A DNA stretch of 46,802 bases. Source: Chitinophaga pinensis (GTDB lineage: Bacteria; Bacteroidota; Bacteroidia; UKL13-3). Below, one piece after another: positions 1-46,802 of this stretch. The position numbers and the translations under genes are program-made. Location: contig CAMDHZ010000021.1 in the NCBI GenBank assembly GCA_945898275.1, forward strand, positions 1 through 46,802. Direction: 5' to 3'. Each line of letters begins with the position of its first letter. Position 1 is the first letter of the stretch. The notes under the pieces are model-generated. The model was not told where the DNA came from and made no database searches. It was given only the letters and a program-made list of their open reading frames with translations.

Positions 1-1034
1 GCATTCGAACTTAAGGCATTAAATCTATATCCAGTATTACAAGGCACACCTGTTTGCAAGGTGAAATTAATGGCTGCGCCAGGACCAGATTGGTCAATCA
101 CATTAATGTTTTTGCTTATCAACCTCCTACATCCATTGCTCAAGGCAACCTCTAAAGTTACTGGAAATAAACCTCCATTGCCATAGGTATGACTAACTGC
201 TGTTGCGATTGAATCCTTGCCGTCTCCAAAGGTCCAAAGGTAGGAAGCGTTTAAGGTCGACTCGAAACTCAAGTTGGGTTCAAACTGAACCGTTTTTACG
301 CAAGGCAATTGGGTGGCTACAAAATCTCCATTGACATCAGAGATGATAAAACTTACAGAGAAGGTATCTGAACAAAGATTCTCTACAGCCACTACTTTTA
401 AGGTATGTTTACCTTCACTTAAGCTATTTAAAACAAATGAGGTTCCTAACACTTGCGGGGCATTATTGTCTAAAATAAAATAAGTGTCTGTATTGCCTGT
501 ACTCAAATTTATAATCTGCCTGCTGTTTGAGCAAGTATCTGTAATGGTTAAGCTAAAATCTGCTTTGGGACCATCAAAACCATACAAGGTATCTAAAGAA
601 GACAAAGAAGAACACAAGCCCTTTTTGGTTACCAATAACTGAATATACCCTGTATCTGTTTTATTGAAGGCCACTCGTTGAACCCTTATGCTAGAGTCAG
701 ACCAATATTTTCTGTCTCCTAACCATAAGTAGGTAAAATCACTTCCATTAACCAAGGGCGTTAGTGTAAATACATTTTGGCAGTTGTTGGCTTGAACCAA
801 GAAGGATGGATTTGGAGAATTAACAATCTCTATATTCTCTTGATAGGTAAACGTATCGTTGATGGTTAGGCTAACCGCATAAACGCCATCTGCTGCATAG
901 GTATGAGAAGGAGAAGCTAAACTTGAGGTATCCCCATCTCCAAAACGCCATTTGTAGGAAGTGGCTAAGATGGATGAATCTAAAAATTGTACCGTTCTAT
1001 TGTTACAATTAAAACCCGTTACTTTAAAATTAGC
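1..1034 (-). repeat. PKD super-repeat unit 4 (partial)
   Basis: This is the fourth copy of the ~1.5-kb unit inside the giant gene, cut by the window edge. It opens with CNNRTVQFLDSS and WRFGDGDTSSLASPSHTY. The fourth module of this copy has FGDG (WTFGDGKDS) where units 1-3 carry FGSP. Confidence 0.75.
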
Positions 1035-4000
1035 AACCGGAATAGGCAATACTTCAATATTGGCAATGGCAGTGTCCATGCAACCTGTAGAACCTACCAC
1101 CGCTAACATTACTTGGTATTTCCCAGGATTAGCAAACCTCCTGTTAAAGACAAAAGAGTTTATAGAATCAATGGTACCATCGCCAAATAACCAACGATTA
1201 GAAACCACCCAACCGATGCCTAAAGAAGAACTGTTGTTTAAGAAATTAAAAGAATGGTCTACAAAATTTTGAATAGGGTCGTTAGGCAAGAAAGAAGCAA
1301 TTGGACCATAACTGCCAAATGGTAAGTTGATAGTTCTGGAAACGGTGCTGATACAACCATTTTTATTGGCAATTAAAATCACAGCTAAATCACCTGTATC
1401 AGAAAACGTCTTAACAGGACTCAAGCGATTGTCTGAAGTTCCATCAGGGAAATTCCAAGTGAAGCGCATGGCTGTATCTGCTGCACTTAAATTGCTAAAT
1501 TTAATTCTGTTACTGCAAGAATTTGGGGCAACGCCATAAGTAAAATCTATTGGCAATTGGGTTGAACCAAATCCGGCAATGATGGGTTTCTTGATACTAA
1601 TCGCACAACCACTTTCAGAAGTTGTGGTTAAGGTAACAGTATCAACCCCTGGATTGGTAAAATTAAATACAGGATTGGTAGCATTTGAACCACCTTTTAT
1701 GGGCGAGCCAAACTGCCAAGCATAACTCATTCTAGCTAAAACATTGGTAGTGGAGAGGTTTTGAAAACTCACCAATTGATTACAATTACTTGCTACAAAA
1801 TTAAAGTTGGGAGTTGGCACAGAAATATTGATAACATCTGCAACGGTATCTGCGCAATTGCCATTGTACACCGCCATTCTAATTAAATGGTAACCAAAAG
1901 AAAGGTTATTAAGTGCAGCACTACCACCAATTGAAACATAAGGAGCTCCGTCTAAACTATACGTATAAGATAACAAGCCAGGGCTACTTAAGTTATTTAT
2001 AACCCTGTTAGTAGAGCAATAGGTTTGTCCAACAGGAGGAACAACCTCAAAAGCTGCAGTGGCAGAAGGAACAAAAACAGCAGCATTAAAGGTCAACGGA
2101 ATTGCATTGATTGGGCATCTTCCATTAGAGGCGACTTGAAGAGTAACGGTTTTTAATCCAGCACTCGAATAACCTCTGCTGGGCACTCTGAGGAAAGTGT
2201 CACTTCCAAAACTGCCACTTGAAAATCCCCAATGGTAATTATATTGATTACTAATTGGCGCGCCAAAAAAGGAATATACATTGTCACATGCCGCAACCGC
2301 AGATAGTGTTCCAACTACTGGAGTGGTAGCAACCGTAACCATTCTTTCACTAGAATCGGTTCCGTTAATAATTAACCTAACCTTATAAATACTATCCTTT
2401 GCATAGAGATGGGCAGGACTGGCCAAGGTTGAAGAATCGCCATCTCCAAAATACCATTTGTAGGAAACAACCAAGGTAGAAGAATCTCTAAATTGAACCA
2501 AGCGATTGCTACAGGCGTTTTGAACAAAACCAAAGTTTGAGGATACCACTGGATAAACATTGATATTGGCCGTATAAGTATCTGTGCAACCTAATGTGTT
2601 TGTTGCACTTAAAGAGATTAAGTAGTTACCTGGTGTTGCATATCTTTTGTCATAAATAGAGCTGTTAATGGAATCTAAAGTTCCATCTCCTAAGTTCCAT
2701 TTATACTTTATGTTCCAAGCATTATTGCCTAAATGAGCACTGGTATTCACAAAAGAAAAATTGTGATTATTAAAAGGCATGCTCACTTGGTTCAACCCAA
2801 ACCTAGCGGCTGGACCAAATGCACCAGAATCTATTTGAATGATTTTAGTAGCCGTAGAACTACAGCTTCCATTGCTAACCGTTAGGTTAACCGTATAGGT
2901 TCCTAACTTAGCAAAACCATGAATAGGGTTAGCGAGGTTACTAGTAGTAGTATCGCCAAAATCCCATGCATAAGAGAACCCAGTGCCCGTGGTATTGGTA
3001 AATTGAATGATGCTTTTGCAGGTTGCGCTTGCTAAACTTGTATTAAAACTAGCATTTGGACCAGTACCTGTGCCCACCACAAATCTTCTTCCAATTGTGG
3101 CAGAACAACCACTTGTACTTGTTAAGGTAAGGTAGGCAGAATCGGCTCCAGCAACGCCAAAGTTAAAGCTTGCGTTTGGGGTATTGGCAGTTCCTTTGAG
3201 CGGACTTCCAAAAAACCATTGGTAACTTAAAGCACCATTGTCTGTGCTAGAAGAGGTGGTTAAAAAATTAACTTGTTGATTGCAAGAACTAGGAATTGCA
3301 ATAAAAGATGGTATTGGCGCGCTAATGGTGAAAGGGAAATTAAGTGTATCAGAACAAAAGCTTTTGCTGCCAACTACTTGTATTAAATGTGCTCCTGGGG
3401 TTAATGCATAAGCTGTATCAAAAGTGGTTAAGGTATCAAAAGGACCATTGTCTATGCGCCACAAATAAAGGTTTGCACCTACCCCATCGTTTCTAATAAT
3501 ACGCGTTGTAGCACATAAATTATTATTTGGTGCATACACCACGGCTTTGGTAGAAAATCCATTTGGAGCAATGGTTGGTGTAAAAATAAGTTGCGAAGGA
3601 GAAATTGGACATTTACCCTTATTGAAAACTGTTAGTGCTACACCCGTTGGGCCAATCGTATTGTAAGAACGAGTAGGAATTCTAAAGGTGGTATCACTTC
3701 CTGTTCCGCCCGTAAATTGCCAATGATAGGTATAATTGTTTCCAGCAGGTGCGCCTAAGAAATTATATTCGTAAGCACAATTTACTTGATAAATGATAGC
3801 AGTAACAGGTGCATGATTTAAAATTTCAATGTTTTTTCCAGTGGTTAGGTTTCCATTAATGGTGAGTTTTACCAAATAAACGGAATCTTTTAAATAGGTG
3901 TGAATTGGATTTCTTTGGGTTGAGGTATCACCATCGCCAAACTCCCAAAGCCAAGAACCAGCAAAGTAAGAAGAATCTAAAAACTGAATGGTTCGGTTGG

Positions 4001-7000
4001 CGCAACTTGGTGTTTGAAACCCAAATCTTGCATACACGTTTGGTTCAACCCGAACCCCTTTAAAAATAGTATCTCTGCAACCTAAGTTATTGGTAGCAAT
4101 TAAACGTACCCAATAATTTCCAGTATCCTGATAAGTTTTGTTAAAGACAAACGTATTGCTCGAGAAACTGCCATCGCCAAATTCCCATTGGTAATTGCTA
4201 TTAAACCCTGCTCCTAAGTGTTTGCTGCTGTTGGCAAAATCAAAAGATTGATTGGTAAAAAGTTGCGTATCTTGGTTGATACTAAAATTAGCAAATGGAC
4301 CTACGGCACCCGAGTCTACCCTTATGGTTTGAAAAGAAGCCGTAGTGCAAGTGCCATTGAAAGCATATAAAATCACCAAGTAATTTCCAGTATCGGCATA
4401 AGATTTAGCAGGATGTGTTGCGGTGCTAAAGGTGCTGTCTCCAAAATTCCATAAATAAGAAGTAGCACCATTGCTTGACGTATTGGTAAATTGAATGCGG
4501 TTATTGCATGGTAAATTGGCCTGCCAAACAAAAGAAGGATTAGGCGTGCTGCCATTGCTTATGCTGATGGCTTTTCGGATGGTATTTGAACAGCCATTTG
4601 CGGCAGTTACAGTCAAAGTAACTGTATCAATGCCTCCGCTTCCAAAATTAAACAAAGGATTTGGCAACGTAGAAGTACCTTTTTGGGGTGAACCAAAAGT
4701 CCAAAAGTAATTCAAAGCCAAAGGCTCTTCACTGAAAGAAGTATTTGTAAATTGTACTGTGGCATTACAAGTGCTCGCTTGCTCGTTAAAGGCAGCAGTG
4801 GTATTAGAGATCACAAAACTTGTTACCGCCGTATCAAAGCAAATTCCATTGTGCGCAGCCAAACGTAAAGAGTAGGTTCCTTTACTCAAACCATTTAAAT
4901 TGAAAGACGAAGTAATGGGTAAAAACGGACCACCATTTACACTTAAAGTATATGCTGATAGTCCGCTGCTGCTGGTATTGGTGATAATTCTACTATTAGC
5001 ACAAAAGTTATTTCCGGGAGCACTCACTGCAATTCCAGCTACCACAATTGGGGCATAAAGGTTCGGTTTGAACCTAAGCACATTTGAAGCAACAGAACAA
5101 CGATTGCCAGCTGTAAGGATAAGTTGCACTTGAGCAGTATCTGCAAGTAGGTATTTTCGCGTGGCAAGCCTAGAAGAAGAATCAGAGCCAGGCAATCCGC
5201 CATTAAATATCCAACGATAAGTGTAATAACTTCCAATTGGAGCGCCATTAAAGGTATATTGAAAATTACAATCAGTGCCAGCCGTAAGCGTTGGTGCAAT
5301 AGAAGTTGCAAAAATAGAAATAGTCCTAGTAGTTGCGATGGTTCCATTGATGGTTAAACTCACCAAGTACACAGAATCTTTGGTATAGGTTTTCGTAGGA
5401 TTCTTTAAAGTTGAAGTGGTACCATCGCCAAAATCCCACAAATAAGTAGTTGCAATAAGGGAAGAATCATAAAATTGAACGGTGCGGTTGCTACAAGAAT
5501 TGAGGTTGAATCCATACCTAGGCAAAGGTGTGTTTACCACTAACATGGAGTAATTTTGTTGCACCAAGCAAGTTGGAGAGGCCATTCCTTGAACCGTAAA
5601 AAAGTAATTCCCAGTGGTATTACTAGTTCCTGAAATTGCACCCGTACTTGGGTTTATAACCAAACCTGTTGGCAGCGCACCCGAGGAAATGCTCCAAGTA
5701 AGCTGACTTAATTGTGGGGCATTTAAATTAAAGTTATAAGGAATTCCGGCCACAGCATCATGCACGTAATTGGGTTGAATGCTTAAGCCATCACAAGAAA
5801 CCGAAGCTACCAATGGCACAATGACATCCGCAGCACCTGATGATTTTAGGGTTGCTGTACCACTGATGATACCACCATTCGTATTTGAAAAACACCTAAC
5901 ATAAATGGTTTGGTTTACGATACCAGTTATCGGTGAGATGTTCAACGTATCGGTAAAACCAAAATCTCGGTTTAAAGAGAGTTGAAAACCAGCAGAGGCA
6001 AAAAGTTTAACATTTGCGGTAAGATGGTAGGCCATAAATGAAAAACTTGCTACAGAAGAAGGTACAGCAATTTTAGTTAAGAAAGTATCTATTAAGGTAT
6101 GCTCCAAGCGCCTAAGCAGGTGAAAACCTGTTTCAACCACTAAAGGTCTACCCAATTTGTCGAGTGTAATTCCGTAAGGATTGCCTACCCTACCTTTGAT
6201 ACCATTTCCATTTAGGCCTTCGTAAATTCCATCTCCTATTAGGGTTGAAACCATGCCATTGAGGGCAATTTTTCTTATTCTTTGGTTGTTTTTATCAGAA
6301 ACAAACACATTTCCAAGAGCATCTGCATACAAACCAGAAGGACCTAAAAACACGGCATTGGTTCCCACCCCATCGGCATAGCCACCAACGCCAGAGCCAG
6401 CAAATGTTGAAACTACGCCAGAAGGACTAATTATTCGGATGCAATTATTTTTGTTATCTGCTACATAAACAAAACCTTGCAAATCAACTGTAATTCCAGT
6501 AGGCGTATTGAACCGAGCACTAGCGCCAGCACCATTTATAAATCCTGCAGAATTGGGAGTACCTGCGAAAACAGAAACTATGCCTGCATTGCTAATTTTC
6601 CGGATTACATGACTGTATTGATCTGCCACATAAAAATTACCATTTACATCGCGGGCGATTCCACAAGGGAAAGTAAAGGTTGCACTGAGTGCAGGGCCGT
6701 CAAAGGTGCCTACATTTCCAGTTCCAGCGAAGGTAGAAACTTCTCCAGCTGGTGTAATTTTACGAATGCGCAAATTGAACTGATCCGCCACATAAACATT
6801 CCCTTCAATATCGCAGGTTAGCCCTGTTGGTGAGTTAAAACTTGCAGCAGCACCAATTCCATCAGCATATCCAGCCACACCAGAACCGGCAAATAAACTT
6901 ACTTCTCCAGTTAAGGGATTTACCTTTCTAATTGAATGGTTGGCAAAATCTGCAACATAGATAGTACCTGCAGTATCTATACATACACCGGTAGGTTCAT

Positions 7001-7166
7001 TAAATCTGGCACTTACACCAAAGCTGTTTACATTACCAGCAACGCCGGCTCCAGCTAATGTTTTAACCTTATTACTATCAAGCTGTATAATCGGCTGAGC
7101 AATACCTGATAGTGCAAAACAAAAAAATAAAATAAATGAAAACAGGAAACGGGTTGGTGTATTCAT
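1..7166 (-). CDS. Giant secreted NHL/PKD-repeat surface protein (3' end beyond window)
   Basis: An open frame runs without a stop from the ATG at 7166 to the left edge, about 2,388 codons. The N-terminus is a signal peptide (MNTPTRFLFSFILFF...ALSGIAQP). Residues ~30-330 hold about six NHL-type repeats with the recurring pattern PTGxxxD..GxxYVAD..N..IRKI. A spacer region follows, then a putative Ig-like domain (SSGALPTGLVINPSTGAISG). The rest is PKD-type modules with the YxWxFGDG..S...P.HTY core, arranged in a ~500-residue super-repeat. Such proteins in Bacteroidota are usually exported, often by type IX secretion, and serve in adhesion or gliding. Any C-terminal sorting domain would lie outside the window, so the export route is inferred. 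It lies downstream of the ribosomal terminator in the same direction. No enzyme domain was seen. Confidence 0.9.
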   Translation of the reverse strand, partial: MNTPTRFLFSFILFFCFALSGIAQPIIQLDSNKVKTLAGAGVAGNVNSFGVSARFNEPTGVCIDTAGTIYVADFANHSIRKVNPLTGEVSLFAGSGVAGYADGIGAAASFNSPTGLTCDIEGNVYVADQFNLRIRKITPAGEVSTFAGTGNVGTFDGPALSATFTFPCGIARDVNGNFYVADQYSHVIRKISNAGIVSVFAGTPNSAGFINGAGASARFNTPTGITVDLQGFVYVADNKNNCIRIISPSGVVSTFAGSGVGGYADGVGTNAVFLGPSGLYADALGNVFVSDKNNQRIRKIALNGMVSTLIGDGIYEGLNGNGIKGRVGNPYGITLDKLGRPLVVETGFHLLRRLEHTLIDTFLTKIAVPSSVASFSFMAYHLTANVKLFASAGFQLSLNRDFGFTDTLNISPITGIVNQTIYVRCFSNTNGGIISGTATLKSSGAADVIVPLVASVSCDGLSIQPNYVHDAVAGIPYNFNLNAPQLSQLTWSISSGALPTGLVINPSTGAISGTSNTTGNYFFTVQGMASPTCLVQQNYSMLVVNTPLPRYGFNLNSCSNRTVQFYDSSLIATTYLWDFGDGTTSTLKNPTKTYTKDSVYLVSLTINGTIATTRTISIFATSIAPTLTAGTDCNFQYTFNGAPIGSYYTYRWIFNGGLPGSDSSSRLATRKYLLADTAQVQLILTAGNRCSVASNVLRFKPNLYAPIVVAGIAVSAPGNNFCANSRIITNTSSSGLSAYTLSVNGGPFLPITSSFNLNGLSKGTYSLRLAAHNGICFDTAVTSFVISNTTAAFNEQASTCNATVQFTNTSFSEEPLALNYFWTFGSPQKGTSTLPNPLFNFGSGGIDTVTLTVTAANGCSNTIRKAISISNGSTPNPSFVWQANLPCNNRIQFTNTSSNGATSYLWNFGDSTFSTATHPAKSYADTGNYLVILYAFNGTCTTASFQTIRVDSGAVGPFANFSINQDTQLFTNQSFDFANSSKHLGAGFNSNYQWEFGDGSFSSNTFVFNKTYQDTGNYWVRLIATNNLGCRDTIFKGVRVEPNVYARFGFQTPSCANRTIQFLDSSYFAGSWLWEFGDGDTSTQRNPIHTYLKDSVYLVKLTINGNLTTGKNIEILNHAPVTAIIYQVNCAYEYNFLGAPAGNNYTYHWQFTGGTGSDTTFRIPTRSYNTIGPTGVALTVFNKGKCPISPSQLIFTPTIAPNGFSTKAVVYAPNNNLCATTRIIRNDGVGANLYLWRIDNGPFDTLTTFDTAYALTPGAHLIQVVGSKSFCSDTLNFPFTISAPIPSFIAIPSSCNQQVNFLTTSSSTDNGALSYQWFFGSPLKGTANTPNASFNFGVAGADSAYLTLTSTSGCSATIGRRFVVGTGTGPNASFNTSLASATCKSIIQFTNTTGTGFSYAWDFGDTTTSNLANPIHGFAKLGTYTVNLTVSNGSCSSTATKIIQIDSGAFGPAARFGLNQVSMPFNNHNFSFVNTSAHLGNNAWNIKYKWNLGDGTLDSINSSIYDKRYATPGNYLISLSATNTLGCTDTYTANINVYPVVSSNFGFVQNACSNRLVQFRDSSTLVVSYKWYFGDGDSSTLASPAHLYAKDSIYKVRLIINGTDSSERMVTVATTPVVGTLSAVAACDNVYSFFGAPISNQYNYHWGFSSGSFGSDTFLRVPSRGYSSAGLKTVTLQVASNGRCPINAIPLTFNAAVFVPSATAAFEVVPPVGQTYCSTNRVINNLSSPGLLSYTYSLDGAPYVSIGGSAALNNLSFGYHLIRMAVYNGNCADTVADVINISVPTPNFNFVASNCNQLVSFQNLSTTNVLARMSYAWQFGSPIKGGSNATNPVFNFTNPGVDTVTLTTTSESGCAISIKKPIIAGFGSTQLPIDFTYGVAPNSCSNRIKFSNLSAADTAMRFTWNFPDGTSDNRLSPVKTFSDTGDLAVILIANKNGCISTVSRTINLPFGSYGPIASFLPNDPIQNFVDHSFNFLNNSSSLGIGWVVSNRWLFGDGTIDSINSFVFNRRFANPGKYQVMLAVVGSTGCMDTAIANIEVLPIPVANFKVTGFNCNNRTVQFLDSSILATSYKWRFGDGDTSSLASPSHTYAADGVYAVSLTINDTFTYQENIEIVNSPNPSFLVQANNCQNVFTLTPLVNGSDFTYLWLGDRKYWSDSSIRVQRVAFNKTDTGYIQLLVTKKGLCSSLSSLDTLYGFDGPKADFSLTITDTCSNSRQIINLSTGNTDTYFILDNNAPQVLGTSFVLNSLSEGKHTLKVVAVENLCSDTFSVSFIISDVNGDFVATQLPCVKTVQFEPNLSFESTLNASYLWTFGDGKDSIATAVSHTYGNGGLFPVTLEVALSNGCRRLISKNINVIDQSGPGAAINFTLQTGVPCNTGYRFNALSSN
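1035..2541 (-). repeat. PKD super-repeat unit 3
   Basis: About 1.5 kb and six modules. It opens with CSNRLVQFRDSS and WYFGDGDSSTLASPAHLY. The fourth module carries the variant core FGSPIKGGSN. Boundaries are approximate, set at the phase of the opening CxNRxVQF motif. Confidence 0.75.
2542..4032 (-). repeat. PKD super-repeat unit 2
   Basis: About 1.49 kb and the same six-module order as its neighbours. It opens with CANRTIQFLDSS and WEFGDGDTSTQRNPIHTY. The fourth module carries FGSPLKGTAN. Boundaries are approximate. Confidence 0.75.
4033..5526 (-). repeat. PKD super-repeat unit 1
   Basis: About 1.49 kb. Module order: a PKD opening CSNRTVQFYDSS/WDFGDGTTS; a PKD-like module with CNFQYTFNGAP; a non-PKD module with FCANSRIITNTSS; a PKD variant with FGSPQKGTST; a PKD with CNNRIQFTNTS/WNFGDSTFS; and a PKD with WEFGDGSFSS. 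The same order recurs in units 2-4. Confidence 0.75.
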
Positions 7167-7173
7167 GAGCGTG

Positions 7174-7202
7174 ATTACAAGCTTTATAGATAGGCTTGTA
7201 AT
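7174..7202 (-). promoter_or_regulatory. Perfect 9-bp inverted repeat just upstream of the giant gene's start
   Basis: ATTACAAGC (7174-7182) and GCTTGTAAT (7194-7202) are exact reverse complements across an 11-nt loop. They end 8 nt before the ATG of the giant gene. This could be a leader hairpin affecting translation or an operator. No T-run follows on the minus strand, so it is not a terminator. Confidence 0.45.
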
Positions 7203-7280
7203 TTAAGTCAACTTATGATTTTTCCTGTGTTAATTGTTTAAATTGTTGAAAAATCTATGTAATCAAGCATATAAGCTGAT

Positions 7281-7319
7281 AAAAAACAAAAGGCCAAACT
7301 CTTTCGAATTTGGCCTTTT
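7281..7319 (-). terminator. Rho-independent terminator of the ribosomal cluster
   Basis: Read on the minus strand, AAAAGGCCAAA pairs with TTTGGCCTTTT across a short loop and is followed by TTTTGTTTTTT. It begins about 19 nt after the rplQ stop. It should separate the ribosomal operon from the giant gene downstream. Confidence 0.85.
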
Positions 7320-7337
7320 AAATAACATAATTTAAAA

Positions 7338-7808
7338 CTAAGCTTCTTCAGTAGTTGCTTCAACAGCAGCCTCAGCAGGCGCAGCAGTTTTCTTACCTCT
7401 TCTAGTTCTTTTAGTGCTAGTTTTAGTGCTAGTATCTTTCAATAAGTTTTCATTGAAATCTACCAACTCGATGATAGCCATTTCAGCGTTGTCGCCTTTA
7501 CGATTCATCAATTTCAAAATTCTAGTATAGCCACCTGGTCTATCCGCAATCTTTTGTGCAACTGCTCCAAACAATTCTGAAGTAGACTCTTTGCTTTTAA
7601 GGTAACTAAATACTACCCTTCTTGAATGCGTTGAGTCATCCTTAGCTTTAGTGATAAGGGGTTCAACGTATTTGCGCAATGCCTTTGCTTTAGCAGTAGT
7701 TGTAGTAATACGCTTATGAAGAATTAAAGAAGAAGCCATATTAGATAACAACGACTTCCTATGTGTTGCAGTTCTTCCTAAATGATTAAATGTTTTTCCG
7801 TGTCTCAT
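7338..7808 (-). CDS. rplQ: 50S ribosomal protein L17
   Basis: Large-subunit protein near the exit tunnel. The conserved start [12 protein letters not shown] and the core to about residue 118 match the family. At 156 aa it is longer than the usual ~120. The extra C-terminus is a Lys/Arg-rich stretch (TKRTRRGKK) followed by an Ala/Glu/Thr-rich acidic tail. It is the last gene of the cluster, 44 nt after rpoA, and is followed by a terminator. Confidence 0.97.
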
Positions 7809-7852
7809 GATCTTTACCTATTGTCTTTCGGGATGAACAATCATCCTATTAA

Positions 7853-8845
7853 TTATTCTTGGTCTAATTTATATTTAGAAACGTCAATACCAAAAGTTAA
7901 ACCTTTATCTCTTACTAACTCTTCTAATTCACTTAGAGATTTCTTACCAAAGTTGCGGAATTTAAGTAAATCAGCAATATCATAAGAAACTAGATCTGCC
8001 AAAGATTTAATGTCTGCAGCTTTCAAACAATTGTAAGCACGAACAGATAAATCTAAATCAGAAAGTGGGGTTTTAAGGATTTTGCGCACTTGCAAGTAAT
8101 TTTCATCAACTTCTTGAGTTGGTTCTTTTACTTGAGTATCCAAAGTGATTAACTCATCAGAGAATAACATGAAATGTTGGATAAGAATCTTAGCCGCTTC
8201 TTTCAAGGCATCTTCTGGATGGATAGAACCATCAGTTTGTATTTCGATGATTAATTTCTCATAATCGGTTTTTTGTTCAACGCGATAATCTTCAACACTA
8301 AACTTTACATTCTTAATAGGTGTAAAGATTGAATCTATAGCGATAACACCAATTGCTGCATCCTTAATTTTATTTTCTTCAGCAGGAACATAACCTCTTC
8401 CCTTTTCAACTGTAAGTTCTACTTCTAAATGAACAGAAGGTTCCATGTTACAGATAACAAGTTCAGGATTTAACACCTTAAAGCTATTGGTATGCTTTCC
8501 AATCTCACCAGCTAAAAACTGATTTTGACCTTTTATATTGATGTAGATTTTCTCATTATCAATACCGTCGATGATACGTTTGAAGCGGATTTTCTTAAGA
8601 TTGAAAACCATCGCAGTAACATCCTCAATTACACCTTTTATGGTAGAGAATTCATGGTCTACACCAGTGATTTTAACCGAGGTGATAGCGAAGCCTTCTA
8701 AAGAAGACAACAGAATTCTTCTTAAAGAATTACCGATGGTAACACCGTAGCCTTTTTCAAGGGGACGGAATTCAAACTGACCAAAAAAGTCAGTTTCTTT
8801 ATGCATGATAACTTTATCAGGTTTTTGAAAAGTGAGGATACCCAT
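7853..8845 (-). CDS. rpoA: DNA-directed RNA polymerase alpha subunit
   Basis: Assembly platform of RNA polymerase. The N-terminal dimerisation domain (residues ~1-235) includes [14 protein letters not shown]. The C-terminal domain (from ~250) carries the helix-hairpin-helix segment [14 protein letters not shown] used for DNA and activator contacts. The 330-aa length is typical. It lies 19 nt after rpsD and ahead of rplQ, the standard alpha-operon order. Confidence 0.98.
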
Positions 8846-8864
8846 TTATATACCGGATTAATGA

Positions 8865-9473
8865 TTATTTTGAATACAATTCAACGATGAGTTGTTCTTT
8901 GATATTTTCAGGAATTTGATCGCGCTCAGGATAAGCGAGAAAAGTTCCGCTAAGGCTATTTGCATCGAAAGTGATCCAATTAAATTTCTTTGGATTGCTT
9001 GCGGCTACAGAATTTGAGATTACTTCTAAAGATTTAGATTTCTCTCTAACAGCTATTACATCACCAGGTTTAAGTTGATAAGAAGGAATATTAACCAAAT
9101 TTCCATTCACGGTAATATGGCAATGAGAAACCATCTGACGACCTTGCGCTCTAGTTGGTGCAATACCTAATCTAAAAACAGTATTGTCTAATCTTGATTC
9201 TAAAAATCTTAATAAGTTTTCACCAGTGATACCTTTTTTTCTTGCTGCAAGTTCGAAAGTTTTGAAAAACTGACGCTCTAGTACACCGTAGGTATATTTA
9301 GCTTTTTGTTTTTCAGATAACTGAATAGCGTATTCTGTTTGCTTTGTACGCTTGCGTGAGCCACCGTGCTGACCAGGAGGTGTTTGTCTTTTCTCATAAG
9401 ACTTATCAGGTCCAAAGATTGGATCTTTAAAGCGTCTTGCGATTTTGGTTTTTGGTCCAATATATCTAGCCAT
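8865..9473 (-). CDS. rpsD: 30S ribosomal protein S4
   Basis: Primary 16S rRNA-binding protein of 202 aa. It starts [15 protein letters not shown] and has the S4 RNA-binding domain at ~92-155 ([13 protein letters not shown], then ARQMVSH-type and ITVNG segments). It lacks the N-terminal Cys cluster of zinc-binding S4 forms. It lies between rpsK and rpoA. Confidence 0.98.
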
Positions 9474-9493
9474 TTCTCTTCTTTATTAATTAA

Positions 9494-9886
9494 TTAAACC
9501 CTACGAGCCTTAGGAGGACGACATCCATTGTGAGGAAGTGGAGTAATATCTGTGATAGACAAAACTTCAAGTCCGCTTGATTGCAGTGTTCTGATAGCTG
9601 AATCACGACCAGATCCAGGCCCTTTGATAAAAACATCAACTTTCTTCAAACCAGCATCAACCGCAACTTTAGCACAATCTGCAGAAGCCATTTGTGCAGC
9701 ATAAGGTGTATTTTTCTTTGAACCTCTGAAACCCATTTTACCAGCAGAAGCCCAAGATATTACTTGTCCAGTTTGATTTGTGATTGAAATAATCACATTA
9801 TTAAAAGAAGCTTTAATGTGAACTTGACCATGAGGTTCTACACTAACTGTCTTCTTTTTGGTTACCTTTTTGTTATTAGCAGCCAT
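9494..9886 (-). CDS. rpsK: 30S ribosomal protein S11
   Basis: Small-subunit platform protein of 130 aa. The conserved features are the segment [11 protein letters not shown] and the C-terminus [12 protein letters not shown]. The N-terminus is Lys-rich ([12 protein letters not shown]). It lies 17 nt after rpsM. Confidence 0.98.
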
Positions 9887-9903
9887 GTTCTTTTAATTAC
9901 TTA

Positions 9904-10281
9904 TTATTTAGTTACCTTCTTTTTACCAGCAACTGTTTTACGTTTACCTTTACGAGTGCGTGAATTTGTGCGAGTACGTTGTCCGCGAACTGGCAATCCT
10001 TTACGATGACGTAATCCTCTGTAACAACCAATGTCCATAAGACGCTTGATGTTTAATTGACGTTCAGAGCGAAGTTCTCCTTCAACAGTTACACCTTCTG
10101 TAATGAATTTACGAATAGCATTTAACTCTTCGTCATTCCATTCACTTACTTTTTTGTCCCATGATACGTTACAACTGGTCAATATATGTTGAGCAGTTGA
10201 GCGACCAATACCGAAGATATAGGTTAAACCTATTTCTCCTCTTTTGTTTTTGGGTAAATCTATACCTGATATACGAGCCAT
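9904..10281 (-). CDS. rpsM: 30S ribosomal protein S13
   Basis: Small-subunit head protein of 125 aa that contacts L5 and the P-site tRNA. It begins [19 protein letters not shown] and contains [10 protein letters not shown] and [17 protein letters not shown]. The basic tail runs to KKVTK. It follows rpmJ by 9 nt. Confidence 0.98.
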
Positions 10282-10290
10282 ATTACTTTA

Positions 10291-10407
10291 TTATCCTTGA
10301 CGTTGTTTAAACTTAGGGTTCTTTTTGTTGATAACGTAAACTCTTCCTTTACGTTTAACAATGATGCAGTCTTCACTGCGCTTCTTTACAGATGCTCTGA
10401 TCTTCAT
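10291..10407 (-). CDS. rpmJ: 50S ribosomal protein L36 (zinc-free form)
   Basis: Translating the minus strand from the ATG at 10407 gives 38 residues beginning [14 protein letters not shown] and ending [12 protein letters not shown], a clear L36. Of the usual Cys-Cys-Cys-His zinc ligands only C14 remains; the others are Ser, Asn/Lys and Phe. This is the ligand-poor form. It lies between infA and rpsM. Confidence 0.96.
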
Positions 10408-10419
10408 TTTTGCCAGTTT

Positions 10420-10638
10420 TTATTTATACCTGTATATAATTCTTCCTTTACTTAAGTCATATGGCGACATTTCTATCGACACTTTATCTCCTGGTAAAAT
10501 TTTAATATAATGCATTCTCATTTTACCTGAGATATGGGCAATCACTTCGTGCCCATTTTCTAATTGTACTCTGAACATTGCATTACTCAGAGATTCTGTT
10601 ATTGTTCCGTCTTGTTTTATCAGCGATTGCTTTGGCAT
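10420..10638 (-). CDS. infA: Translation initiation factor IF-1
   Basis: OB-fold factor of 72 aa that binds the 30S A site during initiation. The family sequence is clear ([13 protein letters not shown], then [13 protein letters not shown] and ILPGDKV). It follows secY after a 62-nt gap holding a strong promoter match. The methionine aminopeptidase gene found here in some Bacteroidota is absent. Confidence 0.97.
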
Positions 10639-10657
10639 ATTGTTAGAAAAAGGGGAG

Positions 10658-10687
10658 CAAAAATACGTAATATTTTTATAATATCAA
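10658..10687 (-). promoter_or_regulatory. Internal promoter upstream of infA
   Basis: On the minus strand TTG (10687-10685) is separated by 19 nt from TATTTTTG (10665-10658). This is an exact match to the Bacteroidota pattern TTG-N17-23-TAnnTTTG. Transcription would start about 13 nt before the infA ATG and give the alpha-operon genes their own start. Confidence 0.65.
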
Positions 10688-10700
10688 CGAAATAATTACT

Positions 10701-12062
10701 TTATACCAAAGATCCTGCTGCTTGTCGTCCTTTTATTCTACCGCTCTTCATCAAACCATCATAGTGACGCATCATTAAATGACTCTCGATTTGCTGTAAG
10801 GTATCTAAAACCACACCAACTAAGATGAGTAAAGAAGTACCTCCGTAAAACTGAGCAAACTGACTATTGATGTTAAAAATGTTTGCTAAAGATGGCAGAA
10901 TTGCTACAAATGCTAGGAAAAATGCACCTGGTAGTGTAATTCTAGACATCACATTATCAATGAAATCGGCAGTAGCCTTACCAGGTTTTACACCAGGTAT
11001 AAATCCACCGTTCCTTTTCATTTCATCTGAGATTTGATTAGCATTTACAGTAATAGCAGTATAAAAGTACGTAAACAAAATTATAAGTATTGCAAAAGTT
11101 AGGTTATATACCCAACCCATAGGATTGATAAAAGCACCCATTACCCCTTGCATAGTTTCATAATCTGGGAAGAATTGCGCAACTGTACTAGGAATAAACA
11201 TTAATGCTTGTGCAAAAATGATAGGCATTACTCCAGCAGCGTTAACCTTTAAAGGTATATACTGTCTTACACCACCATATTGTTTATTTCCAACAATCCT
11301 TTTTGCGTATTGTACAGGTATTTTTCGGGTACCTTGAACCAATAGAATTGTAATCATAATAACGGCAAACAACACAGCTAACTCAACCAAGAATATCACC
11401 AATCCTCCACCTGTTTCGCCTAATTTGAAATTGAATTCTTTAACTAATGCTTCAGGCAACCTTGCTATGATACCAATCATAATGATTAAAGAAATTCCAT
11501 TGCCAATTCCTTTTTCAGTAATTCTTTCACCTAACCACATTACAAACATGGTGCTTGATGTTAAGACAACTACTGAACTCAGCATAAACATAAAGTTAGA
11601 AATCACCTCTGGATTAGTAACTGAGATAATTGCTTGAGGATTTTCTGTTCTTAAATTAATAAGGAAACCAATTGACTGAACTGCTGTAATTACAATAGTT
11701 AAATATCTGGTTATCTGATTAATTTTACGTCTTCCATCTTCGCCTTCTTTTTGAAGTCTTTGAAAAGAAGGAACAGCCAAACTCAATAATTGCACTACAA
11801 TTGATGCCGAAATATATGGCATGATACCAAGTGCGAAGATTGAGCCCCTTGCGAAAGCACCACCTGCAAAAGTGTTAATCAAACCAAAAATACCACCTTC
11901 TGCTTGTTGAGCAGAACCTTCTAACATGTTTGGATCTACACCTGGAAGGGTAACATACGTACCCAAACGGTAGGCAAGTAACATCCAGAATGTAATAAGC
12001 AACTTGTATCTTAGTTCCTCAATTCTGAATATATTTTGAAATGTTTCAATTAGTTTCTTCAC
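10701..12062 (-). CDS. secY: Protein translocase channel subunit SecY
   Basis: Central membrane subunit of the Sec translocon, 453 aa with about ten membrane segments. Recognisable segments are TFWMLLAYRLGTYV (TM1), the GIMPYISASIVVQLL region (TM2) and NGISLIIMIGI. The tail LLILVGVVLDTLQQIESHLMM... is typical. It follows rplO by 20 nt, as in other spc operons. Confidence 0.97.
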   Translation of the reverse strand: MKKLIETFQNIFRIEELRYKLLITFWMLLAYRLGTYVTLPGVDPNMLEGSAQQAEGGIFGLINTFAGGAFARGSIFALGIMPYISASIVVQLLSLAVPSFQRLQKEGEDGRRKINQITRYLTIVITAVQSIGFLINLRTENPQAIISVTNPEVISNFMFMLSSVVVLTSSTMFVMWLGERITEKGIGNGISLIIMIGIIARLPEALVKEFNFKLGETGGGLVIFLVELAVLFAVIMITILLVQGTRKIPVQYAKRIVGNKQYGGVRQYIPLKVNAAGVMPIIFAQALMFIPSTVAQFFPDYETMQGVMGAFINPMGWVYNLTFAILIILFTYFYTAITVNANQISDEMKRNGGFIPGVKPGKATADFIDNVMSRITLPGAFFLAFVAILPSLANIFNINSQFAQFYGGTSLLILVGVVLDTLQQIESHLMMRHYDGLMKSGRIKGRQAAGSLV

Positions 12063-12082
12063 CGGTCGGGAATATTAAATAT

Positions 12083-12529
12083 TTATTTACTTGTAATTGA
12101 ACCTCCAGCTGCTTCAATAGCTTTCTGCGCAGCTTCTGAAAACTTATCAGCTTTAATTTCTAACGCAGCTTTAATTTCACCACGTCCTAAAATTTTCACT
12201 AAATCATTTTTTCCAATCAATCCATTGTCTCTTAAAACAGATGAATCAATTTTACTAATTCCTTTATCAGCAAGTTCTTGAAGTTTATCTAAATTAATTG
12301 GAGCGTACTCAACCCTATTAAGGTTTTTAAAACCAAATTTAGGTATACGACGATACAAAGGCATCTGACCACCTTCAAAACCTCTTTTTGTGCTTGTTCC
12401 ACTTCTAGAACCAGCACCTTTATGACCACGAGAAGCGGTTCCACCTTTTCCACTACCTTCTCCTCGACCTAACCTTTTACCTTCTCTATGGGTTGAACCA
12501 GGAGCTGGCTTTAATGTATGTAATTTCAT
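12083..12529 (-). CDS. rplO: 50S ribosomal protein L15
   Basis: Large-subunit assembly protein, 148 aa. The N-terminal Gly/Arg-rich extended arm (RLGRGEGSGKGGTASRGHKG) and the GFEGGQMPLYRRIPK motif are diagnostic. It lies between rpmD and secY. Confidence 0.98.
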   Translation of the reverse strand: MKLHTLKPAPGSTHREGKRLGRGEGSGKGGTASRGHKGAGSRSGTSTKRGFEGGQMPLYRRIPKFGFKNLNRVEYAPINLDKLQELADKGISKIDSSVLRDNGLIGKNDLVKILGRGEIKAALEIKADKFSEAAQKAIEAAGGSITSK

Positions 12530-12540
12530 GTCTGGTCCTT

Positions 12541-12720
12541 TTAGATTTTTTCAACTTTTAACAAATGAGAAACTTTGTTGATCATACCCATAATTTGTGG
12601 CGTAGCTTCAACCTCTTTTACTTGATGAAGCTTAGTAAACCCAAGGGCACGAACGGTGCGCTTTTGATCTTCTTTACGGTCGATGGCGCTCTTTATTTGT
12701 GTAACTCTTAACTTTTCCAT
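12541..12720 (-). CDS. rpmD: 50S ribosomal protein L30
   Basis: The minus strand from the ATG at 12720 gives 59 residues beginning MEKLRVTQIKSAI, with RTVRALGFTKLHQ, ending HLLKVEKI. Length and motifs match L30. It fits the 195-nt space between rpsE and rplO, starting 4 nt after the rpsE stop. Confidence 0.96.
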   Translation of the reverse strand: MEKLRVTQIKSAIDRKEDQKRTVRALGFTKLHQVKEVEATPQIMGMINKVSHLLKVEKI

Positions 12721-12724
12721 CGTA

Positions 12725-13249
12725 TTATTCTTGTCCGTTAAAAACTTTCTTTAAACTAATTCCTCTTTGTTGTGCAATAGTATATGCATCACGCATTTCT
12801 AATAATGCGTTAATGGTAGCTTTCACCACATTGTGCGGGTTAGAAGACCCTTTTGATTTTGCCAAAACGTCTGTAACTCCAGCACTTTCCAAAACTGCAC
12901 GCATTGCACCACCTGCAATAACACCTGTTCCATGCGCAGCAGGCTTTAAAAATACACGACCACCGCCATATTTACCAAGTTGCTCATGAGGTACAGTGCC
13001 TTTTAAAACTGGTACTTTAACCAAATTTTTCTTAGCATCATCTACTCCTTTAGAAATAGCATCTGTTACTTCCAAAGATTTTCCTAAGCCATAACCAACT
13101 ATACCATTACCATCCCCTACTACAACTAAAGCTGAAAAACTAAATGTTCTACCACCCTTTGTAACTTTGGCTACGCGGTTTATAGAAACAACTTTTTCCT
13201 TTAGTTCAACATCAGTTGTTCTTACTTTTTTTATGTTCGCTGTTGACAT
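12725..13249 (-). CDS. rpsE: 30S ribosomal protein S5
   Basis: Small-subunit protein of 174 aa involved in decoding accuracy. It has the double-stranded RNA-binding N-terminal domain ([19 protein letters not shown]) and the C-terminal domain with [15 protein letters not shown]. It lies between rplR and rpmD. Confidence 0.98.
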
Positions 13250-13263
13250 ACTCTTTCTTACAA

Positions 13264-13608
13264 TTAAAATTTAAGACCACCTTCACGAGCGCCTTCAGCA
13301 AGCGCCTTAACCCTACCATGATAAAGGTAACCACCTCTATCAAAAACAACTTCTGAAATACCTGCGGCAAGTGCTTTTTCAGCTAAACTTTTTCCAACAA
13401 GTACCGATGAATCACCTTTTGCTACCTTTTCAGTCAATGCTCTAGATGAACTTGCAATTAAGGTAACACCAGCTATATCATCAATCAATTGAGCATAAAT
13501 GAATCTATTACTCCTAAAAACAGATAGACGTGGCTTCTGAGCTGTACCAGTTACGCGGCTGCGGATACGGGCACGAATTTTTCCTCTTCTTGAATCTTTA
13601 TTAAACAT
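13264..13608 (-). CDS. rplR: 50S ribosomal protein L18
   Basis: 5S rRNA-binding protein of 114 aa, with [15 protein letters not shown] and the C-terminal [20 protein letters not shown]. Typical length. It is 9 nt after rplF. Confidence 0.98.
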
Positions 13609-13617
13609 AGCTCAATA

Positions 13618-14172
13618 TTATTTAGAAGCAGTTTTACCTGCTTTTCTTCTCAACACTTCATTTACAAACTTAATACCCTTGCCTTTATATGGTTCTGGTG
13701 CACGCAATGACCTAATCTTTGCTGCTACTTGACCAACTAATTGCTTATCAATTCCTTCTAATGTTATGATTGGGTTTTTACCTTTTTCTTGTTCAGTTTT
13801 TACTTGAACTTCTTTGGGTACTTCAAAATAAATATGATGTGAATATCCAAGTGTTAAATCTAGAATATTTCCATCATTAGTAGCTTTGTAACCAACACCC
13901 ACCAATTCTTGTCTTTTCGAATATCCTTGAGTAACACCAGTAACCATATTGTTTACAAGTGACCTATAAAGGCCATGAAGTGCTCTATGGCGCTTATGGT
14001 CTGTAGCTCTTGTAAAAGAAATGATACCATCGGTAACATCTAACTTAATATCTGGATCCATTTGTTGCGTTAATTGACCTTTTGGTCCTTTAACTGAAAC
14101 AAGATTAGAAGAAGAAACTACCACTTCAACACCTGAAGGAACTTTAATAATTGCTTTACCTATACGTGACAT
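13618..14172 (-). CDS. rplF: 50S ribosomal protein L6
   Basis: Large-subunit protein near the factor-binding site, 184 aa. It starts MSRIGKAIIKVPSGVEV and includes the signature PEPYKGKGIKF near the C-terminus. It lies 16 nt after rpsH. Confidence 0.98.
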   Translation of the reverse strand: MSRIGKAIIKVPSGVEVVVSSSNLVSVKGPKGQLTQQMDPDIKLDVTDGIISFTRATDHKRHRALHGLYRSLVNNMVTGVTQGYSKRQELVGVGYKATNDGNILDLTLGYSHHIYFEVPKEVQVKTEQEKGKNPIITLEGIDKQLVGQVAAKIRSLRAPEPYKGKGIKFVNEVLRRKAGKTASK

Positions 14173-14188
14173 TTTATTCTCCTTTCAA

Positions 14189-14587
14189 TTAATAAACGAA
14201 ACATAAAACTTCACCACCTACATTATTAATCTTCGCTTCCTTTTCAGTCATTACACCTTTAGAAGTAGTTACAATGGCTATACCCATACCATTAATAACA
14301 CGCGGCAAAGTGTCAACGCCTGTATAACGACGTAAACCTGGACGACTAACGCGCTCAAGTGTCTTAATTGCAGAAGTTTTGGTTAATGGATGATACTTAA
14401 GGGCAATTTTTATGATACCTTGACGGTTTTCTATGTCCTCAAATTTATAATTAAGGATATAGCCCTTCTCGAATAATACTCGAGTAATCTCCTTTTTAAT
14501 TTTGGAGCTTGGAATCTCTACTATGCGATGATTTGCCTTGATCGCATTACGAAGCCTAGTTAAATAATCTGATATTGGATCTGTCAT
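14189..14587 (-). CDS. rpsH: 30S ribosomal protein S8
   Basis: Early-assembling 16S-binding protein of 132 aa. It has MTDPISDYLTRLRNA at the start and GIAIVTTSKGVMT near the end. In many bacteria S8 autoregulates the spc operon through its mRNA. Here the gene is preceded by an unusually long 124-nt gap containing a promoter match and a hairpin. Confidence 0.98.
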   Translation of the reverse strand: MTDPISDYLTRLRNAIKANHRIVEIPSSKIKKEITRVLFEKGYILNYKFEDIENRQGIIKIALKYHPLTKTSAIKTLERVSRPGLRRYTGVDTLPRVINGMGIAIVTTSKGVMTEKEAKINNVGGEVLCFVY

Positions 14588-14606
14588 ATGATATATTTTG
14601 TTACTT

Positions 14607-14641
14607 GCAAGCAGTAAGCCAAGGCTTTTACTCTTACTTGC
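14607..14641 (-). promoter_or_regulatory. Leader hairpin upstream of rpsH
   Basis: The outer stem GCAAG (14607-14611) pairs with CTTGC (14637-14641). The inner arm AGTAAGCC (14613-14620) pairs with GGCTTTTACT (14623-14632) with a two-base bulge. It lies inside the predicted leader of the rpsH transcript. A role as an autoregulatory site is a guess. Confidence 0.35.
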
Positions 14642-14669
14642 TAAGTGATTGTTTATATTTTAAGGGCTG

Positions 14670-14701
14670 CAAATATATAAATAAATGCTAAACCTTTACA
14701 A
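14670..14701 (-). promoter_or_regulatory. Internal promoter upstream of rpsH
   Basis: On the minus strand TTG (14701-14699), 21 nt, then TATATTTG (14677-14670). This is an exact match to the Bacteroidota promoter pattern, in one of the few long gaps of the cluster. The predicted leader to rpsH is about 75 nt. Confidence 0.65.
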
Positions 14702-14711
14702 TTTATTTTTA

Positions 14712-14981
14712 TTACCAGCTAGATTTGGTAACACCTGGAATTTTACCCATTAAGGCAAGTTCACGAAATTGATTACGGCAAATACCGAAATCCTTCATGT
14801 ACCCTTTTGGTCTTCCTGTTAATTTACAACGATTCTTAAGACGAACAGGTGAAGCATTTTTAGGAAGTTTTTGCAACCCAATATAATCACCTGCTTGTTT
14901 TAATGCCTCACGCTTGGCAGCAAACTTTGCCACCATTTTCTCTCTTTTGCGTTGACGGGCTTTTACTGACTCTTTTGCCAT
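14712..14981 (-). CDS. rpsN: 30S ribosomal protein S14
   Basis: Small-subunit head protein. The start at 14981 gives 89 aa beginning [16 protein letters not shown], the standard N-terminus; an upstream in-frame ATG at 15017 lies inside rplE and is less likely. The sequence ends [11 protein letters not shown]. It is the long form without the CxxC zinc pairs. It follows rplE by 10 nt. Confidence 0.97.
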
Positions 14982-14991
14982 TATATAAATA

Positions 14992-15546
14992 TTACGCTTT
15001 TTTAAATGGTAAACCAAACTCCTTTAGCAATTCTAAGCATTGCTCATCCGAACTGGCAGTAGTTACAAATGTAATGTCCATACCATTGATTCTGTTAACC
15101 TTATCGATAACAATCTCAGGGAAAATGATCTGTTCTGTTACACCCATGTTATAATTTCCTCTGCCGTCAAAACCTTTAAGTTTTAAGCCTTGAAAATCCC
15201 TTACACGAGGTAAAGAAACTGAAATTAAACGGTCTAAGAACTCATACATACGGTCTCCACGCAAAGTTACACGTGTTCCAACCGGAACACCTTTTCTTAA
15301 CTTGAAGTTTGAGATATCTTTCTTTGAACGTGTAGGAACGGCCTTTTGTCCAGCAATATTTGAAAGCTCTTCAATTGCTTGGTCAACCAATTTCTTATCT
15401 GCAACAGCAGCTCCAACTCCTTGGTTAATACAAATTTTAAGTAACTTAGGAACCATCATAGGGTTCTTATACTTGAATCTTTCCTGCATTGCGGGAACGA
15501 TTTCTTTTGAATATTGTTCTTTTAATCTTGGCGTGTACATATACAA
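14992..15546 (-). CDS. rplE: 50S ribosomal protein L5
   Basis: 5S rRNA-binding protein of the central protuberance, 184 aa. It has [12 protein letters not shown] near the N-terminus, [12 protein letters not shown] in the middle and [17 protein letters not shown] near the end. It lies 6 nt after rplX. Confidence 0.98.
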
Positions 15547-15552
15547 TAAATA

Positions 15553-15891
15553 TTAGTCAATAAAATCACCAGATTTTTTTGATACCCTTAATAATTTTCC
15601 ACTTTCATTGGTTTTGCGACCAATTTTAGTTGGATTACCTGTTTTATCTACAACTTTTAGATTGGAAATATGAACAGGCGCTTCTTTTGAAATAATGCCA
15701 CCATTTTGATTCTGAGCATTAGGTTTAGTATGACGCTTAACAATGTTAACGCCCTCAACAATTGCTCTGTTTGTTTCGGTAATTACTTCTATTACCCTTC
15801 CCTTTTTGCCCTTATCGTCACCAGTAATAACAAGAACGTTATCACCTTTTTTTACATGACGTTTAGCCTGGCTGTTAAACTTTCTTTCCAT
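15553..15891 (-). CDS. rplX: 50S ribosomal protein L24
   Basis: Assembly-initiating large-subunit protein of 112 aa. The KOW motif is clear (VKKGDNVLVITGDDKGKKG), followed by IVEGVNIVKRHTKP. It lies between rplN and rplE with gaps of 2 and 6 nt. Confidence 0.98.
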   Translation of the reverse strand: MERKFNSQAKRHVKKGDNVLVITGDDKGKKGRVIEVITETNRAIVEGVNIVKRHTKPNAQNQNGGIISKEAPVHISNLKVVDKTGNPTKIGRKTNESGKLLRVSKKSGDFID

Positions 15892-15893
15892 TA

Positions 15894-16262
15894 TTATAGA
15901 ACCTCCGGTGCTAAAGATACAATTTTCATGAACTGTTTTTCTCTAAGCTCACGAGCAACTGGTCCGAAAATACGGGTTGCGCGTGGCTCATCTTGCGCGT
16001 TCAATAAAACGCAAGAATTATCGTCAAAGCGAATGTAAGATCCGTCTTGTCTGCGCACTTCTTTTTTCGTGCGAACGACTACTGCTTTAGAAACAGCACC
16101 TTTTTTAACTGTTCCAGAAGGAATCGCTGATTTTACAGTCACTACTATTTTATCACCTACAGAGGCGTATCTTCTACCCGTACCACCTAGCACACGAATA
16201 CAAAGTACTTCTTTTGCGCCGCTGTTATCTGCTACTTTTAGCCTTGATTCTTGTTGTATCAT
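15894..16262 (-). CDS. rplN: 50S ribosomal protein L14
   Basis: Large-subunit protein at the subunit interface, 122 aa. It starts [19 protein letters not shown] and ends [10 protein letters not shown], both canonical. It is 2 nt after rpsQ. Confidence 0.98.
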
Positions 16263-16264
16263 CG

Positions 16265-16534
16265 TTACTTAGCTTTTTCAATGATTTCTACTAATCTCCA
16301 ACGCTTATCTTTACTAAGCGGACGAGTTTCCATCACTCTTACAATATCATTCATATTACACTCATTCTTTTCATCATGAGCTTTAAATTTTGAGGTCATC
16401 TTGATGAACTTACCATATTTAGGGTGCATCACTTTACGCTCAACGGATACAACAATAGTTTTTTGCATTTTATTGCTAACTACTTTGCCGATGATAACCT
16501 TCCTCGAATTTCTTTCTTCAGTTGTATTTTCCAT
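16265..16534 (-). CDS. rpsQ: 30S ribosomal protein S17
   Basis: OB-fold 16S-binding protein of 89 aa, with [18 protein letters not shown] and a [14 protein letters not shown]-terminus. It lies 9 nt after rpmC. Confidence 0.98.
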
Positions 16535-16543
16535 ATTCCCGAT

Positions 16544-16744
16544 TTATTGTGCACTTACAATCTGACGTTTACGTTGCTCAGTTACTAAACGTGCAATCAA
16601 CTTCTTATTTTCCTTAATGATGTTGGGATTTTCAACAGGAGAAATCGCATGGTTTAACAAAAGCTTGTTAAAACTAGCTCTTTCTTCACGAATTCTTGCT
16701 GCCAACTCTTTGTTAGACAATTCCCTGATTTCTGTATTATTCAT
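16544..16744 (-). CDS. rpmC: 50S ribosomal protein L29
   Basis: Small helical protein of 66 aa at the exit tunnel. It contains EIRELSNKELAARIREER and the IARLVTEQRKR tail. It sits 2 nt after rplP. Confidence 0.97.
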   Translation of the reverse strand: MNNTEIRELSNKELAARIREERASFNKLLLNHAISPVENPNIIKENKKLIARLVTEQRKRQIVSAQ

Positions 16745-16746
16745 AA

Positions 16747-17166
16747 TTATTCGCTATATTCAGGTTTAACCACAAATTTAGTAACCACTGGAAGTTTTTG
16801 TGAAGCCAATCTCATAGCTTCTTGAGCAACCGCTTTTGGAACACCATCCGCTTCAAAGATGATGGTACCTGGCCAGCAACGAGCCACCCAAAATTCTGGT
16901 GCTCCTTTACCTTTACCCATACGTACTTCGGCTGGTTTACGTGTCATTGGTTTATCAGGAAAAACCCTGATCCAAACTTGCCCCTCACGTTTCATGTAGC
17001 GATTTAGAGCCACACGGGCTGCTTCTAATTGCTTAGAAGTCAAGAAACAGGTATCAAGTGCTTTTAATCCAAAGCTACCAAAGGCAACATTAAAGCCACG
17101 AGTGGCATTACCTTTCATTCTACCTTTTTGCTGTTTCCTATATTTCGTCTTTTTAGGCTGTAACAT
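16747..17166 (-). CDS. rplP: 50S ribosomal protein L16
   Basis: Large-subunit protein near the A site, 139 aa. It begins [19 protein letters not shown] and contains [20 protein letters not shown] and [12 protein letters not shown]. It follows rpsC by 32 nt. Confidence 0.98.
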
Positions 17167-17198
17167 TTTTACAGTTAATTATACTATCGAACAATTTA

Positions 17199-17993
17199 TT
17201 ACTTTCTTCTGCGATCTCCGCCACCAGAATTTCTTCTGTCTCCACCACCACCACCACCTGGTCTTCTATCTCTTCTATCTCCACCTTCTTGTCTTCTATC
17301 CGGTCTACCTCCACCTGAAGGTTTATCATTTCCAGTGTTAATTCCAATATTTGGTGATAAATCTCTCTTTCCAAAAACCTCACCTTTACAAATCCATACC
17401 TTGATGCCAATTTTTCCGTACACTGTCAATGCCTCTGCAATAGTATAATCAATATCAGCTCTTAACGTATGAAGCGGTGTTCTACCTTCTTTGAAAACTT
17501 CAGATCTAGCCATCTCCGCGCCACCTAATCTTCCACTTACCATTACTTTAATACCTTCAGCACCCATTCTCATTGTTGAAGCAATTGCCATTTTTACAGC
17601 TCTCTTGTAAGAAACACGAGCTTCAACTTGGTTTGCAATTGATTCCCCAACTAATGTTGCATCTAATTCTGGTCTTTTGATTTCAAAAATATTGATTGCA
17701 ACATCCTTTTTGGTTAATTTCTTAACCTCTTCCTTTATCTTGTCTACTTCTGAACCAGCTTTACCGATGACAATACCAGGTCTGCTTGTATGAATAGTGA
17801 TTATTACACGCTTTATAGTACGCTCAATTATAATTTTAGCAATACCACCTTTTGTGATACGAGCGTTTAAATATTTTCTGATTTTCTCATCTTCGATAAG
17901 TTTTTCAGAGAAATTTTTTCCTCCATACCAATTAGACTCCCAGCCTCTAATAATACCTAAACGTATTCCTATAGGGTTAACCTTTTGTCCCAT
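17199..17993 (-). CDS. rpsC: 30S ribosomal protein S3 with Gly/Arg-rich tail
   Basis: Small-subunit mRNA-entry protein. It has the N-terminal domain, a KH domain ([19 protein letters not shown]) and the S3 C-terminal domain ([20 protein letters not shown]). It has 264 aa against about 210-235 in many bacteria. The excess, from about residue 219, is a low-complexity tail of Gly runs mixed with DRR/DRRRD repeats, resembling eukaryotic RGG boxes. It could be extra RNA-binding. It starts 7 nt after rplV. Confidence 0.97.
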
Positions 17994-18000
17994 TCTGTTA

Positions 18001-18390
18001 TTAATTATCGTTTTCTATTACTTCACTATTTTCTACAGTAGCAACAACTTTGCTGTCTACTACAAGCGTTACATGGTTGGAACGTTTGCGAATTCTATGC
18101 GCTCTACCTTGTGGTGCTGGCAAAATGCGTTTAATCATTGGGCCTCCATCAACAAATATAGTTTTAACATACAACTGACTTTCTTCTACCCTTAAACCTT
18201 CATTCTTTTGTTGCCAGTTAGAAATGGCTGAACGAAGAAGTTTTTCTAAACGAAGAGAGTTTTCTTTCTTAGCATTAAATACTAATATATTGAAGGCCTC
18301 TTCTACGCGCTTTCCGCGAATTAGGTCGGCCAACAACCTCATCTTACGTGGCGAGGTAGGGCAATTATTTAATTTAGCTACAGCTTCCAT
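18001..18390 (-). CDS. rplV: 50S ribosomal protein L22
   Basis: Exit-tunnel protein of 129 aa. It has [20 protein letters not shown] near the N-terminus and [21 protein letters not shown] near the end. A short acidic tail ([11 protein letters not shown]) follows. It lies 5 nt after rpsS. Confidence 0.98.
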
Positions 18391-18395
18391 TCTTC

Positions 18396-18662
18396 TTAAT
18401 CTTTCTTAACAGGATGCGACTTAAATGTTCTAGTTGGGGCAAATTCTCCTAACTTATGACCAACCATATTCTCAGTAACATAAACAGGAATAAACTTACT
18501 ACCGTTATGTACTGCAAATGTATGACCAACAAAATCAGGTGTAATCATTGACCTGCGACTCCAAGTCTTAATTACAGTTTTCTTTTTGTTATCATTCATA
18601 GCAAAAACTTTTTTCTCAAGTTTTACTTCTACAAATGGACCTTTCTTTAATGAACGCGCCAT
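18396..18662 (-). CDS. rpsS: 30S ribosomal protein S19
   Basis: Small-subunit head protein of 88 aa. It starts [19 protein letters not shown] and includes [20 protein letters not shown] and [13 protein letters not shown]. It lies 5 nt after rplB. Confidence 0.98.
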
Positions 18663-18667
18663 ATTTC

Positions 18668-19498
18668 TTATTTCTTCTTACGACTTTCTATAATCATTGA
18701 ATTCGAATATTTTTTAGGCGAGCGGGTTTTGTAACCTTTAGCCTTTAGGCCTTTGCGTGACCTAGGATGACCTCCTGAAGCTCTACCTTCACCACCACCC
18801 ATTGGGTGATCCACTGGATTCATCGCTACTGGACGAGTACGAGGACGTCTACCTAACCAACGATTAGCACCAGCCTTACCTTTACGCTCATTCATGTGGT
18901 CTTGGTTAGAAACTTGACCTACTGTTGCAAAACAAGTAACCAAGATATTTCTAGTTTCGCCAGATGCTAATTTTACAGTGGCATATTTTCCATCGCGGTT
19001 AAGCAATTGTGCTGCGCTACCTGCTGACCTTACCAATTGACCACCACGACCTGGTTGTAACTCAATGTTGTGAATGGTTGTACCCAATGGTATTTCTGAT
19101 AACGGCAATGCATTTCCTAAATCAGGTGAAACACCAGAACCACTGCTAATTGTCATTCCTGCCTCAAGTCCTTTAGGTGCAAGAATATATCTTTTCTCAC
19201 CATCTGTATAAACTAATAAAGCAATCCTACATGTACGATTTGGATCGTATTGAATTGAATCAACATTAGCTTCAATACCATGCTTGTTTCTTTTGAAATC
19301 AATGATACGGTACTGCTTCTTGTGACCGCCACCTAAATAGCGCATGGTCATTTTACCACTGTTATTTCTACCACCAGAACTTTTCTGGCTTAACAAAAGT
19401 GATTTCTCAACTTTATATCCCGGTGTCAACTCTTCGAAAGTGTTGGCAGCTTTAAATCTGGTACCGGGTGTTACTGGTTTATATTTCCTAATTCCCAT
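18668..19498 (-). CDS. rplB: 50S ribosomal protein L2
   Basis: Peptidyl-transferase-centre protein of 276 aa. It starts [15 protein letters not shown] and has the conserved [20 protein letters not shown] loop and the [11 protein letters not shown] tail. It lies 8 nt after rplW. Confidence 0.98.
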
Positions 19499-19506
19499 TG
19501 CTTCTA

Positions 19507-19797
19507 TTAAATATTAGCGAAGAAGTCAATTTTTTGACCATCTTGCAAGGTTATTATTGCTTTTTTGAAAGAAGCTTTACGACCGGAAAAATTTCCCTTT
19601 TTTGTAAATCTACTTTTAGCTTTACCGGCGTAAATCATAGTGTTAACGTTTACAACGTTTACACTGTAGATTGTTTCAACAGCTTGCTTAATTTCAGTTT
19701 TAGTTGCCGCTTTAGCTACTATAAAACTTACTTTATTAAGCTTATCGCTTATTGCTGTGAACTTCTCTGTAACTAAAGGCTTTTTTAATATAGTCAT
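19507..19797 (-). CDS. rplW: 50S ribosomal protein L23
   Basis: Exit-site protein of 96 aa that docks trigger factor and SRP. It begins [16 protein letters not shown], and the middle has [18 protein letters not shown]. It lies between rplD and rplB. Confidence 0.97.
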
Positions 19798-19803
19798 AAT
19801 GCC

Positions 19804-20430
19804 TTATTTTAAAATATTCTCTATTACTTCTACTGAACCTTCTAACAAAATCAACTTATCAGCATTTAATATATCATAAGTGCTTAAGTCTTTTGCAGCC
19901 ATTACTTTAGCTTTAGGCAAATTTCTACCACTCTTTAATATATTCTCGTTGTAATCAGCCAAAACCATGATTGTTTTGCTATCTGATGCCTTCAAGCTGT
20001 TTAAAATATTGATATAGTTCTTTGTTTTTGGTGCATCCATGTTAAAGTTTTCAAGAATGGTTATACCATTTTCTTTCACTTTATAAGCCAATGCACTTTT
20101 ACGTGCAAGCTGCTTTAACTTACGGTTCAACTTAAAACTATAATCTCTTGGACGTGGGCCATGAATACGAGCACCACCTACAAAAGTACCTGATTTAATT
20201 GAACCTTTACGTGAACCACCTGTACCTTTTTGTCTGTGCAACTTCTTAGTTGAACCACTAATTGTACTTTTCTCTTTAGAAGAGTGGGTACCTTGGCGTT
20301 GATTAGCCAAGTACTGTTTCACGTCCAAGTAAATGGCATGATCGTTAGGTTCGATACCAAATATATCGCTATTTAACTTGACCTTTTTACCGGTCTCTGT
20401 TCCACTGGTATTTAATACTGCTAATTCCAT
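19804..20430 (-). CDS. rplD: 50S ribosomal protein L4
   Basis: Tunnel protein of 208 aa. The central extended loop (KLHRQKGTGGSRKGSIKSG, then GPRPRDYSFKLNRK) is diagnostic. The stop of rplC is 1 nt ahead of its start. Confidence 0.98.
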   Translation of the reverse strand: MELAVLNTSGTETGKKVKLNSDIFGIEPNDHAIYLDVKQYLANQRQGTHSSKEKSTISGSTKKLHRQKGTGGSRKGSIKSGTFVGGARIHGPRPRDYSFKLNRKLKQLARKSALAYKVKENGITILENFNMDAPKTKNYINILNSLKASDSKTIMVLADYNENILKSGRNLPKAKVMAAKDLSTYDILNADKLILLEGSVEVIENILK

Positions 20431-20431
20431 T

Positions 20432-21049
20432 TTACTTTTCTATCAAAACAATTGAACCTTTGTGACCAGGTATTGAACCTTTAACAACCAAAAGATTTTG
20501 GTCTTTATGAACTTTTAGCACTTCAAGATTGGTTTTCTTCACGCGAGTACCACCTGTTCTACCAGCCATGCGCATTCCCTTGAATACACGTGAAGGATCT
20601 GATGAGGCACCTAATGAACCTGGAGCACGTAAGCGATTATGCTGACCGTGAGTTTGCATACCAACCCCACTGAAACCATGGCGCTTAACAACACCTTGAA
20701 AACCTTTACCTTTTGAAGTACCTACTACATCCACAAATTCTCCAATTTCAAATAAGTCTACAGTTAGAACTTGGCCTACCGCTAGGGTTTGCTCAAATCC
20801 TTTAAACTCTGCCATTTTTGATTTTGGAGTCGTATTGGCTTTTGTATAAATACCTTTTAACGCAGCGGGTGTGTTTTTTTCTTTCGCATCACCATACGCT
20901 ATCTGAACAGCTGAGTATCCATCTTTATCAGATGTTTTAACCTGTGTTACTACACAAGGGCCCACTTCGAGTACCGTACAAGCAATTTGCTTTCCGTTTA
21001 CATCAAAGATGCTGGTCATTCCTAATTTTTTTCCTATTAAACCTGACAT
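20432..21049 (-). CDS. rplC: 50S ribosomal protein L3
   Basis: Large-subunit protein. The start at 21049 gives 205 aa beginning [15 protein letters not shown], the usual N-terminus. A longer in-frame start at 21064 would overlap the rpsJ stop and add five atypical residues. It contains [16 protein letters not shown] and the [16 protein letters not shown] segment. Confidence 0.97.
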
Positions 21050-21060
21050 AGTTATCGCTA

Positions 21061-21369
21061 TCAAACTTTAATTTCAACATCAACTCCGCTAGGCAATTCG
21101 AGCTTCATTAAAGCATCAACAGTTTTTGCGGTAGAACTATAAATATCCAACAACCTTTTGTATGAGCACAACTGGAATTGTTCTCTGGCTTTTTTGTTCA
21201 CGTGTGGTGAACGAAGAACTGTGTAAATTCTTTTGTGTGTAGGAAGCGGAATTGGTCCGCTAACCACAGCACCAGTGGCTTTTACAGTTCTTACGATCTT
21301 TTCAGCTGACTTGTCAACTAAATTGTGATCGAATGACTTTAATTTAATCCTTATTCTTTGGCTTACCAT
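21061..21369 (-). CDS. rpsJ: 30S ribosomal protein S10
   Basis: Small-subunit head protein of 102 aa, known in other bacteria to partner NusB in antitermination. It has [19 protein letters not shown] and [20 protein letters not shown]. It comes 4 nt after fusA, so the str and S10 blocks are continuous and tuf is missing between them. Confidence 0.98.
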
Positions 21370-21373
21370 AACT

Positions 21374-23479
21374 TTATGCTTTGGCGGCTTTGCCGTTTAC
21401 TTTTGCTAATACTTCATCCATAACATTTCTTGGTGCTTCTGCATAATGGCTAAATTCCATTGTTGAAGTTGCTCTTCCCGAAGAAAGTGTTCTTAACTGC
21501 GTTACATATCCGAACATTTCTGCCAACGGAACTTTTGCTTTTACAACTTGTGCGCCAGCTCTCGAATCCATTCCTTCTAATTGTCCGCGACGTCTATTCA
21601 AATCTCCAATTACATCACCCATGTTTTCTTCTGGAGTAATTACCTCCAACTTCATGATTGGCTCAAGTAATACAGGCTTTGCTTTACGAGCTGCTTCTTT
21701 GAAAGCTATCCTAGCTGCAATTTCGAAAGAAAGTGAATCAGAGTCAACTGCGTGGAATGAACCATCAAACAATCTAACTTTTAAACTTTCTACTGCATAT
21801 CCAGCTAGAACACCATTTTGCATAGCCGATTTGAAACCTTTTTCAACTGAAGGGATAAATTCTTTTGGAATTGAACCACCCACAATCTCATTCACAAATT
21901 CCAAACCTACTTTATCTTGGGCTCCTGGTATCAATTCAAATTGAATATCAGCAAACTTACCTCTACCACCTGATTGTTTCTTATAAACTTCACGGTGTGA
22001 TACCGATTGGGTAATTGTTTCTTTGTAAGAAACCTGTGGTGCACCTTGATTAATCTCAACTTTAAACTCACGTTTTAAGCGGTCAACGATAATCTCTAAA
22101 TGCAACTCTCCCATTCCTGAGATTACGGTTTGACCCGAATCTTCATCTGTATGAACCTTAAAGGTTGGATCTTCTTCAGCTAATTTAGCTAAAGCCATAC
22201 CTAATTTATCTGAATCTGCTTGTGTTTTTGGCTCAACCGCTAATCCAATAACTGGATCTGGGAAGTCCATAGCTTCTAATACGATAGGGAATTTCTCTGC
22301 ACACAAAGTATCTCCTGTTTTGATATCTTTAAAACCTACCGCTGCACCAATATCCCCAGCCTCTAATGAATCAATAGGATTTTGTTTATTAGCATGCATT
22401 TGGAAGATACGTGAGATACGCTCTTTGTTACCACTTCTGGTATTAAGAATGTATGAACCAGCATCTAATTTACCTGAATATGCACGCATAAAAGCTAGTC
22501 TTCCTACAAAAGGATCGGTAGCAATTTTAAATGCTAGGGCTGTAAATGGCTCGTCTACGCTAGGCTTACGAACAATTTCTGCACCTGTATCAGGATTTAT
22601 TCCGGTAACACCTTCTTTGTCCATTGGACTAGGAAGTAATTCCATTACTAAATCCAACATGGTTTGAACACCTTTGTTTTTGAATGAAGAACCGCACAAC
22701 ATAGGTACAATCTTCATGTCAATAACAGCCTTGCGCAACGCATCTAATATTTCTCTTTCAGTGATTGTAGTAGGATCATCGAAGAATTTCTCCATCAATT
22801 TATCATCGTACTCTGAAACAGCTTCTAGTAATTTCTCTCTCCACTCAGTAGCTTCTTCCAACATATCTGCAGGAATATCAACTACTTCGTAGGTCATACC
22901 TTTATCATGCTCATTCCAAACCATTCCGCGAAAGTTGATTAAATCAACTACTCCTTTGAAATTGTCTTCTGCACCAATTGGTAATTGTAATGGAACTGCG
23001 TGGCTACCTAACATTTCTTTAACTTGTTTTACCACGTTTAAGAAATCTGCACCTGAGCGGTCCATTTTGTTTACGAAGCCCAAACGAGCAACGTTATAAT
23101 TATTTGCTAATCTCCAGTTAGTTTCTGATTGAGGCTCTACCCCATCAACTGCTGAGAAAAGGAAAACAAGACCATCTAACACACGCAAAGAACGGTTTAC
23201 CTCAACGGTAAAGTCAACGTGTCCAGGGGTATCGATGATATTGATATGATACTTATTATTTCTGTATTTCCATTCAACTGTGGTGGCGGCAGAGGTAATG
23301 GTTATACCACGTTCTGCTTCTTGCACCATCCAGTCCATTGTTGATGCACCATCGTGCACTTCACCTATCTTGTGGTTAACACCAGAATAGTAAAGAATAC
23401 GCTCTGTGGTGGTAGTTTTACCTGCATCAATGTGTGCAGCAATACCAATGTTTCTTGTGAATTTTAAGTCGCGTGACAT
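21374..23479 (-). CDS. fusA: Translation elongation factor G
   Basis: Ribosomal translocase GTPase of 701 aa. G motifs are visible: [15 protein letters not shown] (G1), DTPGHVDF (G3) and NKMDRSGAD (G4). Domains II-V follow, including the domain IV segment [15 protein letters not shown]. Length is normal for EF-G1. It lies 21 nt after rpsG. Confidence 0.98.
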
Positions 23480-23500
23480 TTTATATTATCTCCGTATTAT

Positions 23501-23971
23501 TTAGCTAATTTTAAAATGCGAGAATGCTTTATTTGCTTCGGCCATTTTATGTGTGTCTTCGCGCTTTTTAACTGAGGCTCCTTCATTTCTTGAAGCTGCC
23601 AAAATTTCTCCAGCCAATTTATCCGCCATTGTTTTTTCTCCACGTGAGCGGCTATATTTAATCATCCACTTCATACCCACTGCGATTTTGCGATCAGCTG
23701 GTACTTCCATAGGAATTTGAAATGTTGCTCCACCTACACGACGTGATTTAACTTCTACAGATGGCATTACATTATTAAGTGCTTTCTTCCAAACGTCTAT
23801 TCCACGTTCTTGTGCTTTTGCTTCTACCTTATCTAAAGCTTCGTAGAAAATGTGATAAGCAGTAGATTTTTTACCACTCCACATCATGTTATTTACAAAG
23901 CGAGTTACTAATATATCAGTAAACTTAGGATCTGGTAACAGAATATGCTTCTTTGCTCTTGATTTTCTCAT
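23501..23971 (-). CDS. rpsG: 30S ribosomal protein S7
   Basis: 16S head-assembly protein of 156 aa. It starts MRKSRAKKHILLPDPKF and contains GGATFQIPMEV and SRSRGEKTMADKLAGEI. It lies 25 nt after rpsL. Confidence 0.98.
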   Translation of the reverse strand: MRKSRAKKHILLPDPKFTDILVTRFVNNMMWSGKKSTAYHIFYEALDKVEAKAQERGIDVWKKALNNVMPSVEVKSRRVGGATFQIPMEVPADRKIAVGMKWMIKYSRSRGEKTMADKLAGEILAASRNEGASVKKREDTHKMAEANKAFSHFKIS

Positions 23972-23996
23972 TGTATTATTTGCTAACGCTTAATAA

Positions 23997-24413
23997 TTAC
24001 TTCTTTTTACCTTTTGCTTTTGGATCAACTGCAACCTGACCTGGCTTAGGACGTTTAGTTCCGTATTTAGAACGACGTTGGTTACGACCAGCTACACCGG
24101 CAGTATCTAATGCCCCGCGTACAATATGATAACGCACACCTGGTAAATCTTTCACCCTGCCACCTCTAACCAATACGATAGAGTGTTCTTGCAAGTTGTG
24201 ACCTTCTCCTGGAATGTATGCATTAATTTCGTTTCCGTTAGTTAGACGAACACGAGCAACTTTGCGCATTGCTGAATTAGGTTTCTTTGGAGTAGTTGTG
24301 TACACACGGGTACAAACACCTCTGCGTTGTGGACATGAGTCCAAAGCTGGAGATTTACTCTTTGTTGTTATGTCGTTGCGGCCCTTACGAACCAATTGCT
24401 GAATAGTAGGCAT
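23997..24413 (-). CDS. rpsL: 30S ribosomal protein S12
   Basis: Decoding-centre protein of 138 aa and first gene of the cluster. [17 protein letters not shown] and [17 protein letters not shown] keep the lysines whose substitution gives streptomycin resistance in other bacteria, so the sequence is of the sensitive type. The tail KPKAKGKKK-like end is basic. A strong promoter match lies about 50 nt upstream. Confidence 0.98.
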
Positions 24414-24463
24414 ATCTTGCTTTTTCTACTTAATTTTTATACTGTCTTAAAAAAAAGGGACGG

Positions 24464-24494
24464 CAAAAGTAGTGATTTAAAATGAGCGGTGCAA
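24464..24494 (-). promoter_or_regulatory. Main promoter of the ribosomal cluster
   Basis: On the minus strand TTG (24494-24492), 20 nt, then TACTTTTG (24471-24464), an exact match to TTG-N17-23-TAnnTTTG. The predicted start is near 24457, giving a ~44-nt leader before rpsL. Confidence 0.75.
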
Positions 24495-24507
24495 GTGCTT
24501 GACAAAA

Positions 24508-24523
24508 AATATCTTAAGATATT
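24508..24523. promoter_or_regulatory. Perfect 16-bp palindrome upstream of the rpsL promoter
   Basis: AATATCTTAAGATATT is its own reverse complement. It ends 14 bp upstream of the TTG box of the rpsL promoter, a position suited to a regulator site or UP-like element. Its role is inferred from position only. Confidence 0.45.
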
Positions 24524-24884
24524 AAATGCTGAGCGGGTTACACAAACTGTTTTAACCATCAGTCTTACCAGGAAATCCTTAGTTTTAAGGGACTGCAAAC
24601 TTAGGCCTCTTCATTCACTTACACAAGCATTTATGTAAAATATTTATTATTTAAATGTTAAACACACATCTTCTTAACATATAGTATTCATAATTAATGA
24701 TTTACATTTGAAGCTTTTAAAACATTCTAATCGATTTTTTTCTCTTTTGTAAATTAATAACATCGAAAATAGACTTGTTTTAAAAATATAAATCCTCCTA
24801 TTTGGTTCAAACCGAAACCTAAAACAACTAAAAAAACAATTATTCTTACACGAATATTAATTTTTGCTTACCTATTTTCGCTGC

Positions 24885-26693
24885 ATGTCAACAGACCTTA
24901 AGGCAATCCTTGCTTCTCTCCCAGAGAGCCCAGGTATCTATAAATACTATGATGCTGCTGGTGTATTGATGTATATTGGTAAAGCCAAAAGTCTCAAGAA
25001 GCGAGTTAGCAGCTATTTTAATAAAAACCACTACGAAAACCGCAAGACGGCTGTTATGGTTAGCAAAATAGCCAATATTGAATATACTTTGGTTGAATCT
25101 GAAATGGATGCGCTGTTACTTGAAAATGCACTCATCAAAAGGTATCAGCCTAGGTTTAACATCAGTTTAAAGGATGATAAGACTTATCCTTCTATCATCA
25201 TTAAAAAAGAAAAATTTCCTCGTATTTTCTATACTCGCAACATTATTAAAGATGGTAGCGAATATTTTGGGCCCTATGCCAGCGGAAATATGATGCATAC
25301 CCTACTCGACCTTATTAAAAGCACATACGCTTTTAGAACTTGCTCCTTGCACCTTACCGAAAAGAACATCAATGCTGGGAAATTTAGGGCTTGCCTTGAA
25401 TATGATATTGGCAATTGCGCCGCTCCCTGCATTGGTTTGCAATCTGAAGAAGATTACAATGAACATGTAAAAGCTGCTAAAAGCCTAATAAGGGGCCAAC
25501 TGCATGAAGCCAAACAGCAGCTAAAACTTAGGATGCAGACTGCCGCCGCAGAAATGAAATTTGAAGAAGCAGGTAGGTTCAAAAAGAAACTAGACAGTCT
25601 TGAGAACTACCAAAGTAAATCTACCATTGTGAATGACATCAAGCACGATGTAGACATTTTCTCAATTGTGAGCGATGATAAGTTTGCCTTTGCCAACTTT
25701 ATTAAGGTAAGCAATGGCATTATTTGTCAAACGCAAACCTTTGAAATCAAGAAAAAACTAGATGAGCGTGACGAAGACCTCCTAAATTTTGCCATTGCTG
25801 AGGTGCGGGAAGAATATAAAAGCATGTCGAGAGAAATTATCGTTCCGTTTGAACTCGATTGGGCTGATGAAAAGGTTACCATCACTGTACCCAAAACTGG
25901 GGAGAAGAAAAAGCTGCTCGACCTTTCGCTTAAGAATGCCTTTTATTATAAGAAGGAGCGCCTCGCACAATATGAAAAGCTAAACCCCGACTTTAAAGTT
26001 GACAGAATCATGCAAACCATGATGCAAGATTTGCGTTTAACCGAACAACCGCGGCATATTGAGTGTTTTGATAATAGTAATTTACAAGGCACTAATCCTG
26101 TAAGTGCTTGTGTAGTGTTTAAAGATGGTAAACCTAGTAAAAAAGATTACCGCCATTTTATTCCAAAAACCGTTGTGGGACCTGATGATTTTGCTACCAT
26201 GCGCGAGGTTGTTTACCGCCGTTACCATCGCATGATTGAGGAACAACAAGCCCTACCCAATCTTATTATTGTAGATGGTGGCAAAGGCCAATTGAGCTCG
26301 GCTGTTGAAAGTCTAAAATTGCTAAATATTTATGGAAAGGTTCCCATTATTGGCATTGCAAAACGCCTTGAGGAACTTTACTATCCAGAAGATGAACTGC
26401 CTTTGTATATTGATAAGAAATCTGAAACTTTACGCATTATCCAGCAATTGCGCGATGAAGCCCACCGATTTGGCATTACGCACCACCGCAAGCGCAGAAG
26501 TAAAAATACGATCGTTACAGAATTAGAAGACATCAAAGGGATTGGACCAGAAACGGCTAAACAATTGCTTACCGAACTAAAAAGTGTAAAGAAAATTAAA
26601 GAGGCTTCTTTAGACTTGCTAACAGATATGATAGGTTCAGCCAAAGGAAAGATTGTATTTGCTCACTTTGAAAAACAAAAAACAAATGATTAA
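24885..26693 (+). CDS. uvrC: Excinuclease ABC subunit C
   Basis: Nucleotide-excision-repair nuclease that cuts on both sides of a lesion after UvrAB recognition. The ATG at 24885 (MSTDLKAILASLPESPGIY) gives 602 aa; an upstream in-frame ATG at 24864 adds seven residues. Domains in order: GIY-YIG nuclease (SPGIYKYY...LMYIGKAKSLKKR, ~15-95), UVR motif (~200-240), RNase-H-like C-terminal nuclease (IECFDNSNLQGTNPVSACVV, LIIVDGGKGQLSSA) and helix-hairpin-helix end (LEDIKGIGPETAKQLL). It overlaps the next gene by 8 nt and is divergent from rpsL. Confidence 0.97.
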   Translation: MSTDLKAILASLPESPGIYKYYDAAGVLMYIGKAKSLKKRVSSYFNKNHYENRKTAVMVSKIANIEYTLVESEMDALLLENALIKRYQPRFNISLKDDKTYPSIIIKKEKFPRIFYTRNIIKDGSEYFGPYASGNMMHTLLDLIKSTYAFRTCSLHLTEKNINAGKFRACLEYDIGNCAAPCIGLQSEEDYNEHVKAAKSLIRGQLHEAKQQLKLRMQTAAAEMKFEEAGRFKKKLDSLENYQSKSTIVNDIKHDVDIFSIVSDDKFAFANFIKVSNGIICQTQTFEIKKKLDERDEDLLNFAIAEVREEYKSMSREIIVPFELDWADEKVTITVPKTGEKKKLLDLSLKNAFYYKKERLAQYEKLNPDFKVDRIMQTMMQDLRLTEQPRHIECFDNSNLQGTNPVSACVVFKDGKPSKKDYRHFIPKTVVGPDDFATMREVVYRRYHRMIEEQQALPNLIIVDGGKGQLSSAVESLKLLNIYGKVPIIGIAKRLEELYYPEDELPLYIDKKSETLRIIQQLRDEAHRFGITHHRKRRSKNTIVTELEDIKGIGPETAKQLLTELKSVKKIKEASLDLLTDMIGSAKGKIVFAHFEKQKTND

Positions 26694-27957
26694 AGCAGAC
26701 GCGCATTTTAAGCAACAAGCACTTTTATGGGCCAATGCGTTTGACACTGTTTGCATACTAGATAACAATGAAGCCCTCAATGCCTTTGGCTTACATGATG
26801 TTAATTTTGCTATTGCTGTTGGCGTTCAGGATGAAATTTATGGCAATGGCTCCCATGATTGGCAGAAGTTCAAAGATTTTAACGACAAGTATTTTGAAAG
26901 CATGCCCATGTTTGGGTATTTGAGTTACGACTTAAAAAACCAATTAGAGGCGCTTGGTTCAAACCACCCTGATGGAATTGGCTTTGCTCCTATGTACTTT
27001 TTTGTGCCGCAACATGTTTTGCTTTTTGATAGCCATGACCAATTAATGGTGCTAAGTGAAGATGCCAATGGTATTTTATCAGCTATAAAAAAGGTTCGGT
27101 TTGAACCAACGCCAGCGCCAGCAAAGCTTGCTATTACTCAAAAAGTTGATAGGGAAACTTATATTAATACGGTTAAGCAAATACAAGAACACATTGTTGC
27201 TGGAGATGTTTATGAATTGAACTACTGCGTTGAGTTTTTTGCAGAAAATGTTCAATTGAATCCTTTGGAGGTTTATAGAAGGTTAACCGAAATCTCCCCT
27301 ACCCCATTTGCGGCTTTTTTTAAGTTGAACCAACAGTATGTGATGTGTGCAAGTCCGGAGCGCTTTTTAAAAAAGTCCTCCGACAAATTATATTCTCAAC
27401 CCATAAAAGGCACTGCTCGCAGGTCGATGGATGTTGAGGAAGATGAAAAAATAAAAGAAACTTTGCTAGGCAGTGAAAAAGAGCGTGCTGAAAACTTGAT
27501 GATTGTAGATTTAGTTAGGAATGATTTGGCAAAAAGCAGCGAAACAGGTAGTGTAGCCGTAGATGAATTATTTAGAATTTATAGTTTCAAACAAGTGCAT
27601 CAGATGATTTCTACCGTTTCCTCAACCATATCCTTGGCTGTTCATCCCATAGATGCGATTGCAAATGCCTTTCCAATGGGAAGCATGACGGGCGCACCGA
27701 AGGTGCGCGCCATGCAGTTGATAGAAGAATTTGAAAATACCAAGCGGGGTTTATATAGCGGCGCCATTGGCTACCTTGCGCCTAATGGTGATTTCGACTT
27801 TAATGTGGTTATAAGAAGTATTCAATACAATCAAAAAACTGGCTACCTTAACTTCATGGTTGGTTCAGCCATAACCTATGATGCCAAACCTGAAGAGGAA
27901 TATGAAGAATGTTTACTAAAAGCCAAAGCCATGCTCCATGCTTTGAATGCCATATGA
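26686..27957 (+). CDS. pabB: Aminodeoxychorismate synthase component I
   Basis: Chorismate-utilising enzyme that aminates chorismate on the way to p-aminobenzoate and folate. The start at 26686 overlaps the uvrC stop and gives 423 aa. The chorismate-binding domain fills ~155-420: GDVYELNYCVEF, PIKGTARRS (~239-247), ENLMIVDLVRNDL and GSMTGAPKVRAMQLIEEFE. The Lys in PIKGT is typical of PabB; anthranilate synthases usually have PIAGT. No glutaminase (PabA) or lyase (PabC) gene is adjacent. Confidence 0.85.
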   Translation: MIKADAHFKQQALLWANAFDTVCILDNNEALNAFGLHDVNFAIAVGVQDEIYGNGSHDWQKFKDFNDKYFESMPMFGYLSYDLKNQLEALGSNHPDGIGFAPMYFFVPQHVLLFDSHDQLMVLSEDANGILSAIKKVRFEPTPAPAKLAITQKVDRETYINTVKQIQEHIVAGDVYELNYCVEFFAENVQLNPLEVYRRLTEISPTPFAAFFKLNQQYVMCASPERFLKKSSDKLYSQPIKGTARRSMDVEEDEKIKETLLGSEKERAENLMIVDLVRNDLAKSSETGSVAVDELFRIYSFKQVHQMISTVSSTISLAVHPIDAIANAFPMGSMTGAPKVRAMQLIEEFENTKRGLYSGAIGYLAPNGDFDFNVVIRSIQYNQKTGYLNFMVGSAITYDAKPEEEYEECLLKAKAMLHALNAI

Positions 27958-27976
27958 TTATTGATATATTTGACAC

Positions 27977-28633
27977 ATGAAGCAAAAGCTTTTGATTTTT
28001 CTTTTGGGTTGTATGTTATGCAGTTTTGCTCCTGCTCCGCCTGCCTTAAAAATTGCTAGGTTAAAATATAATGGTGGTGGCGATTGGTATGCCAACAAAA
28101 CCTCATTGCCAAACTTAATCGAATTTTGCAATAAACAATTAGGAATGCAATTACACCCCGAGGAAGAAGTGGTGGAACCTGGTAGTGCAGATATTTTTAA
28201 TTACCCATTTGTGCATTTAACCGGACATGGCAATATCATCTTTAGCGATCAAGAAGCTAAAAACCTAAGAAATTACCTGCTAGCTGGTGGCTTTCTTCAT
28301 GCAGATGATAACTATGGATTGGATAAGTTTTTTAGAAGAGAAATGAAGAAGGTTTTTCCAGAATTGGATTTTGTGGAATTACCTTTTTCGCATCCTATTT
28401 ATCATCAGAAGTACAATTTTGCCAATGGTTTACCCAAAGTGCACGAACATGACAACAAAGCTCCCCAAGGTTTTGGACTAATTTACGAAGGCCGTTTGGT
28501 TTGTTTTTATACTTACGAATGTGATTTAGGTAATGGCTGGGAAGACCAAGAAATCTATAATGACCCTGAAGCCACTAGACAAAAAGCACTGCAATGTGGT
28601 GCTAATATGCTGCAATATGCATTTATGCATTAA
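27977..28633 (+). CDS. Secreted DUF4159 protein
   Basis: 218 aa with a signal peptide (MKQKLLIFLLGCMLCSFAPA). The mature part matches the DUF4159 pattern: a YNGGGDWYANKTSLPNL opening, PFVHLTGHGNI, a GGFLHADDNYGLDKFFRREM stretch and SHPIYHQKYNF. The fold resembles class I glutamine-amidotransferase-like domains, but function is unknown. It begins 19 nt after pabB, so it is probably co-transcribed. DUF4159 assignment is by recall of motifs. Confidence 0.8.
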   Translation: MKQKLLIFLLGCMLCSFAPAPPALKIARLKYNGGGDWYANKTSLPNLIEFCNKQLGMQLHPEEEVVEPGSADIFNYPFVHLTGHGNIIFSDQEAKNLRNYLLAGGFLHADDNYGLDKFFRREMKKVFPELDFVELPFSHPIYHQKYNFANGLPKVHEHDNKAPQGFGLIYEGRLVCFYTYECDLGNGWEDQEIYNDPEATRQKALQCGANMLQYAFMH

Positions 28634-28780
28634 TTAATAGAAATTGTAAAATTACGATGGAAGGTGTCTAAACCTCGATTGAAATGTTATCTTTACAACT
28701 CAAAGTTAAATTTCAATATCAAAATAAAGTAATATGGCTATTTTTTTAAGGCTGCATTACCAGACATTAAAATATTCCTT

Positions 28781-28957
28781 ATGTTCAAAAAATTTACGCT
28801 CGCAGACAAACTGCTTTTTGTAGCAGCATTCCTTTCTTTAATTTACTCTGAAGTTTTATTCTTTACTGGTAACCCAGAACAAGCCATCTTTGTTGGCATT
28901 TGGGTTCCTAGCATTTTATGTTTTGGCATTTACCTAAAACTACTTAACAAAAACTAA
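28781..28957 (+). CDS. Small membrane protein, unrecognised
   Basis: 58 aa from the ATG at 28781: MFKKFTLADKLLFVAAFLSL, then ending CFGIYLKLLNKN. Two hydrophobic segments (~10-27 and ~37-53) are separated by a short loop with FFTGNPEQ. Its stop is 2 nt before the next ATG, which suggests translational coupling. Not recognised. Confidence 0.6.
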   Translation: MFKKFTLADKLLFVAAFLSLIYSEVLFFTGNPEQAIFVGIWVPSILCFGIYLKLLNKN

Positions 28958-28959
28958 CT

Positions 28960-29070
28960 ATGGCTGATTTTATCCCATATTTTGCAGGACTAATTACGCT
29001 ATTGTTTGGCGCAGGTTTTGGCTATGCCATCACAGATGGTTGGAATTTGAACGGAAAGAAAAAGAAGTAA
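28960..29070 (+). CDS. Very small single-pass membrane protein, unrecognised
   Basis: 36 aa from the ATG at 28960. One Gly-rich hydrophobic segment (AGLITLLFGAGFGYAI) is followed by DGWNLNGKKKK, so the C-terminus should face the cytoplasm. Support for it being real comes from the 2-nt spacing to the preceding gene and the clear membrane-protein composition. Confidence 0.5.
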   Translation: MADFIPYFAGLITLLFGAGFGYAITDGWNLNGKKKK

Positions 29071-29132
29071 CTCTTTTGCTGTCATTATTTTAGATTTTTA
29101 AAACTTAAAGTACTTAGCATTGTATTTTCTGC

Positions 29133-30023
29133 ATGTTTGCTATTAATTATTTTGAGCAGGTGTATGATGCTTTGCTTTCTGATAAAACCAGAAAAAAAAC
29201 GGAGAAGGTAATTCTATCGATTGCTATTGCTAGCTTTTTAGTGCACCTAGCAATCATATTTTTGGTAGATTATCAAATTATTGATTTAACCAGTAACTCG
29301 GAACTTCTTAAAAATCCAATTGCTGCTATTTACACGCCGTTTTCCTTTATCCTAGTGTATGAGGTTTACTTGCTGATTTATTATCTACCAAAATCCCTTA
29401 CTACTTATATTGGTAAACAGTATGAAATTATTTCACTAATCATCATTCGGAGGTTGTTTAAAGACCTCTCCAACCTGTCTCTTACCCCAGATTGGTTCAA
29501 TATAAAATATGATTTGCAGTTTACATACGACCTAGTGGCTTCTGTATTTCTCTTTTTTTTAATTTATCAGTTTTATAAGTTTAGCAAGCAAAGACAAACA
29601 ATTGCTGAGGCAGACGAGGTTGGTTCCCTAAATTATATTAACCTAAAAAAGCGCCTTGCAGCATCTTTGGTAATTGTAGTTTTTGCAGTAGCTATATACG
29701 CTTTTGTTAGTTGGCTCTATGGTGCCATTCATGCATCCAACAATCAAACAGTATCCTTTAAGAACATCAACAACATTTTCTTCGAACAATTTTTCACCAT
29801 TTTAATTGTAGTGGATGTAATCTTACTTTTATTCTCATTTTTTCATACAGACACCTTTTATGTAGTATTTAGAAACTCTGGATTTATCATTTCCACTATT
29901 TTAATTAGGATTTCCTTTTCAGTAACGGGCCTTTTAAACACCTTACTCATTCTTTCAGCCATTGTTTTTGGACTATTGATACTTATGATTTCTAAAAAGT
30001 TTGAAAAACACCTGCTTATTTAA
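29133..30023 (+). CDS. Multi-pass membrane protein, unrecognised
   Basis: 296 aa with about seven hydrophobic segments, for example ~25-46, ~70-88, ~132-147, ~176-196, ~219-236 and two between ~245 and 288. Charged loops separate them (LSDKTRKKTEKV, KFSKQRQTIAEADE) and the end is KKFEKHLLI. No catalytic motif was seen. It lies 62 nt after the two small membrane genes and 587 nt before the rhodopsin. Function unknown. Confidence 0.7.
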   Translation: MFAINYFEQVYDALLSDKTRKKTEKVILSIAIASFLVHLAIIFLVDYQIIDLTSNSELLKNPIAAIYTPFSFILVYEVYLLIYYLPKSLTTYIGKQYEIISLIIIRRLFKDLSNLSLTPDWFNIKYDLQFTYDLVASVFLFFLIYQFYKFSKQRQTIAEADEVGSLNYINLKKRLAASLVIVVFAVAIYAFVSWLYGAIHASNNQTVSFKNINNIFFEQFFTILIVVDVILLLFSFFHTDTFYVVFRNSGFIISTILIRISFSVTGLLNTLLILSAIVFGLLILMISKKFEKHLLI

Positions 30024-30276
30024 AATAATGCAAAAGAAACAATATAATAATTATAACTCACATAATTCCCCAATAGCAGACAACTTGGATGAGGGAATGT
30101 GGGATAGATGTAATTAAAACCTGGCAATGTGCAACATTTAAAGTTGTTAAATAAGCCTCCTTTGTGCTCTTAATTATCTAATTTATAATTATGGTGCTTC
30201 ATTTAAACAAATTCAAACCAATTTAAATACAAAACCGGTTTAATTGACCATTATTTATTGCAAAACACCCATCAAT

Positions 30277-30302
30277 TGACAAAGCCTTTGTCATTTTTTT
30301 TA
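30277..30302 (+). terminator. Palindrome followed by T-run upstream of the rhodopsin
   Basis: TGACAAA (30277-30283) pairs exactly with TTTGTCA (30287-30293) across GCC, followed by about nine T. The stem is short and AT-rich, so it is a weak terminator candidate for upstream transcripts, or an operator. Confidence 0.35.
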
Positions 30303-30483
30303 ATTGGAAAAACTTTTCATTAGACAAATTTCACTCATTTTTCACCCTCCCGTTTCCTCCTTGAGGTGGATAAAACCTACATTTTTAGGGAAACTTCAAC
30401 TTATAAAATTCTAAAAATCAATAATTTTAATCTGCCTGTTTCGCAACCAAATTATCTTATAATGAATTTTTCATTAAAACATT

Positions 30484-30513
30484 TTGTATTGTTGTTCTGT
30501 TGAACTATTTATA
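30484..30513 (+). promoter_or_regulatory. Candidate rhodopsin promoter
   Basis: TTG (30484-30486), 19 nt, then TATTTATA (30506-30513). The -7 box matches TAnnTTTG only in part. The predicted leader is about 90 nt. Confidence 0.3.
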
Positions 30514-30610
30514 TAAAACGTTAAACAAAATAAATTGGAGGTGTAAACCAATTCAATAAACACGGAGATCCTGAAAATCCTTAAGAGTAAGACAAACTAA
30601 ACAACAAACA

Positions 30611-31333
30611 ATGGAACATTTAAAAATTGCGAGCGACAATTACGTCGCGTTCACGTTCTTTATTGGAACAATGGCCATGATGGCCGCGTCTGTATTCTTT
30701 TTCTTCGAACTAAACAACACGTCTCAAAAATGGAGAACGTCTGTATTAGTTTCTGGCTTAATTACCTTTATTGCGGCAGTGCATTACTACTACATGAGAG
30801 GTTACAATCTTTCAACTGGAGAGTCACCAACTTTCTTCCGTTATGTAGATTGGATTCTTACTGTGCCTTTGATGTGTGTTGAGTTTTATTTAATCACCAA
30901 AAAAGCTGGTGCTAAAATTGGCCTACTTTGGAAATTGATTTTTGCTTCTTTAGTGATGTTGGTAACCGGTTACTTTGGCGAAACTATCGATCGCGGTAAC
31001 AGCGTTTTGTGGGGTGTGATCTCTGGTGCTGCTTATTTCTACATTGTGTATTTAGTATGGTTTGGCGAAGTTGCGCAATTGTCGCAAACTGCTGGTCCAG
31101 AAGTTGCAAAAGCTACCCGTGTATTGGGATGGTTTGTATTAGTAGGTTGGGCTATCTATCCTTTGGGTTACATTTTAGGAACTCCAGGTGGATTGTTTGG
31201 AATGCAATTAGTTTCTGACCCAGCTGCTGCTGCGCACTCAATGGACATCGTTTACAACATTGCTGATGCCATTAACAAAATTGGTTTTGGTTTAGTGATC
31301 TATGGTTTGTCTAGAAGTGGTAACGATAATTAA
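30611..31333 (+). CDS. Proteorhodopsin, light-driven proton pump
   Basis: Seven-helix retinal protein of 240 aa. Helix C reads RYVDWILTVPLMCVEFY: D80 (proton acceptor), T84 and E91 (donor) form the DTE set of outward proton pumps, with R77 before them. H58 lies 22 residues before D80, as the His partner does in proteorhodopsin. Helix G has DAINKIGFG: D219 and the retinal Schiff-base lysine K223. M88 is at the spectral tuning site, which predicts green absorption. G135 in helix E aligns with the Trp that closes the wall near the ring in bacteriorhodopsin. It is followed by a terminator, then by the retinal-synthesis fusion gene. Confidence 0.97.
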   Translation: MEHLKIASDNYVAFTFFIGTMAMMAASVFFFFELNNTSQKWRTSVLVSGLITFIAAVHYYYMRGYNLSTGESPTFFRYVDWILTVPLMCVEFYLITKKAGAKIGLLWKLIFASLVMLVTGYFGETIDRGNSVLWGVISGAAYFYIVYLVWFGEVAQLSQTAGPEVAKATRVLGWFVLVGWAIYPLGYILGTPGGLFGMQLVSDPAAAAHSMDIVYNIADAINKIGFGLVIYGLSRSGNDN

Positions 31334-31365
31334 TTACTCGCTATAGCAAATATTTATACTACGTT

Positions 31366-31406
31366 AAAGGGAGGTTGCACTCATTACAGTGCTTCCTCCC
31401 TTTTTT
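31366..31406 (+). terminator. Terminator after the rhodopsin gene
   Basis: AAAGGGAGG-TT-GCACT pairs with AGTGC-TT-CCTCCCTTT across a six-base loop, followed by a run of T. It lies between the rhodopsin and the crtY-blh fusion, so the two are probably made at different levels or from different promoters. Confidence 0.85.
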
Positions 31407-31437
31407 ATGAACTGAACTTTTCAAGGTCAATACAAGC

Positions 31438-33450
31438 ATGGAAGCAAATAATTTTATTGTTCGGGTTGAACCAAGCGTCAGATATGATTATATATTTTGC
31501 GGTACTGGGGCATCAGCTTCGTTATTATTATTGGAGCTAGAAAGAAATAATTTGCTTCTACATAAAAGGGTACTCCTAATAGACCCAGAAAACAAAAACA
31601 GAAAAGATAAAACCTTTTGCTTTTGGTCTACAGAGGATGAACCCATTACCCAAAATTTAAACCCATTGATTTCAAAATCCTGGGATACGATAGCGCATAC
31701 ACCTTTAGAACAATTAAGTCTTTCACCACTTAGCTACAATCATGTAGATAGCATTGACCTGTACCATAAGATTCAATCACTAGCAGAAATTCATCATTGG
31801 GATAAAATAGTTGGATACGTTACTGAGTTTGCCAAAGAAGCCGAAGAAACTTTTGTAGTGGTAAATAGCACTAGGATAGCTGGTCAGAATATTTTTGATT
31901 CGAGACCACCTGTTCACCAGCCAGCACAAAGCAATGAAGTGCATATCTACCAAAGCTTTATTGGATGGATAATTGAAACCGAAAGTGCTGTTTTGAACCC
32001 AGATGTATTTAAGTTTATGGACTTCAACATTGCGCAACAAGGATCTACGCAATTTGTATATGTACTGCCCTTTTCTTCAAATAAGGCACTTGTTGAAGTT
32101 ACTAGATTTGGGTCAAACCAAATTAATACAACAGAAGCAGAAGAAATACTAAAAGATTATATCCTAAATTACTATGGCAACTATAAAATACTAGATGTTG
32201 AAAGGGGCAGCATTCCTATGAGTAACACAAAAATTGAAAGTGAAACCACTGAAGGAGTTATCAACCTAGGGGCTAGAAATTATAATATTAAACCGAGCAC
32301 CGGGTATGCCTTTAAAAATATGTATTACCAAGCATTGGCTATAACTGAAACCCTAAAAAGTGGCGGTAACCTTAGTGCTTTTAACAAAGACCACCACAAT
32401 ACTTTTAAAGGGCGTTTTGCCTTTTATGACGCTTTACTTTTGGATATTCTAAAAAATAATCCAAGCTATGGGAAACCTATTTTTATTGAACTATTGAAAA
32501 AGGTTGAGACCAAAACAACTTTAAAGTTTCTTGATGAACAAACCAATTTGATTGAGGAGATTTCTATTTTCTTGCAATTGCCTTGGAAACCTTTTTTGCA
32601 AGCCTTGTTTAAAAAAATCATTTCTACTTCTTGGGTTCAACCACTAATCCTATTAGGTATTACTTTACTTTTTGTACTGTTAAATAAATTCGCTGCTTTA
32701 CAAAATCTAGTTGGGTATGCATTGTTTTTCATAGGAATGGTTGCGGTTGGCATTCCGCATGGAGCAGTAGACCACTTGCTTGAAACTGGCAATTGGGACT
32801 TAAAAAAAGCACCCATTTTTGTATTGAAGTACTTATTTTTAGCTGCATTGATGGGTTTGATTTGGTATTTTCTTCCATCTCTTGCGTTAATAGGATTTCT
32901 GGTATACTCGAGTTGGCACTTTGGCCAAGCAGATGGCAAAAAGTGGCGCTTTAATCCTTTAACTTCTTTGCTTTGGGGAGCCTCAGTACTAGCGTTTATT
33001 TTGGGAACTCATTTGGATGAAGCCAATACTATATTAGTTGGCATGGGTAATATAAGTTTGCCATTTAATGTTCCAGTTTGGGCATTATTACCTTGGATGA
33101 TTTGGGCATTGTTTCGAAAACAAACTGGATTTGTGCTTACCCTTATTTGGTTGAGTTTGTCGAGTCAAATTCCCCTAATGTTGTCGTTTGGACTTTACTT
33201 TATAGGGCAGCATAGCCTTACAAGCTGGAAGCATCTTCAATTGCATTTAAAGATAAGCAACAAAATTATTTGGCTGCAATCGCTGCCTTTTCATTTAGGG
33301 GCATGGCTGATACTAGGATTTTTCTATTTCTTTTGGCCTTTGCAATCTGAATTTAATCAAAGCCAGCAATGGGGAATTTTCTTTATTTTCATTGCTTGTA
33401 TTAGCTTCCCGCATGTCATTGCCATGCATGGGATGTATAGGAAACAATAG
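31438..33450 (+). CDS. Fused lycopene beta-cyclase (CrtY) and beta-carotene 15,15'-dioxygenase (Blh)
   Basis: A single 670-aa frame with two enzyme domains. Residues ~15-385 are a CrtY-type lycopene cyclase: dinucleotide-binding start YDYIFCGTGASAS, KTFCFWS (59-64), FIGWIIE, FVYVLPFSSNKALVEVTRFG (206-225), RGSIPMSNT and INLGARNYNIKPSTGYAF. Residues ~397-668 are a Brp/Blh-type membrane dioxygenase with several hydrophobic segments and the family histidines: GIPHGAVDH (H441), SSWHFGQAD (H494), GQHSLTSWKH (H592) and PHVIAMH (H659, H664). Expected reactions are lycopene to beta-carotene and beta-carotene to two retinal. These are normally separate proteins; no stop or frameshift is visible at the junction. 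It lies just after the rhodopsin that needs the product. Confidence 0.9.
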   Translation: MEANNFIVRVEPSVRYDYIFCGTGASASLLLLELERNNLLLHKRVLLIDPENKNRKDKTFCFWSTEDEPITQNLNPLISKSWDTIAHTPLEQLSLSPLSYNHVDSIDLYHKIQSLAEIHHWDKIVGYVTEFAKEAEETFVVVNSTRIAGQNIFDSRPPVHQPAQSNEVHIYQSFIGWIIETESAVLNPDVFKFMDFNIAQQGSTQFVYVLPFSSNKALVEVTRFGSNQINTTEAEEILKDYILNYYGNYKILDVERGSIPMSNTKIESETTEGVINLGARNYNIKPSTGYAFKNMYYQALAITETLKSGGNLSAFNKDHHNTFKGRFAFYDALLLDILKNNPSYGKPIFIELLKKVETKTTLKFLDEQTNLIEEISIFLQLPWKPFLQALFKKIISTSWVQPLILLGITLLFVLLNKFAALQNLVGYALFFIGMVAVGIPHGAVDHLLETGNWDLKKAPIFVLKYLFLAALMGLIWYFLPSLALIGFLVYSSWHFGQADGKKWRFNPLTSLLWGASVLAFILGTHLDEANTILVGMGNISLPFNVPVWALLPWMIWALFRKQTGFVLTLIWLSLSSQIPLMLSFGLYFIGQHSLTSWKHLQLHLKISNKIIWLQSLPFHLGAWLILGFFYFFWPLQSEFNQSQQWGIFFIFIACISFPHVIAMHGMYRKQ

Positions 33451-33584
33451 CCACTCTTTTTCTCACAGATGGCAAAGCCTTGATTTTCCTTCTATGTAAA
33501 TCTGCGAAATTTCTTTTACCTAAATTGATTACTTTGCTTGCAGGATTTATGACTTAAATTTTAACCAGCAAAATAACCTATTTT

Positions 33585-34583
33585 ATGAAAGCAGCTGTGC
33601 ATACCGAATACGGACCACCAGAAGTGGTTCGAATCATGGAATTACCTAAACCCACACCCAAAGACAATGAAATTTTGGTTAGGGTGTATGCTGCTACTGT
33701 AAATCGCACCGATGCCGGATTTAGAAGCGCGGTTTATGTTATCTCAAGACTCTTTAGTGGTTTGTTTAAACCTAAGCAACAAATATTGGGTTGCGAATTT
33801 GCAGGTGTTGTTGCAGCTTGTGGCAAATCGGTTAAAAATTTCAAAGTTGGCCACCGCGTGTTTGGCTACAACGATGAAACCTTTGGGGCTCATGCAGAAT
33901 ACCTAACCATTGCAGAAACGGATGCTGTTACCCACATGCCTATTCATTTTAGCATGGAAGAAGCTGCCGCCATTGGCGAAGGTGCCCATTATGCCTTGTT
34001 TAATATCAGGGCTGCAAAAGTACAAAAAGGTGATAAGGTTCTCGTGTATGGGGCAACTGGTGCTATTGGCTCTGCCGCCGTGCAGCTGCTAAAGTATTTT
34101 GGGGCAAAGGTTACGGCAGTTTGCAATACCAAAAATGTTGCCTTAGTAAAAGGCCTAGGCGCCAATATTGTGATCGACTACCAAACGCAAGATTTTACAG
34201 ATACAAAGGAACACTACTCCTTTATTTTTGATGCCGTAGGTAAAAGCTCCTTCGGCGCCTGCAAACCCTTGCTTACCCCGCATGGTATTTATATTTCCAC
34301 TGAACTTGGTAAACGCTCTGAGAATATTTTTCTAGCTTTGATTACTCCCCTATTTAAAGGTAAAAAAGTGCTCTTTCCCATTCCAATTATGAACAAAGTT
34401 ATGCTAGTGTTCTTAAAAGACTTGGCAGAAGGGGGGTATTTTAGTCCGGTTATTGACAGAGAATACAAGCTAAACCAAATTGTAGAAGCCTATCGCTATG
34501 TTGAATCTGAACAAAAAACGGGCAATGTGATCATAAGTATGGTTAAGGAGGAAGAAAAATTTACCACCGAAATCAACCCTTGA
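33585..34583 (+). CDS. NAD(P)-dependent quinone-oxidoreductase-like alcohol dehydrogenase (zinc-free MDR)
   Basis: 332 aa of the medium-chain dehydrogenase/reductase superfamily. The N-terminal GroES-like domain has MKAAVHTEYGPPEVV, AATVNRTDAG and GCEFAGVV. The Rossmann domain has VLVYGATGAIGSAAVQLLK at about 148-166, then the GANIVIDY and SFIFDAVGK segments. The zinc-ligand Cys/His set of true alcohol dehydrogenases is absent, so quinone or enone reduction is more likely. The substrate cannot be deduced. Its TGA overlaps the start of the next gene. Confidence 0.85.
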   Translation: MKAAVHTEYGPPEVVRIMELPKPTPKDNEILVRVYAATVNRTDAGFRSAVYVISRLFSGLFKPKQQILGCEFAGVVAACGKSVKNFKVGHRVFGYNDETFGAHAEYLTIAETDAVTHMPIHFSMEEAAAIGEGAHYALFNIRAAKVQKGDKVLVYGATGAIGSAAVQLLKYFGAKVTAVCNTKNVALVKGLGANIVIDYQTQDFTDTKEHYSFIFDAVGKSSFGACKPLLTPHGIYISTELGKRSENIFLALITPLFKGKKVLFPIPIMNKVMLVFLKDLAEGGYFSPVIDREYKLNQIVEAYRYVESEQKTGNVIISMVKEEEKFTTEINP

Positions 34584-35158
34584 GTCAGATAAGCACTTTT
34601 GAGTATGTTTCTATCCTAATCTCTATCATCTTGGGACTAGGAATTACGCACCTGTTAACGGCCTTATCAGAGATACTCTACCAGCCTAAGCATTTAAAAT
34701 TTTATTGGCCACATGCCATTTGGGTATATTTTATTTTGTTCCTTTTCATTCAAGATTGGATCATCAGTTACCAATTGAAAGATAAAAACATTTGGTATTT
34801 TCATGAGGTTTTATTCGTTCTGCTTTATCCAATTTTGTTATTTGGTGCAGCCAAAATGTTATTACCAACCCATGCAGGTGAAGAACAGCAAGACATGAAG
34901 GCTTTCTATTTTCATCAGTATCCTGCTATTTTTACTATTATGGGCATTAGCGCGCTTGTATCACTTTTGTTTAATCATTTTTTATTAAGGGTTGAACCGA
35001 TCGAGCAGCTCCCTATTTTCGTGCTACTGTTGTTATTGTTTTTTATGGTTTTCAAACAACCTAAAAACGAAGTTTACCATAAAGCACTTGCTCTAATTGT
35101 GCTTCTTAGTTCAATCTTATCTCTTATTATAGCAAGAGAAATTTGGGTGATTAAGTAA
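34580..35158 (+). CDS. Multi-pass membrane protein, unrecognised
   Basis: 192 aa with about five or six hydrophobic segments (ILISIILGLGITHLL; WVYFILFLFI; VLFVLLYPILLFGAA; IMGISALVSLLF; VLLLLLFFMVF; IVLLSSILSLII). The start is a TTG at 34580, overlapping the upstream TGA as TTGA; there is no in-frame ATG near the beginning, which supports translational coupling. No known motif. Confidence 0.7.
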   Translation: MSQISTFEYVSILISIILGLGITHLLTALSEILYQPKHLKFYWPHAIWVYFILFLFIQDWIISYQLKDKNIWYFHEVLFVLLYPILLFGAAKMLLPTHAGEEQQDMKAFYFHQYPAIFTIMGISALVSLLFNHFLLRVEPIEQLPIFVLLLLLFFMVFKQPKNEVYHKALALIVLLSSILSLIIAREIWVIK

Positions 35159-35220
35159 ATGGGGTGTGCAAGTTTTTAACTCCAAAAACAAAACATTTAA
35201 AAGTTAAAACTTAGTTAGAG

Positions 35221-35242
35221 GCAATGTAATGCTAAGCATTGC
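35221..35242. repeat. Short inverted repeat in the 271-bp spacer before dinD
   Basis: GCAATG (35221-35226) and CATTGC (35237-35242) are exact reverse complements, with AATGC/GCATT nested inside. The rest of 35159-35429 shows no ORF and no clear promoter match. Confidence 0.3.
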
Positions 35243-35429
35243 AAAGGAGAAAACACAACTTATCCTATCCTACTTCTATGATTTATTAAGTGGCAGAAGC
35301 TTTAGGGCTATCGGGGAAATATGTATTGTTGTGAGGGAGAAATTTTTGGTGGTTAACTTTTAAAAACCTCTTTAAAATCGCTAAAACCAAAATATAACTT
35401 GAACCATTAACAAGAAAAAATTTGCACTT

Positions 35430-36269
35430 ATGAAATCAGAAGAAATTAAAAATTTGTTTGCCAAATTTGAGGCGGCAGCTGCCGAATTGGAAGGGATAGA
35501 ATGTTGGAGTGCTAGGGAACTACAATCGCTTTTGGGATATAATAAGTGGGAGAATTTTGAAAAGGTAATTGATAAGGCTAAATCTGCTTGTAAGCATGCA
35601 GGTGAAGCAATAGCCGATCATTTTCCTGAGGTCAGGAAAACGATAGCCATGCCGAAAGGTGCTGAAAAGGAGATCAATGACATGCTACTTACACGTTATG
35701 CTTGCTATTTAGTTGCACAAAACGGGGACAGCAGAAAGGAAGAAATTTCATTTGCACAAAACTATTTTGCTGTGCAAACACGTAGGGCAGAACTTGTAGA
35801 ACAAAGATTACTTGAATATGAAAGGATAATGGCAAGAGAAAAACTAAGCCATACCGAAAAGCAACTATCAGGTATTTTATATGAAAGGGGTGTTGATAGC
35901 CATGGTTTTGACATTATACGTTCGAAAGGAGATCAAGCGCTTTTTAATTTAAACACCAAAATGTTAAAAAAGAAAATGGGTGTTCCTGAAAATAGACCTA
36001 TGGCTGATTTCTTGCCAACCATAAGCATTAAAGCAAAGGACCTTGCCGCCGAAATAACAAGTTTAAATGTTCAAAGCAAGGATTTAATTGGACAAACTAA
36101 AATTGAAAAAGAACATATAGAAAACAACTCTGCTGTTAGAGATTTGCTTAATAAAAGGGGTATCATTCCTGAAAATTTACCAATTGCTGAAGATGTAAAA
36201 AAAGTGCAGCGGAAATTAAACGAGGCAGAAAGGAAAATATTAAAAGAAACCAAACTGAAGAAAAAATAA
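35430..36269 (+). CDS. dinD: DinD-like DNA-damage-inducible protein
   Basis: 279 aa. The N-terminal half matches the DinD/Bro-N-like region: ECWSARELQSLLGYNKWENF, AIADHFPEVRKTI and DMLLTRYACYLVAQNGD with FAQNYFAVQTRRAEL. The rest is helical and charged (LGQT-type linkers, KKVQRKLNEAERKILKE). In E. coli DinD is SOS-induced and inhibits RecA filaments; the same role here is inferred. No LexA site was identified. It stands alone, at the start of the accessory region. Confidence 0.85.
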   Translation: MKSEEIKNLFAKFEAAAAELEGIECWSARELQSLLGYNKWENFEKVIDKAKSACKHAGEAIADHFPEVRKTIAMPKGAEKEINDMLLTRYACYLVAQNGDSRKEEISFAQNYFAVQTRRAELVEQRLLEYERIMAREKLSHTEKQLSGILYERGVDSHGFDIIRSKGDQALFNLNTKMLKKKMGVPENRPMADFLPTISIKAKDLAAEITSLNVQSKDLIGQTKIEKEHIENNSAVRDLLNKRGIIPENLPIAEDVKKVQRKLNEAERKILKETKLKKK

Positions 36270-36354
36270 GATCGACCTAAGAACTATTCCTAACCCATTT
36301 CAAGATTCGATTGCCTCAATTATAACAACCAAAAGGCAAACCTTGGTACTCCCC

Positions 36355-36418
36355 TTCCATGGCTTCATCTTTAAAGGCATGATGAAGGGAATTACGGGGG
36401 AAGGAAAAAATATTTCTT
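36355..36418 (+). repeat. Intergenic repeat, copy 1
   Basis: 64 bp beginning TTCCATGGCTTC and containing AAAGGCATGATGAAGGGAAT, then AAAAATATTTCTT. It resembles 39311-39373 closely. It lies about 55 bp before the secreted-protein gene at 36474. Confidence 0.7.
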
Positions 36419-36473
36419 AGCCTAAAATACAAAACCCATTATAATACCCGTTACTCATACAAACTAACTGCTT

Positions 36474-37379
36474 ATGAGAGGGATTAAACAAGGGTTATGT
36501 GGGAGCTTCATAAGAACTTCCCTTTCAAGTATTTTTTATTTATTTATTTCTGTAAATGCACTACAAGTTAAGGCAGAAACTACGCCAAGGCATCGTTCAG
36601 TTGATAGCCTGATATCAGAAGGTTTTATCAAGGCAAGCTTTGTTTCATTGGGCGGTTATCAAGGTAATTGTGTGGAGGCAAGTCTTGAAAACAATACAGG
36701 CAATTGGATATATGTTTGGATAGAAGCAGGTAGGCGCTTGGTTGCAGACGATAGTACCAAACAAGATATTTTTATAGTAAAAGATAACAAGATAAAACTA
36801 GGGCCTTGGGCAAAGTTAAAAACAAAGGTTTTTGGCTTTTGCTGCCAAAGTTCGGATGGCGCTCCTAAAACAAAAATGAAGTTTAATGTAGGCTATATGG
36901 CTCCAGCAGATTGGGTGAGGTTAGCACAATTTTTAAGTACATCTAACTTCGAAAACAACACCCTGCAAGCTGCAGTTTGGTGCATCTCTAACAACCACTC
37001 TATTAGCAGCGTTTATGGCGAGCCTGAAGCTTTGGTTAAAGCGTTAAAAGACACCTTAGGTAGTATCAAAAAAATACCCGTTCCGTGGTATACCACAACT
37101 TATGAAACCAGCGATACCAGTGTATTTACTGGCGACCCAAAAAGGGTATCAGGCAAGTTTAATTATTACGTAAAACACCATGGCGACTTAGTAGTTGCCA
37201 TTAAAAACAAAAACGGCCATACCGTGAAAATCCTTTCAGAATTTTATAACCATGGAGAAGGTAGTTTTGAATACCAGTTTGACTTAAATGTAAAAGGATG
37301 GTCGAAGGGTGAATACCATCTTGTGGTGTATGAAGATTACGCCACCGTGCTTGCTAATAAGTCGTTTAAGATTGAGTAG
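36474..37379 (+). CDS. Secreted protein with possible FlgD/sorting-type C-terminal domain
   Basis: 301 aa, not recognised. A hydrophobic N-terminal segment (SSIFYLFISVNALQVKAET) looks like a signal peptide. The middle has Cys residues (GNCVEAS, FGFCCQSS, AAVWCISN) suggesting disulfides. The last ~75 residues (NYYVKHHGDLVVAIKNKNG, then GSFEYQFDLN and GEYHLVVYEDYATVLANKSF) resemble a FlgD-like or type IX sorting beta-sandwich. A 73-bp relic of a paralogue's 3' end is at 39193-39265. Confidence 0.65.
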   Translation: MRGIKQGLCGSFIRTSLSSIFYLFISVNALQVKAETTPRHRSVDSLISEGFIKASFVSLGGYQGNCVEASLENNTGNWIYVWIEAGRRLVADDSTKQDIFIVKDNKIKLGPWAKLKTKVFGFCCQSSDGAPKTKMKFNVGYMAPADWVRLAQFLSTSNFENNTLQAAVWCISNNHSISSVYGEPEALVKALKDTLGSIKKIPVPWYTTTYETSDTSVFTGDPKRVSGKFNYYVKHHGDLVVAIKNKNGHTVKILSEFYNHGEGSFEYQFDLNVKGWSKGEYHLVVYEDYATVLANKSFKIE

Positions 37380-37552
37380 TACTGGATTCTGTTAAAAGAG
37401 CAATCATTTTTTAATAAAAGACACCTATATGTGATCATGGGAATTTGAGCTTGGCGGGTTTAGTTTGCGCAGGAAATGAAAGTGTAACCTTAAGTCAAAA
37501 GGTATAACAAATATGGATTTGGTGCCTAAGTGGATATTTGTTAAATTTGAAA

Positions 37553-37855
37553 ATGAACATTGAGGTGCCAAAAATCAATCAAATTATTTTGCTTTGTAAA
37601 GAAAACAAGGTTAAAACGCTTTATGCTTTTGGTTCAGTAACCCGAAAAGATTTTAACGAAACCTCAGATATTGATTTGGTAGTAGATTTTGAAGAAAAAG
37701 ACCCGTACACCTACACCGATCTTTATTTTAACCTTAAATGTAAACTCGAAGAATTACTTAAACGTCAGGTTGACCTAATTGAGGAAAGAGCAATTAAGAA
37801 TCCCCTATTCAGACAACAACTTGAAAGTACCAAGGTAAAAATTTATGGATACTAA
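37553..37855 (+). CDS. mntA: MntA-type antitoxin nucleotidyltransferase
   Basis: 100 aa from the ATG at 37553; a TTG at 37538 would add five residues. It has the minimal nucleotidyltransferase signature AFGSVTRKDFNETSDIDLVV: G27-S28 and the metal-binding D39 and D41. In characterised pairs, MntA adds AMP to a HepT tyrosine to silence the toxin. It overlaps the downstream HepT gene by 11 nt, the usual layout. Confidence 0.85.
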   Translation: MNIEVPKINQIILLCKENKVKTLYAFGSVTRKDFNETSDIDLVVDFEEKDPYTYTDLYFNLKCKLEELLKRQVDLIEERAIKNPLFRQQLESTKVKIYGY

Positions 37856-38174
37856 TATCAAAACCTGGTTGATAGACATGCAACAAAGCATTGAGGAGAT
37901 TTTTGAGTTTCTTGGAGAGACCAGAGATTTTTATGCTTATCAAAAGGATTTGAAAACAAAAAAAGCAGTTGAAAGAAATCTAGAAATAATAGGTGAAGCT
38001 GTTAATAGAATACTAAAAGTTGACAGTACCTTTCCACTAAGCGATGCCAAAAACATTATTGGTACACGCAATCGAATCATACACAGCTATGACAACATAT
38101 CTGATGAAGTTATATGGACTATTGTAAGCAGAGATCTCCCAAAATTAAAGATGCAAATTGAAAAGCTTCTATAG
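37845..38174 (+). CDS. hepT: HepT-type HEPN ribonuclease toxin
   Basis: 109 aa, all-helical HEPN family. The catalytic motif R-x4-H-x-Y is intact in GTRNRIIHSYD (R75, H80, Y82); Y82 is the expected AMPylation target. NLEIIGEAVNRI upstream is also typical. It pairs with MntA through overlapping genes. The toxin appears active, so the pair is probably functional. Confidence 0.87.
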   Translation: MDTNIKTWLIDMQQSIEEIFEFLGETRDFYAYQKDLKTKKAVERNLEIIGEAVNRILKVDSTFPLSDAKNIIGTRNRIIHSYDNISDEVIWTIVSRDLPKLKMQIEKLL

Positions 38175-38325
38175 CCTCTCCCCTCGACAGGCTCGGGGAC
38201 CATTTAGCACCATTGAATGATATACTTCTCGACTTCGCTCGAAGAGCTTTCCCATGGAAATGCGCTGCTGTAGGGTTTCTGTATCATGCTGAAAGGTGAG
38301 AGGCCAGAAGCTAGTTGCGGTCATT
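38175..38325. repeat. Cluster of short hairpin sequences after hepT
   Basis: CCCCTCGACAGGCTCGGGG and CTCGACTTCGCTCGAAGAG are both self-complementary and lie within 70 bp of each other. They resemble dispersed REP-like intergenic repeats. The first could also end the mntA-hepT transcript, though no T-run follows. Confidence 0.4.
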
Positions 38326-38331
38326 TAAAAA

Positions 38332-38379
38332 ATACCTATAAGTGGGTATAGGAAAGTGGTTTTGGAGGTGGTAGTATTG
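38332..38379 (+). promoter_or_regulatory. Operator-promoter element, copy 1 (DUF2314 gene)
   Basis: Palindrome ATACCTATAAGTGGGTAT (38332-38349), then 22 nt, then a -7-like TAGTATTG (38372-38379). No TTG occurs at the normal distance from the -7 box; the palindrome lies just beyond that position. Surrounding sequence matches 40493-40550 over most of ~58 bp. Confidence 0.55.
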
Positions 38380-38432
38380 TATTGAACCTAAAAAAGGATA
38401 AACATTACCAATAAGTAACCTACCAAATTTAT

Positions 38433-38936
38433 ATGAAGCACCTAATACTCTCCTCCATAATTTTACTGCTACAACTATGTTGCACGAATGATCAAATAAG
38501 TAAAACTGAAAGTAAGGATGAACCAGATACTTACCATGTTACTGATGATGATGCAGAGATGAACGATGCCATTAGAACTGCTAAGCAAACACTGGATAAA
38601 TTTGCAAACGCATTAAAAAGTGGCAATAAAGATTATCAAAATTTCGCTTTGAAAATAAGGTTCAATGCACCAAATGGTGGAGAACACATTTGGGTAAGTG
38701 ATATCACACTTAAAGATAATAATTATATAGGCATTGTAGACAATACGCCTGAGTCTACAACAGAGGTGAAAATTGGGGATACGATTCAAATTGTGAATGA
38801 AAATATCAGTGACTGGATGTTTTATGAGAACCAAAAGCTTCGAGGGGGATATACCCTTAGAATAATAAGAAATAGGATGACAGAAGAAGAAAGGAACCAG
38901 TTTGACCTTGAAAGTGGGCTTATCATAGAAGACTAA
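38433..38936 (+). CDS. DUF2314-family lipoprotein or secreted protein
   Basis: 167 aa. The N-terminus MKHLILSSIILLLQLCCTND is a signal peptide with Cys at 16-17, possibly a lipoprotein. The C-terminal half has the DUF2314 (YegJ-like) pattern: HIWVSDITLKDNNYIGIVDN, IGDTIQI, ISDWMFYENQKLRGGYTLR and NRMTEEERNQF. Function unknown. It sits behind the operator-promoter element shared with the PLD/helicase genes. Confidence 0.78.
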   Translation: MKHLILSSIILLLQLCCTNDQISKTESKDEPDTYHVTDDDAEMNDAIRTAKQTLDKFANALKSGNKDYQNFALKIRFNAPNGGEHIWVSDITLKDNNYIGIVDNTPESTTEVKIGDTIQIVNENISDWMFYENQKLRGGYTLRIIRNRMTEEERNQFDLESGLIIED

Positions 38937-39029
38937 ATGGTAGGTAAGGAAACCTCAACATAGTTTAAAGTGGAATAGAAGGTTTATTTAAGTTACAAAA
39001 TAAAAAATCATATAACTAATCAATAGATT

Positions 39030-39212
39030 TTGGAATTTTTGATATTACTTGTAGTATTAATAGTCATTGGATTTTGGTTACCAAATCTAATTGAAGACAA
39101 AGCATTACCAAATCAATCAATTGAAAAGGAATCCCTTAGCCAAAGACAAGATTATTATAGAAATGTCTATTTAAAATCTGATGCTTGGCGACGGGTGAAT
39201 ACCAACTTGTAG
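39030..39212 (+). pseudogene. Truncated membrane-anchored protein fused to a foreign tail
   Basis: From a TTG at 39030 the frame gives one N-terminal membrane segment (EFLILLVVLIVIGFWLPNLI) and a soluble start ending YYRNVYLKSDAWRR, then VNTNL and a stop. The last residues are read out of frame from the 39193-39265 relic. The YLKSDAWRR segment looks like the beginning of a longer domain cut off at about 39192. The original product is unknown. Confidence 0.5.
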
Positions 39213-39265
39213 TTTATGAAGATTACGCCATCGTGCTTGCGACTAAGTCGTTTAAGATTGAGTAG
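39193..39265 (+). pseudogene. 3'-end relic of a paralogue of the 36474 gene
   Basis: 73 bp aligning with 37307-37379, with about six mismatches and no gaps by eye. In that frame it encodes GEYQLVVYEDYAIVLATKSF and ends with the same stop; the differences are mostly silent or conservative. It is the tail of a formerly complete second copy. Confidence 0.75.
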
Positions 39266-39310
39266 TTATAGGTTAACTAATTCCAATAAATCTTAGCAAA
39301 AAAGATTCGT

Positions 39311-39373
39311 TTCCATAGCTTGAACTTAAAAGGCATGATGAAGGGAATTGCGGTGAAGGGAAAAATATTTCTT
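39311..39373 (+). repeat. Intergenic repeat, copy 2
   Basis: 63 bp matching 36355-36418, with AAAGGCATGATGAAGGGAAT identical. It follows the paralogue relic by 45 bp. This fits an ancestral tandem [repeat-gene] arrangement that has decayed. Confidence 0.65.
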
Positions 39374-39446
39374 TGACCAACTCATAGCGTATTTAGATTT
39401 TTGTATTATTGCTATAACGCATGCGCAAGCAGGCTAGCCATATCAA

Positions 39447-40421
39447 GTGCAACAAAATCTACAAATATATCTAAAGGCTTTTCAAAAACTCAAGCGTGGC
39501 ACAACCAAATACGGCCCAGCGCCGCATAAACCCATTTTGTTATTAAGCATATTGCAGGCGGTGCAGAATGAACTAATCCTAAGTCCACAAATTTATGTAA
39601 CGGCAGAGCTCATTTGCCTTTTTAAAGCCACTTGGAGTAAATTGGTAAACACCCAACATGTATGCACGTTTACCTTACCCTTCTTTCATTTGCATAAGGA
39701 GAAAAGTGCTTTCTGGAAACTCCTTCCTAACCCTGGCTATGAGGTAATGCTTTTTAGCCAAGAATCAATGTCGAGCTTGGGCACTTTAAACACCCAGGTA
39801 CACCATGCAGAAATTCCTGGAGAGTTGTTTTTATTAATGCTTGACCAAAAGGCCAATCATACCCTGCAAGTTTTATTATTAGATGAGTATTTCCCCAGCA
39901 CCAAACAACACTACATAGAAAATTCCTATGCATATCTCGACCTCTTTAACCAAATCGAAAATAAGCTCTTGCAAGAATCTCCCGAGCAATATGCCACCGA
40001 AATAAAGCAACTGATATATAGCCACCAAGAGGAGGAAGTATTTCTACGCGGCAGTGTCTTTAAGCGCGAAATTCCAAAGCTCTACCAAAACACCTGTTGC
40101 ATTAGCAGTTTAAATATAGAAAGCACCCGTAATATTTCTATGATTGATGCTTGCCATATTGTTCCCTTTAGCGAAAGTTATAACGATACGGTTAGCAACG
40201 GCATCGCCTTATCTCCTACCCTACACCGTGCCTTCGACCGCGGCCTCATTGCCATCAACAGCGAATACCGAGTAATGATTGCCCAAGATCTCTATGAAAG
40301 CACATCAGCGCACACCCTCAAAGGTTTTGAAGGCAAAACCATTTTACTTCCAGCTAACAGCAATTTCCATCCCGCGCAAGAAAATTTTGGATGGCATAGG
40401 AGGAAGTTTGGGTTTGAATGA
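39447..40421 (+). CDS. HNH endonuclease, restriction-type
   Basis: 324 aa from a GTG at 39447; the frame is closed by a TAG at 39435, so no ATG start is possible. The C-terminal HNH domain (~200-275) has PKLYQNTCCIS, DACHIVPFS (H237), NGIALSPTLHRAFDRGL (N251, H260). The N-terminal ~150 residues (KRGTTKYGPAPHKPILLLSI, TFTLPFFHLHKEKSAFWKL) match the unnamed domain often joined to such HNH modules in putative restriction enzymes. No methyltransferase is adjacent. GTG start and upstream gene wreckage suggest recent rearrangement. Confidence 0.82.
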   Translation: MQQNLQIYLKAFQKLKRGTTKYGPAPHKPILLLSILQAVQNELILSPQIYVTAELICLFKATWSKLVNTQHVCTFTLPFFHLHKEKSAFWKLLPNPGYEVMLFSQESMSSLGTLNTQVHHAEIPGELFLLMLDQKANHTLQVLLLDEYFPSTKQHYIENSYAYLDLFNQIENKLLQESPEQYATEIKQLIYSHQEEEVFLRGSVFKREIPKLYQNTCCISSLNIESTRNISMIDACHIVPFSESYNDTVSNGIALSPTLHRAFDRGLIAINSEYRVMIAQDLYESTSAHTLKGFEGKTILLPANSNFHPAQENFGWHRRKFGFE

Positions 40422-40498
40422 TTATTCAAACAAAAGCCAACTTCTCGCTTAAAACTAAAATTGTTTAAATTCGGTTTGAACCAATATTGAAATAAAAA

Positions 40499-40546
40499 AT
40501 ACCTATAAATGGGTATAGTAAGCTGGGCTTGTAGATGGTAATTTTG
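40499..40546 (+). promoter_or_regulatory. Operator-promoter element, copy 2 (PLD/helicase genes)
   Basis: Palindrome ATACCTATAAATGGGTAT (40499-40516), then 22 nt, then an exact -7 box TAATTTTG (40539-40546). Spacing is identical to 38332-38379. A GGTTTGAACC word lies at 40473-40482, just upstream. Confidence 0.6.
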
Positions 40547-40594
40547 TTTAGGGGAACTCGAAAAGTTAATAGACAATAAAAAGTATTTTAACCA

Positions 40595-41446
40595 ATGAAA
40601 ACAATCAATTCTAATGAAATTACCGAAGCAATTAAAAAAACCATTATAGAGGCTGAAGAATATCTCATAATTGTTTCGCCCTATGTAAACTTTAAAGAAT
40701 GGGAAGATCTAAAGCAACTCATTTTATCAACTATTAATCGAAAAATTCAAGTGATTTTTTATACTCGAATGGACCATGATAATTTCAAAAGTTGGGAACA
40801 AGTGGAACAGCTAGGACTCAAACCCAAGTTAATCAAAAACCTTCATGCAAAATTGTATTTTAATGAAAATGCGGGTGTAGTAACTTCAATGAACCTGCTT
40901 AGTAGCTCAAGTAAAAATGCCATTGAATTTGGACTATTACTAGACCAAACCAACGAAATTGATGAATTAAAAAAGTTCTGCAAATCCCAATTAGAACCAT
41001 TTATAGAAAGTATTAAGCCAAATGAAAATGACTTATATTTAGCTAAAGAAACCTTTATTAATATTCTTTCAAATCACCTTTCTAATATTTTTCAAAAAAG
41101 AGTTTATGTCAAGGCTAACTTCGACCAACTAAAGTTTAACATCAACAATGAATTTTACATGTACCTTGAAAAAAGTAACAACCAACTATTTATTTCAGGT
41201 CGGGTATCCGAATTAGAAAAAATCAATTTCAATTTACTAAACTCTAAATTTAATTACAAAAACTGCCAACTATCTGCAAACAATGGAGCAATTACAGTTC
41301 ATTACACAAAGTCATTTTCTAGCAGTAATTATAACTACTTAAAGACCTATGAAAAGCAAGAGATTTTAAACGTAACAGCATATTTTGCCGATGAATTGTT
41401 AAACTTCAAAGAAAACCTCTATTGCAATACCAAATCCAAACCCTAA
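40595..41446 (+). CDS. Phospholipase-D-like domain protein
   Basis: 283 aa. The N-terminal ~150 residues form one PLD-like domain: EEYLIIVSPYVNFKEW, KIQVIFYTRMD, and the HKD-type motif NLHAKLYFNENAGVVTSMNL (H84, K86, N100) with a trailing SSKNAIEFG. A single motif implies a dimer, as in PLD nucleases. Residues ~155-280 are not recognised. It lies 29 nt upstream of a helicase that carries its own PLD domain, so the two probably act together. Low-GC, Asn/Lys-rich composition differs from neighbours. Confidence 0.78.
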   Translation: MKTINSNEITEAIKKTIIEAEEYLIIVSPYVNFKEWEDLKQLILSTINRKIQVIFYTRMDHDNFKSWEQVEQLGLKPKLIKNLHAKLYFNENAGVVTSMNLLSSSSKNAIEFGLLLDQTNEIDELKKFCKSQLEPFIESIKPNENDLYLAKETFINILSNHLSNIFQKRVYVKANFDQLKFNINNEFYMYLEKSNNQLFISGRVSELEKINFNLLNSKFNYKNCQLSANNGAITVHYTKSFSSSNYNYLKTYEKQEILNVTAYFADELLNFKENLYCNTKSKP

Positions 41447-41475
41447 TTTTAAGGCTTTAAAACTCATCCCCATCC

Positions 41476-44400
41476 ATGAAACTAGGTATCTATGAAGCTG
41501 TGGTAACGCAATTGGTGCAGCAGCAAGTGAATGGCTTGCAGCAAGACCAATTTTATATTCATAGCCATCCTATTGATAAAGTTGAAGCAGCGCGGATCAT
41601 TACTCAGCATATTTCTTTGTTGCTTAAAAAAGCCTTCGATTCTTTTAAAGGTGAACAAGCTTTGCACAAACAAATTGAATTTGCCAATAAGGTAATCTTT
41701 CTGCTTAAAGACGAAATTCTTACCGAAAATTTCGAACAAGAAGTTATACTCGCAGAGGGCCAAATACTGGCTGCCATTCTTTCTAAAATTGATGCTCACT
41801 TTTCTGACTTCCCCTTACATGTTAAGGAAATTACACCTTATACTCGTCTTACCCACAGCGAACTATTTACGGGTGGCAATGTTGGACTTTCATTGGAAAG
41901 CGAACTGAAGAAAGAAATTAGGTCGTCTAATAGAATCGATTTATTGGTATCGTTTATCAAGTTCAAAGGCATAATCATTCTACAAAAAGACTTAGAAGAA
42001 TTTACCAAAAGGGGCGGCCAGTTAAGAATTATCTCTACCACCTATATGGGTGCAACAGATTATAAAGCCATACAATTGCTTTCGCAATTAGATAATACCC
42101 AAATCAAGATTTCTTATAACAATGGCAATGAAAGACTACATGCCAAAGCCTATTTATTCTTTAGGGACACAGGCTTTCATACTGGCTATATTGGCTCTTC
42201 TAACTTTTCGAGGTCAGCACTCACTGATGGACTTGAATGGAACATGAAAATTACAACAAAAGAAGTAAGCCATATTATAGATAAATTTCAAAAAACTTTT
42301 GATTCCTACTGGCATAGCGGTGACTTTGAATTGTATGATGATACGCTTCATGCTCCTAAACTTAGAGAGCAACTCAATGAAGGTAAAATGGGCAAATTCA
42401 ACCTTCAAACATCCACTTTTTTCGATATCAAGCCTCACCCCTACCAATTAGAAATTTTAGAAACGCTAGAAGTTGAAAGGAGCGTTCATGAAAGAAATAG
42501 AAATTTGATTGTTGCCGCAACTGGTACTGGAAAAACTGTTATTTCGGCTTTCGACTTTAAGGCTTTTAGAAAGTCATATCCGCATGCCAAATTGCTTTTC
42601 TTAGCACATCGCAAAGAAATTCTCACACAGGCCTTATCAACCTTTCAAAACATTTTAAGAGACAACAACTTTGGGGAGCTGTGGGTAGATGGCCTTGTAC
42701 CCTTAAATAATGAACATGTTTTTGCTTCGGTTCAAACCCTAAACAATAGAATAGCCACTATTGACCTTTCGCCAAGCTATTACGATTTTATTGTAATAGA
42801 TGAATGTCACCATCTCACTGCCAGTTCTTATAGAAAAATCATTCAATACTTTCAACCTAAGGTATTGCTGGGTTTAACGGCAACACCAGAAAGAATGGAT
42901 GGTGGTGATATACAAGAAGACTTTCACAACAGAATTGCGGCAGAGATTAGATTGCCCGAAGCACTTAATAGAAAATTACTTTGTCCTTTTCAATATTTTG
43001 GCATCACTGATAGCATTGATTTAACTCAAGTAAGTTGGGATAAAGGAAAATACAATATAAGCGAGCTCACCCAAATTTACACCACCAATGATAGAAGGGT
43101 AAAAGAAGTTATCCATGCATTAATACGATATACCAAGGATGAAAATGATACCCGTACACTTGGATTTTGTGTATCTATTGAACATGCTGTTTATATGGCT
43201 AAAAAGTTTGAAATAGCCAACTTTAAAGCGGCATCGCTTACCAGTGCAAATGAGCATGAAAGAGCATTACTCAGAAAGAAGTTAGAACAAAAAGAAATCA
43301 ACTACCTATTTGTTGTTGATATTTTTAATGAAGGTATTGACATCCCAGAAATAGATACGGTATTATTCTTAAGACCAACAGAAAGTTTAACCATCTTTTT
43401 GCAACAGTTAGGCAGGGGCTTGCGATTGGCTGAAGGCAAAGAGTGTTTAACGGTACTAGACTTTGTGGGCAATGCACGGCCAGAGTATAACTTTGAAAAC
43501 AAGTTTAGGGCGTTGGTAGGTAAAACCAACCAGAACATGTTAAAAGAAGTTGAAGACAACTTCCCTCATTTACCCCTTGGCTGTTCGATTGTATTAGAAA
43601 AGAAAGCCAAAGAAATTATCTTAAAAAACATTAAGGCTGCTACCTCTTTCAATAGGCCACAACTGATACAGAAGATTAGAAATTTTCAGCATCAAACTAG
43701 TTTACCACTAACTCTTAAAAACTTTTTACACATCTATCAAATCCCCATTCAACATATTTATAAAAGCGGTCAAGAAGGTTGGAGTAGATTATGCCAAAAG
43801 GCAAGTATGCATGATGATTTTGACAACACCAACGAAAAAGAAATTGTTTCTGCTATTGCTAACAAATGGCTAAGCACTAATGCTCCAAGCTATTTTGGTT
43901 TCATATTAAAAATAGCCAAACAGCAATTTAAAGTTAATATTTCTGGTTTGAACCAAAGCGAAAAAAAGATGTTGGTGATGTTGCATTATGATATCTGGCA
44001 AAAGGCGGGTGGATTTAACAACTTAGAAGAAAGCATTCATGCTATTGGAAAAAACACTGTATTGGTAAAGGAAATCATTGAACTATTAGAAATATTGATA
44101 GACAAGGTTGGATTTAAAGAAATTGATATTGTATTACCTTATGAGCAACCTCTAAAAGTTCATAGCAGATATACAAGAGACCAAGTTTTAGCAGCATTTG
44201 AATTTAGCACCTTCACCAAGCAATCTAGCAGCAGAGAAGGTGTAGCAGAAAATAAGGACTTAAAAACTGAGCTATTATTTATTAACTTGGTGAAATCAGA
44301 GGAAAACTTTTCACCTACCACCATGTATGATGATTATGCCATTAGTGAGTTGTTATTTCACTGGCAAAGTCAAAACTCAGCCGGACCTGAAACGCCAAAA

Positions 44401-44622
44401 GGCAAGTCATATATTAACCATTTAAAGGAAGGTAAACGCATGCTTTTGTTTGTAAGAGAAAGGGCAAATGACGAGTACGGCAAAACCATGGGCTATGTTT
44501 TTATTGGTGAAGCTACCTTACAAATTTTTGAAGGCGCTAAACCCATGAACATCACTTGGGAGTTAAAAGAACCTTTACCACACTTTTTGTGGAATGATGC
44601 CGCAAAGCTGAGGGTTGGATAG
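41476..44622 (+). CDS. PLD-domain superfamily II helicase with DUF3427 C-terminus
   Basis: 1048 aa. Domains in order: an uncharacterised N-terminus (1-120); a PLD-like domain (~130-285) with LHAKAYLF (H222, K224) and GSSNFSRSAL; helicase core with Walker A AATGTGKT (347-354), DECH box (442-445), LTATPER (467-473) and QQLGRGLR (643-650); a connector; and a C-terminal region (~900-1045) with LFHWQSQNSAGPETPKGKSY and GKTMGYVFIGEA that fits DUF3427. This architecture occurs in defence-associated helicases. It may translocate on DNA and cut through the PLD domain. It follows the PLD gene by 29 nt. Confidence 0.87.
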   Translation: MKLGIYEAVVTQLVQQQVNGLQQDQFYIHSHPIDKVEAARIITQHISLLLKKAFDSFKGEQALHKQIEFANKVIFLLKDEILTENFEQEVILAEGQILAAILSKIDAHFSDFPLHVKEITPYTRLTHSELFTGGNVGLSLESELKKEIRSSNRIDLLVSFIKFKGIIILQKDLEEFTKRGGQLRIISTTYMGATDYKAIQLLSQLDNTQIKISYNNGNERLHAKAYLFFRDTGFHTGYIGSSNFSRSALTDGLEWNMKITTKEVSHIIDKFQKTFDSYWHSGDFELYDDTLHAPKLREQLNEGKMGKFNLQTSTFFDIKPHPYQLEILETLEVERSVHERNRNLIVAATGTGKTVISAFDFKAFRKSYPHAKLLFLAHRKEILTQALSTFQNILRDNNFGELWVDGLVPLNNEHVFASVQTLNNRIATIDLSPSYYDFIVIDECHHLTASSYRKIIQYFQPKVLLGLTATPERMDGGDIQEDFHNRIAAEIRLPEALNRKLLCPFQYFGITDSIDLTQVSWDKGKYNISELTQIYTTNDRRVKEVIHALIRYTKDENDTRTLGFCVSIEHAVYMAKKFEIANFKAASLTSANEHERALLRKKLEQKEINYLFVVDIFNEGIDIPEIDTVLFLRPTESLTIFLQQLGRGLRLAEGKECLTVLDFVGNARPEYNFENKFRALVGKTNQNMLKEVEDNFPHLPLGCSIVLEKKAKEIILKNIKAATSFNRPQLIQKIRNFQHQTSLPLTLKNFLHIYQIPIQHIYKSGQEGWSRLCQKASMHDDFDNTNEKEIVSAIANKWLSTNAPSYFGFILKIAKQQFKVNISGLNQSEKKMLVMLHYDIWQKAGGFNNLEESIHAIGKNTVLVKEIIELLEILIDKVGFKEIDIVLPYEQPLKVHSRYTRDQVLAAFEFSTFTKQSSSREGVAENKDLKTELLFINLVKSEENFSPTTMYDDYAISELLFHWQSQNSAGPETPKGKSYINHLKEGKRMLLFVRERANDEYGKTMGYVFIGEATLQIFEGAKPMNITWELKEPLPHFLWNDAAKLRVG

Positions 44623-44699
44623 GATTTGTAAATTAATTTTGAAATTGAAACCAAGATTTCAATACAAATTTTTTAATTGCACAACCAAAAACCTTCCTC

Positions 44700-45107
44700 A
44701 TGCAAACACCTTTCAAACAAACTTATTTTCATGGTAACCGGGCAGAATTGCAGCTTGGAGATTTGATAGTGGTAGGTAATGCTTCTAATTATGGAAAGCA
44801 AAACCAAGCCAAATACATTTACCTTACTGCCACCTTAGATGCGGCCATTTGGGGTGCTGAATTAGCCTTAGGCAGCGGCAAGGAACGTATTTATTTGGTT
44901 GAACCTACTGGCCCAATTGAGGACGACCCAAACGTGACGGATAAGCGTTTTCCGGGTAACCCTACCCTTTCTTATCGCTCTGCCGAACCTTTTAAAGTGG
45001 TGGGCGAACTGTGCAACTGGCAAGGACATGCACACGAACAGGTAAGTGCAATGAAAGAAGCCTTGGCTAAACTTGCTGCACAAGGTATAGAAGCCATTGA
45101 AGACTAA
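44700..45107 (+). CDS. arr: Rifampin ADP-ribosyltransferase (Arr-like)
   Basis: 135 aa. The whole length fits the Arr family: FHGNRAELQLGDLIVVG, IYLTATLDAAIWGAELALG, IYLVEPTGPIEDDPNVTDKR, FPGNPTLSYRSAEPF and EAIED at the end. Family members transfer ADP-ribose from NAD+ to rifampin and inactivate it. Many environmental homologues exist, so resistance is plausible but not certain. It lies 77 nt after the helicase gene, with no terminator seen between them. Confidence 0.9.
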   Translation: MQTPFKQTYFHGNRAELQLGDLIVVGNASNYGKQNQAKYIYLTATLDAAIWGAELALGSGKERIYLVEPTGPIEDDPNVTDKRFPGNPTLSYRSAEPFKVVGELCNWQGHAHEQVSAMKEALAKLAAQGIEAIED

Positions 45108-45165
45108 GTAAGTTTTTGCCAGTTGCAAGAGGCCAGTTGCTTATTATTTTTACCTTACTTGTGAG

Positions 45166-45213
45166 ATCTGTGTAATCTGTGAGAAGTCATTTTGCCTCAC
45201 AGATAGCACAGAT
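45166..45213. repeat. Long imperfect hairpin after arr
   Basis: ATCTGTGTAATCTGTGAG (45166-45183) pairs with CTCACAGATAGCACAGAT (45196-45213) at 16 of 18 positions across a 12-nt loop. No T-run follows. Confidence 0.6.
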
Positions 45214-45228
45214 TTACACAGAAGTAGT
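45179..45228 (+). repeat. 50-bp direct repeat, copy 1
   Basis: Begins GTGAGAAGTCATTTTGCCTC and ends ACACAGAAGTAGT. It matches 45936-45985 with two A/G differences. A weaker relative lies near 33461-33520. Confidence 0.75.
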
Positions 45229-45622
45229 AAGTTCGAAAAGCCAACCTTAAGCACATTCCTTAGGAAAAGTGTAGTATATCACATTTTTTCCTTCGAAAAA
45301 GTGTTGAAATAAGCTTCTAACTAGCTTCTGACATTATTTCTCGCTAATTTCAGCCTTGGCGTTCTCTGCGAAAAACTTAGCGTTCTCTGCGGTAAAAGAA
45401 CAAGAATCACTGCAATGCCCAATCAGCAATTTCTTGACACAAATTCTTCTCAACGCAAAGTGCAGCAAAGAAAAGCGCAAAGGTTCGCAAAGATTCTATT
45501 AAAACAATCTCCTTTGGGGCTTTGCAAATTGAAAATCCCATATATAGAATTTTTGATAATGGAAGTTTTTTTAATTAAATTCCAATTCTCTTTTTTTGGA
45601 AACTATTAATTGAGTAAACAAA

Positions 45623-45910
45623 ATGAAAGTAATTAAAGAATTGGGTGAAAAAGAATCTGAATTAATTGAAATTGACCATGCCATTTATCTAGGCAATTAT
45701 GTTATTAATATCTATTTTAATAATGGCGTTTCTAAAGAAATCAACTTTAAACCTTTCTTATCTTCTTCCATTCACCCCGCCATTAAAAACTATTTGGACG
45801 AAACCAAATTCAAACAATTCGAGATTCGAAACGGAAACCTTAATTGGAACGACTACGATTTAATTTTCCCTATTGCAGATTTATATCAAGGAACGCTACT
45901 TAAGCAATAA
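45623..45910 (+). CDS. DUF2442 protein
   Basis: 95 aa. IDHAIYLGNYVINIYFNNGVSKEINFKPFL followed by PAIKNYLD and FKQFEIRNGNLNWNDYDLIFPIADLY gives the DUF2442 pattern. These small proteins are often encoded next to DUF4160 proteins in toxin-antitoxin-like pairs; no DUF4160 partner was found here. Two 50-bp direct repeats flank the gene. Confidence 0.78.
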   Translation: MKVIKELGEKESELIEIDHAIYLGNYVINIYFNNGVSKEINFKPFLSSSIHPAIKNYLDETKFKQFEIRNGNLNWNDYDLIFPIADLYQGTLLKQ

Positions 45911-45935
45911 AAATAAAGGAGGATTGCAACGCCAT

Positions 45936-45985
45936 GTGAGAAGTCATTTTGCCTCACAGATAGCGCAGATTTGCACAGAAGTAGT
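45936..45985 (+). repeat. 50-bp direct repeat, copy 2
   Basis: Near-identical to 45179-45228, with two substitutions. It lies 25 bp after the DUF2442 stop and ends about 40 bp before the next gene's start. Confidence 0.75.
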
Positions 45986-46025
45986 TTTTGCGAGAAGAAA
46001 ACTTGAATAAATGCGTTTTAAACAC

Positions 46026-46607
46026 ATGAAACGTAACCTAATACTTATTTGCCTCTTTTTAGTACTTAACTTTTTTTCGCTAAATGCACAAAACACTATT
46101 GGTCTTAAACTGGCAGAAGCTGCCTTTAGCCTCACCAAACAACAAGTAACCTACGACCCCTCCTACTTTGTAATCCCCTACCCCAATGGCGATGTTCCTT
46201 CTAACAAAGGCGTCTGTACCGATGTTGTGATTAGGACTTACCGCTTGCTAATAATAGACTTACAGCAATTGGTGCACGAAGACATGAAAGCCAATTTTAA
46301 ACTATATCCTAAAAATTGGGGCTTGGTTCAACCCGATAAAAACATAGACCACCGCAGGGTGCCCAATTTGATGGTTTACTTTAAACGCCATGGAAAAGTG
46401 AAACCCATCACCAAAAATGCAGCCGATTATAGCCCCGGAGATATTGTTTGCTGGCATTTAGGAAATGGCATTACCCATATTGGCATTGTCTCTAACATAA
46501 AATCTGCTGACGGCAAACGCTACCAAATTGTGCACAATATTGGTGCTGGGCAGGTGCTAGAGGATTGTTTGCTACTATTTAACATCATTGGGCATTATAG
46601 TTATTAG
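46026..46607 (+). CDS. Secreted DUF1287 protein
   Basis: 193 aa from the ATG at 46026, chosen because it places the signal peptide (MKRNLILICLFLVLNFFSLN) first; an ATG at 46011 adds five residues. The mature protein has the DUF1287 pattern: GVCTDVVIRTYR, HEDMKANFKLYPKNWGL, NIDHRRVPNLMVYFKRHG, YSPGDIVCWHLGNGITHIGI and QIVHNIGAGQ. The Cys and two His residues suggest an NlpC/P60-like peptidase fold, but activity is unproven. Confidence 0.83.
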   Translation: MKRNLILICLFLVLNFFSLNAQNTIGLKLAEAAFSLTKQQVTYDPSYFVIPYPNGDVPSNKGVCTDVVIRTYRLLIIDLQQLVHEDMKANFKLYPKNWGLVQPDKNIDHRRVPNLMVYFKRHGKVKPITKNAADYSPGDIVCWHLGNGITHIGIVSNIKSADGKRYQIVHNIGAGQVLEDCLLLFNIIGHYSY

Positions 46608-46650
46608 TCCATAGTAGATAGTCCATAGTCGATGGACCATAGACCATAGT
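46607..46650. repeat. Iterated GTCCATAG repeat
   Basis: GTCCATAG occurs twice in direct orientation, then partly inverted (GATGGACCATAG, GACCATAG). GTCCATAGTCGATGGAC can form a small hairpin. It begins at the last base of the stop codon before it. Confidence 0.55.
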
Positions 46651-46748
46651 TGGATTGTAAAAGCCTAAAATACGTTGACCGCTAATTAACTATCTTTTTT
46701 ATTTCTAATTGCCAAAAATACATTCTGAACTTTTGGCTTTGTTTGCTC

Positions 46749-46779
46749 AGTTAAGTGGGGCTCGACGCCCCATTTAACT
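46749..46779. repeat. 12-bp stem inverted repeat near the right edge
   Basis: AGTTAAGTGGGG (46749-46760) pairs with CCCCATTTAACT (46768-46779), with one G-T position, across seven bases. There is no T-run on either side, so this is not a simple terminator. It could be the tip of a small mobile element or a REP-like repeat. Confidence 0.4.
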
Positions 46780-46802
46780 GTGTTTGCCGTAAAATGACTC
46801 CA

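Follow-up and report, generated by a model that had tools for sequence, protein, structure and literature searches.

A CrtY-Blh fusion gene beside a rhodopsin gene in Bacteroidia: a candidate lycopene-to-retinal enzyme accompanied by a second lycopene cyclase

The window analysed here (the whole stretch of 46,802 nt from contig CAMDHZ010000021.1, assembly GCA_945898275.1) carries a long open reading frame next to a rhodopsin gene (Table 1). A first-pass annotation made from the letters alone had read this 670-codon frame as a fusion of the lycopene cyclase CrtY and the beta-carotene dioxygenase Blh, and we confirmed the frame, both Pfam domains and the rhodopsin match. The motifs on which that reading was based (KTFCFWS, KPSTGYAF, GIPHGA, WHFGQ, GQHS and PHVIAMH) are present in the translation. 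The best solved chains matching the rhodopsin were proteorhodopsins, and the D, T and E of its RYxDWxxTVPLxxxEF stretch, which we take to serve as proton acceptor and donor, stand in register with them. Upstream of the rhodopsin gene lies a gene for a 296-aa protein (29133-30023, +) that matched no Pfam or NCBIfam model.

Table 1. Features of the fusion locus, in window coordinates.
Feature	Position	Strand	Details
Proteorhodopsin-type rhodopsin, 240 aa	30611..31333	+	Pfam E 1.2e-42; 104 nt upstream of the fusion
Terminator-like hairpin followed by a T run	31366..31406	+	-23 kcal/mol; between rhodopsin and fusion
crtY-blh fusion gene	31438..33450	+	One open frame, 670 codons
Lycopene cyclase half, PF05834, residues 17-389	31486..32604	+	Pfam match; 34/36 conserved columns
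Junction between both Pfam matches, residues 390-432	32605..32733	+	Contains the cyclase C-terminus and the first Blh helix
Brp/Blh beta-carotene 15,15'-dioxygenase half, PF15461	32734..33438	+	Conserved H441, H494, H592, H659

PF05834 and PF15461 were the only Pfam domains found in the fusion protein. The cyclase match (Lycopene_cycl; E 9.7e-42, 143.8 bits against a cut-off of 23.4) is full-length, covering profile positions 1-378 of 380, and the BCD match (residues 433-667; E 3.3e-30, 106.1 bits against a cut-off of 28) is likewise complete. Among NCBIfam models, the second half passed the Brp/Blh family TIGR03753 (114.9 against 95.25 bits). The cyclase half missed both the CrtY equivalog TIGR01789, with 47 of the 215 bits needed, and the subfamily TIGR01790, with 84 of 209.5; four standalone Bacteroidota cyclases likewise scored under these cut-offs (45-61 and 79-98 bits, respectively). 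Because of these missed cut-offs, the cyclase half is filed under PF05834 and not under the equivalog. In the alignment, the first helix of the Blh half begins in the fused frame right where standalone cyclases normally end, so that neither domain is truncated and a free linker is minimal or absent. With both enzymes in one chain, the 1:1 ratio proposed in the first-pass annotation follows directly.

Structure prediction, one of the checks proposed at the outset, gave a confident AlphaFold model of the whole fusion (pLDDT 86.9, pTM 0.75, 23 sequences), and in our judgement this pTM is above what would be expected for two halves without a fixed mutual relation. The Blh half modelled alone was all-helical (pLDDT 85.5), and both models support a helical membrane-type domain for this half. 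The best 50 matches listed in a fold search with the whole model were flavoproteins of the geranylgeranyl-reductase/hydroxylase kind, and none of them matched the Blh half. A search with only the Blh model gave no match with E <= 0.001 among solved structures, and by sequence the fusion protein had no real match in the PDB (best E 0.28). Its best viral fold match was the lycopene cyclase of the giant virus ChoanoV1 (402 aa).

A database search for matches spanning both domains identified full-length fusions in many relatives. Among 60 related genomes, 20, including the window genome itself, contained a match that spans both halves without a stop, and the other 19 matches were 36-92% identical to the window protein. 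The genome_contigs set, drawn partly from the same genomes, gave 19 loci, comprising 13 full-length fusions (all in records titled metagenome-assembled genomes), 3 unfused crtY-blh pairs and 3 standalone cyclases. In total, the searches yielded 51 distinct fused proteins, 634-702 aa long, whose domain matches are 20-39 residues apart; broken or cut copies were left out of this set (L042/L161 in G002, L046, L156 in G317, L157 and L163 in G394, L158 and L159 in G295, and L076 in G357).

In a class sample of 395 Bacteroidia genomes, the fusion was present in 33, spread over 11 families and 18 genera. The same sample contained a BCD match in 72 genomes, a PF05834 cyclase in 88, a rhodopsin match in 90 (86 of them over the cut-off) and a CrtYcd-type cyclase in 211. 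A phylum sample of 198 genomes added 17 BCD-bearing genomes from outside the class, none of which had a BCD frame longer than 394 aa. In plasmids, matches in 16 records were confined to the cyclase half and none covered 80% of the query, and no relative of the fusion was found in viral_contigs.

Three arrangements of the two genes were observed: blh separate from crtY and in many cases next to a rhodopsin gene; overlapping crtY and blh; and the fusion. In the 10 unfused crtY-blh pairs, the gene order is that of the fusion and the overlap is 4-29 nt; such pairs are the natural forerunner of the fusion. The BCD tree grouped all 51 fused rows with one standalone blh in a single clade (support 99). 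The first CrtY tree placed the 51 fused, 6 overlapping and 2 fragment rows in a clade (support 98), with the fused rows L120 and L128 apart from the other 49; after removal of the two fragment rows, the topology holding all fused rows together had the higher likelihood, by 11.7 (AU p 0.79). A single fusion event is compatible with these trees and is not rejected by the AU test, and the fusion was probably derived from an overlapping crtY-blh pair of the type still present in relatives. One branch of the CrtY tree, with support of 91 (below the 95 mark), split 61 blh-linked from 41 standalone cyclases, and the former appear to make up a distinct lineage. The standalone blh inside the fused clade (L068, 1477-2325, -, G253 C146) has lost its cyclase half; its host has another blh beside a rhodopsin gene. 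A broken fusion copy (L161, 2-10501, G002 C200) is interrupted in the Blh half, so that a frame of 571 aa precedes a Blh frame of 108 aa; a rhodopsin gene adjoins it.

Both halves of the window protein are well conserved. The cyclase half retains 34 of the 36 columns conserved in 51 unfused CrtY proteins, including G22 and G24 (the GxG of the FAD fold), E220 and E255, and differs at F60 and Y282; the acidic LxExT site, which is catalytic in PF05834 cyclases, is likewise kept. The Blh half retains all 17 columns conserved in 30 unfused BCD proteins, including H441, H494, H592 and H659. Against the 92%-identical L002, dN/dS was 0.17 for the cyclase half and 0.19 for the Blh half, and purifying selection acts on both; in the very close pair L007/L008, where changes are few, the values were 0.48 and 0.14. 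Judged by the Pfam matches, conserved columns and dN/dS together, both halves look intact.

We then compared individual residues of fused and unfused cyclases. Position 60 is W in all 51 other cyclases and F or Y in 49 of the 51 fusions, and the otherwise near-invariant G at position 282 is changed in 28 of 51. At position 173, H is found in 39 of 41 standalone cyclases, and S in 49 of 51 fusions and in 6 of the 10 overlapping pairs, and fusions mostly carry A in place of Y234. Since near-invariant sites are affected, cyclase activity may be altered or lost in the fused proteins. The fusion-specific residues could either tune the cyclase towards closing two rings or weaken it.

Within the class sample, 32 of the 33 genomes with the fusion have a rhodopsin gene. 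It lay within 1.2 kb of the fusion at 34 of the 51 loci, and at 28 of these it was upstream and co-directional. A hairpin similar to that of the window occurred at 25 of these 28 loci, with 0 expected from mononucleotide shuffles; a terminator consensus scan found no excess in the region, and the hairpin at 31366-31406 was not among its matches. A working hairpin would mean that more rhodopsin pump than fused enzyme is made. Two records titled Cryomorphaceae have a second rhodopsin gene downstream of the fusion (L007, 8529-8789, +; L008, 3958-4677, +).

In the window genome, the single PF05834 match and the single BCD match both fall within the fusion. The possibility that the fusion is the genome's only lycopene cyclase was nevertheless rejected, since a CrtYcd-type cyclase was found in the same genome. 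This gene (PF18916, contig C29) overlaps by 4 nt a gene for a 150-aa PF04116 hydroxylase, which is called CrtZ-like from its size and place only, and a CruF-like PF04240 gene adjoins the pair; the CrtYcd, CrtZ-like and CruF-like genes are tightly ordered (L168, 4149-6017, -). Contig C2 carries idi and a phytoene-synthase-family gene in addition to crtI, which scored 712.5 for NF058655 (cut-off 640). The crtI, crtB and CrtYcd genes of this genome are thus separate genes on contigs other than that of the fusion.

We extended the count of lycopene cyclases to the class sample, using thresholds of E 1e-15 for PF05834, for which four candidates were scored per genome and a further copy could be missed, and E 1e-8 for PF18916. 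A second lycopene cyclase was found in 38 of the 40 genomes with crtY and blh fused or overlapping, a figure that combines 31 of 33 fusion genomes with 7 of 7 overlapping-pair genomes. Two fusion genomes, G315 (77% complete) and G376 (92% complete), showed one cyclase. G295, G317 and G394, in which the copies are cut or frameshifted, were set aside; two of them show two cyclases and one shows one. Where blh lies elsewhere (29 genomes), two cyclases were never found: 28 genomes had one and the remaining genome had none. These 29 include G357, whose blh is cut by a contig end and may belong to a fusion, G024, with a fragment, and G067, below the cut-off; the count without them was 0 of 26. Among 195 genomes with a cyclase and no blh, both cyclase families occurred in 2.

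The difference between blh-linked and unlinked genomes gave a Fisher p of 2e-17 with kinship ignored; after correction for kinship on the BCD tree, 3 of 3 independent pairs were in the expected direction (p 0.25), a number of pairs that cannot reach significance. The second cyclase was CrtYcd in 31 of the 38 genomes and another PF05834 protein in 7; with two unrelated families involved, it is less likely that all hosts inherited it from one common source. A CruF-like gene was present in 38 of 40 blh-linked against 20 of 29 unlinked genomes (Fisher p 0.006), and so is common in the latter too. PF00494 and PF04116 searches covered 29 of the 33 fusion genomes: 28 had a phytoene-synthase-family gene, and 13 had a short frame, about as long as CrtZ, that matches PF04116.

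We propose that the fusion is a bifunctional enzyme that leads from lycopene to retinal and keeps this branch separate from that of the pigments, a reading to which we assign a probability of roughly 0.7 and in which both activities are predicted from sequence. The N-terminal FAD-type lycopene cyclase would close lycopene to beta-carotene, and the C-terminal Blh domain would cut beta-carotene to retinal for the neighbouring rhodopsin; for this chain we infer a membrane arrangement. The fused cyclase would be an extra one dedicated to retinal, with the second cyclase, here CrtYcd with its CrtZ-like and CruF-like neighbours, serving other carotenoids. The presence of an extra cyclase beside the pigment cyclase suggests a private supply line for retinal. 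Given a second, unrelated cyclase in the genome with CrtZ-like and CruF-like genes, a separate retinal branch is a better reading of the fusion than a kinetic shortcut only.

The likely gain lies in the supply of two-ringed beta-carotene. CruF would hydrate one end of lycopene or gamma-carotene and so divert it to monocyclic pigments, and a cyclase tied to Blh would therefore secure beta-carotene for cleavage. CrtY of Nonlabens spongiae alone is reported to yield beta-carotene and, with CruF, mainly the monocyclic 1'-hydroxy-gamma-carotene (PMC11855829). Algoriphagus is reported to produce monocyclic flexixanthin with predicted crtYcd, cruF and crtZ (PMC10784355), a set that the CrtYcd, CrtZ-like and CruF-like genes of the window genome resemble. 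We suggest only tentatively that the pathway is insulated as well, in that both rings would be made and beta-carotene passed to the dioxygenase unreleased, while of two parallel cyclases one would be reserved for the rhodopsin's retinal and the other would serve the monocyclic pigments towards which CruF would otherwise draw lycopene.

It seems rather unlikely that a crtY-blh-rhodopsin cassette was simply transferred into hosts that had a pigment cyclase, with a neutral fusion, shared beta-carotene and no insulation. Such co-inheritance would fit the existence of unfused overlapping pairs, the spread of fusion genomes over 11 families and a second cyclase that differs from host to host. However, the fusion has been kept across a large divergence (36-92% identity), and a neutral fusion should split more often than is seen in 51 or more rows, where L068 alone has clearly lost its cyclase half and a single broken copy was seen, in G002. 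Quite improbable is a cyclase half of lost or changed activity that acts as a carotenoid-binding or FAD-bound chaperone, the second cyclase supplying beta- or gamma-carotene. The fusion-specific changes at W60, H173 and G282 are in its favour. Against it stand the retention in the window protein of 34 of 36 conserved columns, of the GxG motif and of E220 and E255, and a dN/dS of 0.17 for the cyclase half. The second cyclase, moreover, is frequently a CrtYcd protein, and at least one such protein has been reported to be a monocyclase (PMC2889829). An assembly error or chimaeric frame, a worry raised with the original reading and prompted here by a draft genome of 106 contigs, is already refuted as a general explanation, because the 51 distinct fused homologues share domain order and spacing and many come from separate assemblies, so that the fusion is real.

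Returning to the bifunctional lycopene-to-retinal enzyme, we compared it with known systems. The first-pass annotation knew of no described example; this stands for a bacterial CrtY-Blh fusion in the open-access literature searched (which included PMC13043013), and fails for a protist. The same open-access search found no account of a second, retinal-linked cyclase. The nearest precedent in this literature is a protein of the protist Thecamonas trahens with CrtI, CrtB, CrtYcd and Blh domains (PMC10016063). In both cases, a lycopene cyclase domain is directly followed by a C-terminal Blh in a single chain. The T. trahens protein, however, is eukaryotic and has four domains, and its cyclase is of the unrelated membrane CrtYcd type, whereas the window fusion has two domains with an FAD-type CrtY (PF05834), is bacterial, occurs in many genomes and adjoins a rhodopsin gene. 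CrtI, CrtB and CrtYcd domains are absent from the window chain, which thus falls outside the T. trahens type.

Other known systems differ further. The separate crtY and blh genes of proteorhodopsin-bearing bacteria belong to the same two families and often adjoin each other and a rhodopsin gene, but they make separate proteins, and genomes with blh unlinked to crtY had two cyclases in 0 of 29 cases. The thraustochytrid CrtIBY (PMC10016063) and the fungal phytoene synthase-cyclase (PMC2889829) are carotenogenic fusions that also place consecutive carotenoid enzymes in one chain; they stop at beta-carotene or earlier, and none joins an FAD-type CrtY to Blh. ChoanoV1 has crtY, blh and rhodopsin genes clustered together (PMC10016063), but its cyclase is a separate protein of 402 aa, and no fused counterpart was found in viral_contigs.

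Rhodopsin function hinges on the supply of retinal, and the division of lycopene between retinal and protective pigments has been little studied. A cyclase-dioxygenase fusion whose cyclase is, in nearly all cases, an additional one offers a testable case of a dedicated branch. For annotation, a blh-linked CrtY serves as a marker and should not be counted as a pigment cyclase. A single lycopene-to-retinal gene would also be convenient when rhodopsin systems or vitamin A pathways are assembled in laboratory hosts.

The pigment branch in other Bacteroidia has a hydratase-cyclase fusion of its own, with PF04240 followed by PF18916 in CruF-CrtYcd proteins of about 456 aa (L169, G088 C9, 2465-3838, -; L170, G165 C7, 2083-3450, -); G215 may carry a third. 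The window itself contains several further genes downstream of the fusion. These encode a BRO-N domain protein of 279 aa (PF02498; 35430-36269, +), an HNH endonuclease (PF13391; 39447-40421) and, at 37538-38174 (+), a nucleotidyltransferase (PF01909) paired with a HepT-like protein (PF01934), which we take to be the usual make-up of an MNT/HEPN toxin-antitoxin system.
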